This document shows positions 1 through 64,000 of a stretch of 64,000 nt of DNA, in pieces. The stretch is from assembly GCF_001536285.1 (NCBI RefSeq), contig NZ_FAOZ01000009.1, positions 62,001 through 126,000 on the forward strand, read 5' to 3'. The DNA is from Parafrankia irregularis. GTDB lineage: Bacteria > Actinomycetota > Actinomycetes > Frankiales > Frankiaceae. Made by a program: the position numbers and the translations under genes. Position 1 is the stretch's first letter. Each line of letters begins with the position of its first letter. Below the pieces are notes generated by a model, which was not told the DNA's origin, searched no databases, and saw only the letters and a list, made by a program, of their open reading frames with translations.

Positions 1-1
1 C

Positions 2-943
2 GGCGGTGTCACTGTGGCCGAGCCCGGTGGTGTCACCGTCGCCGAGCCCGGCGGTGTCACCGTTGTCGGGCTCGGCCCCGCCGGCGCGGACTGGCTCACC
101 CCCGAGACGGCCCGTGCCCTGGCGGAGGCCGACGACCTCGTCGGCTACCAGACCTACCTGCGGCGCGTCGCCGTCCGGCCGGGCCAGCGCCGCCACCCTA
201 GCGACAACCGGGTCGAGGCGGAACGCGCGGTCTTCGCCCTCGACCTCGCGCGGCGCGGGGCGCGCGTCGTGGTCGTCTCCTCCGGCGACCCGGGGGTGTT
301 CGCCATGGCGTCGGCCGTTCTGGAGGCCCGGGCCGACGGCTACCGGGACGTTCCCGTCCGCGTGCTGCCCGGCGTGACGGCGGCGAACGCCGTCGCCGCC
401 CGGGCCGGCGCGCCGCTCGGCCACGACTACTGCGTGCTGTCCCTGTCCGACCAGCTCAAGCCCTGGCCGCTGGTGCTGCGCCGGCTGCGTGCCGCCGCCA
501 CGGCCGACCTGGTGCTCGCGCTCTACAATCCCGGGTCGCAGACCCGCCGGGCGCACATCGACGAGGTCCGCGCCACCCTGGCGCAGTGCCGGGACGCCGA
601 TACTCCCGTCGTCGTCGGCCGAGCGGTCGGGGACGCCGGCGAGAGCGTCGAGGTGATCCGGCTCGCGGATCTGAGCGCCGACCACGTCGACATGCGCACC
701 CTGCTCATCATCGGCTCGTCGCGGACCCGCCGGGACGCCGACACCGGCCTGGTCTTCACCCCACGCCACCACGACGGCCACCTGCCGGCACCCGCTCCAG
801 CCCCGGCTCCAGCCCCGGAGCCCGCTCCAGCGGCAGCTACGGCAACTGTCGCAGAGCCCGCTTCGGCGGCAGAGCCCGCTCCGGCCGCAGCCCCGGGGCC
901 GGCCCCGGTCAAGGCCGTCGTCGGAGCAGATAGACGTCCATGA
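2..943 (+). CDS. cobJ: Precorrin-3B C17-methyltransferase (CobJ), 5' end possibly outside the window
   Basis: SAM-dependent methyltransferase that methylates C17 and contracts the ring in aerobic cobalamin synthesis; cytoplasmic. Counting from the GTG at 14, the SAM-binding VVGLGPAG lies near residues 17-24, DDLVGYQTYL near 40-49, GDPGVF at 91-96 and YNPGS at 171-175, all typical of CobJ. The frame stays open to the left edge of the window and the first residues are an octapeptide repeat (VAEPGGVT), so the true start, or a CobI domain as in fused CobIJ of mycobacteria, may lie outside. The last 60 or so residues are a Pro/Ala-rich tail unlike the family core. The 3' end overlaps the convergent cobF by 35 bp. 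Confidence 0.9.
   Translation, partial: GGVTVAEPGGVTVAEPGGVTVVGLGPAGADWLTPETARALAEADDLVGYQTYLRRVAVRPGQRRHPSDNRVEAERAVFALDLARRGARVVVVSSGDPGVFAMASAVLEARADGYRDVPVRVLPGVTAANAVAARAGAPLGHDYCVLSLSDQLKPWPLVLRRLRAAATADLVLALYNPGSQTRRAHIDEVRATLAQCRDADTPVVVGRAVGDAGESVEVIRLADLSADHVDMRTLLIIGSSRTRRDADTGLVFTPRHHDGHLPAPAPAPAPAPEPAPAAATATVAEPASAAEPAPAAAPGPAPVKAVVGADRRP
5..63 (+). repeat. 24-bp in-frame repeat at the CobJ N-terminus
   Basis: About two and a half copies of a 24-bp unit encode VAEPGGVT just before the first beta strand of CobJ. The copies differ only at third positions. The array runs into the window edge, so its full length is unknown. Confidence 0.7.
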
Positions 944-1748
944 TCCAGCCCTTGCGGGCCCGCGCGGCCTGCTTCACCGCCACGATCTCCTCGCCGACCT
1001 CGGCGAGCGGGCCGGCGATCGCGATCTCGTCGGGCCCACCCAGGTAGGCACCCCAGTAGATGTCCCACCGGTCGGCGTCGGGGATGTCCCGCCAGGCCGC
1101 CGCGCCGTCGAGCAGCACGACGATCGAGTCCTGGCCCGCCACCTCGGCGGTGAGCCGCCGGCCGGTGGTGAGGTGGACCGCCCCGCCGATGCTGTTCAGC
1201 GCGATCCGGTGCCGGGCGGCCAGCGCCTGCACACTGGAGATGCCGGGGATCACCGTCACGTCGACGTCCACCAGCCCTCGCGAGCGGACGTCGTCGAGGA
1301 TCCGCAGCGAGCTATCGTAGAGCGCCGGGTCGCCCCACACCAGGAACGCGCCCCGGTCGCCGTCGGCGAGCTCCGCCAGCAGCGCCCGCGCCCACACGTC
1401 GGCGCGGGCGGCATGCCAGCGGCGCACCTCCGCCGCGTAGTCGGCGGGCGCCCGGTCGCGTTCCGGCTCGACCAGCTCGACGAGACGCAGGCCGGGCCGG
1501 GCGTACCGGGCGCAGATCTCGCCCCGCAGCGCGTTGAGGTCGGCCTTCGTGGCACCCTTGTCGACCGTGAACAGGACGTCCGCACCGGCCAGCGCTCGAC
1601 CGGCCTCGTAGGTGAGTGACTCCGGGTCGCCGACGCCCATCCCGATCAGCAGCACCGACCGCCGGGGCACCGCGGCCGGGACATCGGGAGCGCGCCCACC
1701 TGGGCCAGAACCAATCGACACCCGGCGACGATAGCGCCGTGGCCGCAC
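909..1748 (-). CDS. cobF: Precorrin-6A synthase, deacetylating (CobF)
   Basis: CobF methylates C1 of precorrin-5 with loss of the C20-derived acetyl group in the aerobic B12 pathway. Visible family features are the N-terminal VLLIGMGVGDPE, FLVWGDPALYDS in the middle, VTVIPGISSVQALAA, and the CobF-type C-terminus with DIYWGAYLGGPDE and GWIMDVYLLRRRP. The start is uncertain: the first 30 or so residues are Arg/Pro-rich and the real start may be the GTG near 1721 or lower. It faces cobJ tail to tail with a 35-bp overlap, so both genes belong to a cobalamin cluster that continues leftward. Confidence 0.88.
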   Translation of the reverse strand: MRPRRYRRRVSIGSGPGGRAPDVPAAVPRRSVLLIGMGVGDPESLTYEAGRALAGADVLFTVDKGATKADLNALRGEICARYARPGLRLVELVEPERDRAPADYAAEVRRWHAARADVWARALLAELADGDRGAFLVWGDPALYDSSLRILDDVRSRGLVDVDVTVIPGISSVQALAARHRIALNSIGGAVHLTTGRRLTAEVAGQDSIVVLLDGAAAWRDIPDADRWDIYWGAYLGGPDEIAIAGPLAEVGEEIVAVKQAARARKGWIMDVYLLRRRP

Positions 1749-1788
1749 CCGGCGGTAGCAGCCGTAGCCGCACCCGCGGCGGCTCGAA

Positions 1789-1832
1789 GAGTGAAGGATT
1801 CTGGTCGTCCCGACGACCAGAATCCTTCACTC
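1789..1832. repeat. Perfect 21-bp inverted repeat with 2-nt spacer
   Basis: Arms at 1789-1809 and 1812-1832 are exact complements and would form a very stable hairpin. It lies 40 bp upstream of cobF and 150 bp before the next plus-strand gene, so it is not a simple tail-to-tail terminator. The core GGATTCTGGTCG recurs near 26287, suggesting a dispersed repeat rather than a site private to this promoter. Confidence 0.8.
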
Positions 1833-1980
1833 CTGCGGATGGTCAGGTGACGCTGTGGCGGCTCGGGCGGCTGGTTCGCGGTTTCGCCGGACGTCCCGCC
1901 ACCGCCTGGCTGAAGATACCGGCGACGGGTAGGCGCGACCATGCGGGAAGACCGACCATGTGGGAAGACAGGGAGAACAC

Positions 1981-2694
1981 GTGATCAAACGGATCCTGTT
2001 GGTCACCCGGGCGTGCGCTCCGGAGCGGTTCGCCGCCGCCTGGCGCGCGGCGGTCGGCGCCGCGGCGACAGCCCCGCCGCCCGCACGGCCGCTGCGCCTG
2101 GCCGCAGGCACCGTGCTGGCCGAGGTCAGCCCCGAGGCACCGCATGACGGAATCGGGCTGCAGTGGTTCACCGACGAGGAGCACCTTAGGCGGTTCGAGG
2201 CCTGGTCGTCCTCGCCCGAGGGCACGGCCGCGCACGATCTGTTGGGCGAGGCGGTGGAGCTGGAGTCCGCCGGCGTCGTGGTGGCACACGAGCATGTGAT
2301 GCGCGGCGACGAATGGCTCCGGCACCAGCTCCGCGACGGTGCCACGGGTCTCAAGCAGATGGCGCTCGCCCGCCGCGCCGCGGACCTGACCCTGGCGCAG
2401 TTCTTCGACCGGTGGCGCAGCCGTGCCGGCAGTGTCGGCACGGTGCCGATTCCGGCCGAGGTCCGCGGGCTCGCCTACATCCAGAACCATCCCCTGCTGC
2501 CCGCGGCAGCCGGCACCGGCGCCGGCGCCGAGGCCGAGGCGGACTGGGCCTACGACGCTGTGAACGAGGTCTACTTCGACGACCTCGACGGCATCCGCCG
2601 GCGGATGGCCTGGTTCGCCGAGAACCTCGACCGCAACGAGGACGACCTCGTCCGGGAATCGTGCTTCGTCGCGGTGCGCGAGGAGATTCTCTGA
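1981..2694 (+). CDS. EthD-like dimeric alpha-beta barrel protein (putative)
   Basis: A 237-aa soluble protein. The layout suggests two ferredoxin-like halves: an N-terminal KRILLVTRAC strand, a central segment with TGLKQMALARRAADLTLAQFFDRWRS, then RGLAYIQNH and YFDDLDGIRRRMAWFAEN. That pattern resembles EthD-domain proteins, which often accompany catabolic enzymes. I chose the GTG at 1981 because an AGGGAGA ribosome binding site precedes it; the frame opens at 1960. No catalytic motif is visible, so the reaction is unknown. It is a single gene with a convergent hairpin behind it. Confidence 0.6.
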   Translation: MIKRILLVTRACAPERFAAAWRAAVGAAATAPPPARPLRLAAGTVLAEVSPEAPHDGIGLQWFTDEEHLRRFEAWSSSPEGTAAHDLLGEAVELESAGVVVAHEHVMRGDEWLRHQLRDGATGLKQMALARRAADLTLAQFFDRWRSRAGSVGTVPIPAEVRGLAYIQNHPLLPAAAGTGAGAEAEADWAYDAVNEVYFDDLDGIRRRMAWFAENLDRNEDDLVRESCFVAVREEIL

Positions 2695-2725
2695 CGGCAT
2701 CTGCGGCGGGCGTGGCACCTGGCGG

Positions 2726-2771
2726 CCCACGGTGGGCGCGGCTTCCCGCGGCTTCTGCGGCCACCGTGGGC
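2726..2771. terminator. Convergent hairpin between EthD-like gene and importer ATPase
   Basis: GCCCACGGTGG (2726-2736) pairs perfectly with CCACCGTGGGC (2761-2771) across a 24-nt loop. It sits in the 80-bp gap between two convergent genes, as expected for a bidirectional terminator. There is no U tract, as is usual in this GC range. Confidence 0.55.
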
Positions 2772-2775
2772 ACGC

Positions 2776-3657
2776 TCAGCGCGTCGCCTCGTCCCACCGC
2801 GCCGCGTCGCCGTGGAGCTCGAAGGTCCGGGTGGTGGGGTCGAAACGCAGGTCGTCGCCGTCGAAGGTGGTGTTGACCGCGCCGGAGCCGATGACCTCCT
2901 GTGGGCTGCCGGTGTGCAGGTTTCCCGCCCGGTCGAGGAGCCAGACCTGGTCGGCGACCCGCAGCGACAGTTCCAGGTCGTGGGTGGAGACGACGACGGC
3001 GAGGTCGCGTTCGCGGGCGAGGCGGCGCATCAGCGCGGTGACGGTGACCCGGCTCGGCGCGTCGAGGAACGCCGTCGGCTCGTCGAGCAGGATCAGTGAC
3101 GGTTCCTGCGCGAGTGCGCGGGCGATCATCACCCGTTGGCGTTCGCCGTCGGAGAGCTCGTCGGCGTCGCGGGTGGCGAGCTGGGACGCGCCGACGGCGG
3201 CCAGGGCCCAGTCGACGACGGCCCGGTCGGTGTCGTCGAGCCGGCCGGTGGGGCCGGTGTGTGGGTGGCGGCCGAGACCGACCAGGTCGGCAGCGGTGAG
3301 CAGGCCGACCTGGACGCGGTCGGTGAGCACGGTGCTGACCTTCCGGGCCCGTTCGGCTCCGCTGAGCCGGTTGAGGTCCGATCCGTCCAGCAGGGCCCGC
3401 CCGGCCAGTGCCGGCTGCAGGCCGGCGAGGGTGCGCAGCAGGGTGGACTTGCCGATGCCGTTCGGGCCGAGCAGCACGGTGAGCTGCCCGCGGGGGGCGG
3501 TGGCGGTCAGGCCGTCGAGGACCCGGTGGCGCGCCCGGCGGCGGCGGTAGCCGACCGCGAGCCCGTCCAGGCACAGCCCGGGCGTTCCTGCCCCCGGCGT
3601 CCCGGGTGTCTCGGATGGGCTGGGCGGCCCGGGTGGCACCGGAGCGGTGGCGGGCAT
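2776..3657 (-). CDS. ABC transporter ATP-binding protein, FecE/BtuD type
   Basis: ATPase of a corrinoid or metal-chelate importer, 293 aa. After a Pro-rich leader of about 30 residues come the Walker A motif GPNGIGKST, the signature LSDGERQRV (the more usual form is LSGGQ), Walker B LILLDEPT and the H-loop STHD. Its ATG shares one base with the permease stop (TGATG), so translation is coupled. It is the third gene of a binding protein-permease-ATPase operon behind a cobalamin riboswitch, which makes cobalamin, cobinamide or a cobalt chelate the likely substrate. A nearly fully deleted copy of this gene lies at 6945-7001. Confidence 0.88.
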   Translation of the reverse strand: MPATAPVPPGPPSPSETPGTPGAGTPGLCLDGLAVGYRRRRARHRVLDGLTATAPRGQLTVLLGPNGIGKSTLLRTLAGLQPALAGRALLDGSDLNRLSGAERARKVSTVLTDRVQVGLLTAADLVGLGRHPHTGPTGRLDDTDRAVVDWALAAVGASQLATRDADELSDGERQRVMIARALAQEPSLILLDEPTAFLDAPSRVTVTALMRRLARERDLAVVVSTHDLELSLRVADQVWLLDRAGNLHTGSPQEVIGSGAVNTTFDGDDLRFDPTTRTFELHGDAARWDEATR

Positions 3658-4835
3658 CAGGCGGCCCCGGCCGCGGCGGCGCGGGCCCGCAGCAGAACCG
3701 CGATCACGATCGGAGCACCGAGCAGCGAGGTGACGACGTTGATCGGTAGCACCTGGTCGGTACCGGGCAGCTGCGCGGCGATCGAGCAGGCCAACGCGAC
3801 CAGCGCGCCGGTCAGCAGCGTTCCCGGGACGAGCAGCCGGTGGTCGGCGCTGCCGAGCAGGCGGCGGGCGATGTGCGGCACGGCGATGCCGAGGAAGGCG
3901 ACCGGCCCGCAGAACGCGGTCACCGATCCGGCGAGCACCGACGCGCCGACGAGGGTGACCACGCGGACCCGGCGCAGCCGCAGGCCGAGGGTGCGGGCGT
4001 AGTTCTCGCCGAGCAGCAGCGCGTTGAGCGGTTTGACGGTCAGCAGTGCGACGCCGAGCCCGACACCCACGATGGGCGTGAAGACGGCGAGGTCGCTGTT
4101 GGACGTCCCGGAGAAGCTGCCCAGCGACCAGATCCAGTACTGGACGGCCCGCTCCGGCGCCGTCCAGGTGAGCAGCAGGCTGACCAGTGAGCTGACGGCG
4201 CTGTTCAGGATGACGCCGATGACGAGCAGGGTGACGACGGAGCGCACCCACTGGGCGAGCACGAGCACGGCACCGAGGACGGCGGCGGCACCGACCGCCG
4301 CGGCGACGACCACCCCGAACCGGCCGCTGCCGGCGACACCGGCGGTGAACACTCCGGCGGAGCCGCCGACCCCGGCGACGACGGCGGCGACCCCGAAGCT
4401 GGCCCCGGAGCTGACGCCGAGGGAGTACGGGTCGGCGAGGGGGTTGCGGAACAGGGTCTGCATCTGCAGTCCGGCCACGCCGAGTGCTGCCCCGGCGAGT
4501 GCGGCGGTGAGCGCGCGCGGCAGGCGGATCTCGCGGATGACGACTGTCCACCGGGGGTCGTGCGGTTCGTTCCCGACGAGGACCCGCAGGGTTTCGTCGA
4601 GCGGGATGGAGACCGAGCCGACCGCCAGGGCGAGCAGGAACATCGCGACCAGACCGGCGACGAGCCCGCCGAGAACGACCGCGGCGCGGGCCCGACGCCG
4701 GCCCGCGACGCTCTGGCTACCAGCGGTGGCCCTGCTTGTGGATGTCACCGAGGTCGCTGGTGGTGTGGTGGCCGCGCCGGGAGACGCCACCGGGTTGCTG
4801 GACGCCTCCGCGGCCGATCTGAACAGCGCCGTCAC
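3657..4835 (-). CDS. FecCD-family ABC transporter permease
   Basis: Membrane permease, 392 aa, with a Ser/Thr/Ala-rich cytoplasmic leader of about 45 residues and then many hydrophobic helices. Family marks include LPRALTAALAGAALGVAG, the ATPase-contact loop around LRRVRVVTLV, and CGPVAFLGIAVPHIARRLLG. The GTG start overlaps the binding-protein stop by one base (TAGTG), and the stop overlaps the ATPase ATG. The 3' half has a close copy at 7001-7605. It belongs to the riboswitch-controlled operon, so uptake of a corrinoid or cobalt complex is inferred. Confidence 0.9.
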   Translation of the reverse strand: MTALFRSAAEASSNPVASPGAATTPPATSVTSTSRATAGSQSVAGRRRARAAVVLGGLVAGLVAMFLLALAVGSVSIPLDETLRVLVGNEPHDPRWTVVIREIRLPRALTAALAGAALGVAGLQMQTLFRNPLADPYSLGVSSGASFGVAAVVAGVGGSAGVFTAGVAGSGRFGVVVAAAVGAAAVLGAVLVLAQWVRSVVTLLVIGVILNSAVSSLVSLLLTWTAPERAVQYWIWSLGSFSGTSNSDLAVFTPIVGVGLGVALLTVKPLNALLLGENYARTLGLRLRRVRVVTLVGASVLAGSVTAFCGPVAFLGIAVPHIARRLLGSADHRLLVPGTLLTGALVALACSIAAQLPGTDQVLPINVVTSLLGAPIVIAVLLRARAAAAGAA

Positions 4836-6034
4836 TACTTGAGCTGCTGGTAGAAGGCGAACGTGTGGTTCGGGAAGGCGTCCGGGTGCAGGATGGCGGC
4901 GAGGTCACCGAGGACGAGGTCGGGCCGGGCCACGCCGCGTTCCCGGTAGTCGTTGCCGCCGTCGGCGTTGGTGACGAGGTTGTTGTCCCACACCTGGCCG
5001 TCGCGGACGGCCGTGAGCTGGCCGTAGCGGGCGTCCTCGCCGGTGATGTCGCCGAGGGACTTCCACTCGCCGTCGGCGAGCCAGATCTTCGCACTGCCGG
5101 CCTTGGTGAAAACGGTCTCGAAGTCGAGCTCGAGGCTGCCGGCGTCCGTCGAGTCGGCCCAGGGGTAGCTGGCGCCGGCGTCGGCGAGCAGCTTGGCGAC
5201 GTAGCTGCCGCCGGAGGGCATGTACCAGGTGCCCTGGTACATGCTGCCGACCAGCACCGGCACCGCCTTCTCGTCAGGGACCTTGGCGGCGATCGCGTCG
5301 TAGTCGGCCTCGATCTTGTCGAAGGCCTTCGTGGCCTTGTCCTCGTCGCCGGTGAACGCCGCCATGAACTTCACCCATTCGGCGCGCCCCAGCGGGTCGC
5401 CCTCGAGCCATTCGGCGTTGGCGACGACGGGAACGCCGGCGTCGCGCAGCTTCTGGAACTCGGGGACGTCGTACCCGTCGGTCATCAGCACGTCCGGCGC
5501 CCCGGTGACGACCCGCTCGGTGTCGATCTGGCCGTTGGTGGCGTACTCGACGACCTTGCCCGCGTCGACGAGGCCGCGCACCTCCTTGTTGATCACGTAG
5601 GTGCCGGTCGCCACCCCGGTGAGGACGTCGAGGCGGCCCAGGTCGGCCAGCAGCGGCAGGTGGGTCGTCGAGCCGGAGTAGAGGCTGGTGATCGGCGTCT
5701 CGACGCGCGGTGCGTCGGCGAGGTCACCGGTGAGCTCCGGTTTCGGGGTGCCGCAGCGGTACAGGACGTACGACTCGGGCTTGCCGTCCGGGTACGGCTC
5801 CTTCACCGTGACGACCTGGTAGGCCTTCTCGTAGGTGATGGTGAAGTTCTTCGCGTACTCCAGCGTCGAATGCACCGGGAAGTAGTCGGTGTTCTCGTCG
5901 AACGAGCTGACGCAGCCGCGGGTGTCCGTGCCCGCGCCGGCGGCGGCCGGCGACGGATCGTCGCCGCCGCAGCCCGCCAGCAGCGCGGGGATGAGAAGGA
6001 GGGTGGCGCTCAGGGCCACCAGACGTGCGCGCAT
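4835..6034 (-). CDS. ABC transporter substrate-binding lipoprotein (corrinoid/chelate type)
   Basis: A 399-aa class III periplasmic-type binding protein. The signal peptide ends in the lipobox LLAGC, Cys22, so it is anchored outside the membrane. The mature part has the two-lobed helical-backbone pattern of FecB/BtuF proteins, including a GAPDVLMTDGYD segment in the first lobe and VPVLVGSMYQGTWYMPSGGSYVAKLL in the second. I chose the ATG at 6034 because it gives a clean signal peptide; the open frame continues back through the riboswitch. It is the first gene of the operon and the riboswitch lies 47 bp upstream. The substrate is inferred from this control, not from the protein. Confidence 0.85.
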   Translation of the reverse strand: MRARLVALSATLLLIPALLAGCGGDDPSPAAAGAGTDTRGCVSSFDENTDYFPVHSTLEYAKNFTITYEKAYQVVTVKEPYPDGKPESYVLYRCGTPKPELTGDLADAPRVETPITSLYSGSTTHLPLLADLGRLDVLTGVATGTYVINKEVRGLVDAGKVVEYATNGQIDTERVVTGAPDVLMTDGYDVPEFQKLRDAGVPVVANAEWLEGDPLGRAEWVKFMAAFTGDEDKATKAFDKIEADYDAIAAKVPDEKAVPVLVGSMYQGTWYMPSGGSYVAKLLADAGASYPWADSTDAGSLELDFETVFTKAGSAKIWLADGEWKSLGDITGEDARYGQLTAVRDGQVWDNNLVTNADGGNDYRERGVARPDLVLGDLAAILHPDAFPNHTFAFYQQLK

Positions 6035-6080
6035 GCGGAGTTTCAGCCGCCTTCCAGCACCTCGTGGACGGATTCGCGGG

Positions 6081-6250
6081 GGCGCCGTGGCCGGTCTCCT
6101 GGCTGACGGGTGGTGCGTCACCGGCCGCCTTCCCAGGCGACGATTCCGATGCTCAGTGACTCCCCGACGGGCGGGGACTGGCCGGTGACATCCCGATGAC
6201 AGTGGCGAGGGCCGCGCCGGTTCCACACCGGCTTCCCGAGCACCACGGCG
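6081..6250 (-). promoter_or_regulatory. Cobalamin riboswitch upstream of the first importer operon
   Basis: Reading the minus strand: GGAAGCCGGTGTGGAACC, then CTCGCCACTGTCA, GAGTCACTGA and finally the B12 box GTCAGCCAGGAGACCGGCC, the diagnostic order of a cobalamin riboswitch. The outer stem is visible: CGCCGTGG at 6243-6250 pairs with CCACGGCG at 6083-6090, and GTGGTGC pairs with GCACCAC inside it. High cobalamin is expected to switch the operon off. Confidence 0.92.
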
Positions 6251-6323
6251 GGACGAACTGTACGAGAACGCCTGCATCATCTGCAAGGCGATGCAGACGA
6301 TCTCCTGGGTGTACTCGACGCCC

Positions 6324-6346
6324 CCGGAACGAGTGAACCGTTCCGG
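6324..6346 (-). terminator. Hairpin after the 6356-6916 gene
   Basis: CCGGAACG and CGTTCCGG form a perfect 8-bp stem with a 7-nt loop, 10 bp after the stop of the upstream minus-strand gene and before the riboswitch, so it likely separates the two transcripts. Confidence 0.5.
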
Positions 6347-6355
6347 AGGTCCGGA

Positions 6356-6916
6356 TCAGCCGTGGCGGAAACCGGTGCCGGACCGGTCGTGCGGATCAGG
6401 GTCGAGCCCGAGGTAGCGCCGGCGGAGATGGTCCCAGGCCGCGAGACGGGAGAAGTCCGGTGCGGCGCGCAGTTCCTGGGTGTCGGTGAGGAACGGGTTG
6501 GGGAGCAGGACGGTCATCATCTGCTCGCCGATGGCGTTGAACAGGCGAAGCCCCCAGGAGACGGGCGCTCCGTCCGGGCCGACGCGGCGGTAGAGCTCGG
6601 CGCGGGCGCAGCGGCGGATGCGGCCGAGCTCGGGGCCGCTGGCGGTGTGCTCACCGATGCAGAGGTGGAAGTGCCAGGCACCGAAGTCGACCGTGACGTA
6701 TCCGTCATACATCGCGATCTTCCGGGGTGCGTTCGGTGCGGCGACCTCCCAGGCGGCGCCCTGCACGATCACACCGAAGCCGATCTGGCGCCAGTGGTCG
6801 GTGAAGACGTCCTTGATGATCGACAGCAGGGTGTCGGTGTCGGTGGGTAGATCCCAGACCTGCAGGGTGCCGTTGCCCAGTTCGTCGACGGTGCGGTACT
6901 CGGTGTCGGTTGTCAT
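6356..6916 (-). CDS. Conserved-looking hypothetical protein, 186 aa
   Basis: I do not recognise the family. The protein is soluble, with no signal or membrane segment. It has an aromatic-rich centre (KIAMYDGYVTVDFGAWHFHLCIGEH) and a CARAELYRR segment, which suggests a compact ligand- or metal-binding fold with His and Cys residues. The ATG at 6916 is preceded by AAGGAG at a good distance; an upstream GTG at 6943 is less likely. It lies between the decayed ATPase copy and the riboswitch of the intact importer, so it may have belonged to the duplicated importer unit. A role in corrinoid or cobalt handling is only a guess from position. Confidence 0.7.
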   Translation of the reverse strand: MTTDTEYRTVDELGNGTLQVWDLPTDTDTLLSIIKDVFTDHWRQIGFGVIVQGAAWEVAAPNAPRKIAMYDGYVTVDFGAWHFHLCIGEHTASGPELGRIRRCARAELYRRVGPDGAPVSWGLRLFNAIGEQMMTVLLPNPFLTDTQELRAAPDFSRLAAWDHLRRRYLGLDPDPHDRSGTGFRHG

Positions 6917-6944
6917 CTCCGGCTCCTTGGCGAGGTGTCCCACG

Positions 6945-7001
6945 CAGTTCGATGGTGCGGGTGGTGGGGTCAGAACGCAGGTCGTCGCCGTCGGGGTGCA
7001 T
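6945..7001 (-). pseudogene. Relic of the importer ATPase gene (internal deletion)
   Basis: The ATG at 7001 shares a base with the relic permease stop, exactly as in the intact operon. After three codons the frame jumps to DGDDLRSDPTTRTIELRG, matching the last residues of the ATPase at 2776-3657 (DGDDLRFDPTTRTFELHG). About 260 codons, including all ATP-binding motifs, are missing without loss of frame. It cannot be an ATPase. Confidence 0.85.
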
Positions 7002-7620
7002 CAGGCGACCCCGGCGACGGCGGCGCGGGCCCGCAGCAGCACGGCGATGACGATGGGCGCGCCGACCAGGGAGGTGATGACGTTGATCGGCAGCACCATG
7101 TCGGTGCCGGGCAGCTGGGAGCCGATCGAGCAGGCGAGCGCGAGCGCCGCTCCGGTGAGCATGGTGGCGGGGACGAGGATGCGGTGGTCGGCGCTGCCGA
7201 GCGCCCGGCGGGCGATGTGCGGTACGGCGATGCCGAGGAAGGCGACGGGCCCGCAGAACGCGGTCACCGCTCCGGCGAGCAGCGACGACCCGAGCAGCGT
7301 GGCCGCGCGGACGCGGCGCAGCCGCACGCCGAGGGTGTGGGCGTAGTTCTCGCCGAGCAGCAGCGCGTTGAGCGGTTTGACCGTCAGCAGCGCCACCAGC
7401 AGGCCTGCGCCGACGACGGGTGCGAAGAGGGCCAGGTGGCCGTTGGAGGTGCCGGCGAAGCTTCCCAGCGACCACATCCAGTTCTGGATTGCCCGCTGTG
7501 GCGCCGTCCAGGTCAGCAGGAGGCTGACCAGGGATCCGACGGCGCTGTTCAGGATGACGCCGATGACGAGCAGGGTGACGACAGAGCGCACCCACTGGGC
7601 GAGGACGCCCGGCCGGTGGA
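7001..7620 (-). pseudogene. 5'-truncated copy of the FecCD permease
   Basis: From about 7604 downward the translation is collinear with the C-terminal half of the permease at 3657-4835, from VLAQWVRSVVTLLVIGVILNS to the end, with scattered substitutions only. The N-terminal half, about 190 residues and half of the membrane helices, is absent. Homology stops abruptly next to the start of the ArsR gene on the other strand. The reading frame is intact, but half a permease is not expected to work. Confidence 0.85.
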
Positions 7621-7640
7621 GCGGGTGCGACAATCGGCCC

Positions 7641-8024
7641 ATGCACCGGTTGGGCGACTTGGCCGAGCACCGGATCATCGACGGTGACCGCGCGTGCGAC
7701 GCGGTGGCCGCGATCGGGGACCGGGCCGACGTCTCCCGCTGGGCCGGTGTCTTCGCGATGCTCGGCGAGCCGGGCCGGCTGGCGATCCTGCTCGCGGTCC
7801 ACCATGCCGGGCCGATCTCCGTCTCGGATCTCGCCGTCGCGGTCGGGATGAACGACGCGGCGGTCTCGCAGGCACTGCGACTGCTGCGCCATCAGCAGGC
7901 CGTCGTCTCCGAGCGTGATGGCCGGGTGATCCGCTACCGGCTCACGGACCCCGTCGTCGGTGAGCTGCTCACCCGGGTCCGTCCCGCACCCCAGCTCCAT
8001 CACGGCTCCGCCGTAACCCACTGA
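7641..8024 (+). CDS. ArsR/SmtB-family transcriptional regulator
   Basis: A 127-aa winged-helix repressor. The sequence FAMLGEPGRLAILLAVHHAG leads into the HTH (SVSDLAVAVGMNDAAVSQALRLL) and then the wing VVSERDGRVIRYRLTD, the standard ArsR order. The start is the ATG at 7641; the frame is open further upstream but those codons lie antisense to the permease relic. His and Asp residues near both ends (RADV, APQLHHGSAVTH) could bind metal as in NmtR/KmtR-type nickel/cobalt sensors, which would fit the corrinoid context. It sits between the relic importer and the second riboswitch, so it may control either side. Confidence 0.85.
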   Translation: MHRLGDLAEHRIIDGDRACDAVAAIGDRADVSRWAGVFAMLGEPGRLAILLAVHHAGPISVSDLAVAVGMNDAAVSQALRLLRHQQAVVSERDGRVIRYRLTDPVVGELLTRVRPAPQLHHGSAVTH

Positions 8025-8138
8025 CCTTCCTCGCGCTCCGTGGGCGCGGTCGTCGGCACATCGTGAACGTCACGTCGGTCCCGTCATCTGCGTATCCGCA
8101 TTGACGTGCAGGTGGGACGCCCGTACGCTTGCGGAGCT

Positions 8139-8245
8139 CCAGGACAATGATCGGAAGCCGGTGCGAATCCGGCGCGGTCGCGCCACTGTGAACGGTGACC
8201 TTCTCATCGGACGGTCGCCGTGAGTCAGGCCTGATGTTGTCCTGT
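8139..8245 (+). promoter_or_regulatory. Cobalamin riboswitch upstream of the second importer operon
   Basis: GGAAGCCGGTGCGAATCC followed by GGCGCGGTCGCGCCACTGTGA is the conserved cobalamin riboswitch core. A closing stem is visible: CAGGACAA near 8140 pairs with TTGTCCTG near 8237. GAGTCAGG occupies the B12-box place, but the full GGAGACC form seen in the other riboswitch is missing, so this may be a variant class. Confidence 0.78.
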
Positions 8246-8282
8246 CACCGACTCGGGACGCGCAATCCAGGGAGGTCGAGAA

Positions 8283-8306
8283 ATGGCTGCACGCCTGATC
8301 ATCTGA
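8283..8306 (+). other. Possible 7-codon leader ORF after the riboswitch
   Basis: ATG followed by six codons and TGA (MAARLII) begins 8 bp after a GGGAGG Shine-Dalgarno and just downstream of the riboswitch. No other well-placed ribosome site occurs before the binding-protein gene 320 bp later. It could be a regulatory leader or chance. From 8307 to 8610 I see no gene. Confidence 0.35.
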
Positions 8307-8625
8307 TCGAACGCCGCTCTCCCGTGCGGCTCTCCGGAACGTGCCGCGCCAGGCCCCATGCGGGCCGCCGCAGTCTGCCGGTCTCCGGCCCGATGCCGTT
8401 GTTCACCAGCTGTCTGCCGTGCCGACGGATGGCCGGTTGTCGATTTCTGTTCCAGTCCTTTCTCTCCGGCGACCGCCGAATGAGGACGTGGCGAAAAACT
8501 CCCAGGCCGGTGGCCCGCGCGAAAATCCGACATTCTTCGTGTCTGGTCACCGAGTTTCCTGCGATTTCCCCTGCTCTGGATCACTGCTGCCACGCGCTCT
8601 CGGCGCCCTGACACCCGAGGAACCA

Positions 8626-9822
8626 ATGACCACGCCGCCATTCCTGACCCGGACCTGCGATCCGCGCCGCCCGGACGGCTCCGGGGAATCCACGAACCAC
8701 CGGCGAGGCGCGCCGCGTCGCGTCGCCCTGGCCGCGGTGACGGCACTGTCGCTGCTCTGCGCGGCACTGGTGGGTTGCAGCCCAAGCCCGACAACCGGTG
8801 AGCCGGCCGCGGCGAGTGGCACCCAGGCCGCCCGGCATGAGATCACAGTGGTCGACGACGCCGGCCGCGAGGTCGAGATCACCGTTCCGGTGCGCCGGGT
8901 CGTCGCGTTCAACACCTTCAACGTGGAGTTCATTCGCGCCGTCGGGGCCTTCGACGCGGTGGTCGGGCTGGACGAGGGCTCGGCGGGGAAGAACTACACC
9001 GGCTACTGGGGCGACTTCGACATCACGAAGACCGCGGGCAAAGGTCAGGCCGAACCCAACTACGAGCAGCTCGCGGCACTGAAGCCCGAAGTCGTCATCT
9101 TCCCCCGTAACGGAGCCTGGAAGGAAGCGGAAGGAAAGCTCGCGGCCTTCGGCGTCAAGACGTTGGTCATCACCGGCTGGGACCAGAACGACCACATCTT
9201 CAACGTCGACCTGATCGGGAAGATCTTCGACCGGCAGGAGCAGGCGGCGAAGCTCAACGCCTTCTACACGAAATACCGCGACCTGCTGACCGAGCGCCTC
9301 GCCGGTGTCACTCCCAGACGCGTCTACCTGGAGAACGACAAGGACTTCGCGTCGCCCGTTCCCGGTTCGGGCTGGCATGACATGGTGACGCTGGCCGGCG
9401 GCACGAACATCTTCGGCGACATCCGTTTCACCGACGCGGATTCGGCCCGGGGGTCGGTCCACCAGCTCGACATCGACCCCGAGGCCGTTCTCGACCGTGA
9501 CCCGGAGCTGATCGTCCGCAACACCGGCCGCGGGTACGCCCTGGAGTCGGCGGGGGACCTGGCGGCGGAGCGCGCGAACCTGCTGGGCCGGGCCGGCTGG
9601 GACGGGATCACCGCCGTGCGCGACGGGCAGGTGTACGTCACCAGTTCCTTCCCGATGAACGCCTGCTCGAAGATCATCGGCTCGCTCTACCTCGCGAGCT
9701 GGCTGCACCCGGACAAGATGGCCGGCGTCGACCCCGACGCCGTGATGAAGGAGTGGATCGAGACCTACCAGGGCGTCCCGCTGCCCGACCCGGCCGCCTA
9801 CCGCCTGCATGCCAGCGCCTGA
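8626..9822 (+). CDS. ABC transporter substrate-binding lipoprotein (second corrinoid/chelate importer)
   Basis: A 398-aa lipoprotein with an Arg-containing signal region and lipobox ALVGC, Cys51. The mature domain has HEITVVDDAGREVEITVPVRRVV near the start and YEQLAALKPEVVIFP, the classic first-lobe pattern of siderophore/B12 binding proteins, and ends in a helical second lobe (SKIIGSLYLASWLHPD). The ATG at 8626 follows GAGGA. It is a different subfamily from the binding protein at 4835-6034, so the two riboswitch-controlled operons are not simple duplicates. It overlaps the permease gene by 14 bp. Confidence 0.87.
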   Translation: MTTPPFLTRTCDPRRPDGSGESTNHRRGAPRRVALAAVTALSLLCAALVGCSPSPTTGEPAAASGTQAARHEITVVDDAGREVEITVPVRRVVAFNTFNVEFIRAVGAFDAVVGLDEGSAGKNYTGYWGDFDITKTAGKGQAEPNYEQLAALKPEVVIFPRNGAWKEAEGKLAAFGVKTLVITGWDQNDHIFNVDLIGKIFDRQEQAAKLNAFYTKYRDLLTERLAGVTPRRVYLENDKDFASPVPGSGWHDMVTLAGGTNIFGDIRFTDADSARGSVHQLDIDPEAVLDRDPELIVRNTGRGYALESAGDLAAERANLLGRAGWDGITAVRDGQVYVTSSFPMNACSKIIGSLYLASWLHPDKMAGVDPDAVMKEWIETYQGVPLPDPAAYRLHASA

Positions 9823-10951
9823 CCACGGCCCTGCGATGACCAGTGAAGCACTCACGGCCGGTTCCACCGAATCGGTGGAACCGGCCGGGCCGCCGGGAGA
9901 AGACCCCTTCCGCCTCGCCGGTCGCCGAGCCCGCCGCAAGATCCTCATTCTGGCCGCGGGGGCAGTGCTGCTGGCGGTGACCAGCGTCGCGGCGGTCTCG
10001 GTCGGCGCCAGCGGGGTATCGCTGCGCGACGTCGGCTGGGCGTTGTGGACGCGAACCTTCGGGATCACCATCGCGGCCGACGACCTCGCCACCCAGACCG
10101 TGGTGTGGGAGCTGCGCCTGCCGCGCATCGGGTTGGCCGTGGTCGCGGGGGCGGGCCTGGCCATCGCCGGAGTGGTGCTGCAGGGCCTGCTGCGCAACCC
10201 GATGGTCAGCCCGTTCACCCTGGGCATCTCCTCGGCCGCGGCGTTCGGCGCGTCCGTGACGATCCTGTTCGGCGACTCGACCGGGCGCGGTGACGTCACG
10301 ATGGTGGCCGCCGCCCTCGCGGTGGCGCTGCTCTGCGCGGGCCTGCTGCTCGGCCTGTCCTGGCTGCGCGGCGCCTCGCCGGTCACCCTGATCCTGGTCG
10401 GGACGGCGCTGACCTACCTGTTCCAGGCACTCACCTCGACGATGCAGTACATCGCCAGCGAGAACCAACTGGCCGAGATCGTCCGGTGGAGCTTCGGCAG
10501 CGTCAACGCGGCGACCTGGGGCCAGGTCGCCGCGGTCGGGGTGCCGGTCGCTGTCGCGCTGGTGCTGCTCACAGGGCAGGCCGCCAACCTCAACGCGATC
10601 GCGTTCGCCGGCGACGACGCCGCGCGCAGCCTGGGCGTGGACGTCACCCGCACCCGACTGGTGTGCAGCCTGCTGGCGGTGATGCTGGCCGCGGTCATTG
10701 TCAGCTTCACCGGCGTGATCGGGTTCGTGGGGCTGGTCGCCCCGCACATCGCCCGGCTGATTGTCGGGGCCGATCATCGCTTCCTGCTGCCATTCGCCGC
10801 GATCGCCGGCGCCCTGCTGGTACTGGCCGCCGACACCGCCGGACGCACCCTGTTCGCCCCGGCCGTCATCCCGGTGGGGATCGTCGTCGCCTTCCTCGGA
10901 GCGCCGCTGTTCATCAACCTCGTCCTGACCCGCCGCAGGCAGTTCCTGTGA
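9809..10951 (+). CDS. FecCD-family ABC transporter permease
   Basis: A 380-aa membrane permease with a cytoplasmic leader of about 45 residues, then helices with LRLPRIGLAVVAGAGLAIAG, VVLQGLLRNPMVSPFTLGIS and FTGVIGFVGLVAPHIARLIVG, the conserved FecCD stretches. The ATG at 9809 overlaps the binding protein; the ATG at 9836 is an alternative with a shorter leader. The stop overlaps the ATPase start (GTGA). Its substrate is inferred from the upstream cobalamin riboswitch. Confidence 0.9.
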   Translation: MPAPDHGPAMTSEALTAGSTESVEPAGPPGEDPFRLAGRRARRKILILAAGAVLLAVTSVAAVSVGASGVSLRDVGWALWTRTFGITIAADDLATQTVVWELRLPRIGLAVVAGAGLAIAGVVLQGLLRNPMVSPFTLGISSAAAFGASVTILFGDSTGRGDVTMVAAALAVALLCAGLLLGLSWLRGASPVTLILVGTALTYLFQALTSTMQYIASENQLAEIVRWSFGSVNAATWGQVAAVGVPVAVALVLLTGQAANLNAIAFAGDDAARSLGVDVTRTRLVCSLLAVMLAAVIVSFTGVIGFVGLVAPHIARLIVGADHRFLLPFAAIAGALLVLAADTAGRTLFAPAVIPVGIVVAFLGAPLFINLVLTRRRQFL

Positions 10952-11781
10952 GCGCGCCGCCGGCTGAGAGCGCGAGGCCCGCGACCGCACCGTCGCCCAC
11001 ACTCGACATCCGCGGCGCGTGTTTCGCCTACGGGCGGCGGACGGTGCTCACCGACCTGGACCTCACCGTGGCCAGGGGAACCGTCGTCGGCCTGCTCGGC
11101 CCGAACGGCAGCGGGAAGTCCACCCTCATCCGGGGCGTCTGCCGCGTCCACCGCCCGAAGGCGGGAACGTTCCGGCTCGGCGGAACCGACCTGCACCGGC
11201 TGGCGCCGCGGGAGCTCGCCCGGATCGCCGCGTACGTCCCGCAGGGCTCGCCCGGCCCGTTCGCCCTGACGGTCACCGAGGCCGTCATGCTGGGCCGCAC
11301 CCCGCACACCCGGCTGCGGCCGTCGCGCGAGGACATCCGCAACGTTCGCGAGGCGATGGAACTGCTGGACCTCACCGCCCTCGCGGACCGGCATGTCGAC
11401 GAGCTCTCCGGCGGCCAGGCGCAGCGGGTCGTCATCGCCCGCGCCCTCGCCCAGCAGCCGCGGGTGCTGCTGCTGGACGAGCCGACCAGCGCCCTCGACC
11501 TGCGCCACCAGGTGGAGACCCTGCACCTCGTGCACACCCTGGCCACCGAGCGGGCCCTCCATGTGCTGATGGCCATTCACGACCTGAACCTCGCGGCCCG
11601 TTTCTGCCACCAGGTCGCCCTGCTGCACAGCGGCCGCGTCCTGACCACCGGCGCACCGGCCGACGTCTACCGCGCCGATCTGCTGGAACGGGTCTACGGC
11701 CTGCCGGTGGAGGTCAGCCGCCACGACGGTGTGCCCGAGGTCCGGCCCCGTCTGCCCGAGACACGGCGGGCGGGGTCGTAG
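10948..11781 (+). CDS. ABC transporter ATP-binding protein, FecE/BtuD type
   Basis: A 277-aa ATPase with Walker A GPNGSGKST, signature LSGGQAQRV, Walker B VLLLDEPTSALD and H-loop AIHDLN; all catalytic motifs are intact. The GTG start at 10948 overlaps the permease stop by 4 bp. It completes the second importer operon (binding protein, permease, ATPase). Its 3' end overlaps the convergent SWIM gene by 68 bp, so the operon end has no dedicated terminator. Confidence 0.9.
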   Translation: MSAPPAESARPATAPSPTLDIRGACFAYGRRTVLTDLDLTVARGTVVGLLGPNGSGKSTLIRGVCRVHRPKAGTFRLGGTDLHRLAPRELARIAAYVPQGSPGPFALTVTEAVMLGRTPHTRLRPSREDIRNVREAMELLDLTALADRHVDELSGGQAQRVVIARALAQQPRVLLLDEPTSALDLRHQVETLHLVHTLATERALHVLMAIHDLNLAARFCHQVALLHSGRVLTTGAPADVYRADLLERVYGLPVEVSRHDGVPEVRPRLPETRRAGS

Positions 11782-12637
11782 CGGGTGACGCCCGGGGCGT
11801 GGTGAGGATCCGGTAGGCCGGGCGCAGCACCTCGCGCAGATCGCCGAACGGTTCCACGACCAGCGGCCCGCACAGGTCCAGCAGGATGTCGGGACGTCCC
11901 GCGGGCCCGCTCCGGTCAGCCGTGCCGTCGCGGCGGCCTACGGGGCCCGGCGATGTCCAGCTGGCCGGGTCCGGAGCCGTCCGGTGAGGATCCGGCGACG
12001 TCCAGAACCTGGCCGGGTCGGTCGGCGGCGCCGTGGCTGGCTGGACGTCGCCGGTCGCGGGGGCGGGGGAGCGTGGGCGAAGGTGCCGGATCTCGGCGAG
12101 CAGCGCGTCGCGTTCCCGGCCGCGCAGGGCGAGCAGCGTGAACGGGTCGGTGTTGATCGTTTCGGCGAGCTGGTGGCAGGCCGCGACGAGGTGGGCACAC
12201 GGCCGCTGCCAGTCGGTGCAGGTGCAGTCCATCGCCAGGTCGTCGGCGCGCCGCGGGAACAGGGTGAGCCCGCGGGCGGCGAACATGTCCTCGATGTCCG
12301 CGGGCAGGGAGCCGGCCAGCAGTGCGGCGGCGTGCCGGGCCTGGGCGGCCAGAGCGCCCGCGGCTTGGCTCCAGGCGTCGTCGCCGAAGGTCCGGACGGC
12401 AAGCCGGGGCTTGTGCAGGTTCTCGCCGCGGTCGCGGACCATGGCGACGACGAGGTTGCCGGTGCGCCGCACGTTCAGGACCGCCTCGGTGCGGGCCAGG
12501 GCACGGCCGGCGCGCAGCGGCTCGGGCAGGGTCATGCCCTCGATCAGCTCGAGGAACTGTGCGGACCACCAGGCCCGGTGGCTCCGCTCCCGGTCCCGGC
12601 TCCGGTCCCGCTGGCCGCGGGTGGGCGGCTCAGCCAT
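11714..12637 (-). CDS. SWIM zinc-finger protein, partner of the SNF2 helicase
   Basis: A 307-aa protein with a SWIM finger, MDCTCTDWQRPCAHLVAAC, giving the CxCx(n)CxH zinc ligands. SWIM proteins of this type are regularly encoded next to SNF2 helicases and probably help them bind DNA or partners. The ATG at 12637 overlaps the helicase stop by 8 bp. The C-terminal third is Pro/Thr/Asp-rich and low in complexity. The 3' end runs 68 bp into the convergent ABC ATPase gene. Confidence 0.82.
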   Translation of the reverse strand: MAEPPTRGQRDRSRDRERSHRAWWSAQFLELIEGMTLPEPLRAGRALARTEAVLNVRRTGNLVVAMVRDRGENLHKPRLAVRTFGDDAWSQAAGALAAQARHAAALLAGSLPADIEDMFAARGLTLFPRRADDLAMDCTCTDWQRPCAHLVAACHQLAETINTDPFTLLALRGRERDALLAEIRHLRPRSPAPATGDVQPATAPPTDPARFWTSPDPHRTAPDPASWTSPGPVGRRDGTADRSGPAGRPDILLDLCGPLVVEPFGDLREVLRPAYRILTTPRASPATTPPAVSRADGAGPRAHRRGG

Positions 12638-15262
12638 CGACGGCGTCGGGGGCGAGGGTGACGAGGTCCCGCAGCTCGTCGGTGGAGAGCGTGGCCAGCC
12701 AGCTCTCCCCACCGCCGACGACGGTGCGGGCCAGCGCGGCCTTGTCAGTGAGGATGCGGTCGATCCTCTCCTCCAGGGTGCCCATGCACAGCAGGGTGCG
12801 GACCCACACGTCGCGACGCTGCCCGATGCGATGGGCGCGGTCGGTGGCCTGCGCCTCGGCCGCCGGGTTCCACCACCGGTCGATGTGGATGACGTGGTTC
12901 GCCGCGGTCAGGTTGATGCCGTTGCCGCCGGCTTTCAGGGAGAGGAGGAAGACCCCGGGCCCGGAGCTGGTCTGGAAGCGTTCGACCAGGGCGTCGCGCT
13001 CGGCGGCGCGCAGACCGCCGTGCAGGAAGGACACCTCCACCCCGAGCCGGGCGGACAGGTGCGGTGCGAGCATCGCCCCGAACCGGGCGAACTGGGTGAA
13101 GCACAGCGCGCGCTCGCCGTCCGCGACGATGCCGGTGAGCAGATCCTCCAGCCGGGCGAGCTTTCCGGAGCGGCCGGGCAGCGCCGAGGAGTCGCCGAGC
13201 AGGTGGGCCGGGTGGTTGCAGACCTGCTTGAGCCGGGTCATCGCGGCCAGCACCACGCCGTTGCGCCGCATGGTGGCGGACGGGTCCCGCAGCCGCTCCA
13301 TCATGTCGTCGACGACCGCCCGGTACAGCGAGGCCTGCTCCGGGGTCAGGGTACACAGCTGGCGCAGTTCCACCTTGGACGGCAGGTCGCGCAGCACCGC
13401 CGGGTCGGTCTTCACCCGGCGCAGCACGACCGGGTGGATCCGTCGGCGCAGCCGGGCGGTCGCCTCCGGGTCGGCGTACCGCTCGATCGGCACCGCGTAG
13501 CGGGCGCGGAACGCGGCGGCCGAGCCGAGCAGACCCGGGTTCACCGCGTGCATGATCGACCACAGGTCGCCGAGGCGGTTCTCGACCGGCGTCCCGGTCA
13601 GCGCGACCCGGTGCCGGGCGGTCAGCTGGCGGACGGCGCGGGCCTGCGCGGTCGCCGCGTTCTTGATCTGCTGCGCCTCGTCGAGGACGAGCCGCTCCCA
13701 GCCGACCGCGCGGAACGCCTCGATGTCGCAGACGAGCCGTGGATAGGTGGTGAGGACGAGGTCATGCCCGGACGCGGCCTCGGCGACACCCGGGCCGTCC
13801 GGCGGGACGGCCGCGTGGTGGGCGTGAACGGTCAGACCGGGGGCGACCCGCGCCGTCTCACGCCGCCAGTTCCCCAGCACCGAGGTCGGGCAGACGACGA
13901 GGGTCGCCCCGCGGCGGGCGGCGGCCCGGGTTCGCAGCTCCAGGGCGAGCACCTGGATGGTCTTGCCCAGGCCCATGTCGTCGGCGAGGACCGCGCCGAG
14001 GCCGAGCCGGTCCAGCAGCGCGAGCCAGGTCAGTCCCTGCACCTGGTAGGGACGCAGCCGCACTCCCAGCCCAGCCGGCGGTTCGACGGGTTCCATCCGC
14101 GACACTGCCCCGGACCCCTCACCCGGCCGAGGTTCGCCCGGCGGGCCGTCCGGGCCGGCGAGCAGCGCGCCGAGCCAGCCGTCCGCCACCACCTCGACGT
14201 CCGCGCCGGCCTGGTCCGCGCCGGTCTGGTCGGGGCCGAGACCCGCGGGGCCGAGTCCCGCGTGGGCGAGAACCTCGCCGACGGTCATCCGGCCGCCGCC
14301 CGTCTGGCGGGCCAGGTCCAGGTCGGCGAGCTGGCCGGGGTCCACCCGGGTCCATCTGCCGCGCAGCCGCACGAGGCCGGCCCTGGCCTTCGCGAGACGT
14401 TCGAGCTCGACGCGGCTCAGCTCGACACCGCCGAGGCTGACGGCCCAGCGGTAGTCGACGATCCGCGCGAGATCCGTCGTGACGTCCCGCAGGATCGGCG
14501 TCACCGGGTCCACCGCGCGGACGGTGAGGCGGGCCGTCGGCCGGGCCGGGCGCACCCACCAGGACGGCACCAGCACCCCGAAGCCCTCCTGCTCCAGGGC
14601 ACCGGCGAGCTCCAGGAACCGCTGCGCCCGCGCCAGGTCGAGATCGAGGCTCGCCGGCCGGGCCTCCCGCAGAGCCCGGTCGAGGTCCGGCCAGACCGCG
14701 ACGGCCCGGCCGAGCCCGGCGAGCAGCGCCTCCTCGGCATCGGTGGTCCACCCGGCGGGGCCGGCGGGCCCCGTGGGCCGGCGCCGCCAGATCTGGCCCG
14801 CAGGTATCTGAACGCCGGGGTCGTCGACCGCCTGCAGCAGGAAGTCGACCCGCCAGGCGTCGTCGTCGCCCGGGGATCCCCGCGACAGCGCTCCCGGCTC
14901 GGTCAGCCGGAAGCACACCCGCAGCGCGGACGTCCACCCGCCGTCCGCCCGCCACGTCTCGACCTTCGCGGCGAGCTCGCGGGCCGCAGTGCCGGTGGCG
15001 GTGAAACGGGGAGCGCCGTGGGTCCCATCCGTCCCACCCGAGCCGTCGGAGTCATCCGTCCCACCCGAGCCGTCGGAGTCATCCGTCCTGTCGGCGCCGT
15101 CGAGCGCGGCCAGCCAGCCGGCCGCCGCCCGCGCCGCCGCCGTCCGGCGCGGCCCCGGGACCCCGAGGCGGCGGCCGGATTCCCGCAGCCGCCGGCGGAC
15201 ATGCGTCTCCACCCGGTGATCAAGCGCGGCACCCAGCGTCGTGACCGCGTCGTTCCAGGACT
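12630..15262 (-). CDS. SNF2-family DNA helicase, main part (after a frameshift)
   Basis: This frame carries the end of the bacterial SNF2-associated domain and both ATPase lobes: VRLRPYQVQGLTWLALLDRL, DDMGLGKT (motif I), the DEAQ box with IKN (motif II), LTGTPVENRLGDLWSIM (motif III), and the C-lobe ending SLKAGGNGINLTAANHVIHI plus DRAHRIGQ. The first internal start is at 15212, but homology-like sequence continues upstream without a start to a G7 run at 15263-15269, where the frame must change to join the N-terminal part at 15263-15895. Repaired, the protein would be about 1,088 aa, a normal length for this family. Likely a DNA-translocating ATPase acting with the SWIM protein. Confidence 0.85.
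15029..15082 (-). repeat. 27-bp tandem duplication in the helicase gene
   Basis: Two exact 27-bp copies, with a partial third, encode a Gly/Ser/Asp/Thr-rich linker in the N-terminal half of the SNF2 protein. The unit length keeps the frame, so linker length may vary between strains. Confidence 0.75.
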
Positions 15263-15895
15263 CCCCCCCGCCGCGGTCGGGGCGGCGGCCCGGAACGCGG
15301 GTGGCATGGCCGCGACCAGCTCGTCAAACCGTGCGGCGTCCGGCCCGGTCAGGACGGGCGACCAGCGGGCCAGGGGCCGCGCGCCGTCCCACCCGACCGC
15401 GGGAAGCACCCGGCCGCGGTCGACCAGCTCCGCCCCGAAGGCGTCGACGGCCAGCAGGAACCCCGCGGACGCCCCGAGCCGGACCCCCTCCCCGGGCTCC
15501 CACCATGGGCCGCAGGCGGGCGAGAGGCCCAGACAGATCGTGTCGACCTGCCACGTCCGCAGAGCCGGGCCTTGGGCCTGCGCGTCGTGTTCCGTCCCGG
15601 CGGTGCTCCGCGCTCGTGGACCGGCCGAGCCGGCGATCGCGGTGGTGAGGGTGGCCGCCAGTTCCGGTGACGCCAGCGGTGCGCCACTGGTCAGGCTCGG
15701 CAGGAGCACGGCGAGGCGCCCGGACGCGGTGGGCCGGGCCGCCGCGAGCGGCGCCAGGTCCGAGGCCATCGCGGCGAAGGGGTGCGCAGACGGGTCCGCG
15801 GCGGTCTCCTGCGGGGGCCGTCCAAACCGGCGCGTGTCCTCCGCCCACAGCACCGGCAGGCCCGAAGGCGTGCAGACGCCGTGCACGACCAGCAT
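15263..15895 (-). CDS. SNF2 helicase, N-terminal part before the frameshift
   Basis: Starts at the ATG at 15895, preceded by GGGGAG. MLVVHGVCTPSGLPVLWAED is the usual opening of long actinobacterial SNF2 helicases, and FDELVAAMPPAFRAA leads to the junction. In this frame translation runs on past 15263 into Arg/Pro-rich nonsense, whereas moving by one base after the G7 run yields ESWNDAVTTLGAALDHRVETH, continuous with the main part. One missing G, a sequencing error, or slippage would all explain this. Confidence 0.75.
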
Positions 15896-15943
15896 CACCA
15901 CTCCCCAGGGGCCACCACCCGGATTCGGGTGTCTCCACACCGG

Positions 15944-15987
15944 CTCGCCCCGGAGCCTACGCGGGAACACGCAGGCTCCGGGGCGAG
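15944..15987. terminator. Perfect 15-bp hairpin between prpB relic and helicase gene
   Basis: CTCGCCCCGGAGCCT and its exact complement flank a 14-nt loop. It lies just upstream of the helicase start and downstream of the prpB relic on the minus strand, so it may have ended the transcript that once came through the relic. Confidence 0.6.
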
Positions 15988-16075
15988 GGAGGGCCTGCGG
16001 GGCGGCCAGCGCGGGCCGCCCCGCGGGCGTCCGAAGCGGAAGATCCCGTGGGCGTCAGCCGAGCGTGGTCGGGGA

Positions 16076-16219
16076 GTTTGTAGAGCCGGGCGCGGGTCTG
16101 CATCCGGTCGACCACACCGGCCTGGGTGCCGTCGGCGAGGATGGTCCGCAGGCCGTCCTCCACCGCGCCCATGGCGAGGCGCAGCAGGGTCACCGGGTAG
16201 ATGACCATGTTCACGCCGG
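16076..16219 (-). pseudogene. Relic fragment of methylisocitrate lyase (prpB)
   Basis: The minus strand encodes GVNMVIYPVTLLRLAMGAVE followed by DGLRTILADGTQAGVVDRMQ and TRARLY, nearly the same as the C-terminal region of PrpB at 23066-23959. Only about 48 codons remain: no start, no active site (KRCGH) and no true C-terminus. It is a short internal piece of prpB stranded 7 kb from the intact gene. The rest of 15896-16280 holds only the hairpin and no gene. Confidence 0.85.
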
Positions 16220-16280
16220 CCGGCCGGAGCGCCTCGAGTGCGTGTCGGACTGAGCACGATCTGACTATGATTCCGGAACT

Positions 16281-16910
16281 GTGATCTGGGCCGCGACGCC
16301 GGTCGGGCGGGGCGCGCGTGCCTCGGCTGTTTCCGTGCTGGCCGTCGTGCTGGCGGTCGTCGCCCATGTGGCGGCCTGCGACCGGCTGCCGAGCCTGCCG
16401 GTCACCGCCTGCGGGAGCCTGCTGGCGCTGCGGGTTTGCTGGGGCAACACCGGGCGCCGGATGGCGCCGCCGCGCCTCGGCGGCCTGGTGCTGGGCGTCC
16501 AGGCAGGTCTGCACCTCGGCTTCGCCATGACGGAGCCGGCGCACGGCACCCATCGCGGCCTGCCCGCTCACGGTTCCATGACGATGCCGACGGGCGCCCT
16601 GGACTCGGCCGGCATCGACCTGCTGCCCGGTGGGGCGCGGATGGCTCTCCTGCATCTGGCGGCGGCGCTCGTCCTGGCCTGGTGGCTCTCCGTGGGAGAG
16701 CGGCTGCTGTGGCGGGCCGCGCGCGGGGCGGCGGCCGTGGCCCGCCGGGCGGCGGGCCGCCTGCGTCGTCGTCGCACTCACGGGCTCTGCCCACTGCCGG
16801 TCCTGGCCGTCGCGCGGCAGCGCCGGCCGGCGGCGGACCGGGCGCCGCACCTCGTTCAGCTGGTTCATCTCGTCGTCCGCAGGGGACCTCCGGACCCCCG
16901 TCCGGCCTGA
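16281..16910 (+). CDS. Small integral membrane protein, function unknown
   Basis: A 209-aa protein with an N-terminal hydrophobic segment (ASAVSVLAVVLAVVAHVAAC), further hydrophobic stretches (LGGLVLGVQAGLHLGF and MALLHLAAALVLAWWLSVGE), and a basic, low-complexity tail. His and Met residues cluster between helices (THRGLPAHGSMTM). Proteins of this look often sit by copper or haem genes, and a PepSY membrane protein follows 230 bp downstream. The GTG start at 16281 has no strong ribosome site. The C-terminal 60 residues are doubtful, and 16911-17142 holds no gene I can support. Confidence 0.6.
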   Translation: MIWAATPVGRGARASAVSVLAVVLAVVAHVAACDRLPSLPVTACGSLLALRVCWGNTGRRMAPPRLGGLVLGVQAGLHLGFAMTEPAHGTHRGLPAHGSMTMPTGALDSAGIDLLPGGARMALLHLAAALVLAWWLSVGERLLWRAARGAAAVARRAAGRLRRRRTHGLCPLPVLAVARQRRPAADRAPHLVQLVHLVVRRGPPDPRPA

Positions 16911-17142
16911 GCCGCACCCGGCGCCGTCCCGTCGATCACTGGTGGGACGGCTGATCCGTCGTGCCGCGATCCGGCCCGGCATCGCCGTTCCGCCTTCGAC
17001 GCGGGACGGATCCGACCACCACCGCCACCGCTGCGGACGCACGCGCCGACGCCGACGCGCTCACAGTCGCGGACGCGTGCGCGCGCCGATCGCGACGCGG
17101 TGCGGCTACCTCATGCCTCGACACGCATGTTCGGAGAGCCCT

Positions 17143-18840
17143 GTGACCACGCTCGACAAGTCGGGGTCATCCCCCGATGACGCGGCAACCGACACCGCGC
17201 ACATGAAAGATCTCCCTGAGTCCCACACCGCTGACACCCACACCCTCGACGTCCCCGAGCCTCGCCGGCCGGAATCGGAGGGCGTCTCCCCGCCGGTCGG
17301 ACGGACCATCGGCGGATGGCGGCCACTGCTGCTGCGGCTGCACTTCTACGCCGGGGTGCTGGTGGCGCCGTTCCTGGCGATCGCCGCGCTGACCGGCCTC
17401 GCGTACACGCTCACCCCGCAGCTCGACCGGCTGGTTTACGCCGACGAGCTCTACGTCGAGGAGGTCGGCACCACGCCGCGGCCCCTCGCCGAACAGATCA
17501 GCGCGGCCCTCGCCGCGCATCCCGAGGGCACCTTCGGCTCGGTACTCACCGGCGACGCACCGGACAGGACCACCCGGGTGGTCCTGTCCGTCCCCGGGCT
17601 GGGGGACCGGCAGCGCACCGTCTACGTCGATCCCTACACCGGCCGGGTGCAGGGCGCCCTGACCACCTGGTGGGGCAGCACTCCACTGACCACCTGGCTG
17701 GACGACCTGCACCGCAACCTGCATCTCGGTGCGTTCGGCCGGCACTACTCAGAGACCGCCGCGAGCTGGCTGTGGATCGTCGCGCTCGGTGGCCTCGTGC
17801 TCTGGCTGGCCCGCCGCCGCCAGGCCCTCGGGGCCAGCCAGGCCAGCCAGGCCAGCGAGACCAGCCAGGCCCGGCGGGCCCGGCGGATGCGCGCGGTTCT
17901 GCTGCCCGACCTGACCGCCCGTGGCCGGCGGCGCACCCTGGGCTGGCACGGCAGCCTCGGGGTGTGGCTGCTCGTGGGGCTGCTCTTCCTCTCCGCGACC
18001 GGGCTGACCTGGTCCCGCTACGCCGGCGAGCACTTCTCCCGGGTGCTGGACGCGGCAGACAGTCACATGCCCAGCCTCGACACCACCCTGCCCCAGGCGG
18101 CCTCCACCACCACCACCGGCGGCGGGGGCGGGGCGCATCAGGGGCACGCGGTGGACGGTCCCGGCACGACCGATGCCGGCACGACCGATGCCGGCACGAC
18201 CGATGCCGGCACGACCGATGCCGGCACGACCGATGCCGGCGCGACTGATGCCGGTGCCGTGGCGTCCTCGGTGGCGGAACCGGTCGACCGGGTCGTCTCG
18301 GCGGCCCGCGCGGCGGGCCTGGACGGGCCCATCGAGGTCACCCCGGCTACCGACACCGCGACCGCATGGTCGGCGGCACAGACCGACGGCCGCTGGCCGG
18401 TGCGCTTCGACCAGGTCGCGGTCAACCCGGTGGACGGCCGCGTCGTCAACGAGGTGCGCTGGGAGGACTGGCCGCTGCTCGCACAGCTGACCAAGCTGGG
18501 CGTCAGGGCGCACATGGGCGAGCTGTTCGGCGTCGCGAACCAGATCCTGCTGGCAGGTCTCGCGCTCGGACTGCTCTGCATGATCGTCTGGGGCTACCGG
18601 ATGTGGTGGCAGCGCCGCCCCTCCCGCGGCGATCGGGCGGGCATCGTCGGCCCGCCGCCCGCCCGTGGCGCCTGGCGGCGGCTGCCGAAACCGGCGCTGG
18701 CCGCACTGATCCTGATCACGGCGGCCGTCGGGTGGGCGCCTGTGCTCGGGGTGACGCTGCTCGTCTTCCTGCTGCTCGACCTCACCGCCGGGCTGCTGGC
18801 GAGGCGACGGAGGAAACCCGCACGCGGCGCCTCCGCCTGA
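17143..18840 (+). CDS. PepSY-domain membrane protein (PepSY_TM family)
   Basis: A 565-aa membrane protein with about four helices: LHFYAGVLVAPFLAIAALTG near the start, a second at SWLWIVALGGLVLWLA, a third at LGVWLLVGLLFLSATGLTWS, and two at the end. Extracytoplasmic PepSY segments include the TVYVDPYTGRVQG motif and a second copy in VAVNPVDGRVVNEV. Homologues are linked to iron/haem or other metal uptake and reductase activity. I chose the GTG at 17143 because GGAGAG lies 4 bp before it; an in-frame ATG at 17113 is the alternative. A pentapeptide repeat lies in the outer loop. Confidence 0.8.
   Translation: MTTLDKSGSSPDDAATDTAHMKDLPESHTADTHTLDVPEPRRPESEGVSPPVGRTIGGWRPLLLRLHFYAGVLVAPFLAIAALTGLAYTLTPQLDRLVYADELYVEEVGTTPRPLAEQISAALAAHPEGTFGSVLTGDAPDRTTRVVLSVPGLGDRQRTVYVDPYTGRVQGALTTWWGSTPLTTWLDDLHRNLHLGAFGRHYSETAASWLWIVALGGLVLWLARRRQALGASQASQASETSQARRARRMRAVLLPDLTARGRRRTLGWHGSLGVWLLVGLLFLSATGLTWSRYAGEHFSRVLDAADSHMPSLDTTLPQAASTTTTGGGGGAHQGHAVDGPGTTDAGTTDAGTTDAGTTDAGTTDAGATDAGAVASSVAEPVDRVVSAARAAGLDGPIEVTPATDTATAWSAAQTDGRWPVRFDQVAVNPVDGRVVNEVRWEDWPLLAQLTKLGVRAHMGELFGVANQILLAGLALGLLCMIVWGYRMWWQRRPSRGDRAGIVGPPPARGAWRRLPKPALAALILITAAVGWAPVLGVTLLVFLLLDLTAGLLARRRRKPARGASA
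18163..18252 (+). repeat. 15-bp tandem repeat (VNTR) in the PepSY gene
   Basis: Five exact copies of GGCACGACCGATGCC and one degenerate copy encode GTTDA repeats in the extracytoplasmic loop. The copies match even at third positions, so the array is recent and probably variable. Confidence 0.9.
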
Positions 18841-18866
18841 CGGACATCACAGGAGGAGCGGGGAGG

Positions 18867-18899
18867 GGCCCGCACCCGTCGCGATTCGGGTGTCGGGCC
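18867..18899. terminator. Convergent hairpin between PepSY gene and def
   Basis: GGCCCG/CACCCG pairs with CGGGTG/CGGGCC with a single bulged base and an 8-nt loop, exactly between two convergent genes. Confidence 0.55.
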
Positions 18900-19460
18900 T
18901 CAGCCGTCTCCGGAGCGGCGGCGGAAGATCGAGGGAACGGGGCGTGATGCCCGCACACCGCCGCTGAGCGCCTTCTGCGCCGCCTGACGATGCTCGTCCG
19001 TCAGTCGATCGAGGTAGAGCGTTCCGTTCAGGTGGTCGGTCTCGTGCTGAAGGCAGCGGGCCAGCAGGCCGCTTCCGGTGTAGGAGACGGCCGCGCCGGT
19101 GGCGTCGAACCCGCGGACGGTGGCCGTCGCCGACCGGGGGGTCGGATACGCGAGGCCGGGGACCGACAGACAGCCCTCCGAACCGTCCTGCCCGACGGCG
19201 CCGGTCTCCAGCTCCGGGTTCACGACGACCAGGGGCTCCCGGCTGGAACGCGGGTCGTCGCTGTCGTACTCGGTGTCGAAGACGAAGACCCGCAGGCCGA
19301 CGCCGATCTGCGGGGCGGCCAGCCCGACTCCGGGGGCGTCGTACATCGTCTCGATCATGTTGTCGACCAGGCGGCGCAGGGCGTCGTCGAAGACGGTGAC
19401 GGGCTCGGCCGGGGTGCGCAGGACCGGGTCGCCGAGGGTGCGGATGGGCAACAACGTCAT
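18900..19460 (-). CDS. def: Peptide deformylase
   Basis: Removes the formyl group from N-terminal Met of new proteins; 186 aa, cytoplasmic. All three motifs are intact: GVGLAAPQIG (44-53), EGCLS (95-99) with the metal-binding Cys, and QHETDHLNG (138-146) with the two His ligands and catalytic Glu. The ATG at 19460 overlaps a 15-bp palindrome that is also found upstream of tsaD and larC. A second ATG at 19475 would add five residues. The divergent neighbour is a Fur-family regulator, so this deformylase is probably metal-regulated and may be a second copy of def. Confidence 0.92.
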   Translation of the reverse strand: MTLLPIRTLGDPVLRTPAEPVTVFDDALRRLVDNMIETMYDAPGVGLAAPQIGVGLRVFVFDTEYDSDDPRSSREPLVVVNPELETGAVGQDGSEGCLSVPGLAYPTPRSATATVRGFDATGAAVSYTGSGLLARCLQHETDHLNGTLYLDRLTDEHRQAAQKALSGGVRASRPVPSIFRRRSGDG

Positions 19461-19474
19461 GCGACAATGTTGCA
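19460..19474. promoter_or_regulatory. Nur/Zur-like operator between def and the Fur-family gene
   Basis: TGCGACAATGTTGCA, with A and T on its outer sides, is an imperfect palindrome of the form TGCRA-N5-TYGCA. It covers the def start codon and lies 43 bp before the regulator start. The half-site and spacing match the published Streptomyces Nur box (TGCaa-N5-ttGCA). Confidence 0.65.
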
Positions 19475-19516
19475 TGTGAAGGCGGCTGGGGGAGCGATGG
19501 GGGCACGGTGGGTGGC

Positions 19517-20146
19517 ATGTCACCCGTCACCGGGGTGTCGGTGTGGCCGTCGGCAGCACGGTTGCGTGCGGGGCGGTTCCCGGTGACAGGCGGCGGTGTC
19601 GTCCCCGGTGGCGGTGTCCGTGGTGCGGGCGTGCCCGGCTCCGCGGCGGTGGATGCCGACGGCGGCCCGATCGACGCGGGTATCGCGGTGCTGCGGCGGC
19701 GCGGGGAGCGGGTGACCTCCGCCCGTCGGGCGGTCCTCGAGATCCTGAGCGCGGCCTCGGAGCATCTGTCCGCCGAGGAGGTGTTCGGCCGGGCCCTGGC
19801 GGTCTCGCCGGGCCTGCACCGCACCACCGTGTACCGGGCCCTGGAACGGCTCGGTGAGCTGGGTCTGGTCACTCATGTGCACACCGACCACGGCCCGGCC
19901 TTCTACCACCTGTCCGCTCCGCTGACCGGCGCCCCGCACCTGCACGTCCGCTGCCGGGCCTGCGAGCGGATCGTGGACGTCCCGGCCGACGTGCTCGATG
20001 ACGCCGCGCGCCGGCTGCGTGACGGCGCGGGCTTCCTCCTGCTGGCCGACCACACGGCGCTGGCCGGGCTGTGCTCCGACTGCCTGGACCGCAACGCCGA
20101 CGCCGACGTCGACCGGGACGTCGACGCGGGTAGCCCGGCTGGGTGA
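19517..20146 (+). CDS. Fur-family metalloregulator (Nur/Zur type)
   Basis: A 209-aa Fur protein. A winged helix precedes the recognition helix around GLHRTTVYRALERL (99-112). HLHVRCRACE (141-150) and CSDC (186-189) give the two CxxC pairs of the structural zinc site. The first 50 residues are Gly/Pro-rich and unusual; a shorter protein from the GTG at 19649 is possible. It diverges from def across a shared operator. Fur-type alone cannot tell Ni (Nur) from Zn (Zur); operator shape and the nearby larC-like gene favour nickel, while the def/tsaD targets would also suit zinc. Confidence 0.85.
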   Translation: MSPVTGVSVWPSAARLRAGRFPVTGGGVVPGGGVRGAGVPGSAAVDADGGPIDAGIAVLRRRGERVTSARRAVLEILSAASEHLSAEEVFGRALAVSPGLHRTTVYRALERLGELGLVTHVHTDHGPAFYHLSAPLTGAPHLHVRCRACERIVDVPADVLDDAARRLRDGAGFLLLADHTALAGLCSDCLDRNADADVDRDVDAGSPAG

Positions 20147-20183
20147 CGCGGCCAGACCGGGTGACGCGGCCGGTCGACGTCGG

Positions 20184-20795
20184 TCAGACCGAGGACGCGG
20201 CGGTGGCTACGGCGAGGTAGCGGTCGGCGAGGTCGTGGATCTGTTCCACCTGCCAGCCGCCGGCGGCGAGCAGGGCGGCGAGCCGGCCCGGGGCCAGGAG
20301 ATGGTCACGCGCGTCGAGTCCGTCATGTACCCGGACGAGCTGGCGCCGAGACAGCGGGTGGAAGACCGCCAGCCTCGCCTTCGGTCGGCAGACCCTACGG
20401 AACTCGGTCACGGCCAGCGCTGGATCCCGCAGATGTGGCAGCAGGCCGCCGGCGAACACGACGTCCGTGCATCTGTCGGCGACCGGCAGGGCGCAGGCGT
20501 CGGCGAGGAGCAGATGCGCCAGCCGGTCGCGGCCAAGCCGGGCGGCGGTGCGCAGCATCGGCTCGGTGACGTCCACCCCCACCAGCCGGCCGCCGGGTCC
20601 GGTGGCCGCGCGCAGGGCGGGCTGGGCCCGGCCGGTGCCGCAGCCGACGTCGAGCACGACGTCGCCGGGCCGGACGCCGATGAGTGGCACGGCCCAGGCG
20701 ATCAGTGCTTCGTCGGGCTGGCCCTCCTGCTCCCAGGTCTCGGCGAGCGGGCCGAAGAAGCGTCGGGTGGCGGCGATGTCATCGGTGATCGACAT
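20184..20795 (-). CDS. Class I SAM-dependent methyltransferase
   Basis: A 203-aa methyltransferase_11/25 type enzyme. VVLDVGCGTG (46-55) is motif I, followed by GVDVTEPMLRTAARLGRDRL and then DVVFAGGLLPHLRDP, an order seen in small-molecule methyltransferases. The substrate is unknown. It diverges from tsaD, and the TGCAACAAGGTTGCA palindrome lies between them, 53 bp upstream of this start, so both may answer to the Fur-family protein. Confidence 0.78.
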   Translation of the reverse strand: MSITDDIAATRRFFGPLAETWEQEGQPDEALIAWAVPLIGVRPGDVVLDVGCGTGRAQPALRAATGPGGRLVGVDVTEPMLRTAARLGRDRLAHLLLADACALPVADRCTDVVFAGGLLPHLRDPALAVTEFRRVCRPKARLAVFHPLSRRQLVRVHDGLDARDHLLAPGRLAALLAAGGWQVEQIHDLADRYLAVATAASSV

Positions 20796-20847
20796 GGGAT
20801 GGGGGCTCCGGTGCGCTGATGGTCATCAGTGCGAGCGTAGCCTCAGA

Positions 20848-20862
20848 TGCAACAAGGTTGCA
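20848..20862. promoter_or_regulatory. Nur/Zur-like operator between methyltransferase and tsaD
   Basis: TGCAACAAGGTTGCA has perfect 6-bp arms (TGCAAC/GTTGCA) and fits TGCAA-N5-TTGCA exactly. It is 53 bp from the methyltransferase start and 69 bp from the tsaD start, well placed to control both. Confidence 0.7.
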
Positions 20863-20930
20863 GGAGAAAAGGGGCACCGCCGGGCGGGGACCGAAGGCCC
20901 GCGGCGCGAACCCGGAGGGAAGGGGAATCG

Positions 20931-22001
20931 ATGGCGGTGGTGCTCGGCATCGAGACGTCCTGCGACGAGACCGGAGCCGCACTGGTGCGCGACGGAGTCC
21001 TGCTCGGTGAGGCGCTGTCGTCGAGCATGGACCGGCACGCACGGTACGGCGGCGTCGTGCCGGAGATCGCCGCGCGGGCGCATGTGGAGTTCCTCGTGCC
21101 GTGCGTCGACCGCGCGCTCGCGGCCGCCGGGCTGGGCAGCTCGGCGGTGGACGCGGTCGCGGTCACCGCCGGTCCCGGTCTCGCGACCGCCCTGCACACC
21201 GGCGTCGCCGCGGCGAAGGCGTACGCACTCGCGCTGGATGTCCCGCTCTACGGCGTCCACCACCTCGCCGGGCACATCGCGGCGGACGTCGTCGACGCCG
21301 GTCCACTGCCGAACCCGCTGGTCGCGCTGATCGTCTCCGGCGGTCACACGTCGCTGCTGCTGGTGAGAGACCTCGCCCGCGACCCGATCATCCATCTCGG
21401 CGACACGCTCGACGACGCCGCCGGCGAATGCTTCGACAAGGTCGCCCGTGCCCTGGGCCTGCCCTATCCGGGTGGGCCGGCGCTCGACCGCGCCGCCCAC
21501 GGCGGTGACGCCGGTGCGGTGGCCTTCCCGCGTCCCCTGACCGGTCGTGCGGACGCGCCCTACACCTTCTCCTTCTCCGGGCTGAAGACGGCGGTGGCCC
21601 GGTGGTCCGAGCGCCAGGCGTCGGCCGCAGGTGTGGCGGCGGTGCCGTTGCGCGACGTCGCGGCGTCCTTCCAGGAGGCGGTCGCGGACGTTCTCACCGC
21701 CAAGGCACTGCGGGCCTGCGCCGAGCATGGCGTGGGTGACCTGCTGGTGGTCGGCGGGGTGGCCGCGAACAGCCGGCTGCGTGCGCTGGCCGCGCAGCGG
21801 TGCGCGGCAGCGGGGGTGCGACTGCGGGTGCCCGCACTCCGCCGCTGCACCGACAACGGGGTCATGATCGCCGCCCTGGGGGACCTGCTCGTCCGGGCCG
21901 GCGTCCCGTCGTCGCCGATGGATCTGTCCGCGTGCCCCGAGGTGTTCCTGACCGGCGCCATGATTGAGCCGGTGCCGCTACCGGTGCTCGCCGGGGGTTG
22001 A
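20931..22001 (+). CDS. tsaD: tRNA N6-adenosine threonylcarbamoyltransferase TsaD
   Basis: Transfers the threonylcarbamoyl group to A37 of ANN-decoding tRNAs. At 356 aa it has the canonical ASKHA features: [14 protein letters not shown] (6-19), the metal ligands H111 and H115 in [16 protein letters not shown] near 139, [22 protein letters not shown] and CTDNGVMIA. The ATG at 20931 follows GGAGGGA. The usual actinobacterial neighbours (tsaE, tsaB, rimI, groES) are absent, and a Nur/Zur-like operator lies upstream. It may be a second, metal-regulated copy; the sequence alone cannot show this. Confidence 0.93.
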
Positions 22002-22087
22002 GACCACGCCCGCCGGGCACCACGCCCGCCGGTGAGACGACGCCCACCTGGTGGAACCGGGCTCGTTGGTACGCGGGGGCGGCAGGC

Positions 22088-22960
22088 TCAGACGGAGCCG
22101 GCCCGGCCGACGCTCTGCGGCCGCCGTTGGATGGCACGGTCATCGGCCCGGGTCGGCTGACGCAGGCTGTCCAGATCAGCCAGGTCGACCGCCGGGGTGG
22201 CGGCGACACGGCACACGACCGCGCGCAGCAGGTTCGGGTGGCCGGGATGGTCCGCGGTGCCGGCGCCGTATCCGATCGCCTCCACGGTCATCCGCGGTGG
22301 GAACACCCGCGCGGCTGCTGCGGCGGTGTCGGCCTGGCAGGTCGCCGCGATGATCGCCATTCCGGTTGGCGTGAGGCGCTCGGCGGCGATCTCTCCCGGC
22401 GAGGCCGGGATGCCGGTCCGGCGCAGCAGCTCGGTCACGGCCGGGGCGGGCACCGGCAGCACACCGTGGGCAGTGGACACCGTCCCGAAACCGGTGACGA
22501 CACCCGAGCAGTAGCCGCGCGTCACCCCCAGCGCGTCCAGCGCCGCCGCGGTGCCCACCACGTCGACGATCGCGTCGAGCGCGCCGACCTCGTGGAAGTG
22601 CACCCGTTCGACGTCGATCCGGTGGACGTGCGCCTCAGCCTCGGCGAGCACGGCGAAGATCCGCAGTGCCCAGGCCCGGACGCCCGGGGCGAGCGGCGCG
22701 GTGGCCAGATGCTCGCGGATCCACCCGTAGTGGCGGTGCGCCGGGCCCGGCTGCACCCGCACCCTGGCGAAGGTGCCCGCGAGGCCCGCGCGCTTCGCCG
22801 GCTCCACGCTCAGCGACCATCCATCCAGCCCGAGCGCGTCGAGCTGCCCGCGCACGAACTCCAGCGGCGCGCCGGCGTCGAGGAGCGCGCCGAGGGCCAT
22901 GTCACCAGCGGCTCCCGCGGCGGCGTCCCACCGGACAGCCAGCCCCGTGTCCTGCTTCAT
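22088..22960 (-). CDS. LarC-like nickel pincer cofactor protein, first domain only
   Basis: A 290-aa protein with the LarC (DUF111) N-terminal signature: DAAAGAAGDMALGALLDAGA at the start, then VHRIDVERVHFHEVGALDAI and DVVGTAAALDALG, VPAPAVTELLRRTGIPA and LTPTGMAIIA. LarC inserts nickel into the lactate-racemase pincer cofactor. Full-length LarC is about 400 aa with a second, CTP-hydrolysing domain; here the sequence ends just after the first domain in a short unrelated tail. No larA, larB or larE is present in the window. The ATG at 22960 lies 12 bp downstream of a Nur/Zur-like palindrome. Confidence 0.8.
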   Translation of the reverse strand: MKQDTGLAVRWDAAAGAAGDMALGALLDAGAPLEFVRGQLDALGLDGWSLSVEPAKRAGLAGTFARVRVQPGPAHRHYGWIREHLATAPLAPGVRAWALRIFAVLAEAEAHVHRIDVERVHFHEVGALDAIVDVVGTAAALDALGVTRGYCSGVVTGFGTVSTAHGVLPVPAPAVTELLRRTGIPASPGEIAAERLTPTGMAIIAATCQADTAAAAARVFPPRMTVEAIGYGAGTADHPGHPNLLRAVVCRVAATPAVDLADLDSLRQPTRADDRAIQRRPQSVGRAGSV

Positions 22961-22972
22961 GGTCGTCACAGA

Positions 22973-22987
22973 TGCGATTCTGTCGCA
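22973..22987. promoter_or_regulatory. Nur/Zur-like operator upstream of larC-like gene
   Basis: TGCGATTCTGTCGCA fits TGCRA-N5-TYGCA, and with flanking bases the arms extend to GATGCGA/TCGCATC, 7 bp perfect. It is the third such site within 3.6 kb and sits directly before the larC-like start. Confidence 0.68.
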
Positions 22988-23065
22988 TCTGGATCGGCGC
23001 CTGTTGTCCGACCCGTCGGCGGCGTCGTCCACGTCCCGTCGTTCCAGGCGAAAAGTCCGGACCGG

Positions 23066-23959
23066 TCAGATCCGGAAGTTGAAGATGTTGGTGTCGAAGC
23101 TGTTGTAGGCGGGGTAGTCCAGCAGTTCGTAGAGCCGGGCACGGGTCTGCATGCGGTCGACGAGGCCGGCCTGGGTGCCGTCGGCGAGCAGCCGGCGCAG
23201 GCCGTCCTCGACGGCGCCCATGGCGAGGCGCAGCAGGGTGACGGGGTAGATGACCAGGTTCACGCCGGCCGAGTGCAGGGTGTCGGCGGTGAGCAGCTCG
23301 CTTTTGCCGAACTCGGTCATGTTGGCGAGGATCGGCACGTCGACAGCCCGCCGGACGGCTTCGAACTCGGCCGCGTCGGCCATCGCCTCGGGGAAGATCA
23401 TGTCGGCCCCGGCGTCGACGTAGGCGCGGGCCCGTTCGATGGCGCCGTCGAGGCCCTCGAGCGCGCGGGCGTCGGTGCGGGCGCAGAGGACGAAGTTCTC
23501 GTCGCGGCGGGCGGCGACGGCCGCTCCGATGCGCCGGACCATCTCGGCGATGGGCACGACCGCCTTGCCGTCGAGGTGCCCGCATCGTTTCGGGTTGACC
23601 TGGTCTTCCAGGTGGCAGCCGGCGAGACCGGCGTCCTCCAGGGTCTGGACGGTGCGGGCGACGCTCATCGGCTCGCCGAAGCCAGTGTCGGCGTCGACGA
23701 GGGTGGGCAGGTCGGTGACCCGGGCGATCTGCCCGGCCCGGCTGGCGACCTCGGTGAGGGTGGTCAGGCCGATGTCGGGCAGCGCGAGATCGGCGGAGAG
23801 CACCGCGCCGGAGACGTAGACGCCGTCGAAGCCGAGCTCGGTGATGAGCACCGCGCTCAGTGGGTTGAACGCGCCGGGGAACCGCAGCAGCTCACCGGAG
23901 TGCAGCGCCTCGCGTAGCGCGGCCCGGCGGGCATGGGCGGGCGTTCTCGCGTGCAGCAT
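23066..23959 (-). CDS. prpB: Methylisocitrate lyase
   Basis: Cleaves 2-methylisocitrate to pyruvate and succinate in propionate breakdown; 297 aa, cytoplasmic. The PEP mutase/ICL fold shows as FPGAFNPLSAVLITELGFDG, the metal-binding VDADTGFG, HLEDQ, and the catalytic KRCGH at 124-128. It starts 54 bp after the prpD stop, in the same operon. prpC, the methylcitrate synthase gene, is not in the window. A fragment of this gene lies at 16076-16219. Confidence 0.92.
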   Translation of the reverse strand: MLHARTPAHARRAALREALHSGELLRFPGAFNPLSAVLITELGFDGVYVSGAVLSADLALPDIGLTTLTEVASRAGQIARVTDLPTLVDADTGFGEPMSVARTVQTLEDAGLAGCHLEDQVNPKRCGHLDGKAVVPIAEMVRRIGAAVAARRDENFVLCARTDARALEGLDGAIERARAYVDAGADMIFPEAMADAAEFEAVRRAVDVPILANMTEFGKSELLTADTLHSAGVNLVIYPVTLLRLAMGAVEDGLRRLLADGTQAGLVDRMQTRARLYELLDYPAYNSFDTNIFNFRI

Positions 23960-24013
23960 CGGTCGGAGATCTCCCTTGCCTGGTGGAACCGTGGCTGGCC
24001 GCTGGAACTGCCG

Positions 24014-25522
24014 CTAGAAGATTCCCTCGGTGCCACTCGCGGTCAGCGGCGGCTGCGGGGTGATGGTGAGCCCGGCGAGCTCGTCGGGCCGTAGTTCGGG
24101 CAGCCGGACGGCGGTGTCGAGGAACCGGTCCTGCTCCGCGGCCGGGAGGACCCCCTCGGCGAGGCGGCGGAACTTGCCGATGTAGGAGTCCCGGCCGAAC
24201 GGGCGGGCGCCGAGCGGGTGCGCGTCGGCGACGGCGATCTCGTCGGTGATCGTCGTCCCGTCGACCAGCTCGACGACGACCCGGGCGCCGAACGCCTTCT
24301 CGGCCGGGTCAGGGGAGTGGTAGCGCCGGGTCCACTCCTCGTCCTCCACGGTGGTGATCTTCCGCCACAGCTCGACGGTGTCGGGCCGGGTGGCCCGGTC
24401 GGGGGAGTAGGAGCGTTCGTGGTGCCAGTCGCCGTCCTGCAGGGCGACGGCGAAGATGTAGGGGATCGAGTGGTCGAGGGTCTCCCGGGTGGCCGTCGGG
24501 TCGTACTTCTGCGGGTCGTTCGCGCCCGAGCCGATCACGTTGTGCGTGTGGTGGCTGGTGTGCAGCACGATCGCGCTGACCCGGGAGAAGTCGCCGATGG
24601 CCGGGCCGAGGCGGCGGGCGAGGTCGATGAGCGCCTGGCTCTGGTACTCGGCCGAGTGCTCCTTGGTGTACGTCTCCAGGATGGCGCGCCTGGCCTCGCC
24701 CGGTGCGGGCAGTGAGACGGTGTAGTCGGCCCCGGGCCCGCCCAGCAGCCAGGCGATGAAACCGTCCTCGCCCTCGTAGGCCGGAGCGGGCGCCCCCTCG
24801 CCGCGCATCGCCCTGTCGACGGCCTCCACCGCCAGCTTGCCGGCGAACGCGGGGGCGTACGCCTTCCACGACGAGATCGTGCCCTTGCGGGACTGCCGCG
24901 TCGTCGTCGTGGTGTGCAGCGCCTGCCCGACTGCCTGACAGATCGTCTCCGCCGGCAGGCCGAGCAGGGCGCCGATTCCGGCCGCGGCGGACGGGCCCAG
25001 ATGGGCGATGTGGTCGATCCGGTGCTCGTGCAGACAGATCCCCCGGACGAGCGCGACCTGGATCTCGTAGCCCGCGGCGATCCCGCGCACGAGCGCCCGG
25101 CCGTCGAGGCCGAGATGCTGGGCGACCGCAAGGACGGGCGGGATGTTGTCGCCGGGGTGGGAGTAGTCCGCGGCAAGGTAGGTGTCGTGGAAGTCCAGCT
25201 CGCGCACCGCGACACCGTTCGCCCACGCCGCCCACTCGGGGGAGACCCGGTCCCGCGCAGGCAGGCCGAAGACAGTGGCTCCATCCCGACCGGGAGCGGG
25301 GGCGTGGCGCAGTGCCTGGTCCCGGGCGGCGACCACCGGCCTGCGGGCCAGCGAGGCGGCGGCGACCCCCGCGTTGTCGATGACCCGGTTGATCACCATC
25401 TCGGCGACGTCGCCGTCCACCGCCACCGGGTCGGCGGCGACCGCCGCGATCTTCCACGCGAGCTGCTCCTGCGACGCGAGCCGCTCCGCGCTGCGATACA
25501 CCCGGACCTGGTGGTCGATCAT
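24014..25522 (-). CDS. prpD: 2-Methylcitrate dehydratase PrpD
   Basis: Dehydrates 2-methylcitrate in the methylcitrate cycle. At 502 aa it is of normal length for the MmgE/PrpD family: [20 protein letters not shown] holds the conserved acidic/His pocket, and [40 protein letters not shown] and [20 protein letters not shown] are typical PrpD stretches. The ATG at 25522 is chosen because family homology begins there; the frame is open further upstream. It is the first gene of a prpD-prpB operon. The 270 bp between it and the next gene contain no PrpR-type regulator. Confidence 0.92.
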
Positions 25523-25793
25523 GCGCCGCTGCCTTCTTCCGGGTCGTCGAGCCCCCAGCCTGTGATCGACACTGAGGGTGTGGTCCAGACGAGGATCGCA
25601 GCCGAACCGGTCAGGGCCTCGTCCAGCGTCGCGGACGTCTCCCTCTTCATCAGCTCGTGGAGCCCGCGCGGAAGCCGCGGATCGGCGGGCCGAGTGTGCT
25701 CGGCGCGGAGCGGAGCTGCGCCCGTAGTACCGCATCTGGTCGGGAGCGACGGTAAAGTTGATCTCCTGCCAGGAATCGTTAGGGAGCCACCTC

Positions 25794-26231
25794 TTGTCCG
25801 AACGGACTATTGCCCGCTCCGCTTCCGACAGGTCACGAGGCTTTCCAGCTCGCCGTCTGGTCATCGGCGTACTTTCGGCGCTCCTGGCGGTGTTTCTCGT
25901 CGGCGCCGCCATCTTCGCTGTCTGGTGTCGCGCGAGCTTCCATGTCTGGCCGTGGTCGTCGAGCCTGCCGGACCGGGTGACCTACTGCGGCCGCACCTAC
26001 CTCGGCCCGGGTGATCCGGTCACCTGGACCGAGGCGGAAGCGTTCGAGAACGGGGCCATCCGGAAGGTCGGCCACTACGGGTTCGGCGCTCTCGGCTGGT
26101 CCATCTACGCGAACCCCCTGTCAGAACAGGCCCGGACGAGGGGAAACTCGCCACTTCCCTGCGCGATGGGGGTTTATCTGCGGACTGACGACGACCGGGT
26201 CGTGGCCTACACTCTCAGCGGCGGGCCGTGA
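25794..26231 (+). CDS. Membrane-anchored hypothetical protein
   Basis: A 145-aa protein: a basic N-terminus, one helix ([21 protein letters not shown]), then an extracytoplasmic domain with two Cys (YCGRTY and PCAMGVYL) that could form a disulfide. I chose the TTG at 25794 because AGGGAG lies 8 bp before it; the frame opens at 25758. I do not recognise the family. It diverges from prpD, with no evident functional tie. Confidence 0.6.
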
Positions 26232-26283
26232 GCCGGCGCCCGTAACGCCCTCCACCCGGCCCGTAGCCGGAGCGCGAGGAGCT

Positions 26284-26481
26284 GAGGATTCTGGTCGCGC
26301 CAGAGCCCGTCGAAAAGTCCGAGCCCGGACTGCCGTGCTGCTGGGCACGGATTGAGGAACGCCGTCGTCGGAACGACCAAAATCCCATGATCTTCGAGCG
26401 GTGACCTCGGGTAACCGTTGCGGCTAGACAAGACATGAGGATCCGGGTCGTCATTACGACGAAAATCCCATGATCTTCGAG
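26284..26481. repeat. Dispersed repeat cluster with GGATTYTGGTCG half-sites
   Basis: GGATTCTGGTCG (26287-26298) pairs with CGACCAAAATCC (26374-26385), 11 of 12 positions, around a 75-nt loop. A 20-bp direct repeat, AAAATCCCATGATCTTCGAG, occurs at 26379-26398 and 26462-26481. A third weak inverted pair centres near 26453. The same core forms the perfect hairpin at 1789-1832. From 26482 to 26770 I see no gene. Confidence 0.7.
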
Positions 26482-26781
26482 TGGTGCCCCGTGGTGGGTG
26501 CGCTCTCGGCATCATGTCTGGTCGAGGCATCGTCGGCTACCCGGCCTTGTGGGCCCGCAGGTAATCGGCTAAAGTCGCTCCCGGTGTGCCGGGAAGTCTG
26601 GTCGGCGAAGCGTTCTGTGTTGTCCGCTGCCGTGTTGTGCCGACTTCCCCGGGGGCATATGGAATTCTTCGACGTCGCGCCCGTCTCCCATCGGAGTTCC
26701 GGGCCTTCCCACCTCTCGTGCCGGCGGTGACTCAACCGTCGTGCCGGCGCGTTCGATCTGAACTTTCCGAAAGAGGATTCC

Positions 26782-26805
26782 ATGCCCCGCCCGGTTCTCT
26801 CATGA
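26782..26805 (+). other. Possible 7-codon coupling ORF before the M48-like gene
   Basis: AGAGGA is followed at 26782 by ATG and the short frame MPRPVLS ending in TGA, which overlaps the ATG of the next gene (ATGA). The main gene has no ribosome site of its own, so this tiny ORF may carry ribosomes to it. Confidence 0.45.
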
Positions 26806-28352
26806 GCGCAGTTCCGCGGCCGGTAACCCACGCCCGAGCCGATGGCGACGCGTCTCTGGCCATGTTTGGCTGGGCAGCCATCCTGTGGCTGTTCTCCGCG
26901 ATCGCCCAGGTGCTGCTGGACCTGCTCTTCATCGTTCTGACACTCATGATCCGTGACGTGTTCCTCGGTATCGCGGTGGCCGCCAGCGTGCTGATCGCAG
27001 TACTGGTACCGGTTGTCGGGTTCCTGCGGCCGCCAGGCCGGGCGGTGAGCACCGAGGACGAGCCCGAGCTCACCGCCCTGGTGCGCCGGGCCGCCGGCCA
27101 GATGGGCTTCGAGGCCCCGCTCGCGATCCGGCTCACGCCGATCCCCGTGGTGTGGGTTCGCCGTGGCCTCGGTGGGTGGTCGCCGACGCTGTTCGTGGGC
27201 TGGCCGCTGGTGCGCGGCCTGACCGAGCCCCAGCTGACAGCGGTGGTCGCCCGGGAGATCGCCCGGCACCAGGTGACCGGTCGGCGCCACGACCTGCTGG
27301 ACGCCTCGCGTCACCGGGCCGCGCGCGCTCTCACCAGCCGGATCCCACCGCGCAGGGCGGCGGCCGCCGCCCTGCTGCGCGCGAGCTCGGAGTACCGCTG
27401 GCCGGTGGAGGCGGCGGCTGACGCTCGGGCGGCCGAGGCCCTGGGTGTCGCCGCGCTCGGTGCGGCCCTGACCAGAGCGACGCTGGTGGCGGGGGCTTTC
27501 GACCACCTCGGCGGGCGCTGGGTGGCGGTTCTCGCCCCGCGGTCGCGGTTCCCGGGGGATCTCTTCGAGGCGCTCGAGGAGGCCCTGGACGATCCGCATG
27601 TTGTTCGCCAGCTCTGGGCGGCGATCGCGACGGACGGCGCTGCGGATCCGTGGCTTACGAGCCCGTGGCCTCCCCTGCCGCCGCGGCTGGCGGCGCTCGG
27701 GGAAGCCGCCGGGCTGTCGGGCGGAGATGTCGCCCCCGCGCTCGGGGCCTCCGGAGGCGATCCGGTACACGTCCACCAGGCCGGAGAGCTTGACCGGTGG
27801 GCGCCCCGGGAGCTGTTCACCCGCTCCATGAACGATGTGCCTCGTCCCCTCCGCGTGCTGGACGACCCCGCCGAGGTGCTCATGCCGATCGACGAGGCGC
27901 GCACGACCCTGCGCAGGGCGACGCGCCGCGACACCGTGCCGGAGGCTGTGGCCGCCGCGGTCGACGCCCTGGAACCCGCGTCCATGCAGCGGCGAACCGG
28001 GGCCGCGGGAGCGGGCACGGATGAGGGCACGGACTGGCGCGACCTCGCCCGTCGCATCGACTCGTCGGTCAGCACCATTACGTGGCCAGGTCGGGACGCG
28101 GTGGCTCGGGCGGTCCTCGCCGGCTGTCTCGGCCAGGTGATCAGCGCGGACCTGCTCGATGCCGGCTGGACGTCGGCGAGCAGGTGGACGACAGCTGTGC
28201 TTGTCGCACCCGACGGCCGGACCGTCGATCTGCGCGAGCTGATCGACCAGGCCATGGAGACCGGCGACGCGACACCGATCCGGACCTTGGTCGCCGCGGG
28301 CGTCTCCGCCGCATCGCCCGGTGTGAAGGCGACACCGGGTGCGGAGGTGTGA
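26802..28352 (+). CDS. M48-peptidase-like membrane protein with a degenerate zinc motif
   Basis: A 516-aa protein: two helices (about 20-47 and 52-75), then an M48-like segment LTALVRRAAGQMGFEAPLAI and LTEPQLTAVVAREIARHQVT. In active M48 enzymes this is where HExxH lies; here the positions read REIAR followed by His (151-156), so both zinc His are replaced, and it is probably not a protease. The long C-terminal half is soluble, Ala/Arg-rich and unrecognised. The ATG at 26802 overlaps the stop of a 7-codon ORF. A FAD dehydrogenase gene follows 80 bp later. Confidence 0.65.
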   Translation: MSAVPRPVTHARADGDASLAMFGWAAILWLFSAIAQVLLDLLFIVLTLMIRDVFLGIAVAASVLIAVLVPVVGFLRPPGRAVSTEDEPELTALVRRAAGQMGFEAPLAIRLTPIPVVWVRRGLGGWSPTLFVGWPLVRGLTEPQLTAVVAREIARHQVTGRRHDLLDASRHRAARALTSRIPPRRAAAAALLRASSEYRWPVEAAADARAAEALGVAALGAALTRATLVAGAFDHLGGRWVAVLAPRSRFPGDLFEALEEALDDPHVVRQLWAAIATDGAADPWLTSPWPPLPPRLAALGEAAGLSGGDVAPALGASGGDPVHVHQAGELDRWAPRELFTRSMNDVPRPLRVLDDPAEVLMPIDEARTTLRRATRRDTVPEAVAAAVDALEPASMQRRTGAAGAGTDEGTDWRDLARRIDSSVSTITWPGRDAVARAVLAGCLGQVISADLLDAGWTSASRWTTAVLVAPDGRTVDLRELIDQAMETGDATPIRTLVAAGVSAASPGVKATPGAEV

Positions 28353-28433
28353 ACCGGCGCCGGCAGCGGAGAACGGCCAGAATGACTGTTCACGTGTGAT
28401 CCGTGTCCGTGGCCGTGCACGCAGGAGGCGCTC

Positions 28434-30146
28434 GTGAGCTTCGAGCCTGACGTCATCGTGGTCGGCGCCGGCCTGGCGGGTCTGGTCGCCGCCTACGAGC
28501 TGACGAGCGCCGGCAGACGGGTGCTGGTGGTCGAGCAGGAGAACCGTAACAATCTGGGCGGGCAGGCGTTCTGGTCTCTCGGTGGGCTCTTCTTCGTGAA
28601 CAGCCCCGAGCAGCGGCGCATCGGCATCCGCGACAGCCGCGAGCTCGCCTGGCAGGACTGGCTCGGTTCCGCCGCCTTCGATCGCCCCGCCGACGAGGAC
28701 GCGTGGGGTCTGCGCTGGGCGCAGGCCTACGTCGACTGGGCAGCCACCGGAAAACGGCAGTACCTGCATGACCTGGGCCTGCGCACGCTGCCGATGGTGG
28801 GCTGGGCGGAGCGCGGCGACGGCTCGGCGACCGGGCACGGCAACTCCGTCCCGCGGTTTCACATCACCTGGGGCACCGGGCCGGGGGTCGTGGAGGTCTT
28901 CGCCAACCCGGTTCTGGCGGCGGAGAAGAAGGGGCTGGTCCGGTTCGCCTTCCGTCACCAGGTCGACGGGCTGCTCCTCGACGGCCCCGCTGTGGTCGGC
29001 GTCCGTGGCAGCGTGCTGGCGCCCGACGACGCCGCCCGTGGGGTCGCGTCGTCCCGGGCCGCGGTCGGGGAGTTCGAGCACCGGGCGTCGGCGGTGGTGG
29101 TGACGTCCGGCGGGATCGGGCACAACCATGAGCTCATGCGCCGCTACTGGCCGACCGAGCGGGTCGGCGCGGCTCCCGCGCACATGATCGCCGGTGTCCC
29201 CGCCCACGTCGACGGCCGCATGCTCGCCATCGCCGAGAGCGCCGGCGGGCGGGTCGTCAACCGGGACCGGATGTGGGCCTACACCGAGGGCATCCACAAC
29301 TGGGATCCCATCTGGGCGGATCACGCCATCCGCATCCTGCCCGGGCCCTCGTCGGTGTGGTTCGACGCGGCCGGCCGGCGGCTGACCGGGATGTCCGGCG
29401 TGCCGGGAGCGGACTCGATCGGGGCGATGCGGCAGATCCTCGCCACCGGCCACGACTACTCCTGGTTCATCCTGACGCAGTCCATCATCGAGAAGGAGTT
29501 CGCGCTGTCGGGCTCCGAGCAGAACCCCGACATCACCGGCCGCGACATCGGGTTCCTGCTCCGCTCGCGCCTCGCGAAGGGCGCGCCCGGGCCGGTCGAG
29601 GCGTTCAAGCGGCACGGGGAGGACTTCGTCGTCGCCGACAGCCTGACGGAGCTGGTGGCCGCCATGAACCGGCTCGCCCGCGGGCCGCGGCTGGACCTGG
29701 CCGAGATCGAGCGGCAGATCGTCGCCCGCGACCGGGAGGTCGACAACCCGTTCAGCAAGGACGTCCAGATCATGGCGATCCACAACGGGCGCCGCCCCCG
29801 GCTCGACCGGTTCCTCCGGGTCGCGAAACCCCACCGGATCCTCGACCCCGCGCACGGCCCGCTGATCGGCGTCCGGCTGAACATCCTGTCCCGCAAGACA
29901 CTCGGCGGCCTCCAGACCAACCTGGACTCCCAGGTCCTCGCCGCCGACGGCACCCCCGTACCCGGCCTGTACGCCGCTGGTGAGGTCGCCGGCTTCGGTG
30001 GTGGGGGCGTGCACGGCTACAACGCGCTGGAAGGCACGTTCCTCGGCGGCTGCATCTTCTCCGGGCGCGCCGCCGGCCGAGCCCTCAGCCGCGGCGAAGC
30101 CGGCCGGTCCCACCGAGATCGAAACGGAAAGTCCGCGACGTCGTGA
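28434..30146 (+). CDS. FAD-binding dehydrogenase (KstD/fumarate reductase flavoprotein superfamily)
   Basis: A 570-aa flavoprotein. DVIVVGAGLAGLVAAYELTS (6-25) is the FAD dinucleotide fold, VVVTSGGIGHN the second FAD-contact region, and GLYAAGEVAGFGGGGVHGYN with LEGTFLGGCIFSGRAAG the C-terminal FAD-binding signature. The family oxidises or reduces cyclic substrates such as steroids, but the real substrate here is unknown. GTG start with AGGAGG 6 bp upstream. The epoxide hydrolase gene follows 88 bp later, which suggests a small catabolic unit. Confidence 0.85.
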   Translation: MSFEPDVIVVGAGLAGLVAAYELTSAGRRVLVVEQENRNNLGGQAFWSLGGLFFVNSPEQRRIGIRDSRELAWQDWLGSAAFDRPADEDAWGLRWAQAYVDWAATGKRQYLHDLGLRTLPMVGWAERGDGSATGHGNSVPRFHITWGTGPGVVEVFANPVLAAEKKGLVRFAFRHQVDGLLLDGPAVVGVRGSVLAPDDAARGVASSRAAVGEFEHRASAVVVTSGGIGHNHELMRRYWPTERVGAAPAHMIAGVPAHVDGRMLAIAESAGGRVVNRDRMWAYTEGIHNWDPIWADHAIRILPGPSSVWFDAAGRRLTGMSGVPGADSIGAMRQILATGHDYSWFILTQSIIEKEFALSGSEQNPDITGRDIGFLLRSRLAKGAPGPVEAFKRHGEDFVVADSLTELVAAMNRLARGPRLDLAEIERQIVARDREVDNPFSKDVQIMAIHNGRRPRLDRFLRVAKPHRILDPAHGPLIGVRLNILSRKTLGGLQTNLDSQVLAADGTPVPGLYAAGEVAGFGGGGVHGYNALEGTFLGGCIFSGRAAGRALSRGEAGRSHRDRNGKSATS

Positions 30147-30234
30147 CCGCCGGGCGTCGAGGACGGACCCCTGGGTCACCCCGACGGCCCCGGTCTGGTC
30201 GCGGCCGACCCGCCACACCTGATATGGATATTTG

Positions 30235-31389
30235 ATGCGAAACGTCGCTGTCGAGCCGTTCACGATCGAGGTGCCACAGCACGAACTGGACGAGCTGCGG
30301 CGGCGGGTTCTCGCGACTCGTTGGCCGGAGGAGATCCCCGGGTCCGGTTCGACGTACGGCGCGAACCTGGACGCGGTGCGCGGGCTCGCCCACTACTGGG
30401 CGGCCGGATACGACTGGCGCCGCCACGAGCGGGAGCTCAACGGCTTCCCCCAGTTCACCACGGTGATCGACGGCCAGAAGCTGCACTTCCTGCACGTCCG
30501 CTCACCGCACGCCGAGGCCCTGCCGCTGGTGCTCACGCACGGCTGGCCCGGTTCGGTCAGCGAGTTCGTGAAGGTCATCGAGCCGTTGGTGGACCCGGTG
30601 GGCACCGGCGGCGACCCGGCTGACGCGTTCCACGTCGTGGTTCCGTCCCTGCCGGGGTACGGGTTCTCGGGGCCGACGACGGAGGCCGGCTGGGATGTCC
30701 GCCGGACCGCGCAGGCCTTCGACGAGCTCATGGCCCGGCTCGGCTACGACCGCTACGGCGCGCAGGGCGGGGACTGGGGGTCCATGGTGACCCGGCATCT
30801 CGGTGCCCTCGCCCCGAAACGCGTCGTCGGCATGCACGTCAACATGCTGCCGGCGTTCCCGTCGGGCGCGCCCGACGACCTGGCCGATCTGACGCCGAAC
30901 GAGGCCCGGCAGCGGGCCCGCGGCGAGGAGTACATGGCCGCCGGCCAGGGCTATCTGGCCATCCAGTCGAGCCGGCCGCAGACCCTGGCCTACGCCCTGC
31001 TGGACTCGCCGGTCGGGCTGCTGGCCTGGATCGCCGAGAAGTTCTGGGCCTGGACCGACCACGACGGTCGCTGGCAGGACGCGATCACTCCGGACGAGCT
31101 CCTCACCGACGTCAGCATCTACTGGTTTACCGGCACCGCCGGCAGCGCCGCCCGGATGTACTACGAGTCGATGTCGTCGCTGGCCGTACTCCCCCCGGCG
31201 ACCCGGGAGGTGCCGCTGGGAGTCGCCAGCTTCCCGGCCGAGATCCTGCTGGGCAGGCGTCGATGGGTCGAGACGGACCACGACCTGCGGCAGTGGAGCG
31301 AGTTCGACCGCGGCGGGCATTTCGCCGCGCTGGAACAGCCCGATCTTCTGGTCTCCGACGTCCGGAAGTTCTTCCGGACGCTCAGATAG
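30235..31389 (+). CDS. Epoxide hydrolase family protein
   Basis: An alpha/beta hydrolase of 384 aa with the N-terminal EHN lid domain (PFTIEVPQHELDELRRRV, then WPEEIPG). HGWPGS is the oxyanion motif, the nucleophile Asp lies in GAQGGDWGS, lid Tyr residues in YWFTGTAG and MYYES, and the general-base His in RGGHFAALEQPD. All catalytic residues are present, so it should open epoxides to diols. The ATG at 30235 directly follows a TTG that also opens the frame. It is downstream of the FAD dehydrogenase in the same direction. Confidence 0.9.
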   Translation: MRNVAVEPFTIEVPQHELDELRRRVLATRWPEEIPGSGSTYGANLDAVRGLAHYWAAGYDWRRHERELNGFPQFTTVIDGQKLHFLHVRSPHAEALPLVLTHGWPGSVSEFVKVIEPLVDPVGTGGDPADAFHVVVPSLPGYGFSGPTTEAGWDVRRTAQAFDELMARLGYDRYGAQGGDWGSMVTRHLGALAPKRVVGMHVNMLPAFPSGAPDDLADLTPNEARQRARGEEYMAAGQGYLAIQSSRPQTLAYALLDSPVGLLAWIAEKFWAWTDHDGRWQDAITPDELLTDVSIYWFTGTAGSAARMYYESMSSLAVLPPATREVPLGVASFPAEILLGRRRWVETDHDLRQWSEFDRGGHFAALEQPDLLVSDVRKFFRTLR

Positions 31390-31402
31390 CAGGTCGGAGC
31401 AC

Positions 31403-31465
31403 GAGAACACCGAGAACGCCAGGAACGTCAGGAACACCGAGAACACCGAGAACACCGAGAACGCG
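31403..31465. repeat. 9-bp tandem repeat in the gap after the epoxide hydrolase gene
   Basis: About six copies, several imperfect, of a GAGAACACC-type 9-bp unit fill the space between the epoxide hydrolase stop and the convergent SGNH gene. No hairpin is evident. Confidence 0.65.
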
Positions 31466-31481
31466 GAAGGCGCTGCGGGCG

Positions 31482-32822
31482 CTATTGCCGGCAGCCGCCG
31501 GTGGCGGTGTCGAGCAGGGCGAGGTTCACGGCGTTCGCCATGGCCCGGTAACCCTGCAGGTTGGGGTGGAGGTTGTCGACGGAGGCGTAGTCCGCGCGCA
31601 GGACCGCGGGATTCGCGGGATCACGCAGTGCCGCGTCGAAGTCGACCACACCGTCGGCTCGGGTCTGGCCACGGATCCAGGAGTTGACCCGCTGGCGGTG
31701 GTCCTCGCTGTTCGGCGCGAGGACGGTGCCGTCGACGAGCGCGTCGGAGGCCGGAAGCAGGGTGCCGAGCCAGATCTTCGCACCGGCCGCGTGGGTCCGC
31801 TCGATCAGCTGGAGGTAACCGGCGATGATCTGCTCAGGAGTTGAGCTCGACTGTCCCAGATCGTTGGTGCCCTCCAACACCAGGACGCCGCCGACGCCGG
31901 CCTGCGCCAGGGCGTCGATGTCGAAACGGGACAGACCGCTGGGCCCGGCGTGGAACGGCCGCCCGTCGGTGAGCAACTGGTTCCCGCTGATACCGGCGTT
32001 GACGACCGAGAGCCCGATCCCGGCGTCGTCCAGACGACGCTGAAGAACATCCGGGTACCGCCCGTTCGCGTCGGCCACGGACGCATCCGCGGGAGCGGTG
32101 AGTGCGGTCGCCCCGACGAAACCATCGGTGATCGAGTCACCGAACGCGACGACGGAACGGATGCCGGCGGGTGCCATGACGTCGACCCCGTCGACGAACA
32201 GCCAGGCACCGGTGGTCGCGGTGAAACCGGCGCCGCCGGGCTGTGTGCTGAGATCACCGCTGCGTGCCGCCGAATAGTAGGACGTCGCATTGGCGTTCCA
32301 GTGCTTCGTGGGACCGTTCACCACGCCAGGGACAAAGATGCTCACCGCGAGCGGCGTGAACGCGGAGAAGGTGAGCGTGACCGGGTCGCTTGTCACGTCC
32401 TGGCCGGAGGGAACCGTCACGGACGGCGCGGTCCCGAACGTCACCGGCACGACGCCGGCCACCGCCGCGCCGTTCGTCCGCACCCCGACCGTGACCCGGC
32501 CGAACGTCACCGCTGACGAGCCGAAACGGTTCGACAGATGGATCCGAAGGCTGGACCCGCCCAGGTGGGGAGTCACCACCATGCGTGCTGTCTGATCCGT
32601 GAGCGCCGAGGGTGAACGCCCCCCGGTGGCATCCACCGCAACGAGCGAGTCGGTGGGGCTTGCGGCCCAGCTGGCCACCCAGTGGGATCCCGGGCAGTCC
32701 GTGTTCACGGTGGCCACTGCGGCCGTCTCGGGACCGGTGAGAACGGCGGCCGCGAGCGTGGCGAGCGCGACGAGCGCCGAGACCGCCGCGGAAGTCGGCC
32801 GGCGTCTCCCCATGAACCGCAC
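31482..32822 (-). CDS. Secreted SGNH/GDSL-family hydrolase
   Basis: A 446-aa secreted esterase/lipase-like protein. Signal peptide: basic start, hydrophobic core (AAVSALVALATLAAAVLTG) and cleavage near ETAAVA. An N-terminal beta-rich domain (HWVASWAASP to about 200) precedes the SGNH domain. Block I GDSITDG holds the Ser, block II has NAGISGNQ, block III GTNDLG the Asn, and block V DNLHPN the Asp and His, so the catalytic set is complete. The family includes acyl-esterases acting on lipids and glycans. It diverges from a TetR gene and may be its target. Confidence 0.88.
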   Translation of the reverse strand: MRFMGRRRPTSAAVSALVALATLAAAVLTGPETAAVATVNTDCPGSHWVASWAASPTDSLVAVDATGGRSPSALTDQTARMVVTPHLGGSSLRIHLSNRFGSSAVTFGRVTVGVRTNGAAVAGVVPVTFGTAPSVTVPSGQDVTSDPVTLTFSAFTPLAVSIFVPGVVNGPTKHWNANATSYYSAARSGDLSTQPGGAGFTATTGAWLFVDGVDVMAPAGIRSVVAFGDSITDGFVGATALTAPADASVADANGRYPDVLQRRLDDAGIGLSVVNAGISGNQLLTDGRPFHAGPSGLSRFDIDALAQAGVGGVLVLEGTNDLGQSSSTPEQIIAGYLQLIERTHAAGAKIWLGTLLPASDALVDGTVLAPNSEDHRQRVNSWIRGQTRADGVVDFDAALRDPANPAVLRADYASVDNLHPNLQGYRAMANAVNLALLDTATGGCRQ

Positions 32823-32943
32823 GCCCTCCCTGTCTCCCGCGTGAAGGTTTCACGCCGGCCACACCTTTTTCAGGCTGAAAACCCCGGCAGCCCTGGATGG
32901 TGCGTGGCATTCGGATCGTAGGATGCTCGATTGAGAACGGAAA

Positions 32944-32958
32944 GAGACCTTGGGTCTC
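32944..32958. promoter_or_regulatory. Candidate TetR operator
   Basis: GAGACC and GGTCTC form a perfect inverted repeat with a 3-bp spacer, 21 bp before the TetR start and in the divergent gap to the SGNH hydrolase. Location suits an autoregulatory site. Confidence 0.4.
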
Positions 32959-32978
32959 ACCGCGAGTACCATGCCGTC

Positions 32979-33668
32979 ATGTCGCAGCGAGGCCACCGCC
33001 CCTTATCCGCGCCGCGGCGAACGGATGCCCGGCGGAACCGAACGGCCATCCTTCGGGCCGCGGACGAGGCATTCACCGACAACTCGCCGCGGCTGGTGCC
33101 ACTCCACGAGATCGCGCAGCGGGCGGGCCTCGGCCGGGCGACTGTCTACCGCTACTTCCCGGACCGGCGGGCGATGGCGGTGGCGGTGGCGGAGGAGTAT
33201 TTCGAGGCGTTGCGCCACGCTGTCGAAGCGGCGGAGGAGGAAGGCCGTTCGTTCCGGGACCTGCTGCACTGGGCGGCGACCACGATGACGTCCATGCGTC
33301 CGCTGGTCGCGCTCATGCGTGAGCTCCCGGAGCACGACCAGCAACGGTATTTCGAGCGATGGATCGGCATCCTCACCCCGGCCCTGCACCGGGCGCAGCG
33401 TGACGGAGATGTCCGTCCGGATGTCACCGCAGCCGACCTCGCGCTCATTCTCATCTCGCTCGACCTCGCGGCCACCGCCAGTGCGCAGGCCCCCCACATC
33501 ACTGCCATCACCGGCGGGGCAGCCGACACGACCAGCGCGTCCCGCGACGACGGGCAGCGCGACGACGAGCAGCGCGACGACGAGCAGCATGCCGCCGCCA
33601 TGCGGAAGCTGGTCACGGTCATGCTTGACGGATTGTTCACACAGCCGAACACGGAACCGAATGGATAG
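32979..33668 (+). CDS. TetR-family transcriptional regulator
   Basis: A 229-aa repressor. The HTH is clear: RTAILRAADEAFTDN, then LHEIAQRAGLGRATVYRYFPDRRAM (about 41-65). The ligand domain follows, with a low-complexity Arg/Asp/Glu/Gln stretch near 190-205. The ATG at 32979 is the best in-frame start. The stop overlaps the next gene by 8 bp, so the methyltransferase is co-transcribed and may be linked to the signal the regulator senses. Confidence 0.88.
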   Translation: MSQRGHRPLSAPRRTDARRNRTAILRAADEAFTDNSPRLVPLHEIAQRAGLGRATVYRYFPDRRAMAVAVAEEYFEALRHAVEAAEEEGRSFRDLLHWAATTMTSMRPLVALMRELPEHDQQRYFERWIGILTPALHRAQRDGDVRPDVTAADLALILISLDLAATASAQAPHITAITGGAADTTSASRDDGQRDDEQRDDEQHAAAMRKLVTVMLDGLFTQPNTEPNG

Positions 33669-34518
33669 TCAGCGGATTCTCCGGTACGCCGATGACGTGC
33701 TCGGCGGCCCGGACGAGGCCGAACGCAGCCGGCTCGCGGCCATGGCGGAGGTCTGCGACCCGACGACGACGCGCATTCTCGACGAGCTCGGCGTCGCCGC
33801 CGGCTGGCGATGCCTGGAGGTGGGTGCCGGCGGTGGCTCGATCGCCGCGTGGCTCGCCGACCGCGTCGCCGGCCTGTCCGCCGCGGGCAAGACCGTCGGA
33901 GGTGGGCCCGTCGCGGGTGAGGTCATCGCGGGTGAGGTCATCGCGACCGACGTCGACACCCGTCATCTGACGGAGCTGGTCGCACCGCGGCTGACCGTCC
34001 TTCGGCACGACATCACCCGGGATCCGTTGCCGGGCGGCCGGCCGTTCGATCTCGTCCACGCCAGGTTCGTGCTGGAGCATCTGCGCGAACGGGAGGCGGT
34101 TCTCGACCGCCTTCGCACCTGGCTGAAGCCCGGCGGGGTCCTCGTGCTGGAATCACTCGCCGGGTTTCCCGTCGATTCGTCACCACACCCGGCGTTCCGC
34201 GAGGCCATGCTCGGCATCGAGCAGGTGCTCGCGAAGACCATCGGCACCGATTCCACCTGGGCGCGTCGGTTCCCGGAGCCGCTGCGCAGCCGGGGCCTCG
34301 TCGAGGTCGGAATGACCGTCCATCTGCCGACGACCGGCGGTGGGAACGCCTCGGCGCGCTGCTGGACCCTGACACTGAACCGACTGCGTCCCCGCATCCG
34401 TGATCTTCGGCTTGCCTCCGACGCGGCGCTGGACGAGGCGCTCGACCGGCTCGCCGACCCGTCCTTCTTCGACGTCGGTTTCGCCACGGCCATCGCCTGG
34501 GGCCGGGCCCCCGGGTAA
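33661..34518 (+). CDS. SAM-dependent methyltransferase
   Basis: A 285-aa class I methyltransferase: LEVGAGGGSIAAWLADRV is motif I, ATDVDTRHL motif II, HDITRDPLPGGRPFDLVHAR motif III/IV, followed by VLDRLRTWLKPGGVLVLES. An in-frame 15-bp repeat (GEVIA twice) lies between motifs I and II. The substrate is unknown; similar enzymes methylate small natural products. It is translationally coupled to the TetR gene upstream. Confidence 0.8.
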   Translation: MDSQRILRYADDVLGGPDEAERSRLAAMAEVCDPTTTRILDELGVAAGWRCLEVGAGGGSIAAWLADRVAGLSAAGKTVGGGPVAGEVIAGEVIATDVDTRHLTELVAPRLTVLRHDITRDPLPGGRPFDLVHARFVLEHLREREAVLDRLRTWLKPGGVLVLESLAGFPVDSSPHPAFREAMLGIEQVLAKTIGTDSTWARRFPEPLRSRGLVEVGMTVHLPTTGGGNASARCWTLTLNRLRPRIRDLRLASDAALDEALDRLADPSFFDVGFATAIAWGRAPG

Positions 34519-34631
34519 CCACGCCGACCGAAGAACTCCGGGTCCGGCAATGTCATGAATCCGGTTTGCTCGCACCTCTATGGTGTGAGATCGGGGGCGG
34601 GCCGGGCGCCCGAGGTCGAGGGGGATCAGGC

Positions 34632-36017
34632 ATGTTTGGATTCGAGTTTCAGACCGCGAACGCGTTCGAGGCGATTCCCACAGGCTTTCCGATTCCCGCG
34701 GGGCCCGGTATAAGGGAGCGGGAGACGGCCTGGCGGCATGATGCCACCGGGACCACGCTGGAGGGTGACGAGTCCCGTCGCCCGAAGGCCAGCGCCGATC
34801 TGGAGTTCGTCACCCCGGCGCGGGCCACCGTCAGGGAGGCGGTCACGGCGGCCCAGGCCGCCGTTGATCTCGCCAGGGCGCTGCAGGAGGAATCCCGGCG
34901 CGGGTCAGGCGCTGTGCTCTACAGACGGGGCGACGTCACGGCGGGCGGCGTGTGGCTGAAGGACTGCGCGATCAGGTTCTACGACGACGGCTTCCACGCG
35001 CAGGCGCAGGGGACGGTGGGCGTGCCGCTCGCCGGGTTCGAGGCCCTGCTGTCCAAGGTCTGGGAGCGGAGCAAACGGCGCGACCAGGTGAAGCGGGAAG
35101 TCGACAGGATGGCGCCGTTCGCTGAGCTGCCCGGCTATCAGGCCGCGAAGGCGTTCCCGAGCCTGCGCGGTTTCCTGACCGCCTGCCATCTCTTCCTGCT
35201 TCGGGCGACCGACGCGGAGCCGGGTTGTTTCGATGATCCGTACGGGGTGAACGCGGACCTCACCGACAGCACGGCGTATTTCGACTTCAGTGGCAACGCG
35301 TCCGTCCGAGCTGTCAACCAGCGGGTTCGCAAGCTGCCGGCACCGCCGGCGACCTGCCGCGTCCTGGTCAACTCGGACTCCCCGAAAAGCATGTTCGCGG
35401 TGTTGCACCGCACCGACTTCCACTCGATGTTCCGGTCCCTGTCGGAGCCCGAGCGCGAGATCCTGGCCCGGCCCGCGACCGAGGTGCTCTGGCCCGCGAA
35501 CCAGGGTGACATCAACCAGGTTCGGCTGTTCCCGTTGCCCTACCGCATCGATCCCGCCGCGGCCGACGTCCGGGCCCGGCTGGACATCGACGGGGTGGAA
35601 CTGGACGAGTGGAAGCCGGCGAAGAAACCGGAGAAGGACCTTGTCCGCGGCCCGGTCACCTGGACGCTCCTGGAGCACGGTCCGACGGTCGCGCAGTGGT
35701 GGGAGTCGGTGAGGTTCGGTGACACCCGCCGCGACGGGCTCCGCAAGGACGTCGCCTCCCCACCACCCGGCTTCCGCGGCCGGGACCGGCAGTATCTCGA
35801 TCGGTTCCCGCAGTCGCAGGAGGACAAGACGGCCTACTACGGCATGGGCGCGTTCCCGATGGATCACGACGAGGCGACGGGTGCGGGACTCGCGGTCTTC
35901 GAGTACCGGGACCTCATGGCCGACATCGACGTCCCGGTATGGGACGACCTGAGCTTCGACAGGTGGGTCGGCGTCGTCGAGGTGTTCGCGAAGCACTACC
36001 TGCCGAAGCTGGGCTGA
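34632..36017 (+). CDS. Unrecognised 461-aa protein
   Basis: I do not recognise the family. The protein has no signal peptide or membrane helix. The composition is ordinary and rich in Trp, Phe and Tyr (DEWKPAKKPEKDLVRGPVTW and VAQWWESVRFG), so it is a real folded protein. A Lys/Arg-rich helix (SKVWERSKRRDQVKREVDRM) lies near 160-180, and a possible C-terminal domain begins at AVFEYRDLM. The ATG at 34632 follows GAGGGGG. It stands alone, bounded downstream by a strong hairpin. Confidence 0.7.
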   Translation: MFGFEFQTANAFEAIPTGFPIPAGPGIRERETAWRHDATGTTLEGDESRRPKASADLEFVTPARATVREAVTAAQAAVDLARALQEESRRGSGAVLYRRGDVTAGGVWLKDCAIRFYDDGFHAQAQGTVGVPLAGFEALLSKVWERSKRRDQVKREVDRMAPFAELPGYQAAKAFPSLRGFLTACHLFLLRATDAEPGCFDDPYGVNADLTDSTAYFDFSGNASVRAVNQRVRKLPAPPATCRVLVNSDSPKSMFAVLHRTDFHSMFRSLSEPEREILARPATEVLWPANQGDINQVRLFPLPYRIDPAAADVRARLDIDGVELDEWKPAKKPEKDLVRGPVTWTLLEHGPTVAQWWESVRFGDTRRDGLRKDVASPPPGFRGRDRQYLDRFPQSQEDKTAYYGMGAFPMDHDEATGAGLAVFEYRDLMADIDVPVWDDLSFDRWVGVVEVFAKHYLPKLG

Positions 36018-36098
36018 ATCCGGCGGGGCCCCGGCCCCGGCGACCCGGGCACCTGGGCTCGCTGATGGTCTTCTCACTACCGTGGAGCACCAGCGGGC

Positions 36099-36142
36099 CC
36101 AGGTCCACCGGTCGGGCCGGCCAGCCCGACCGGTGGACCTGG
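36099..36142. terminator. Perfect 19-bp convergent hairpin
   Basis: Arms 36099-36117 and 36124-36142 are exact complements around a 6-nt loop. It lies just before the convergent actP stop and 80 bp after the 461-aa gene, well placed to terminate both. Confidence 0.75.
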
Positions 36143-36143
36143 A

Positions 36144-37826
36144 TCAGTGGGCCGCGGCCGTCGCCTTCTCCGCGCCGGCACCGGTCAGCGACCGGACCTC
36201 CATCTCGGCGAACTTCTCCGCGTTGAGCGGTTCGCGGGAGGTCACCGAGCCGAGCCAGCCGAGCAGGAACGCCAGCGGGATCGACACCAGGCCCGGGTTC
36301 TCCAGCGGGAACCAGGAGAAGTCGACCGAGGTGTCCTTGATCATGGATGCGCTGGCGCCGGTCGCGTCCACCTTGCCGGAGACGACCGGGGAGAACGCGA
36401 TCAGCACGATCGCCGAGGTCAGGCCGCCGTAGATGCTCCACAGCGCCCCGCGGGTGGTGAAGCCCTTCCAGAACAGCGAGTACAGGATCGTCGGCAGGTT
36501 CGCCGACGCGGCGACCGCGAAGGCCAGCGCCACCAGGAAGGCGATGTTCTGGTCCTTGGCGAAGATGCCGCCGACGATCGCGACGACGCCGATGACGACG
36601 GCGGTGATCCGGGCGACCTTCACCTCCGACTCCGGGTCGGCGGCACCCTTCTTGATGACGTTGTTGTAGACGTCGTGTGCGAACGACGCGCTCGCGGTGA
36701 TCGTCAGGCCGGCGACGACCGCGAGGATCGTCGCGAATGCCACCGCCGCGATGATGCCGAGCAGGAACGTCCCGCCCAGTTCGAAGGCGAGCAGCGGCGC
36801 CGCCGAGTTCGCCTTGCCCGGGGCCGCGTTGATCTTGTCCGCCCCGACCAGGTACATCGCGCCGTAGCCGAGCACCAGGGTGAACAGGTAGAAGCAGCCA
36901 ATGATCCAGATCGCCCAGACGACGCTGCGCCGGGCCTCCAGGGACGACGGCACGGTGTAGAAGCGCATCAGCACGTGCGGCAGGCCCGCGGTGCCGAGCA
37001 CCAGCGCCAGCGAGAGCGACACAAAGTCGATCTTGGTGAGGTTCGAGATGCCGTACTTGACTCCCGGGTCGAGCACCGCCTCGCCCTTGGGGCTGGCCGC
37101 CACCGCGTCGCCGAGCAGCGACGACAGGTCGAACCCGGCCTTGCCGAGCACCCAGAAGGTCATCACCGCGGCACCGACGACCAGCAGCACCGCCTTGATG
37201 ATCTGGACGTAGGTCGTCCCCTTCATCCCGCCGACGAGGACGTACACGATCATCAGGACGCCGACGACGGCGATCGTCACGTTCTGTCCGGTCTCACCCG
37301 AGACGCCGAGCAGCAGGTTGACCAGGCCGCCGGCACCGGGCATCTGCGCGAGCAGGTAGAAGAAGCTCACCGCCAGGGTGGAGGCCGCCGCCGCCGTCCG
37401 GATCGGTCCCTGCCGCAGCCGGAAGCTCAGGACGTCCGCCATCGTGTAACGGCCGGTGTTGCGCAGCAGCTCCGCGACCAGCAGCAGCGCCACCAGCCAG
37501 GCGACGAGGAAGCCGATCGAGTAGAGGAAGCCGTCGTAGCCCTGCAGCGCGATGGCCCCGGCGATACCGAGGAACGACGCCGCCGAGAGGTAGTCCCCGG
37601 AGATGGCGATGCCGTTCTGCCGCCCGGAGAAGGCCCGACCGCCGGCGTAGAAGTCGGCGGCGGTCCGGTTGCCGCGCGACACCCTGATGACGATCACCAG
37701 TGTGATCACGACGAACAGGGCGAAGATCGTGATGTTGACCGCCGGCTTGCCGACGGTGTCGGCGGCGAGCAGCGCCGACCCCGGCGAGACGGTGGTGCCG
37801 GCGGCGGCCGCACCGAGCGCGCTCAT
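36144..37826 (-). CDS. actP: Sodium:solute (acetate-type) symporter
   Basis: A 560-aa SSS-family symporter with 13 or so helices. Marks include GDYLSAASFLGIAGAIALQG, the coupling-cation region with LVAWLVALLLVAELLRNTGR, VGGMKGTTYVQIIKA and LGTAGLPHVLMRFYTV, all close to ActP/MctC monocarboxylate carriers. The ATG at 37826 overlaps the stop of the small DUF485 protein by 4 bp (ATGA). It likely imports acetate, propionate or pyruvate, which fits the prp genes in the window. Control by the LytTR regulator is inferred from boxes at 38410-38440. Confidence 0.87.
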   Translation of the reverse strand: MSALGAAAAGTTVSPGSALLAADTVGKPAVNITIFALFVVITLVIVIRVSRGNRTAADFYAGGRAFSGRQNGIAISGDYLSAASFLGIAGAIALQGYDGFLYSIGFLVAWLVALLLVAELLRNTGRYTMADVLSFRLRQGPIRTAAAASTLAVSFFYLLAQMPGAGGLVNLLLGVSGETGQNVTIAVVGVLMIVYVLVGGMKGTTYVQIIKAVLLVVGAAVMTFWVLGKAGFDLSSLLGDAVAASPKGEAVLDPGVKYGISNLTKIDFVSLSLALVLGTAGLPHVLMRFYTVPSSLEARRSVVWAIWIIGCFYLFTLVLGYGAMYLVGADKINAAPGKANSAAPLLAFELGGTFLLGIIAAVAFATILAVVAGLTITASASFAHDVYNNVIKKGAADPESEVKVARITAVVIGVVAIVGGIFAKDQNIAFLVALAFAVAASANLPTILYSLFWKGFTTRGALWSIYGGLTSAIVLIAFSPVVSGKVDATGASASMIKDTSVDFSWFPLENPGLVSIPLAFLLGWLGSVTSREPLNAEKFAEMEVRSLTGAGAEKATAAAH

Positions 37827-38251
37827 GCCGGCTGCCCCGTCTCGGCGAGCCGCCCGGTCTCCGCCGGCCGGCCGGCCTCGAAGCGGGCACGCAGCGCCTC
37901 GGCGGCGGGGTCGAACGTCCGCCCCGCCCAGCGGGCGTAGATCATCGTGATCGCGAACGTCGAGACGAACTGGCCGAGCCCGAACAGCAGCCCGACGTTG
38001 ATGTTCCCGAACAGCTCGTGACCCATGAACCCGGGCGCGAACGCGGCAAGCAGAACGTAAAGGAAGTACCACACCAGGAACAGCGCGGTCAGCGGGAAGA
38101 CGAACCGGCGGAACCGACGCCGAAGGTCGGCGAACTCGGCGCTGCGCTGGATCTCCGCGTAGGTGGGTGCGGATGCCGGCCCGGTCCCAGCTCCTAACGC
38201 CCCACTGGTCGTCGCGCCGTCATCGCCCGGCGCGAGCTGCGTCGTACTCAC
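37823..38251 (-). CDS. DUF485 membrane protein, symporter partner
   Basis: A 142-aa protein with two helices (FVFPLTALFLVWYFLYVLLA and GLLFGLGQFVSTFAITMIYA) after FADLRRRFRR, the DUF485 layout. DUF485 genes nearly always precede ActP-type symporters and may modulate them. The GTG at 38251 is preceded by GAGGGGAG; longer frames upstream run through the promoter. It is the first gene of the operon and overlaps actP. Confidence 0.85.
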   Translation of the reverse strand: MSTTQLAPGDDGATTSGALGAGTGPASAPTYAEIQRSAEFADLRRRFRRFVFPLTALFLVWYFLYVLLAAFAPGFMGHELFGNINVGLLFGLGQFVSTFAITMIYARWAGRTFDPAAEALRARFEAGRPAETGRLAETGQPA

Positions 38252-38390
38252 GGTCTCCCCTCTCGGTGCGGTCCGTCCCCCGGTTGACGACAGGTGATCT
38301 CCCTGTCGCCTCCGGACGACTGTCACGGCCGCGCACCTGCCCGTGAAGGCACCACGCCGGGCGCTGCGACCGGCGGCACCCGTGGGGCGT

Positions 38391-38412
38391 TCGACGGTCC
38401 GCGGACCGTCGA
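38391..38412. promoter_or_regulatory. Perfect 22-bp palindrome upstream of the DUF485-actP operon
   Basis: TCGACGGTCCG followed directly by its complement forms a 22-bp palindrome, 140 bp upstream of the DUF485 start. Its right end overlaps the first LytTR-like box. It may bind a dimeric regulator or form a cruciform or hairpin. The rest of 38252-38596 has no gene. Confidence 0.55.
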
Positions 38413-38440
38413 CGAACGGTCCCTTTCCCGCGACGAACGG
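38410..38440 (-). promoter_or_regulatory. Paired LytTR/AlgR-like binding boxes
   Basis: CGACGAACGG occurs at 38410-38419 and 38431-38440, an exact 10-bp direct repeat with starts 21 bp apart. On the operon strand each box reads CCGTTCGTCG, containing the AlgR core CCGTTCGTC. LytTR regulators such as YpdB bind 10-bp repeats with N11 spacing, the same geometry. It lies about 160-190 bp upstream of the symporter operon, and the only LytTR regulator in the window is at 41379-42215. Confidence 0.65.
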
Positions 38441-38596
38441 CGCCGCGACGTTCCGATCGATCACCTGGCGGGAGAGCTGATCGTTTAATATGCGACGGGT
38501 GTCGGCTACGTCGCACCTGGCTTGTTGTCCCTCACCCGGCGGAGCCTGCCGGCGGACGGTGCCCGGGGGCGGCGCCCGTTTCCGGAGGCCTGAGGC

Positions 38597-39082
38597 GTGA
38601 TCGACGTGGTGGTCAGCGCGGTTCTCGGCGCTGTGGTCGGGTCGGGCCTCACCATCTTCGGCTCGTATGTGCAGCTACGGATGAATCGCGCGGAAGAGCG
38701 ACACAGCGTGGCCCGAGAGGTCGTCAAGGGCCTCTGGCTGGAACTTCACGAGCGTCAGCAGAGCATCCACGGGCGGCAGCTCGGCAGCCCCGGGTGGCGA
38801 CGGGCCTTCGACGCCGACGTCACCGAGCTCGCGGCCCGCATCGCGCAGCTCGCGATGATCACCCGGCCGCAGGACCAGTACGGCCCGCGGCTCCTGATGC
38901 TGTCCGACATCCTGCGCGGCGTCGCGGGGAGTCGGGGCAACGAGGATCGCGACCTCTGTCATGCCGCGATCGACGTCATCGTCTACGCGCAGTGGATCTG
39001 CGCCGCCACACTGACGGGAGATCCGCAGCCTGCGGAACCCGCACGTCTGCCCGAATACCGCGAGCAGTTCGTCAGAGGCTAG
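38597..39082 (+). CDS. Small membrane-anchored hypothetical protein
   Basis: A 161-aa protein with one N-terminal helix (DVVVSAVLGAVVGSGLTIFG) and a cytoplasmic helical domain with SVAREVVKGLWLELHERQQS. GTG start at 38597 with GGAGG about 10 bp upstream. I do not recognise a family beyond this common one-helix layout. It diverges from the symporter operon, and its end overlaps the convergent second symporter gene by 11 bp. Confidence 0.6.
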   Translation: MIDVVVSAVLGAVVGSGLTIFGSYVQLRMNRAEERHSVAREVVKGLWLELHERQQSIHGRQLGSPGWRRAFDADVTELAARIAQLAMITRPQDQYGPRLLMLSDILRGVAGSRGNEDRDLCHAAIDVIVYAQWICAATLTGDPQPAEPARLPEYREQFVRG

Positions 39083-40823
39083 TGGCCGTCCGCCTGTTCA
39101 TCGGTTGGGTCGCGAGCGCCAGCCGCTCGGGGGCGTGCAGGCGCACCAGTACCCGCGCCGCGTCGGCCGGGGCCGATCCCGGGGTGAGCAGCGAGACGGC
39201 GATCGTGACCACGAAGGCCAGCGGTACCGTCCACGCCGCCGGCTGGGCCAACAGCACGCCCGCGACCCCGGGGACGTCCATGCCCGTCATCGTCACGATC
39301 ACCGCCGTGCCGGCCAGCAGGCCGCCGGTGGCCAGGCCCGCCAGCGCACCCGCCGCGGTCAGCCGCCGCCACCAGATGCCGAGGACCAGCAGCGGGCAGA
39401 ACGTCGACGCCGCCATCGCGAACGCGAGGCCGACCGTGTCGGCGAGGCCCACCCGCACCGTCAGCAGGGACAGCGCGGCCGGCACCACGACAGCGATCAG
39501 CGAGCCGGCCCGGAAGCCGGCGACACTCGCGCGGGCCCGCCCGCGTAGCAGGTCCTGGCTGAGGACACCGGCGACGGAGACTGTCAGCCCGCTCGCCGTC
39601 GACAGGAAGGCGGCGAACGCGCCGGCCGTCACCAGCGCCGACATCGCCTCGCCCCATGGGGCCGGCAGCATCCGCTCCGGCAGCAGCAGGACGACCGCGT
39701 CGGTGCGTCCGGTGAGCAGCAGGTCGGGGGCGTAGATCCGGCCGAGGGCGGCGTAGACCGGTGGGAACAGGTAGAACACCCCGAGCAGCCCGACGACGAC
39801 CGCGGCGGTCCGCCGGGCCGCCCGGCCGTCGGGATTGGTGTAGAAGCGGACGATCACATGCGGGAGCCCCATCGTCCCCAGCAGCAGGGCGAGCAGCAGT
39901 GAGTACGTCCGGTACACCGGGTGGTCGTCGGCGCCGTCGGCCGCGACGGGTGCCACCCAGCTCGCACCGTCGCCGGCCGGGACGTCCTCGGCACGCGGCA
40001 CCACGGCACCGGCCGGGATGACGATGGTCGTCCCGGCGCCGAACGTCAGCTGGCCCGGCGCCGGCAACGGCAGCGCGCCCCGGGCCGGCGCCCCGTCGAC
40101 CGTCCCGTCGACGGTGAGGGTGACCGGGACGTCCACCTGCACCCGGACGGGGTCGGCCAGCGTGACCGTGATCGTGTCGGCGGCGACCGGCGGCCGGTCG
40201 GCCACCGGGTCGGGAGCGCCGTCGGCGCCCCACGCGACGATCAGGAGCAGCGCGGGGAAGGCGATCGCGGTCAGCTTCAGCCAGTACTGGAACGCCTGCA
40301 CCAGGGTGATGGAGCGCATCCCGCCGGCGGCCACGCTCGCCACGACGACGACGGCCACGACCGTGGAGCCCACCCAGCTCGGGGCGCCGGAGACGGTGCG
40401 CAGCGTCAGCCCCGCGCCGCGGAACTGGGGCAGCAGGTACAGCCAGCCGATGCCGACGACCAGCAGCGACGCGGCCCGGCGCACGGCCGGCGACGACGTC
40501 CGGATCTCGGCGAAGTCGGGCAGCGTGTAGGCGCCGGAGCGGCGCAGCGGAGCCGCCACGAGCACCAGCAGCACCAGATACCCGGCGGTGTAGCCGACGG
40601 GGTACCAGAGCATGTCGGTGCCGGCGGCGAGCACCAGGCCGGCGACCCCGAGAAAGCTGGCCGCGGACAGGTACTCGCCGCCGATCGCCGAGGCGTTCCA
40701 GCGCGGGCTGACCATGCGGCTCGCGACATAGAAGTCGCTGGTGGTGCGGGACAGCCGCAGCCCCAGCGCACCGACGGCGACGGTCGCCGCGCAGACGAGG
40801 ACGACCGCGATCGCCTGGGTCAC
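39072..40823 (-). CDS. Second sodium:solute symporter (SSS family)
   Basis: A 583-aa carrier distantly related to ActP: GGEYLSAASFLGVAGLVLAA, VLVAAPLRRSGAYTLPDFAE, AAGGMRSITLVQAFQYWLK and LGTMGLPHVIVRFYTN are the conserved stretches. It carries an insertion of about 100 residues (VTLTVDGTVDGAPARG and neighbours) in an outer loop, larger than usual. The likely start is the GTG at 40823; the frame continues open upstream. It is linked to the small membrane gene upstream by two overlapping stop/start pairs and a 9-codon ORF. Confidence 0.85.
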   Translation of the reverse strand: MTQAIAVVLVCAATVAVGALGLRLSRTTSDFYVASRMVSPRWNASAIGGEYLSAASFLGVAGLVLAAGTDMLWYPVGYTAGYLVLLVLVAAPLRRSGAYTLPDFAEIRTSSPAVRRAASLLVVGIGWLYLLPQFRGAGLTLRTVSGAPSWVGSTVVAVVVVASVAAGGMRSITLVQAFQYWLKLTAIAFPALLLIVAWGADGAPDPVADRPPVAADTITVTLADPVRVQVDVPVTLTVDGTVDGAPARGALPLPAPGQLTFGAGTTIVIPAGAVVPRAEDVPAGDGASWVAPVAADGADDHPVYRTYSLLLALLLGTMGLPHVIVRFYTNPDGRAARRTAAVVVGLLGVFYLFPPVYAALGRIYAPDLLLTGRTDAVVLLLPERMLPAPWGEAMSALVTAGAFAAFLSTASGLTVSVAGVLSQDLLRGRARASVAGFRAGSLIAVVVPAALSLLTVRVGLADTVGLAFAMAASTFCPLLVLGIWWRRLTAAGALAGLATGGLLAGTAVIVTMTGMDVPGVAGVLLAQPAAWTVPLAFVVTIAVSLLTPGSAPADAARVLVRLHAPERLALATQPMNRRTATSL

Positions 40824-40849
40824 CGGATCAGTCCGGCGGTGGCCGGCAT
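40820..40849 (-). other. 9-codon coupling ORF between small membrane gene and symporter
   Basis: The upstream stop TGA shares its A with an ATG (TGATG); that ATG opens MPATAGLIR, whose TGA overlaps the symporter GTG (GTGA). The symporter lacks a clear ribosome site, so stop-restart coupling through this tiny ORF is plausible. Confidence 0.4.
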
Positions 40850-41337
40850 CAACGGTCGCTGTCGCGGTCGCTGCTGCAGGGATAGCCGTCGCCGTCGCCG
40901 GACAGCAGGTCCGTGAAGTCCGCCTCCATCCGCTCCACCCGCCGGACGTACCAGGCGGCCGCCGCGAGCAGCAGCGGATGCACCGCCACACCGAGCAGCA
41001 GCCAGGGCAGCGGCAGCCCGGCGACCCGGGCCGACGACAGCGCGGGCACCAGCGTGAAGACCACCGGCACCGCCGCCAGCGGCAGGGCCACCACGCCGAG
41101 CACACCGAGCGCGAGTCGGCGCTGTACCCGCAGCAACGAACGCAGGTAGACCTCGCGCACCCCGGTCGACTCGTCGACGTCCCGGGCGGCGTGCGGCCGC
41201 GGGGCCGGCCTGGCGACGGCCGCCGACATCCGTGGGGAGGTGACCCGCACCCGCGGTGAGTGTCCGCCTCGGCCCGGCGGCCCGCACAGCCCCGGCGCCC
41301 CCGGCGGCCCAGAGGTCCCGCGCGGCCCGGGCTCCAC
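40849..41337 (-). CDS. Small two-helix membrane protein, DUF485-like symporter partner
   Basis: About 126 aa if it starts at the ATG at 41229, or 162 aa from 41337. YLRSLLRVQRRLALGVLGVV leads into the first helix (LPLAAVPVVFTLVPAL), then a second (LPWLLLGVAVHPLLLAAAAWYV) and an acidic tail. Its layout and place before an SSS symporter match the DUF485 partner of actP, although the sequence is divergent. It is the middle gene of a LytTR regulator-small membrane protein-symporter operon. Confidence 0.7.
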   Translation of the reverse strand: MEPGPRGTSGPPGAPGLCGPPGRGGHSPRVRVTSPRMSAAVARPAPRPHAARDVDESTGVREVYLRSLLRVQRRLALGVLGVVALPLAAVPVVFTLVPALSSARVAGLPLPWLLLGVAVHPLLLAAAAWYVRRVERMEADFTDLLSGDGDGYPCSSDRDSDR

Positions 41338-41378
41338 CAGAGCCGACGGGCCGAGTGGGTCTGGTGACCCGGCCGCGG

Positions 41379-42215
41379 TCAGGTGGCACGCTCCCGGCCT
41401 CGGCTCTGCTCCCGGCTGCTCTGTTCCCGGCCGGGGTCTCGGCTCGGGTCTCGGCCGGGGCTCGCGGCCCGGACCAGCCGGTCCCGCAGCTCCCGGGTGT
41501 GGCGGCGGCTGACCGCGAGCACCCGCTCACCGATCCGCACCGAGCAGCGGCCCTCGTCGCTGTGCAACTCGTCGACCGCGCCGAGGGCGACCAGCGCGCT
41601 GCGGTGGATCCGGACGAAGCCCGCCGCCGCCCACCGCTGTTCCAGCGTGGTCAGCGGAACCCGCAGCAGGTGGGATTCGGCCGAGGTGTACAGCCGGACG
41701 TAGTCACCGTGGGCGATCACATAGGTGACCTCGGAGCGGTGGACGAACCTGGTCACCCCGCCGAGCTCGACGGCGATCGTCTCGTCGTCGTCGGCCGGGG
41801 TGGCGTCGCGGCTGCCGGCGGCGTCCAGCACCCGGCGGACGGCCTCGCCCAGCCGTTCCGGCCGCACCGGCTTGAGCAGGTAGTCGGTGGCCCGCACCTC
41901 GAAGGCGTCGATGGCGTGCCGGTCGTAGGCGGTGACGAACACGACCTGCGGGCGCTCGGAGAACCGGGCCAGCACCCGGGCGAGGCCGAGCCCGTCCAGG
42001 CCCGGCATCCGGATGTCGCAGAAGACCACGTCGAAGGGCACGGTGTCGAGCAGGCGCAGGGCCTGCTCCGAGCTGCCCGCCGCGCAGACCTGGCCGACCC
42101 TGGCGTCCTGTTCGAGTAGCCAGCGCAGTTCGGCGAGCGCGGGCGCCTCGTCGTCGACCACCAGGGCACGTAACCTAGCGCCGGCGTCCCGGGCCCGCTG
42201 CCGTGCCACGACCAT
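41379..42215 (-). CDS. LytTR-family response regulator
   Basis: A 278-aa regulator. The receiver domain has the acidic pair VVDDE (19-23), phosphoacceptor Asp67 in FDVVFCDIRMPG, the switch Thr in VFVTAYD and Lys in YLLKPVRP. A LytTR DNA-binding domain follows (HRSEVTYVIAHGDYVRLYTS, then FVRIHRSALVAL). LytTR proteins bind paired direct repeats, and such a pair lies before the DUF485-actP operon. The matching LytS-type kinase, normally adjacent, is at 52962-54125, with the Wadjet operon between. The C-terminal tail is Arg/Ser-rich. An AT-rich stretch at 42395-42440 likely holds promoters. Confidence 0.9.
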   Translation of the reverse strand: MVVARQRARDAGARLRALVVDDEAPALAELRWLLEQDARVGQVCAAGSSEQALRLLDTVPFDVVFCDIRMPGLDGLGLARVLARFSERPQVVFVTAYDRHAIDAFEVRATDYLLKPVRPERLGEAVRRVLDAAGSRDATPADDDETIAVELGGVTRFVHRSEVTYVIAHGDYVRLYTSAESHLLRVPLTTLEQRWAAAGFVRIHRSALVALGAVDELHSDEGRCSVRIGERVLAVSRRHTRELRDRLVRAASPGRDPSRDPGREQSSREQSRGRERAT

Positions 42216-42483
42216 GATCCGTACCTTACGACGAGGTGCGCGTCACACGCGAGAGCCGCGGGTCATCTCCTGTCGCAGGTCAGCAGGTCGGCCTGCCAAC
42301 AGGTCGGCCGGGCGATCCCGGGTGGGCCGTGGCCGGAGTTCCCTCCGCCCGGAGCTGCCGGAGTAACCAGCTTCTCGGGGGTCAGTCGGTCATCGGCAAT
42401 CTACAATAAGTCGATCGAGAATATGATTTTACTGTTGGTCGCCCGCTCCACACCACTGACGACTCCTGTGAGGTCCGCGCCCG

Positions 42484-43278
42484 ATGCCTGCCGCCGCCCG
42501 CTACGGCGATCCCGCCGCGAAGCTCGACGCGATCAACGACGTGCTCAGGGTGCAGCTCGCGCATCGCTCGGTCCGCAGGTTCGGGCCACGCGACGTCAGT
42601 GACGATGAGCTGGCCGCCATCGTGACCGCGGCACAGTCCGCGTCGACGTCGTCCAACCTGCAGGTGTGGAGCGTCGTCGCGGTGCGCGACCCGCAGCGCC
42701 GGGCCCGGCTGGCCGCGCTCGCCGGGAACCAGGCGTTCATCGCGCAGGCCCCGCTGTTCCTGGTCTGGATCGCCGACCTCAGCCGGGTGCACCGGCTGGC
42801 CGAGCGGGCCGGGACGCAGGTCGGCGCCGTGGACTACCTGGAGACCACGATCGTCGGCTTCGTCGACACGGCGCTGGCCGCCCAGAACGCCGCGGTCGCC
42901 GCCGAGTCGTTCGGCCTGGGCACCGTGTTCGTCGGCGCCGTCCGCAACCAGCCCGAGGAGATCGCGGCCGAGCTGGGCCTTCCGCCACACGCGGTCGCCG
43001 CCTTCGGGCTGGCCGTCGGCACACCCGACCCCACCGAGGCGGCGGACGTCAAGCCGCGGCTGCCGCGGGAGGCGGTCCTGCACCGGGAGCGCTACGACGT
43101 CGCCGCGGACGCGCACATCCAGGCCTACGACGAGCGGCTGTCCGCCTACAACGCCCGGTTCGGCCTCGACGGCAACTGGAGTGACCGGGCACTGTCCCGC
43201 CTCGCCGGCCCGGACTCGATGGCGGGCCGCCACCGGCTGCGCGAGATCCTCGAACGCCTCGGCCTGCCCTCGCGCTGA
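42484..43278 (+). CDS. NADPH-dependent nitroreductase-family oxidoreductase (NfsA/Frp type)
   Basis: A 264-aa FMN enzyme. AHRSVRRFGPRDVSDDEL is the FMN-phosphate-binding start, SASTSSNLQVWSVVAVRDP the second FMN region, and AAQNAAVAAESFGLGTVFVG plus FGLAVGTPDP complete the nitroreductase fold; the C-terminal helical arm (SDRALSRLAGPDSM) is typical of NfsA. It would reduce nitro compounds, quinones or flavins. ATG start at 42484 after the AT-rich region. It is followed by an F420-type enzyme in the same direction. Confidence 0.87.
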   Translation: MPAAARYGDPAAKLDAINDVLRVQLAHRSVRRFGPRDVSDDELAAIVTAAQSASTSSNLQVWSVVAVRDPQRRARLAALAGNQAFIAQAPLFLVWIADLSRVHRLAERAGTQVGAVDYLETTIVGFVDTALAAQNAAVAAESFGLGTVFVGAVRNQPEEIAAELGLPPHAVAAFGLAVGTPDPTEAADVKPRLPREAVLHRERYDVAADAHIQAYDERLSAYNARFGLDGNWSDRALSRLAGPDSMAGRHRLREILERLGLPSR

Positions 43279-43392
43279 CGACCCCGACCAGAGCCTGAGA
43301 CGAGCCGCAACCGGGGGCGCCGGAGCCGGACACGTGCCGCGGCCGGCGCTCCCGTCCGTCGCGGCACCGAACGAGTTTGACAGGGTAGGTAC

Positions 43393-44328
43393 ATGGATCT
43401 CCGAGTGTTCATCGAGCCTCAGCAGGGCGCTTCCTACGCGCAGCAGCTCGCCGTGGCCCGGGCGGCGGAGGAGGGAGGGTTCGACGCCTTCTTCCGCTCC
43501 GACCACTATCTGCGGATGGGCCCGGGCAGCCCGCTGCCGGGGCCGACCGATTCCTGGATCACCCTGGCAGGCATCGCCCGGGAGACCAGCCGCATCCGGC
43601 TGGGCACCCTGGTGACGTCCGCGACCTTCCGGCTGCCGGGTGTGCTGGCCATCTCGGTCGCCCAGGTCGACGAGATGAGCGGCGGACGGGTCGAGCTGGG
43701 CCTTGGCGCCGGGTGGTTCACCGAGGAGCACGCGGGCTACGGCATCCCGTTCCCCGCCACGACCGAGCGGTTCGACCGGCTGACCGAGCAGCTCGCGATC
43801 ATCACCGGGCTGTGGGGGACACCCGTCGGTGAGTCGTTCTCCCACCAGGGCGAGCACTACACGCTGACCGACAGCCCGGCGCTGCCCAAGCCCGTCCAGC
43901 GGCCCCACCCGCCGATCATCATCGGTGGCCACGGTGCGACCCGGACACCGGCGCTCGCGGCCCGGTACGCGTCCGAGTTCAACGTGCCGTTCGCCTCGGC
44001 GGACCGGACCGCGGCCCAGTTCGCCCGGGTCCGCCAGGCCGCCGAGACCGCCGGCCGGAACCCGGACGAGCTGGTCTACTCGGCCGCCCTGGTGCTGTGC
44101 TGCGGCCGGGACGAGGCGGAGCTGAAGCTCCGTGCCGAGCGGATCGGCCGGGACCTGGGCGAGCTGCGGGAGAACGGCCTGGCCGGCACCCCGGCCGAAG
44201 TGGTCGAGAAGCTCACCGCCTACGGCCCGGGCGGCGCCGGCGCCAGCCGGATCTACCTGCAGCTGCTCGACCTGACCGACCTCGACCACCTGGCGCTGGT
44301 CGCCGCCGAGGTCGCGCCGCACCTCTGA
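43393..44328 (+). CDS. LLM-class F420-dependent oxidoreductase
   Basis: A 311-aa TIM-barrel luciferase-like monooxygenase homologue: FRSDHYLRM, LAGIARETSRIRLGTLVTS, VDEMSGGRVELGLGAGWF and RPHPPIIIGGHG are the family blocks. In actinobacteria such enzymes usually use F420. The substrate is not evident. ATG start at 43393. It lies in the same direction as the nitroreductase gene, and both precede the kinase relic and Wadjet operon. Confidence 0.88.
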   Translation: MDLRVFIEPQQGASYAQQLAVARAAEEGGFDAFFRSDHYLRMGPGSPLPGPTDSWITLAGIARETSRIRLGTLVTSATFRLPGVLAISVAQVDEMSGGRVELGLGAGWFTEEHAGYGIPFPATTERFDRLTEQLAIITGLWGTPVGESFSHQGEHYTLTDSPALPKPVQRPHPPIIIGGHGATRTPALAARYASEFNVPFASADRTAAQFARVRQAAETAGRNPDELVYSAALVLCCGRDEAELKLRAERIGRDLGELRENGLAGTPAEVVEKLTAYGPGGAGASRIYLQLLDLTDLDHLALVAAEVAPHL

Positions 44329-44342
44329 CCGGGACCAGCCTC

Positions 44343-44440
44343 GATCTGGTCCTCGCTGGTCACCGGCCCGATCACCGCCGCGGGCGGCGGGCTGGCCGAG
44401 TCGTCGCGAGCGATCTCTGCCAGCCCGCGTCCCAGCGGCC
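44343..44440 (-). pseudogene. Fragment of the LytS-type kinase gene at the Wadjet left edge
   Basis: The minus strand reads GLAEIARDDSASPPPAAVIG followed by PVTSEDQ, matching LGPAEIACDDAACPLRAAVI and PVTSEGQ of the kinase at 52962-54125. DNA similarity, about 85% by eye, runs from 44346 to about 44438 and aligns with 53715-53811 in the same orientation. It has no start, stop or kinase motif. Confidence 0.8.
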
Positions 44441-44543
44441 GTGATCTCGTGATGCCAGGCGATGGCGCAAGGACCACCTGGGAACACGCAGAAATGTCGG
44501 ATCCGCGAGTTACCGTCCTCTGGAACCACTCCGAGGGGGGATC

Positions 44544-46097
44544 GTGGAGGAGAACGGGGGCAGCGCAGCAGAGGGCGAATCCGCTGTGCAGGACACGGCG
44601 GCCAGGCGTGCGCTGTTCAGCTACCTCACCGCCGAGGCCGCCGATGACTACATGGCGGTGATGCGGCTCTTCAGCGAGACGCTGCTGGCGGACCTGTCCG
44701 CGGCCGAGGTCGCCATGCAGCTGGTCGAACGCGGCCGTGAGCTCGACGCGGACACCGTCGAGACCCGGTGCCGGCAGTTGGTCATCTGGGGCAACCTTGT
44801 GCCGTCTGTACGTGAGACACGCGTGCGCACAGTCGCCGCGTACCACCGTTCCCGATCCCGATACCAGGTCTCGAAGCTGGGCGGCCGGCTCCACCGCGAG
44901 GCCGAGGAGATCATGCGGGCCACGGAGGGTGCTCGGGAGGTCGCGCGCGAACTGCTCGCGCGTGTCGCGGAAACCCTGCGGCTGATTCTTCTGCAGGTCT
45001 CCTACCGCGAACGCCCGATCGATTCCGAGCTGCTTGCCGGCCAGGTCACCGGTGTGTTCAACGATCACCGCCTGTTTCACGAGTCCGTCACGGACTTCTA
45101 CGCCTACCTGTCCGGCGTCCTGACCCGTTATGACCTCGCCGGTGAGGAATACGCCCAGTTCAAGAACCTCCTGCTCGACTACGTTGACCTGATCGGTGCC
45201 GACGTCTCACGGAACGCGCCGGAGATCCTCGGCCAGCTGAAGACGCTGCTTGCCCCGTCCCTCATCGACACCCTGCTCGAGAATCTGCCCGAGCCACCGG
45301 CGACGGGCGATGCTCTGATCGTCGTTGAACGTCTGCCAGGGCGTACCCGTGAGGAATGGGAGCAACTCGCCGCGTGGTACGGGGCGTCGAGCGTCCGTTC
45401 CGGCCCGGAACAGCTGCGCGTCGCGGCTCGCCAGGCGCTCGGCCAGCTGATCGCGAACGCGAAGCGGATGCTCGCCGCATCCGGGACCGGAGTTTCGCGT
45501 CGTGCCGACCTGCTCAAACTCGCCGGCTGGTTCCACGGCGCGGACAGCGAGACCGCACACCTCCTTTTCGACGCGGCTTTCGGTGCGTATCCGGCGCGCC
45601 ACCTGCTGCTCGGGCCCGAGGAACAGGACCTGCGGGCTGGGCCGAGCACGTCGTGGTGGGTAGCCGCGCCCGTTGACGTCCCGGTGTCGCTGCGGGAGCG
45701 CGGTGATCGCACCGTGCGGGGCCGGGCGTCCCGGGTACCCGACACGAAGGAGCAGACCGATCTGCTGATGAACGCGGCGCGGGAACGTGCGCAGGCCCGG
45801 GAGGCAGCGGCCGCGGAGCTGCTCGCGGCCGGCTCGTTGCATCGCAGCCGGCTCAGCCGAGCCGCCCGTGACCTGCTGCTCGAGCTGCTACCCCCGGTAC
45901 TCAGCGCCACGGCCGGCGGTGAGGCGGAGGCCGACCACCACGCCTCGGATCTGAGGCTTGCGTTGCGCGGTGTTCCGGCACGCGGCCAGCTGACGGTGAT
46001 CAACGGTGACGACGGAACACTGACGGTTGACGGCCTTCTGCTGTCGGTCGTCCCGCTCGCCGGCCCCGGCCGGGCGCGTACGGCGGCGAGCGCATGA
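44544..46097 (+). CDS. jetA: Wadjet type II protein JetA (TIGR02677/DUF2397)
   Basis: A 517-aa protein that should be the kleisin-like subunit of the Wadjet SMC complex. Features are the start RRALFSYLTAEAADDYMAVM, the LVIWGNLVPSVRETRVRTVA winged-helix-like part, and KLGGRLHREAEEIMR; the order of genes and the following DUF2398, SMC and TIGR02679 genes define the family. GTG start at 44544 after GAGGGGGA. The stop overlaps jetB by 4 bp. Wadjet complexes extrude and cut closed circular plasmids. Confidence 0.9.
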   Translation: MEENGGSAAEGESAVQDTAARRALFSYLTAEAADDYMAVMRLFSETLLADLSAAEVAMQLVERGRELDADTVETRCRQLVIWGNLVPSVRETRVRTVAAYHRSRSRYQVSKLGGRLHREAEEIMRATEGAREVARELLARVAETLRLILLQVSYRERPIDSELLAGQVTGVFNDHRLFHESVTDFYAYLSGVLTRYDLAGEEYAQFKNLLLDYVDLIGADVSRNAPEILGQLKTLLAPSLIDTLLENLPEPPATGDALIVVERLPGRTREEWEQLAAWYGASSVRSGPEQLRVAARQALGQLIANAKRMLAASGTGVSRRADLLKLAGWFHGADSETAHLLFDAAFGAYPARHLLLGPEEQDLRAGPSTSWWVAAPVDVPVSLRERGDRTVRGRASRVPDTKEQTDLLMNAARERAQAREAAAAELLAAGSLHRSRLSRAARDLLLELLPPVLSATAGGEAEADHHASDLRLALRGVPARGQLTVINGDDGTLTVDGLLLSVVPLAGPGRARTAASA

Positions 46098-47335
46098 GGC
46101 CCACACCCGAGACGGGCACCGCGGCCAGCTCGGCGCGGGAACGAGTCGAGGCGGCCCGCGCGCTGCTGGCACACCCGGTGCTGACCGCCGCGTCGCATCC
46201 CGACGAGCTGTCGTTCGTCCGCCTGCACGCCCCCGCGCTGCGCGGCATGTTCAAGGCGCAGCTGGGCTATGTGCTCGTCGTCGAGGCGTCGTTCGCCCGC
46301 CTGTTCAAGGCGCCGCTGGCACCCGGCGCACCCTCCCGGCCCGCGCGGCGCCGCGACAACAGTCCGTTCGCTCCGGTCACCTACACCCATCTGGCTCTGC
46401 TCTGCGCCGCGCTGCTCGCTCCCGGAACCGGCGAGATGATCCTCATCTCCGCGCTGATCGAGCAGGTGCGTGCGGACGCGGCGACCATCGGCGTGCCCAT
46501 CGGCGACACGCTGCCGGAGCGCCGTGCCCTGGTCACCGCCGTCGAGCTGCTGGTCCGCTGGGGAGTGCTGATCGAAGCCGATGGCACGGCCATGGCCTGG
46601 GGCGAACGGCAGATCGAGGAGGCTCTGCTCCATGTCGCCCGTAACCAGCTGCCGCATCTGCTCGCCCGCTCGCTGACGGGTGTTGCCACCCCGGACGAGC
46701 TGCTCGCACCCGACCCACAGGCGGCTGAGCAACCGCGGCGCTCGCTGCGCCGTCGGCTGGTGGAAAGCCCGCTCGTCCGTCGCGAGGATCTCACCGATGC
46801 CGAGCGCGACGTGCTCTCCCGCGAACGCTCCGAACTGACCCGGGCGCTGGCCGAGAACTTCGGCCTCACCCTGGAGGTACGCGCGGAGGGCGCGCTCGCC
46901 TACGACGCCACCGGCTCGCTGACGGACGAGCCCTTTCCCGGCACGGGCACGATCAGGCAGGCGGCGCTGCTCCTGGTCGGCGCGCTGCTCGCGGAGCTGG
47001 AGCCGCGGCCCGGTGACACCGCCGTACTGCGCGATGGGCGCGCGGTCGCCGGTCTGGTGGTCGGCTGGCCCGACGTGGAGGCCACGCTGGCCCGGTTGTC
47101 GTCCCAGTACGGCAAGGCATGGAGCTCGGATGCGCTCGACGACCCCCGGCTGCTGCGGGACTCGGTCGCGGCGACGCTCGCGGAGGTCGGCCTGGCGTCG
47201 ATCCTGCCCGGCGGGTTGGTGATCCATGCGGCAGCTGCCCGCTACCGCCCCCAGCCGATCATCGCCCCGCCGACCCGCGCGGCCCGCCGCCTGGACAAGG
47301 GGCGGGCGGCCTACCACCCGGAGCTGGAGCTGTGA
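46094..47335 (+). CDS. jetB: Wadjet type II protein JetB (TIGR02678/DUF2398)
   Basis: A 413-aa winged-helix (KITE-like) subunit. Family-like blocks are LRGMFKAQLGYVLVVEASFA and LFKAP, a TYTHLALLCAALLAPGTGE segment, LVRWGVLIEADGTAMAW, and a C-terminal QPIIAPPTRAARRLDKGRA. The ATG overlaps the jetA stop (ATGA), and its stop shares one base with the jetC ATG (TGATG), so the whole operon is coupled. It is expected to bind JetA and JetC. Confidence 0.9.
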   Translation: MRPTPETGTAASSARERVEAARALLAHPVLTAASHPDELSFVRLHAPALRGMFKAQLGYVLVVEASFARLFKAPLAPGAPSRPARRRDNSPFAPVTYTHLALLCAALLAPGTGEMILISALIEQVRADAATIGVPIGDTLPERRALVTAVELLVRWGVLIEADGTAMAWGERQIEEALLHVARNQLPHLLARSLTGVATPDELLAPDPQAAEQPRRSLRRRLVESPLVRREDLTDAERDVLSRERSELTRALAENFGLTLEVRAEGALAYDATGSLTDEPFPGTGTIRQAALLLVGALLAELEPRPGDTAVLRDGRAVAGLVVGWPDVEATLARLSSQYGKAWSSDALDDPRLLRDSVAATLAEVGLASILPGGLVIHAAAARYRPQPIIAPPTRAARRLDKGRAAYHPELEL

Positions 47336-50300
47336 TGCAGCAGACTCTCGCCCTCACCGAGGGCACCGAGGACAGGTTCGGCCCGACACCGATCAGACGT
47401 CATCCCTATCGCTGGCGGCTGTCCCGCGCCGGTTTCGTGAACGTGTGGCACTACTACGACAACACCTTCGACCTCTCCGGCGGCCGGCTGATCCTCCGCG
47501 GCACGAACGGTTCGGGCAAGTCCCGGGCGCTCGAGATGCTGCTGCCGTTCCTCCTCGACGCGGACCGGCGCAACATGGGCACCGGGACGGCGGTCCGCAT
47601 GGAGGACCTGATGACCGCCGGTGCCGGGGAGCAGACGAACCGCCTCGGCTACATGTGGCTCGAACTGCGTCGGGACGTCGAGGCCGACGAGGACCCGGCC
47701 AGCGGATACCTGACCCTGGGAGCCCTTGTCCGGTTCTCGGCGAGCACGAAGGAAGCCAAGGTCTGGTACTTCACGACGGCACTGCGAGTGGGGCACGAGC
47801 TGTCGCTGCTCACCGCCGACCGCAAGCCGCTCGGCCGCAAAGAACTGGGCCAGGCCGTCGGCGAGGACCGGATCAGCGACGGACCCGAGCCGCACCGCGA
47901 ACGGGTACGCGCCGAGGTCTTCGGCCTGACGGGCGGCGATGCCAGCAAGGAACGCTTCAACGGGCTGATGAAACTCCTGCACACCCTGCGTTCCCCGGAC
48001 GTCGGCAACCGGATCGAGGAAGGCAGACTCCCGCAGATCGTCTCCGACGCCCTGCCGCCGCTGTCCGAGGAGGCACTGACGGACGCCGGTCAGCAGCTCG
48101 ACGGCCTGACCAGCACCCGTGACGAGCAGCAACGGCTCGAAGCCGCGCACGGGCAGGTCGTGGCGTTCCTCGACAGCTACCGCAGGTACGTGGCCGGGGT
48201 GCTGACCCGGTCGCTGACCGGAACCAGGCAGCGTGCGGCGAGCTGCCTCGAGACCGAGGCCGAGGCGGTGCGCAGGCGCGCGATCGCCACCGGCCTCGAG
48301 TCCGAGCTCCTCGAGACGCTGGAACGGCGTCAGTTTTTGGCCGACCAGGTCTCCGAACTCGCGGCGGCACTGGAGGCGCTCAAGGAGTCGGACTGTTATC
48401 GCGGTGCGAAGGAGCTCACCGAGCTGAGCGCGACGGTCAGTTCGCTCGCCGAGACCGCCCGGGCCAAGCTGGAGTTGGCCCAGCTGCGTCGAGAGGGCGA
48501 GGTGGAGCTGGTCGGCGCGGCGAACGCCCTGCTCACCGACATGTCGACCGCGGTCGACGAGCTTTCCGAGCGGATCGACCAGGCCCGCGACCAGCTGACC
48601 AGGGTGCGGCTCACCGCCCATGAGCTGCCCGCGTCGGTCGGTCTGGTCCGGACGCCCCCGGAGCGACGGAGCGAACTTGTTCGCGTCTATCGGGACGCAC
48701 CGCCCGTCCCGACGCTCCGGCCGGCGGCGGACGTGCCGCGCCTGGTCCCGGCGGATCTGATCGGCCTGCGGGCCGCGGCGGGCAGCTTGCGGGAGGCCGC
48801 GGACCTGCGGGCCGCGCGTGCCACCAGCCGCGTCGCGGACGCCCGGCAGCTGTCCGACGACCGGGCCGGCGTTCAACGGGCCGTGGAGACCGCGGACGAC
48901 GCGGCCGTCGAGGCGGAGACCGCGGCGAGCCGCGCCGAGCAGCAGGCCGACGAGCGCGACCGAGAGGCTGTCGGCCTGGTCGAGAGCTGGCGGGCCTGGC
49001 TGGGGAACCCCGGAACGGGAGATCTCCTGGGCGACGTGGACTGGTCCGCCCAGCCGAGCCTCGGCCCGTTGCTGCTGGATCGGCTGGTGCTGTGCGGCAC
49101 CGAGGCGGACGGCCCGGTCGACCTCTCCGAGCTCGACCGGGCCGCGGACGACGCCGCCGCCGGTGCCCGGGACCGACTGGCGGGCGAACTGCATCGGCTC
49201 GACGCCGACGACACGGCGGACCGGCGTGTGGTCGAGCTGCTCGTCACCGAGCGGCGGCAGCTTGAGGCGTCCCGCGACGACCCGCCGCTCGAGCCGTTCT
49301 GGGTCACCGCCGTTCGAGGCGCCGCCCTGTGGCAGTGCGTTGACTTCGCACCCGGCCAGTCCGCAGACGAGCAGGCCGGGATCGAGGCGGCGCTGCTCGC
49401 CTCGGGCCTGCTGACCGCCACCATCGACGCCCGCGGCCAGCTGACCGCCGCCAGCGGCCAGCTGCTCGTCTCGCCGATCGGCCCCCGGGCCGCCGTCTCC
49501 GTGGCCGCAAAGCTGGTGCCCGACCCGGCTGGACCGATCGAACCCGGGGTGATCAGCGCGCTGCTGGGACGGATCGGTCTGGCCGACCCGTCCGCCGCCA
49601 TGTGGGTCGCGCCCGACGGCAGCTGGGCGAACGGCCCGCTGCGAGGCCGCCACACGGTTCCGGCCCCACGGCACATCGGCGCCGCCGCCCGGGAGGCCCA
49701 CCGGGTCCAGCGCCTGCGTGAGATCGGCGCGGAGCTCGAGGAGCTGGCCGCGGCGGCGCGGGCGCGGGTGGAACGGTGCGCCCGCGTCGAGGAGCGCAAG
49801 AAGGCGATCCGGGGCCACCTGCGGTCGGCACCGCGGTCGAAGCCGCTCAGCGACGCCCGGGTCCGGGCGGCCTCCGAGGAGCGGCAGGCGACCCAGGCCG
49901 CGACGAAGGCCGCCAGACTCCGGGCGAAGGCCGACCGGCTGGCCATCGCGCTGGCCGAGAGTGAGAAGGCGCATCGCGCCGCCTGCGCCGAGTTCGGCCT
50001 GCCTGTTGACGCCGACTCACTGGTCGACCTGGCGCGTGCCGCGACCGTTGCGGCCGGCACCTGCGGGGCGGTGATCGGCCAGGTCGACGTCCTCACCGGC
50101 CTGGCGGAGCGACACCAGCGGGCGGTGGGCGCCCTGGCGGCCGCGGCCGAGCCGCGGGGGCGGGCCGAGGGCGACGCGGAGCTCGCCTGGAACGAGTGGC
50201 ACACCGGCGACACCCGGATCCAGGCGCTGCGTAGGGCGCTGGGGGCCGACCCCGCACGGGTCCTCGAGGAGCTCAAGGCCATCGAGGCTAGCCAGGTCGC

Positions 50301-51528
50301 GGCGAAGCGGAAACTCGGCGCCGCGGAGACGGCCGTCGGCGAGCTGCGGACCACCGCCGCGACCGCGGCCGCGCAAGCCGACAACGCCGATCAGAAGGTC
50401 CGCGACGAGCAGGCCGCCCTCGCCGAGCAGGTGGACGCCGTGCGGGCGCAGCTCGGGCAACCCGGTGTCGTCGCCTCCGCGTTCACGGCGAAGCCCGCCG
50501 AACCGTTCGCCGACCACACCGCCCGGGCCGTCGCCGCGGACGCCGCCGAGCTGCTGGCCGGCCTGCGCAGGTCGCGGATCGAGGAGAACGCGCTGATCCG
50601 CGCCCAACAGGTGTTCGACCGGGAGATCGCAGCCAGCTACGAGGTGATCGTCACCAGGCACAGCGAGGTCCTGCTCTACGAACTGGCCGACGCGGACGGC
50701 CGCCGGCCGCTCGTCGAGGCCGCCGCCGACCTGGCGCGGAAGTGCGACCAGGGCCGGGAGGCACTGACCGAACGCGAACAGCGGGTGTTCACCGAGTTCA
50801 TCCTCGGTGAGGTCGGGGAGGAGCTCCGCGGCCGGCTGTACCAGGCGGAGGATCTCATCACCGCGATGAACCGCAGCCTGCGGTCCATCCAGACCAGCCA
50901 CGGCATCGGCGTCCGGCTCACCTGGAAGCTCGCCGCGGACAACGACGCCGCTGTCAGCCGGATCAGGCAGCTCGTCATGACCGCTGCGTCGGTTCGCAGC
51001 CAGGCTCAGGACGCCGAGCTGCTCGAGCTGCTGCGCGAGAGGGTCGCCGCGGAGGCGCTCGCCGAACCGAACGCCGGATACGCCCTGTTCCTACGGAAGG
51101 CGCTGGACTACCGCACCTGGCACACCGTGGAGGTCATCATCACCGGGCCGGAGCCGGGCCAGGAACGCCGGATCAGCCGGCGTGCGAAGCTCTCCCAGGG
51201 CGAGACCCGGTTCGTCTCCTACGTGACACTGTTCGCCGCGGTCGACGCGTACCTGTCGGGCCTCGACGACACCGCCACCGCACTGCGGCTCATCCTGCTC
51301 GACGACGCCTTCGCCAAGGTCGACGATCCGACGATCGCCGAGCTGCTCGGTCTCCTGGTCCGCCTCGACGTCGACTTCGCGATGACCGGCCATGCGCTGT
51401 GGGGATGCGTGCCGCAGGTGCCTGCCCTGGACATCTACGAGATCTGCCGCCAGGACGGCGGCGGCCCGGCCGCGACGGTGCACGTGCGCTGGGACGGGCG
51501 TAACCGCCACTTCCTCCACTCCGCATGA
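47335..51528 (+). CDS. jetC: Wadjet type II SMC-like ATPase JetC (TIGR02680)
   Basis: A 1,397-aa SMC/SbcC-like motor. Walker A GTNGSGKS lies at 56-63, followed by long coiled-coil arms rich in Ala, Arg and Glu (about 270-500 and 820-1180) around a hinge. The C-terminal head has the signature KLSQGETRFVSYVTLFAAVD near 1285 and Walker B LILLDDAFAKVDD near 1318. All ATPase motifs are intact. It should form the DNA-extruding core with JetA and JetB. Overlaps jetD by 4 bp. Confidence 0.93.
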   Translation: MQQTLALTEGTEDRFGPTPIRRHPYRWRLSRAGFVNVWHYYDNTFDLSGGRLILRGTNGSGKSRALEMLLPFLLDADRRNMGTGTAVRMEDLMTAGAGEQTNRLGYMWLELRRDVEADEDPASGYLTLGALVRFSASTKEAKVWYFTTALRVGHELSLLTADRKPLGRKELGQAVGEDRISDGPEPHRERVRAEVFGLTGGDASKERFNGLMKLLHTLRSPDVGNRIEEGRLPQIVSDALPPLSEEALTDAGQQLDGLTSTRDEQQRLEAAHGQVVAFLDSYRRYVAGVLTRSLTGTRQRAASCLETEAEAVRRRAIATGLESELLETLERRQFLADQVSELAAALEALKESDCYRGAKELTELSATVSSLAETARAKLELAQLRREGEVELVGAANALLTDMSTAVDELSERIDQARDQLTRVRLTAHELPASVGLVRTPPERRSELVRVYRDAPPVPTLRPAADVPRLVPADLIGLRAAAGSLREAADLRAARATSRVADARQLSDDRAGVQRAVETADDAAVEAETAASRAEQQADERDREAVGLVESWRAWLGNPGTGDLLGDVDWSAQPSLGPLLLDRLVLCGTEADGPVDLSELDRAADDAAAGARDRLAGELHRLDADDTADRRVVELLVTERRQLEASRDDPPLEPFWVTAVRGAALWQCVDFAPGQSADEQAGIEAALLASGLLTATIDARGQLTAASGQLLVSPIGPRAAVSVAAKLVPDPAGPIEPGVISALLGRIGLADPSAAMWVAPDGSWANGPLRGRHTVPAPRHIGAAAREAHRVQRLREIGAELEELAAAARARVERCARVEERKKAIRGHLRSAPRSKPLSDARVRAASEERQATQAATKAARLRAKADRLAIALAESEKAHRAACAEFGLPVDADSLVDLARAATVAAGTCGAVIGQVDVLTGLAERHQRAVGALAAAAEPRGRAEGDAELAWNEWHTGDTRIQALRRALGADPARVLEELKAIEASQVAAKRKLGAAETAVGELRTTAATAAAQADNADQKVRDEQAALAEQVDAVRAQLGQPGVVASAFTAKPAEPFADHTARAVAADAAELLAGLRRSRIEENALIRAQQVFDREIAASYEVIVTRHSEVLLYELADADGRRPLVEAAADLARKCDQGREALTEREQRVFTEFILGEVGEELRGRLYQAEDLITAMNRSLRSIQTSHGIGVRLTWKLAADNDAAVSRIRQLVMTAASVRSQAQDAELLELLRERVAAEALAEPNAGYALFLRKALDYRTWHTVEVIITGPEPGQERRISRRAKLSQGETRFVSYVTLFAAVDAYLSGLDDTATALRLILLDDAFAKVDDPTIAELLGLLVRLDVDFAMTGHALWGCVPQVPALDIYEICRQDGGGPAATVHVRWDGRNRHFLHSA

Positions 51529-52958
51529 CGTCCCCGCCCACGGGCGCGCTGCCCGCGCAGGTACAGGCCTATCTCGAAGCGCCCGTGCTGCGGCCCCTGT
51601 GGGTCGCGGCACGGTTCCGACTGGAACGCAATGGTCTGCAGGCGACCGGAACCCTCAAAGTGGACCTGGACGAGACCGCCGCCGCGCAGCTGTCCGGGCT
51701 GCTGGGCGTCCGGGTCACGGCCGGGACGAAGCGTCCCGTCGGACTCGCCGAACTCGACGCCGCACTGCGGTGTTCGAAGGCGGGCCGGGGCCTGGTGTCG
51801 GTTCTGGAGCACCTCGACGGCCGCCCCCTGCACGACCGGACCGCCGCGCGCCGCGCCACCGACGAGCAGTGGGCACAGGCCTGGCGGGGGCTCGACGAGG
51901 CGCTGGCCATCGCGGGCCTCGCCGGGGTCCCCTGGGTCTCGGGCTGGATCGCGGATCTGAGGCGCACCGGCATTCTGACGCGCGCCGGAGCAGACACCGC
52001 GGGCCGCGCCCTGGCCTGCGCCGCCAGCACCCTCGGACTGTTGGCCCGCACGTCGGCGACGGGCCTCAGGACAGGCTTCAGGACGGGCCTGGAGACGGGC
52101 CCCGAGACGATGTCGGCCGGACCGTTCGGCGGCGACGACCCCGTGGGCTGGGAGATCGCCTCCCTCGCGACCGCGACGACGGGTGACGCTCATGGCCTGG
52201 ACGACTCGCGGCTGACGGCGGCGGCCGTTCTTCGGGCCGCGGCGATCGCCTCAGGCCGCCCGGCGCCGTTGACCTCTGCACAACGGCGCGAACTGTGGCA
52301 CGCCCTCGGCGTCGCCACCGACGGCGTGTCCGGCACGGTCCTGGTCTGGTCGCTTCGGCCACCTGGCGACGACGCCTGGTCGGCGATGATGCGCCAGCGC
52401 CGGGACCTCGGCCTCGTCACCCACCTCACGCTGCATGAACTCGGGCGCGCCGGTGAGGTCGCCCTGGGCTCACCGGACCAGACGGTGTCGATCTGCGAGA
52501 ACCCGCAGGTTCTGCAGGCCGCTGCCCGGGCCGGGGCGCCAGCTCCGCTGATCTGCCTCTCCGGCAGTCCAGCGGAGGTCGGGACACAGCTGGTACAGGC
52601 CCTCGTCCGTGGCGGTGTCCCGGTGCGCTACCACGGGGACTTCGACTGGCCAGGGATCGCCATCGCGGGGCGCGTCCTCGCGCTGGGAGCGGTTCCGTGG
52701 AGGCTGTCCGCGAGCGACTACCTGGGGGCGGTGGCAGGCGTCGAAGCCTCCGGGGGCGTCCCGCTCGCGGGCAGCCCGGCCGCGACTCCGTGGGATCCCG
52801 ACCTGGCTACGGCGATGGGCCGCACGGGGGTCGCTGTCCACGAGGAGTACCTGCTCGACATCCTCATCGCCGACCTCATGCACGACACGGACGCCAGAGC
52901 GGCGGAGTGTGACGTCCATCCTGCCGCCGCGCCGGCTGCCCTTCCTCGAACAGGGTGA
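51525..52958 (+). CDS. jetD: Wadjet type II nuclease JetD (TIGR02679, DUF3323/DUF2399)
   Basis: A 477-aa protein with an N-terminal arm domain (DUF3323) and a C-terminal Toprim-like nuclease domain (DUF2399). The catalytic Glu lies in ICENPQVL near 324, and the acidic pair in YHGDFDWPGIAIA near 370, so the nuclease looks active. A TGxx repeat lies near 180. It ends 3 bp from the convergent kinase gene, so there is no spacer at the right edge of the defence operon. Confidence 0.92.
   Translation: MTSPPTGALPAQVQAYLEAPVLRPLWVAARFRLERNGLQATGTLKVDLDETAAAQLSGLLGVRVTAGTKRPVGLAELDAALRCSKAGRGLVSVLEHLDGRPLHDRTAARRATDEQWAQAWRGLDEALAIAGLAGVPWVSGWIADLRRTGILTRAGADTAGRALACAASTLGLLARTSATGLRTGFRTGLETGPETMSAGPFGGDDPVGWEIASLATATTGDAHGLDDSRLTAAAVLRAAAIASGRPAPLTSAQRRELWHALGVATDGVSGTVLVWSLRPPGDDAWSAMMRQRRDLGLVTHLTLHELGRAGEVALGSPDQTVSICENPQVLQAAARAGAPAPLICLSGSPAEVGTQLVQALVRGGVPVRYHGDFDWPGIAIAGRVLALGAVPWRLSASDYLGAVAGVEASGGVPLAGSPAATPWDPDLATAMGRTGVAVHEEYLLDILIADLMHDTDARAAECDVHPAAAPAALPRTG
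52059..52106 (+). repeat. 12-bp tandem repeat in jetD
   Basis: Four imperfect copies of a 12-bp ACGGGCCTCAGG-type unit encode TGLR, TGFR, TGLE, TGPE. It lies in a linker between the N-terminal arm and the nuclease part. Confidence 0.7.
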
Positions 52959-52961
52959 GCG

Positions 52962-54125
52962 TCAGTCGGGGCGGACGCCAGGCGCGTACTTCGGGACACG
53001 GAAGCTGACCTTGGTCCCGGCGCCGGGGGCCGTCTCGACGACCAGCCCGCAGTCGTCGCCGAAGACCTGGCGCAGCCGGGCGTCCACGTTGCCGAGGCCG
53101 ATCGAGTCGCCGGCCGGGTCGCCGGCCAGGGCGCGGCGGATCACCTCGGGATCACAGCCTGCGCCGTCGTCCTCGACCCAGATGTGGGCCCGGGCACCGT
53201 CGTCCATCGCGCCGAGGGAGACCTTCCCGACGCCGGACCGGCCTTCCAGCCCGTGCCGGACGGCGTTCTCCACCAGCGGCTGCACGCACAGGAACGGGAC
53301 CACCACCGGCAGCACCTCCGGTGCGACAAGCACCTGCACCCGCAGCCGGGACCCGAAGCGGGCCTTCTCCAGCTCCAGGTAGCGCTCGATGTTGCGCATC
53401 TCGTCGGCGAGCGTGGTGAACTCGCCGCCGCGCCGGAAGGCGTACCGGGTGAAGTCCGCGAACTCCAGCAGCAGCTCCCGGGCCCGTTCCGGGTCGGTGC
53501 GCACGAACGACGCGATCGCGGCCAGCGAGTTGTGGACGAAGTGCGGGCTGATCTGCGCCCGCAGCGCCCGCAGCTCCGCCTCGACGGCCCGCGTCCGGGA
53601 CGCCTCCAGCTCCGCCAGCTCGATCTGCGCGGACACCCAGCGGGCCACCTCCACCGCCGCGCGTACCAGGCTCGCACCGACATCCGGCACGTAGGCGGCG
53701 AGGGCGCCGACGACCTGGCCCTCGCTGGTCACCGGCACGATCACCGCCGCGCGCAGCGGGCAGGCCGCGTCGTCGCAGGCGATCTCCGCCGGCCCGAGTA
53801 CCAGCGTGCGACCATCGCGCAGCACCGGCTGGGCGTGCCCGCTGGCCGCCGGCGCGTGATGACCGCCGGAACCGTCCCACGCCAGCGTCGTGGCGGTGTC
53901 GACGAGGGCCACGGCATCGGTGCCGAGCAGCGTGCGCAGATGCCGGACGGAGCGGACCGCCCCGTCCCGCGTCAGTCCGGCGCGCAGGTGCGGCGCGGCC
54001 TGCGAGGCGGTGTGCAAAGTCGTGAAGGTGGCCCGGTCAGCCGGCGTCCCGAGATCCCGGCGGTGCCAACCGGCCCAGGACGGACGCCGCACCACCACAT
54101 TCACCGCCCGTTGACAGGCACGCAC
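52962..54125 (-). CDS. LytS-type sensor histidine kinase with GAF domain
   Basis: A 387-aa cytoplasmic kinase; no membrane helices are seen. A GAF-like sensor domain (HLRTLLGTDAVALVDTATTL through GALAAYVPD) precedes the His_kinase block with phosphoacceptor His in RAQISPHFVHNSLAAIASFV. The ATPase domain has VQPLVENAVRHGLEG (N box), VEDDGAGCDPE and GLGNVDARLRQVFG. The likely partner is the LytTR regulator at 41379-42215, usually adjacent to such kinases but here 10.7 kb away, with the Wadjet operon and two oxidoreductase genes between. Part of its GAF coding region is duplicated at 44343-44440. The exact start is uncertain. Confidence 0.87.
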   Translation of the reverse strand: MRACQRAVNVVVRRPSWAGWHRRDLGTPADRATFTTLHTASQAAPHLRAGLTRDGAVRSVRHLRTLLGTDAVALVDTATTLAWDGSGGHHAPAASGHAQPVLRDGRTLVLGPAEIACDDAACPLRAAVIVPVTSEGQVVGALAAYVPDVGASLVRAAVEVARWVSAQIELAELEASRTRAVEAELRALRAQISPHFVHNSLAAIASFVRTDPERARELLLEFADFTRYAFRRGGEFTTLADEMRNIERYLELEKARFGSRLRVQVLVAPEVLPVVVPFLCVQPLVENAVRHGLEGRSGVGKVSLGAMDDGARAHIWVEDDGAGCDPEVIRRALAGDPAGDSIGLGNVDARLRQVFGDDCGLVVETAPGAGTKVSFRVPKYAPGVRPD

Positions 54126-54161
54126 CGGAACTGACGAGTATCCATCCCGGAGCGGCGCGGC

Positions 54162-54803
54162 TCATCGGGAGGCCGCGGGCACCGGTCCGTGGCTGTTGAC
54201 CACGCTGACGGTGCCCCCCGCGAGCTGGTAGGACAGGCCGACCACCGCACATCGTCCCGCGGCGACCTCGGTCGCGAGCAGGACTGACCGGCCGACCAGG
54301 CCGTCCACCGTCCGCCGGATGTGCGTGTGCACGAACGAGTCGATGTCGGTGTGCCCGGCTGCCCTCGCGGACAGCACGCTTGGCATGACCCGCTCGACGA
54401 GGTCCCCGATATAGCCCGCCGGCGCGCTCCCGTCCCGATCCGCCTCGGACGCCGCGGTGACGGCGCCACACGCGTCGTGTCCGAGAACGACGACGAGGGG
54501 CGCGCCGAGCACGCTCACGCCGTACTCGATGCTGCCGAGCACCTCGGGCCCCGCAACATGCCCGGCGGTCCGGACCACGAAGAGGTCTCCCAGCCCTCGA
54601 TCGAAGATGATCTCGGCTGCCAGCCGCGAATCGGAACATCCGAACAGCACGGCGAACGGCTGCTGCCTGGGCGCCACCGCCGATCGCCGGTCGGCGTCCT
54701 GGTTCGGGTGCAGCCGTTCGCCCCGCACAAAACGCGCGTTGCCTTCCTGCAGGACCGCGAGTGCCTCGGCAGGTGTGGAAACAGCAGGATCGAAATCGGA
54801 CAC
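54162..54803 (-). CDS. Beta-class carbonic anhydrase
   Basis: Interconverts CO2 and bicarbonate; 213 aa. Zinc ligands are Cys56 in GCSDSR, His109 and Cys112 in GHDACG, with the Asp58-Arg60 catalytic pair, all in place. RTAGHVAGPEVLGSIEYGV is the conserved dimer/active-site stretch. The GTG at 54803 is chosen because the family core starts soon after; the frame is open further upstream through noncoding sequence. It stands alone 36 bp after the kinase start on the same strand. Confidence 0.9.
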   Translation of the reverse strand: MSDFDPAVSTPAEALAVLQEGNARFVRGERLHPNQDADRRSAVAPRQQPFAVLFGCSDSRLAAEIIFDRGLGDLFVVRTAGHVAGPEVLGSIEYGVSVLGAPLVVVLGHDACGAVTAASEADRDGSAPAGYIGDLVERVMPSVLSARAAGHTDIDSFVHTHIRRTVDGLVGRSVLLATEVAAGRCAVVGLSYQLAGGTVSVVNSHGPVPAASR

Positions 54804-54919
54804 GGACAGCAACCTACCGCTGGTCCGGAGCGCGACGGGCCTGATTGCGGCAACGACACCCGGCGTCGCGGTACTGCCTCCCTGCCCGGTCTGCCTCCTC
54901 CTGGACCGGTCCGCCTCGG

Positions 54920-55002
54920 CTACTCGATCTTCTCCGGTTCGGCGAGGCCCGCCAGGGCGGCGCGGTCCTCCGCCAGGGCGTAACCGGCCTTGACGGTGCT
55001 GT
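54920..55002 (-). pseudogene. Relic of the 3' end of the hydrolase-like gene
   Basis: The minus strand encodes GYALAEDRAALAGLAEPEKI and a stop, close to GYALPEDRTALAAFAEPERV at the end of the gene at 59921-61594. Similarity ends abruptly after about 27 codons. The rest of the 290-bp gap between the carbonic anhydrase and kinase genes holds nothing else I can name. Confidence 0.8.
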
Positions 55003-55090
55003 ACGCACGAGCATCCACCCGAACGCGAGGCGGGCCCGATGACCTCGTGCCGGAGGGGCAGCGTCACGATCACCAGTAGGGTCCGTTGTG

Positions 55091-57334
55091 ATGGACGGTT
55101 CGAGGGGGCGTGCCGTGGACGTACCGGGCGTGGATCCGCTGGACGACGACGACCCGCGAACCGTCGGCCCGTACACGGTGTTGGGCCGTCTCGGTGGTGG
55201 CGGGATGGGCACGGTGTACCTGGCGCGCCGTGACGGGCAGAGCCCGCCCGTCGCGCTGAAGGTGATCCGCGGTGACCTCGCGCGGGTGCCCGAGTTCCGC
55301 GAGAGGTTCCTGCGCGAGGCGCACGCCGCGCAGCGGGTCGCGAGGTTCTGCACCGCGGAGGTGCTCGACGTCAGCGTGGACGGCCGGCGCCCCTACCTGG
55401 TCACCGAATTCATCGACGGCCCCGACCTGTCGACCGCGGTGCGGAAGCGGGGCCCGCTGCCGATCACGGAGCTGGAACGGCTCGCGGTGGCCGTCGCCTC
55501 GGCGCTGACCGCGATCCACGCCGCCGGCGTGGTCCACCGTGACCTCAAACCGGGCAACATCATGCTGTCGTCGTCCGGGGCGCGCGTCATCGACTTCGGC
55601 ATCGCCCGCGCCCTCGACGTGACGACGATGATGACCCAGGGCGGTATCGGCACACCGGCCTTCATGGCCCCCGAGCAGGCTCTCGGCCAGCCGGTGACGG
55701 CCGCGGCGGACGTCTACGCCTGGGGCGGCGTGCTCCTGTTCGCCGGTACGGGACGGCTGCCCTACGGTGAGGCACCCACGCCTGTGATCCTCTACCGCGC
55801 GGTCAACGAGGAACCGGACCTCACCGGCCTGGACGCGGGCCTGCGGCCCCTCGTCGAACGCGCCATGCGCAAGGACCCGGCCGAGCGCCCGACCGCACAC
55901 GACCTCTTCCTCGAACTGGTGGGCGGCCGCCCCACCCCCGCACCTGCCCTCGGGTCGACAGCGCCTGGGCCGTCCGTCACCGGGCCGCTGGTTCCGGAGC
56001 CGGCGGTTCTCGCGGCGTTCGACGAGACGCTGCCGGTCTCGGCGCCGCCGTCGTTACCAGGGCCGCCGCCTCGCCTGGTCCATCAGGGTGACCCGCCGTT
56101 CCGGGACGGTCCGCCCCATCAGGAATCGGATGACGTCCCGGTCCCAGTCCCGGTCCGCAGCCGTCGGTCCCGTGGTCGGCTGCTCGGGGCGTTGGCCTCG
56201 GCCGCGCTCGTCCTCACGCTCGTGGTCGTGCTCGCAGTCGTCCGGATGGGCGATGACGACACGGGGGGTGCGCGGGCCGAGACCCCGGGCGGAGCCACGG
56301 CGACCTCGGCGGCCTCCTCCTCGTCCGCTCCCGAAGCCTCGTCCATGTCTGATGTCTCCTGCGCCACCGGAGCGATCGTCGCGGAGGGATCCACCGCCCA
56401 GAAGAGCGCGATGGATCAGTGGATCACGAACTACCAGAACCACTGCTCGGGCGCGACGATCACCTACCAGCCCACCGGCTCGGGCTCCGGACGCGCGCGG
56501 TTCGCCGCCGCGCAGGTCGACTTCGCGGGCTCGGACTCGATGCTCGAGGGTGACCAGAAGCGCGGGGCCGACGCACGCTGCACGGATGGCGTCGCCGCGG
56601 AGCTTCCGATGGCCGTCACGCCGATCGCGATTGTCTACAACCTGCCCGGTGTGGACGGTCTGCGGCTGTCTCCCGCCACGCTCGCCGGGATCTTCTCCGG
56701 CCAGATCCTCGTCTGGAACGCATCGGAGATCTCCGCCGACAACCCCGGTGTGAAACTGCCCAACACGGCGATACAGGGTGTTCACCGCTCGGACAGTGGC
56801 GGCGTCACCGACACCCTGACAACGTTCCTGGACGCCGCCGCCGGGGACGCCTGGACGTACGGCTCGGGCGTGGACTGGGAGGCCCCCGGCGGTGTGGGGG
56901 CGAAAGGCAGCGACGGCCTCGCGGCGACCGTCAAGGGCACACCGAACTCCGTCGGCTATCTCGACCTGCGGTCCGCGGAGAGCGCGGGTCTTCAGACCGC
57001 GAGAATCGAGAACGGCGCCGGCAAGTTCACCGACGTCTCCACTGGCGGTGTGACGGAGGGCCTCAGCTCGGCGCGGATCACCGGCACCGGTGGTGATCTC
57101 AGCTTCGTGAACGACTACTCCGCCATGACGGCGGGCGCATACGCGATCTACCTGGTGACCTACGAGATCGTCTGTACCAGGGGGCTGGAGTTCTCCCAGA
57201 GCGCGCTGGTCAGGTCCTTCCTGACCTACGTCTCCTCCGCGGCAGGTCAGGGAGCGGCCGCCGCACTCGGCTACGCGCCGCTTCCCGAGGGTCTGCGAAG
57301 CGAGGTCCAGGCCGTGATCGACGGGATCACCTGA
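55091..57334 (+). CDS. Ser/Thr protein kinase fused to an extracellular PstS-like phosphate-binding domain
   Basis: A 747-aa receptor kinase. Kinase domain, 27-285: Gly-rich loop GRLGGGGMG, Lys57 in VALKVI, HRDLKPGN (149-156), DFG (168-170) and GTPAFMAPEQ, all intact. A Pro-rich juxtamembrane linker leads to one helix at about 363-386. Outside, from about 430, comes a PstS domain: AEGSTAQKSAMDQWITNYQN, TGSGSGRARFAAAQVDFAGS for phosphate contact, SDSGGVTDTLTTFL, and a normal C-terminus. Mycobacterial PknD is encoded near pstS genes; here the two functions are one polypeptide. Likely senses phosphate and signals inside by phosphorylation. Confidence 0.9.
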   Translation: MDGSRGRAVDVPGVDPLDDDDPRTVGPYTVLGRLGGGGMGTVYLARRDGQSPPVALKVIRGDLARVPEFRERFLREAHAAQRVARFCTAEVLDVSVDGRRPYLVTEFIDGPDLSTAVRKRGPLPITELERLAVAVASALTAIHAAGVVHRDLKPGNIMLSSSGARVIDFGIARALDVTTMMTQGGIGTPAFMAPEQALGQPVTAAADVYAWGGVLLFAGTGRLPYGEAPTPVILYRAVNEEPDLTGLDAGLRPLVERAMRKDPAERPTAHDLFLELVGGRPTPAPALGSTAPGPSVTGPLVPEPAVLAAFDETLPVSAPPSLPGPPPRLVHQGDPPFRDGPPHQESDDVPVPVPVRSRRSRGRLLGALASAALVLTLVVVLAVVRMGDDDTGGARAETPGGATATSAASSSSAPEASSMSDVSCATGAIVAEGSTAQKSAMDQWITNYQNHCSGATITYQPTGSGSGRARFAAAQVDFAGSDSMLEGDQKRGADARCTDGVAAELPMAVTPIAIVYNLPGVDGLRLSPATLAGIFSGQILVWNASEISADNPGVKLPNTAIQGVHRSDSGGVTDTLTTFLDAAAGDAWTYGSGVDWEAPGGVGAKGSDGLAATVKGTPNSVGYLDLRSAESAGLQTARIENGAGKFTDVSTGGVTEGLSSARITGTGGDLSFVNDYSAMTAGAYAIYLVTYEIVCTRGLEFSQSALVRSFLTYVSSAAGQGAAAALGYAPLPEGLRSEVQAVIDGIT

Positions 57335-57347
57335 TCCGGGGCCGGTG

Positions 57348-59507
57348 TCAGAGCTGGCCGGCCCACAGGTCGGGGCCGAAGACCTCGTACCGGATGTTCT
57401 CGGCGGGCACGCCGCGGCGGAGCAGGCTGGCCCGGACGTCCCGCATGAACGGCAGCGGTCCGCACAGGTAGGCCCGCACGCCGTCCGGGACCGGAAGCTT
57501 GTCGGCGTCGATCAGGCCGGCCTCGACCCCGGGCCCGGGCGCCTCGTCGCGCTGCTCGTACCAGGTCAGCTCCTCGAAACGGCGCAGCTGGCGGCCCAGC
57601 ATCCGCACCTCGTCGCGCACCGGGTGGGACCGCGGGGAATGGTCCGCGTGGGCGACGACGACGCGCCGGTCCGGCCGCGTACGGGTGACGTGGTCGAGCA
57701 TCGCGACCATCGGAGTGATCCCGATTCCGGCACTGACCAGCAGCAGCGGGTCGAAGCTGTCGTCGAGGACGACGTCCCCGAATGGCTGGCTCACGTCCAG
57801 CACCGTGCCGACATCGACGCTGTCGTGGATGAACGAGGAGACCGCCCCGTCCGGGTTGCCGTCCGATCCACGCACCCGGCGGACGGTCAGGCGCATCCCG
57901 GCCCGTCCGGGAGCTGTGGAGATGGTGTACTGCCGGGGCTGCCGTCGTCCGTCCGGAAGGTCGACGGCGACCGACACGTACTGCCCGGCCTGCCAGGGCG
58001 GTGCCGGCTGGCCGTCCGCGGGGAGCAGCAGCAGCGAGATGACGTCGGGCGTCTCATCGGTCCGGCGGATGACCTCCCAGGGGCGCCAGATGTGCCTCGG
58101 GTCCACCCCGGCTCGCTGGTAGACACGGGCTTCCTCGGCGATGAGCTGGCAGGCGAACAGCCAGTACACCTCGTCCCACGCGGCGGCGATCTCGGGTGTG
58201 ACGGCGTCGCCGAGCACGTCGCCCACGGCGGCGAGCAGGTTCCGGCCGACGATCGTGTACTGCTCGGGGAGCACCCCCAGGGAGGCGTGCTTGTGGGCGA
58301 TCCGCTCGAGCACGGGCTGGAACGACGGGGCCTGCGGGTCGATGAGCTGCGTGGCGTAGGCGACCACCGAGGCCGCCAGCGCCCGCCGCTGGTCGCCGTT
58401 GGCCTGGTTGCCCTGGTTGAACAGGCGCAACAGCTCGGGGTGCGCGGTGAACAGCCGCGGGTAGAACGCCGAAGTGATCTCGACGCTGTGGGCGGCGACG
58501 ACCGGGGCGGTGGCGCGCACGACAGCGGCCGATTCGATGGAGAGCACGAGTCGTCCTCCTGACCCGGTTCCGCCGGCTACGGAACCTGAGGGGGTGGATA
58601 GGTCCGGGATGGATGAGGGGAGAAGCCCGGACGGGATGGAGCCGTCTGCCCCAGGGCTGTCGAAGGCCGGCCCTGCTGACGGAGGGGGATCGAGGTGGGC
58701 GATGCACAGGTCTGGTTCGACGAACGGCACGACGCGCGGCACCAGCGGGCTGCCCAGTCGTTCGAGCAGGCCGGAGAGCAGGCCCGCGTGCACCGAGCAG
58801 ATGACGTCGGGGTGGACCGCTGCCACGGCCCGGAACGGGCAGGAGTGCAGCAGCATCCGCCGGCCCACTCCCGCGGTGCCCGGGGTACCCGGGGCGTCGG
58901 CTGGTTCGACTTCGGGGTCGAAGCCGAGTTCGGCGAACACCGCGGCCGCCTGGTCGATGGCGGTCGTCTGGTCGACCAGGCGTGCCTGTTCCGCGGGGCC
59001 GGAACCCGGCCGGGCGTCCGGTCCTTCGGCGGGGGCTGGCGCGGGTTTCTCGACCTGTCGGCTGGCCCAGGCCTGTCCGGCCTGGCGCGCGATCCGGGCA
59101 CGTTCGGCCGGGGTGGCGGCCAGGTTCTCCGCCAGCACGAACAGCAGCTGTTCGTGCTCGTAGCCGGCGCCGCCGTCGTCGTCGGCCGGGTCGCTGGCCG
59201 TCGCACCGGCGGCGACGGGTGAGTAGGTCACCCTCGGTCGGCCGGGGGCGGAACGGGGTTCCGGCCGTGCGCTGACCAGGCCGGCTCCGACCAGGACGTC
59301 CAGGTGGAAGCGCACGGTGGAGACGGCGAACCCGGTGGTCTCGGCGAGTTCCCGGGCGTCGAGCGGCCGGCCGGCCGCTCGCAGGGTGGCCAGCAGACCG
59401 AGCCGGCTGTCCGTGGCTAGCGCGCCGTGCCGCCGGGCCCGCCCGCCGCCCCCGGTGCCGGGCCCGGTGTCACCTGCCGGGCGGACGTGCCGCGGTTCCG
59501 GCTGCAT
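57348..59507 (-). CDS. HTH/Cys-rich regulator fused to flavohaemoglobin (NO dioxygenase)
   Basis: A 719-aa fusion. Residues 30-95 form a winged helix (RLGLLATLRAAGRPLDAREL, then FAVSTVRFHLDVLVGAGLVS). Residues about 215-270 carry Cys/His positions (HSCPFRAV, VICSVHAG, DLCIAHL) like SufR-type Fe-S regulators. After a Pro/Ser/Gly linker, residues 321-719 are a full flavohaemoglobin: globin with the proximal His region RIAHKHASLG, FAD site RQYTIS and NAD site GIGITPM. The ATG at 59507 follows GGGAGG. An internal GTG at 58547 has AGGAGG 7 bp upstream, so the enzyme may also be made alone. In related genomes I would expect two neighbouring genes; here there is no stop between them. Confidence 0.87.
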   Translation of the reverse strand: MQPEPRHVRPAGDTGPGTGGGGRARRHGALATDSRLGLLATLRAAGRPLDARELAETTGFAVSTVRFHLDVLVGAGLVSARPEPRSAPGRPRVTYSPVAAGATASDPADDDGGAGYEHEQLLFVLAENLAATPAERARIARQAGQAWASRQVEKPAPAPAEGPDARPGSGPAEQARLVDQTTAIDQAAAVFAELGFDPEVEPADAPGTPGTAGVGRRMLLHSCPFRAVAAVHPDVICSVHAGLLSGLLERLGSPLVPRVVPFVEPDLCIAHLDPPPSAGPAFDSPGADGSIPSGLLPSSIPDLSTPSGSVAGGTGSGGRLVLSIESAAVVRATAPVVAAHSVEITSAFYPRLFTAHPELLRLFNQGNQANGDQRRALAASVVAYATQLIDPQAPSFQPVLERIAHKHASLGVLPEQYTIVGRNLLAAVGDVLGDAVTPEIAAAWDEVYWLFACQLIAEEARVYQRAGVDPRHIWRPWEVIRRTDETPDVISLLLLPADGQPAPPWQAGQYVSVAVDLPDGRRQPRQYTISTAPGRAGMRLTVRRVRGSDGNPDGAVSSFIHDSVDVGTVLDVSQPFGDVVLDDSFDPLLLVSAGIGITPMVAMLDHVTRTRPDRRVVVAHADHSPRSHPVRDEVRMLGRQLRRFEELTWYEQRDEAPGPGVEAGLIDADKLPVPDGVRAYLCGPLPFMRDVRASLLRRGVPAENIRYEVFGPDLWAGQL
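58545..58560 (-). promoter_or_regulatory. Internal ribosome binding site and GTG start for flavohaemoglobin
   Basis: AGGAGG (58555-58560), a 7-nt spacer and GTG (58545-58547) lie in frame inside the fusion gene, exactly where the globin homology begins. This is the best Shine-Dalgarno match in the region and predicts a second, 399-aa product. Confidence 0.7.
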
Positions 59508-59558
59508 CCGAACCTCCCGATCTCGACCTTGTAGAAGTTCGATGTCGGGAGCATAAGC

Positions 59559-59572
59559 ACGAAGATATTCGT
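59559..59572. promoter_or_regulatory. Inverted repeat in the AT-rich promoter of the regulator-flavohaemoglobin gene
   Basis: ACGAA-GATA-TTCGT lies 52 bp upstream of the start in a stretch (59535-59610) much richer in A/T than the surroundings. It is a candidate operator for the HTH domain encoded downstream. Confidence 0.45.
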
Positions 59573-59723
59573 TTTTACTATCAGAGTCGTTTTTATGCAA
59601 TCCGTCACAGCCGCTGGACACGAAGTGCTGGGAACCCTTATAGGCTGGCGCGCGTGAGTGAACGCCGGATTCCCGGCCAACCGGACCACTGAGGAGACCG
59701 CTCAACGGTGGGTTGTGGGTTCT

Positions 59724-59758
59724 TCCTCAGCTGGGCACGCGGTGTGCCCAGCTGAGGA
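59724..59758 (-). terminator. Strong hairpin after the hydrolase-like gene
   Basis: A perfect 15-bp stem (TCCTCAGCTGGGCAC and its complement) with a 5-nt loop lies 160 bp past the stop at 59921. It is the only structured element in the 410-bp gap between the two minus-strand genes besides the promoter region. Confidence 0.6.
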
Positions 59759-59920
59759 GGACGAGATGCTGGTAGCGGCGGGCCGGGCAGCCGACTGGGG
59801 CCTTGCGCGCCGGGGCTCGGCAGGTCAGGCCGTGGTCGCGAGGGCCCGGTGGCCCTGCGAGGGGAGGGTCAGAACGAGGGCAGCCAGCCCGGTGAGGGTG
59901 ACGATGGACGTCCGTATTCC

Positions 59921-61594
59921 CTAGCTGACACGCTCCGGCTCGGCGAAGGCCGCGAGGGCGGTGCGGTCCTCCGGAAGGGCGTAGCCGGCGGTGACGGTGC
60001 TGTCGACGGCGTCGTCGTAGCGCTGCTGGTAGGTGGCCCGGTCCGGGTAGAGCGCGGCCAGCCGGTCGGCGGGCAGCGGCTTCGCCGAGCCGAGCAGCAG
60101 GCAGAGCACCGACGGGTCCGGGCCCTGCGCGCCGGACAGCGACGCGACCGGGACGTCGACCGGTGGGGTGCGGATTCCGCCGAGCGCGATGCCGTCGGCG
60201 TCCCGGCGGATCTGCGGGGTCGCGCCCGGGGCGACCTCGATGAGCGGGGCGGCCTTCGGTGCCTTCCCGGTGGTGATCCACGCCGTGAGCGCCCGCAGGC
60301 CGGCCTTGGCGACGACGTGCATCGGCCCGTTGTTGATCGGCACGCCGCAGTTCATCTTGTCCGCGTTCGGCCCGAGCAGGTGCGCGTCGGCGTGCGCGGT
60401 GCCGGCGACCTCCCAGAGCCGGAACCGCTCGCTGTCAGGCTGGCGGGCCTTGTACGAGTTGAGCACGCCGAGCAGGTCGGACTCGGTCTGCGTGTTGAGG
60501 ATCGGGGCGTCCAGGTCGGTGCGCAGGGCCGTCGGCGCGCCCTGCAGGGCACCCGCGAGGTCGGCCGGCTGGTCGGCGCCGACCAGCGGCAGCCCGGCGG
60601 CGCCGCGGCTGTGCACGAAGAAGCCGTCGAACTCGGCGGTGAGCGGCTGCACGCCGTTGATGTAGGTGACGAGCGCCGCCGCCGACTGCGACTCGCCCGC
60701 CGCGACGACGACCGACGGCTTCGCCCCGTCCAGCCCGGCGCCGGCGCCGACCGCGCGGGCGACCTGGGTGTAGATGTCGAACGAGAAACCGTCGCCGGGA
60801 TGGGTGAGCGTCCCGTACCGGGCCGGGTCGATCGCGCGCAGGCCCCGCCCGGCGATGCCTTCGGCGCCGGGCGCGGTCACCAGTACCGGCCCGCCGAGGA
60901 TGCCGATGCGCTGCGCCGAGACGCCGACCCAGACGTCACCGCGCCGGGTGATCTCCTCCTGCAGGCTGGTCCACTCCGGGTCGGCGTCGACACCACCGCT
61001 GACGTTGAGCCATTCGACGACGACGGTTCCGCTGAACCGCTCGGTCTGCGCCGGCCGGCGCACCAGCACCCGGGTGCGGTAGGGCGCCGAGCCGTCCGGG
61101 GTGAAGGTCCACCGGCCGTCGGAGCTCAGCTCCCCTTCGGAGCGGTAGGAGGTGGCGGTGCCGGCGGCGACGTACTCGTGCTGCACGTAGCCGGCGGGCT
61201 CCAGGTCCGCGGGCGTCGGCGACCCGATGAACACGCCGTTGCCGCCGGTGAGCTCGGTGGACAGGTCCGCCGCCGGCCCCTCCGCCCGTGGCGTCGTCCG
61301 CGTGACGGCGGTCGGTGCCGCCGTCGTCTCGGCGGAGTCGCTCCCGTGCCCGGACGACGTCCGTCCGGCCGAGTCGGGCCGTTCGCCGGTGATCGGGTCG
61401 GAGCAGGCCGCGAGGACCGGCAGCAGCAGCGCCGCGGCCACCAGCGCACCCGCGCGGGCCGCGCCGCTGCGGCCCGGCCGGCGTAACCCCCGGCTTCCCG
61501 GGCTGCGCGGGACCGACGAGGAACGGGCCCCCCGGCGCAAGGCGGCGGACGAGTCGGTCCGCCGGGAACGGGACTCGGTCCCGAAGCTTGTCAT
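59921..61594 (-). CDS. Alpha/beta hydrolase-domain lipoprotein
   Basis: A 557-aa exported protein. Arg-rich N-terminus, hydrophobic core and lipobox LPVLAAC near residue 61. The mature part shows RVLVRRPAQTERFSGTVVVE, VVVAAGESQSAAALVTYING (nucleophile elbow GESQS), and FFVHSRGAAG, then LWEVAGTAHAD with the likely catalytic His; this matches the large actinobacterial family annotated as alpha/beta hydrolase domain protein, of unknown substrate. The ATG at 61594 follows GGAGAGG. A relic of its 3' end lies at 54920-55002. Confidence 0.82.
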   Translation of the reverse strand: MTSFGTESRSRRTDSSAALRRGARSSSVPRSPGSRGLRRPGRSGAARAGALVAAALLLPVLAACSDPITGERPDSAGRTSSGHGSDSAETTAAPTAVTRTTPRAEGPAADLSTELTGGNGVFIGSPTPADLEPAGYVQHEYVAAGTATSYRSEGELSSDGRWTFTPDGSAPYRTRVLVRRPAQTERFSGTVVVEWLNVSGGVDADPEWTSLQEEITRRGDVWVGVSAQRIGILGGPVLVTAPGAEGIAGRGLRAIDPARYGTLTHPGDGFSFDIYTQVARAVGAGAGLDGAKPSVVVAAGESQSAAALVTYINGVQPLTAEFDGFFVHSRGAAGLPLVGADQPADLAGALQGAPTALRTDLDAPILNTQTESDLLGVLNSYKARQPDSERFRLWEVAGTAHADAHLLGPNADKMNCGVPINNGPMHVVAKAGLRALTAWITTGKAPKAAPLIEVAPGATPQIRRDADGIALGGIRTPPVDVPVASLSGAQGPDPSVLCLLLGSAKPLPADRLAALYPDRATYQQRYDDAVDSTVTAGYALPEDRTALAAFAEPERVS

Positions 61595-61696
61595 ATCTAC
61601 CTCTCCGGAAAGACTGTGCCGCCAGTCGGGCCGCATGCCCGCGCGGATCATCCGGCGGCGTCGTGACGTGCCCGTGAGCCTGCCGCCTTGCACGAT

Positions 61697-62282
61697 GAGG
61701 ATCAACTCAAGGCGGCGGCCACAGGCCACGGAAATCGGCGAGTCGACCCGGCGCATCTCCGAGCTGGTCTCCGCCGTCCGGTCCTACTCCCATCTCGACC
61801 AGGCGTCCATGCAGAACGTCGACGTCAGCCAGGGCCTGGAGAGCACCCTGGTGATGCTGCGGCACAAGATGCCGGCACGGGTGCGGGTGGAGCGGCGGTA
61901 CGGGGCCGACGTCCCCACCATCGACGCCCACGCCGGCGAGCTCAACCAGGTGTGGACCAACCTCATCGACAACGCGGTCGACGCGATGAACGGCGCCGGT
62001 ACGCTGCGCCTGACCACCTCGCACGATGACACCGGTGCCGGTAGTGGCGCGGTGATCGTCGAGATCGGCGACGACGGGCCCGGGATGCCGCCGGAGGTCG
62101 CCGCCCGTGCCTTCGAGGCCTTCTTCACGACCAAGGACGTCGGCAAGGGCACCGGTCTCGGCCTCGACATCGCGCGGCGTATCGTCGTCGAACGCCACTG
62201 CGGCACGATCACGATCGAGTCGAAGCCCGGCGACACCGTGATCAGGGTCCGCCTGCCCCTGCGCCAGCCCTCCGCCGGCTGA
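61697..62282 (+). pseudogene. Truncated histidine kinase, ATPase domain only
   Basis: From about 61725 the sequence matches the C-terminus of a sensor kinase: RRISELVSAVRSYSHLDQAS, ELNQVWTNLIDNAVDAMNGA (N box), GDDGPGMPPE and FEAFFTTKDVGKGTGLGLDI. The sensor region and phosphoacceptor His are missing, and homology starts abruptly beside the promoter of the divergent hydrolase gene. An ATG at 61697 could still express a 194-aa ATPase fragment. More likely it is a relic of a longer kinase. Confidence 0.75.
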
Positions 62283-62372
62283 GAGCATGCTGCCGGCCGC
62301 CAGCCTTCTGCCGGTTGACAGCGGCACGCCGAGGCGACGGACCCGCCGACGGCAGCAGCCGAGAGGGGTTTC

Positions 62373-62843
62373 ATGGCCGGCCTGGAGATCTTCACCGACG
62401 GGGCCTGCAGCGGCAACCCCGGCCCGGGCGGCTGGGGTGCCGTGCTGCGCTACGGGGCACACGAGAAGACGCTGTACGGCGGTGAGGCCGCCGACACCAC
62501 GAACAACCGGATGGAGCTGCTCGCCGCCATCAGGGCGTTGGAGGCACTCACCCGCCCGTCCACGGTGCGCCTGCACACCGACAGCCAGTACCTGCGCAAC
62601 GGCGTCAGCGGATGGCTGCCGCGCTGGAAACGCAACGGGTGGCTGACCGCCGACAAGAAACCGGTCAAGAACGCCGACCTCTGGCAGCAGCTGGACGTCC
62701 TGGCCGGCCGGCACACCATCGAATGGCTCTGGGTGAAAGGGCACGCTGGGCATCCCGACAACGAGCGCGCCGACCGGCTCGCGAACCGCGGGATGAAGGA
62801 GGCCCGAACGCCCACGAAGCGTTCCGGTGTTACCTCGGGCTGA
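62373..62843 (+). CDS. rnhA: Ribonuclease HI
   Basis: Cuts RNA in RNA-DNA hybrids; 156 aa, cytoplasmic. The four catalytic acids are present: Asp9 in [15 protein letters not shown], Glu48 in [10 protein letters not shown], Asp70 in HTDSQY and Asp134 in ERADRLA; His124 in VKGHAGH supports catalysis. The Trp-rich basic handle ([20 protein letters not shown]) is present. ATG start at 62373 with GAGAGGGG upstream. Confidence 0.95.
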
Positions 62844-62908
62844 TCCACTCCGTCCAGATCGTGGCGGCGTGGCGGCAGTGCCGGGGCGATGAAGGGGACG
62901 GTGGGTCG

Positions 62909-63838
62909 GTGGCTGGGCTGGAGCAGTTGGCGGAGCGGTTCGGCGAGCAACGGCCGTACCTGCGGTCGGTCGCGTACCGCCTGCTCGGCTCGTGGGACGA
63001 CGCGGACGACGCGGTGCAGGAATGCTGGGTCCGGCTGAGCCGATCCGACGTCGGCGAGGTGCTGAACCTGCGGGCCTGGCTCACCACCGTCACCAGCCGG
63101 ATCTGCCTGGACATGCTGCGGGCCCGGGCAAGCCGGCAGGAGCAGTCCCTCGATGGCGATGTGCCGCTGGACGTGCACCTGCCCGATCCGGTTGTCGCCC
63201 CGGCCACGGGCGCCGACCCCGAACACGAGGCACTGCTCGCCGACGCGGTCGGGCTCGCCCTGGACGTCGTCCTCGGGACGCTCAGCCCGCCCGAGCGGAT
63301 CGTCTACGTCCTGCACGACCTGTTCGCGGTCCCGATGGCCGACATCGCCGTGATCCTCGGCCGGACACCGGCGGCCACCAAACAGCTCGCGAGCCGCGCC
63401 CGCCAACGGGTCCAGGGCAACGCCCTCGGCGGCGTCCGCGCGAGGCAGCCGGCAACGGCGCCGGACCGGACCGCTGACCACGCGGTGGTCCAGGCGTTCT
63501 TCGCGGCCGCCCGCGCCGGCGACTTCGAGGGCCTGCTCGGCCTGCTGGCCCCGGAGGTCATCATGCGCGCCGACGGAGGCCCGAGCCGGCCGTCCGTCAC
63601 CGCGGTGGTGCGGGGTGCCGCGGCGGTCACCCGCCGAGCGCTGATGTTCGCCCGGCCGGACGCAGCCGTCCACCCGGTGCTGGTCGACGGTGAAACGGGT
63701 GTCGTCGTGACCGTCGCCGGGACGCCCGTGTCGGTCATGGGCTTCGCCGTACGTGCCGGCACCGTCGTCGCGATCGACGTGCTGGCCGACCCAGCCCGTC
63801 TCGAGCGCCTGCGCCTACCGGACCTGCCTGTGACGTAG
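62909..63838 (+). CDS. ECF41-type RNA polymerase sigma factor (SigJ-like)
   Basis: A 309-aa sigma factor. Region 2: RPYLRSVAYRLLGSWDDADD and AVQECWVRL; region 4: LSPPERIVYVLHDLFAVPMA with the HTH DIAVILGRTPAATKQLASRA. A C-terminal SnoaL-like domain follows (VVQAFFAAARAGDFEGLLGL to the end), the regulatory extension that marks ECF41. No anti-sigma gene follows, as usual for this group. The GTG at 62909 is the best start; it lies 65 bp after rnhA. Confidence 0.9.
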   Translation: MAGLEQLAERFGEQRPYLRSVAYRLLGSWDDADDAVQECWVRLSRSDVGEVLNLRAWLTTVTSRICLDMLRARASRQEQSLDGDVPLDVHLPDPVVAPATGADPEHEALLADAVGLALDVVLGTLSPPERIVYVLHDLFAVPMADIAVILGRTPAATKQLASRARQRVQGNALGGVRARQPATAPDRTADHAVVQAFFAAARAGDFEGLLGLLAPEVIMRADGGPSRPSVTAVVRGAAAVTRRALMFARPDAAVHPVLVDGETGVVVTVAGTPVSVMGFAVRAGTVVAIDVLADPARLERLRLPDLPVT

Positions 63839-63844
63839 GCGTCT

Positions 63845-63914
63845 GTGCCGTGCTGTGCCGTGCTGTGCCGTGCCGTGCCGTGCTGTGCTGTGCTGTGCCG
63901 TGCCGTGCCGTGCC
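63845..63914. repeat. Pentanucleotide microsatellite after the sigma factor gene
   Basis: Fourteen consecutive 5-bp units, each GTGCC or GTGCT, follow the sigJ stop, then a short GGGGC run. No coding role is evident. Such a run is likely to vary in length by slippage. Confidence 0.9.
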
Positions 63915-63926
63915 GGGCGGGGCGGG

Positions 63927-63954
63927 GCGGGGCGGTTCGGCGGAACCGCCCCGC
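63927..63954. terminator. Perfect 12-bp hairpin after the sigma factor gene
   Basis: GCGGGGCGGTTC pairs exactly with GAACCGCCCCGC around a GGCG tetraloop, 90 bp past the stop. It probably terminates the rnhA-sigJ direction. No further gene is visible to the window end. Confidence 0.65.
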
Positions 63955-64000
63955 ACCGGCGACCACCACCTGATCTGGTCAGCTCCAGGAGGTGCCCGCG

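Follow-up and report, generated by a model that had tools for sequence, protein, structure and literature searches.

ArnR of Corynebacterium glutamicum (Cgl1185) is, according to the published account, encoded downstream of narKGHJI and represses both narKGHJI and hmp (PMC12343034). The protein binds a [4Fe-4S] cluster for which Cys179, Cys193 and Cys223 are needed, a spacing of X13 and X29, and the nitrosylated Corynebacterium protein leaves the hmp promoter DNA; the model in the same source has a TRAPPC3-like sensory fold, and a conserved histidine lies near the cysteines (PMC12343034).

The locus described here lies in a window of 64,000 nucleotides of DNA from Parafrankia irregularis, whose genome (G000) has 9,536,211 bases. 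As in the published description of C. glutamicum ArnR, a winged helix-turn-helix (wHTH) domain is followed by a C-terminal TRAPPC3-like sensory domain with three similarly spaced cysteines and a nearby histidine, a likeness that was judged from presumed Corynebacterium relatives and the published description, not from the C. glutamicum protein sequence itself. Whereas the C. glutamicum protein is, in that description, the product of a separate gene by narKGHJI, the regulator of the window is in frame with hmp, has its own operator-like repeat and belongs to a genome without a narG match; at E 1e-30 none was found in G000, G001, G004, G048 or G009, and the C. glutamicum control was positive.

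The locus can also be set beside several other systems. Like the flavohaemoglobins Hmp and FHP (PDB 1cqx, 1gvh, 3ozu), the protein matches over the full length of the globin, FAD and NAD parts, but translation from 59507 adds a regulator of 320 residues at its N-terminus. The nsrR-hmp pairs of Actinomycetes likewise have a gene of the NO-responsive repressor type next to hmp; their regulator, NsrR, is of the Rrf2 family, while the regulator found here is of another family and occupies the reading frame of hmp. A Pseudonocardia locus (L204) has the same order on the same strand, with a GTGA overlap that suggests a coupled regulator-enzyme pair, but there are two genes there and the enzyme is a distant globin-FAD-NAD protein rather than one of the close Hmp type. 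An enzyme is also joined to a transcription regulator in a restriction endonuclease-regulatory protein fusion reported in PMC3850674, which involves unrelated families and a different role. Among the matches listed, the open-licence literature held no link between ArnR and Frankia and no HTH-flavohaemoglobin fusion.

A single frame in two genomes

The frame and its enzyme half were delimited as follows.

57348..59507, minus strand: fused ArnR-Hmp open reading frame, 719 amino acids, calculated 76.2 kDa, open in Parafrankia sp. EUN1f too
57348..58547, minus strand: flavohaemoglobin Hmp, residues 321-719, about 44 kDa if produced on its own

A preliminary description of the sequence had claimed a single 720-codon frame, and translation of 57348-59507 on the minus strand bore this out: the frame is free of stops from the ATG at 59507 to the stop at 57348, and comprises 719 residues and the stop codon. 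The same description had raised the concern that a sequencing error near 58560-58700 might hide a stop or a frameshift. The identical frame is open in Parafrankia sp. EUN1f (G001), with 66 differences in 2160 nt (97% nucleotide identity) and no insertion or deletion, so that the same error would be needed in two assemblies. The second assembly makes a sequencing error unlikely, and it was ruled out as the main explanation.

The open frame by itself is weak evidence against chance. The class-wide sample consisted of 393 genomes, 104 of them with hmp, in which 106 of the 111 hmp places were read; at least 200 open codons preceded hmp in seven of these 106 frames, both Parafrankia ones included, and a 138-nt flank without stops in the hmp frame was seen at six of nine stand-alone hmp genes examined. 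A second conserved domain in the frame of hmp is not chance, and it was present, as a domain of the ArnR family, in the two Parafrankia members of the seven long frames only; the other five had no Pfam domain besides those of Hmp (E 0.001). The fusion is real and narrow in distribution, being seen in two of the 35 family genomes and two of the 106 hmp frames. Relatives, which the preliminary description had proposed to examine for two genes, do carry two genes in these same samples, and one frame occurs in G000 and G001 only, as far as the upstream side of hmp is visible (it is out of view in G016, G040 and G042).

The two halves of the protein

That the frame ends in a complete NO dioxygenase, as had been claimed, was borne out by Pfam, NCBIfam and full-length alignment to solved flavohaemoglobins. 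Pfam placed Globin at residues 347-450 and NAD_binding_1 at 590-692, and the NCBIfam model for NO-inducible flavohemoprotein matched residues 322-713 with an E value of 1.1e-108 and 364 bits, missing the model cut-off of 432 bits. Over about 395 residues the enzyme half matched 3ozu (E 4e-87) and 1cqx (E 8e-87), and the globin, FAD and NAD parts were all full length. Aligned with 1cqx and 3ozu, the enzyme half retains His, Tyr and Glu of the haem pocket, Tyr B10 and Gln E7, as well as the NAD loop and the RQY-S/T FAD motif; we take these residues to have their usual roles in Hmp. Judged from its sequence, the C-terminal half is a complete and ordinary Hmp.

The regulator half has the following parts.

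59274..59420, minus strand: winged HTH DNA-binding domain, residues 30-78 (Pfam HTH_20 1.8e-06, HTH_5 4.1e-06; wHTH chains in PDB structure comparison)
58686..59168, minus strand: ArnR-type sensory domain, residues 114-274 approximately (sensory-part HMM; TRAPPC3/Bet3-like fold)
58704..58841, minus strand: putative [4Fe-4S] ligands Cys223-X13-Cys237-X30-Cys268 and CxxH (His240), in conserved columns with ArnR spacing

The wHTH is ArsR-like by Pfam. An HMM made from ten Frankiaceae sequences, that of the window included, retrieved five proteins of genus g135 (E 4.6e-29 to 3.3e-23), which is presumed to be Corynebacterium from gene context among other signs. The genes of four of the five stand beside thrB, and two of these lie downstream of narG and narH with two open reading frames between; narI was confirmed at one of these two loci, and the fifth protein (L279) was without recognised thrB or nar context. 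This context is close to the place of arnR given in PMC12343034. To determine whether the HTH alone drove the match, an HMM of the sensory part only (nine rows) was run against 8274 open reading frames. Family members ranked first, followed by the five presumed Corynebacterium proteins (1e-10 to 1e-7) and by L076, with nothing else up to E 10, and the homology to the ArnR family thus extends past the HTH into the sensory domain.

The three cysteines and the histidine were invariant in a nine-row alignment (A1) and in 36 chosen rows (A3). Cysteines were screened in 42 family stretches, two of which were unusable because of an undetermined residue (L202) or a stop (L211); the spacing pattern was present in 39 of the 40 others, L247 being the one without it, and A3 omits L247 together with four stretches that bear the pattern (L224, L234, L244 and L262). 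The spacing in the five presumed Corynebacterium proteins is X13-14 and X26-31. The earlier label of a Cys-rich protein was loose wording for a half with three cysteines (223, 237 and 268), but the claim of probable Fe-S sensing gained support from the homology that places this half in the ArnR family.

An AF2 model of 259 residues of the regulator half (mean pLDDT 85.6) consists of a wHTH and a TRAPPC3/Bet3-like domain. The comparison with TRAPP/Bet3, MopR and PoxR sensor chains gave Z scores of about 11-13, and Foldseek gave an E value of only 4e-3 for TRAPPC3 (7yh3). The fold was taken from this model only, the Hmp half being poor in the model of the whole fusion (mean pLDDT 61.6; four homologues besides EUN1f). 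Two other identities were rejected: the SufR model TIGR02702 reached E 0.19 and 11.4 bits against a cut-off of 178.8, over the HTH part only (the relative L056 reached 23.7 bits), and for NsrR the Pfam search gave no Rrf2 domain match up to E 1.

Between the window and EUN1f the HTH and Cys domains differ by 7 synonymous changes and 1 non-synonymous change (P 0.0014 under neutrality), and the whole regulator half by 17 of each (P 0.0073), which indicates that this half is not decaying. Constraint is loose on residues 1-28 and 101-215 (10 synonymous, 16 non-synonymous). By homology the N-terminal half is an ArnR-family regulator, and it is a probable NO-sensing repressor.

Occurrence and neighbours in relatives

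At E 1e-10, 10 of the 35 family genomes contained the regulator half, a count that takes in distant relatives at 37-40% identity; the enzyme half was present in 16 at E 1e-40. At the cut-offs used, the genome of the window gave no ArnR-type match and no Hmp match other than the fusion.

An ArnR-like gene was divergent near hmp in two of the 106 frames (L062 and L076). Conversely, at least 5 of 100 ArnR-family loci had a flavohaemoglobin-like gene in the flank, a lower bound because the flanks were limited to about 1.5 kb for L178-L197 and to at most 6 kb for L198-L277. These five were EUN1f, Geodermatophilus, Blastococcus and two Pseudonocardia loci. In Geodermatophilus and Blastococcus a small gene on the opposite strand, seen by eye, lies between the regulator and the flavohaemoglobin-like gene. 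In Pseudonocardia the distant globin-FAD-NAD protein is encoded behind the arnR-type gene; the stop of the latter overlaps the GTG of the former at L204:2225-2228 (GTGA), and the two genes are about 100 nt apart in L201. In the five genus g6 genomes (L056, L057, L060, L061 and L283, the last being the same place as L058) the orthologue comes after a ferredoxin-like gene, behind the same operator-like repeat as in the window. In four of them the two genes overlap by ATGA, and in L056 the ferredoxin-like frame looks shortened.

An NsrR-type Rrf2 gene stood in tandem before hmp in 57 of the 106 frames, was divergent in 2, lay elsewhere in the stretch in 11 and was not seen in 36. The hmp genes closest to that of the window, in G004 and G048 (67% identity), have an NsrR-type gene 57 and 200 nt before them, and are the only ones in the family with this arrangement. 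At the 12 other family hmp genes, all of genus g5, neither NsrR nor ArnR was in view, the upstream side not being visible in three (contig ends limit the view in G016, G040 and G042), so that the replacement of NsrR rests on two genomes. These few genomes suggest that an ArnR-type regulator may have taken the place of NsrR at hmp, and that regulators of the two types could substitute for each other there. Both families occur at one locus of the same genus, L062:5563-8365 in G004, where a divergent ArnR-like gene is followed by an NsrR-type gene and then by hmp.

There were seven Rrf2 matches each in G000 and G001. None of three strong Rrf2 proteins from G000 and two from G001 was close to the hmp-linked NsrR (best E 2e-8); one G000 protein (C6) has three cysteines and was unmatched by the NsrR query.

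The region upstream of the frame

The preliminary description had guessed at an operator in 59535-59610, and by sequence this region does contain an operator-like footprint (59554-59595).

59572..59595, minus strand: operator-like repeat copy 1, TAAAAACGA-N6-AGTAAAAA, with 3 mismatches to TAAAAACGA-N6-TCGTGTAAA
59554..59577, minus strand: operator-like repeat copy 2, TAAAAACGA-N6-TCGTGCTTA, with 3 mismatches, common to g6 upstream regions
59514..59551, minus strand: imperfect dyad CTCCCGAnnTCGA-N12-TCGAnnTCGGGAG over the Shine-Dalgarno (SD) sequence of the fused frame, either an RNA hairpin or a dyad in the DNA, with its arms conserved in EUN1f

Copy 2 also occurs upstream of the arnR-type gene or operon in five genus g6 genomes. 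In five whole genomes the pattern TAAAAACGA-N6-TCGTGTAAA with at most 3 mismatches was confined to the stretch preceding the arnR-type gene or operon; G000 and G001 have two copies each, spaced by 18 nt, and G048, G050 and G010 have one, and the reversed pattern gave no match. A second pattern, with no mismatches allowed, was found once in each of seven genomes with an orthologue and in none of three same-genus genomes without one. The pattern was built from these loci, so that the known sites match by construction and the information lies in the absence of others. Neither the linker nor the region upstream of hmp in G048 contains a copy. For these reasons the repeat is linked to ArnR by position only; its position suggests autoregulation, and it is possible that it is a promoter element instead.

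The spacer of the dyad is 12 nt in the window and 14 nt in EUN1f. As RNA, the leader 59495-59600 has a better predicted fold than all but one of 200 shuffled versions (z -3.06). A scan of 58400-59900 for sigma-70-type promoters and terminators found none and was uninformative.

A proposed arnR-hmp unit

The locus is, on balance and by a narrow judgement, best read as an autoregulated arnR-hmp unit in which the regulator lacks its own stop and which would yield both a fusion and free Hmp. The mechanism is drawn from the homology to ArnR and from position. With the [4Fe-4S] cluster intact, the regulator half would repress its own promoter at the tandem repeats. Nitrosylation of the cluster by NO would lower repression, and the transcript would give two products, a 76-kDa ArnR-Hmp chain and a 44-kDa Hmp from an inner GTG, both of which would remove NO and so restore repression. 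Most likely, an ArnR-type regulator would first have arrived at the position occupied by NsrR in the closest relatives, and the fusion would have followed when this regulator, compactly arranged with hmp, lost its stop; the tether would be tolerated and is perhaps useful.

The regulator-hmp neighbourhoods in Geodermatophilus, Blastococcus and Pseudonocardia count for such a unit, as do the homology to the presumed Corynebacterium proteins, the ArnR-like Cys/His pattern and fold, the Hmp residues kept, the match of the inner start, the sole position of the repeat and the NsrR-type genes in tandem before hmp in 57 of 106 frames. On the other side stand the restriction of the fusion to two closely related genomes, the 12 family hmp genes with neither regulator in view, the absence of narG, the want of the Cys pattern in L247, the loose constraint on residues 1-28 and 101-215, and the possible promoter nature of the repeat. 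The one frame, the complete Hmp, the inner start and the probable Fe-S sensor of the preliminary description stand, while its coupling of NO removal to promoter control stays a proposal.

The joint between the halves

The stretch that joins the halves has the following parts.

58548..58685, minus strand: linker, residues 275-320, with predicted disorder and a codon use like that of non-coding DNA, yet conserved in both genomes
58555..58560, minus strand: inner Shine-Dalgarno AGGAGG, 7 nt before GTG, with a chance of about 0.0013 for one given codon
58545..58547, minus strand: inner GTG start, codon 321, at the position of the inferred stand-alone Hmp start

The AGGAGG-N7-GTG of the preliminary description is present and coincides with the inferred start of a stand-alone Hmp. 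Nine of the 15 stand-alone loci tried yielded a start motif; in each of these the inner GTG corresponds to the inferred start, which is preceded by a purine-rich, SD-like stretch. Folding predicts pairing of the long-frame SD in a transcript that includes 59560, and of most of the inner SD as well, so that the relative use of the two starts is not predictable; both pairings count against the proposed unit.

The linker is rich in Ser, Gly and Pro, and residues 281-352 have pLDDT below 50 in the whole-fusion model, in which the Hmp half is poor in general. GC at the three codon positions is 0.67/0.76/0.65 over residues 275-320, against 0.83/0.59/0.86 and 0.76/0.47/0.93 in the flanks. None of 604 overlapping 34-codon windows in the flanking halves was as low as the linker in the codon measure; the codon table, partly trained on the Hmp half, favours Hmp windows, and the GC3-GC2 measure, which is free of that, again gave 0 of 604. 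Non-coding codon use counts against the proposed unit, since little of the long product may be made.

Residues 275-320 differ from EUN1f at 2 of 138 nt where 8.8 differences were expected at the fourfold rate (P 0.0076; P 0.21 against the gene mean). Residues 287-320, a window picked after the data had been seen, have no differences in 102 nt against 6.5 expected (P 0.0016; gene mean P 0.044). The longest identical run in the frame (158 nt) was rejected as striking in itself, being unremarkable against the gene mean (P 0.35), and the RNA structure of the linker was no better than that of shuffles (z 0.43 and -0.17). The linker looks like a former untranslated region of conserved function that is now translated, and its predicted disorder and non-coding-like codon use are no harder to reconcile with a lost stop codon than with a fusion favoured by selection.

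The same observations lend themselves to a second reading, possible though unlikely, in which there are functionally two proteins: free Hmp from the inner start, and possibly from an inner promoter, and a long product that is short-lived or cleaved, the missing stop being near-neutral. The disordered stretch with its non-coding codon use, the strong SD sequence kept by hmp, the predicted pairing of the long-frame SD and the unchanged 102 nt, as would be expected of a regulatory stretch, all agree with it. Against it, there is no stop between the halves, so that any ribosome initiating at 59507 will make the fusion unless it drops off on the way; the purifying selection on the HTH and Cys domains implies that a regulator product is maintained, for which the stop codon of Hmp is the only one; and most of the inner SD is itself predicted to be paired.

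A further proposal, which we hold to be rather improbable, is a one-component NO switch, a putative [4Fe-4S] repressor carrying its own NO dioxygenase, in which local enzyme activity, and with it O2 and NADH, would set the release from DNA and the recovery, and free Hmp from the inner start would serve bulk detoxification. If true, haem, FAD and Fe-S would be held by one gene. Marginally more doubtful still is a single-chain sensor-enzyme maintained by selection, in which the tethered Hmp would clear NO at the cluster and so set the threshold or speed of re-repression. The frame is kept in both genomes with the fusion, the Ser/Gly/Pro-rich linker shows no non-synonymous change between them, and the fusion is the sole match of either kind in its genome at the cut-offs used; the two linker differences are, however, too few to establish selection at the protein level (P 0.096), and the non-coding codon use and narrow distribution speak against it.

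That the regulator half senses another signal (a metal, O2 or general Fe-S status) and hmp is carried along is very improbable, for although the wHTH is ArsR-like, narG is absent, the g6 relatives follow a ferredoxin-like gene rather than hmp and the at least 5 of 100 loci with an hmp-like flanking gene can be counted as few, the Cys/His pattern and fold are of the ArnR type, the SufR model was not reached and hmp or globin-reductase neighbours occur in several genera.

The proposed arnR-hmp unit places both an operator footprint and a prediction of two products at one locus, and the fusion, if made, is a natural construct for asking whether a transcription switch behaves differently when the scavenger is tethered to its sensor. 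The finding ties an ArnR-family repressor to hmp in Frankia-type actinobacteria, soil bacteria that live with plants, in which NO is a defence and signal molecule. PMC6624747 likewise presents NO as a defence and signal molecule in the life of Frankia with plants, and it lists hmpX for Parafrankia strain R43.

Two further genes were noted beside the frame. A Ser/Thr protein kinase fused to a PBP-superfamily domain (Pfam Pkinase and PBP_like_2) is encoded at 55088-57334 on the plus strand, convergent with hmp, and a carbonic anhydrase domain (Pro_CA) at 54165-55073 on the minus strand.
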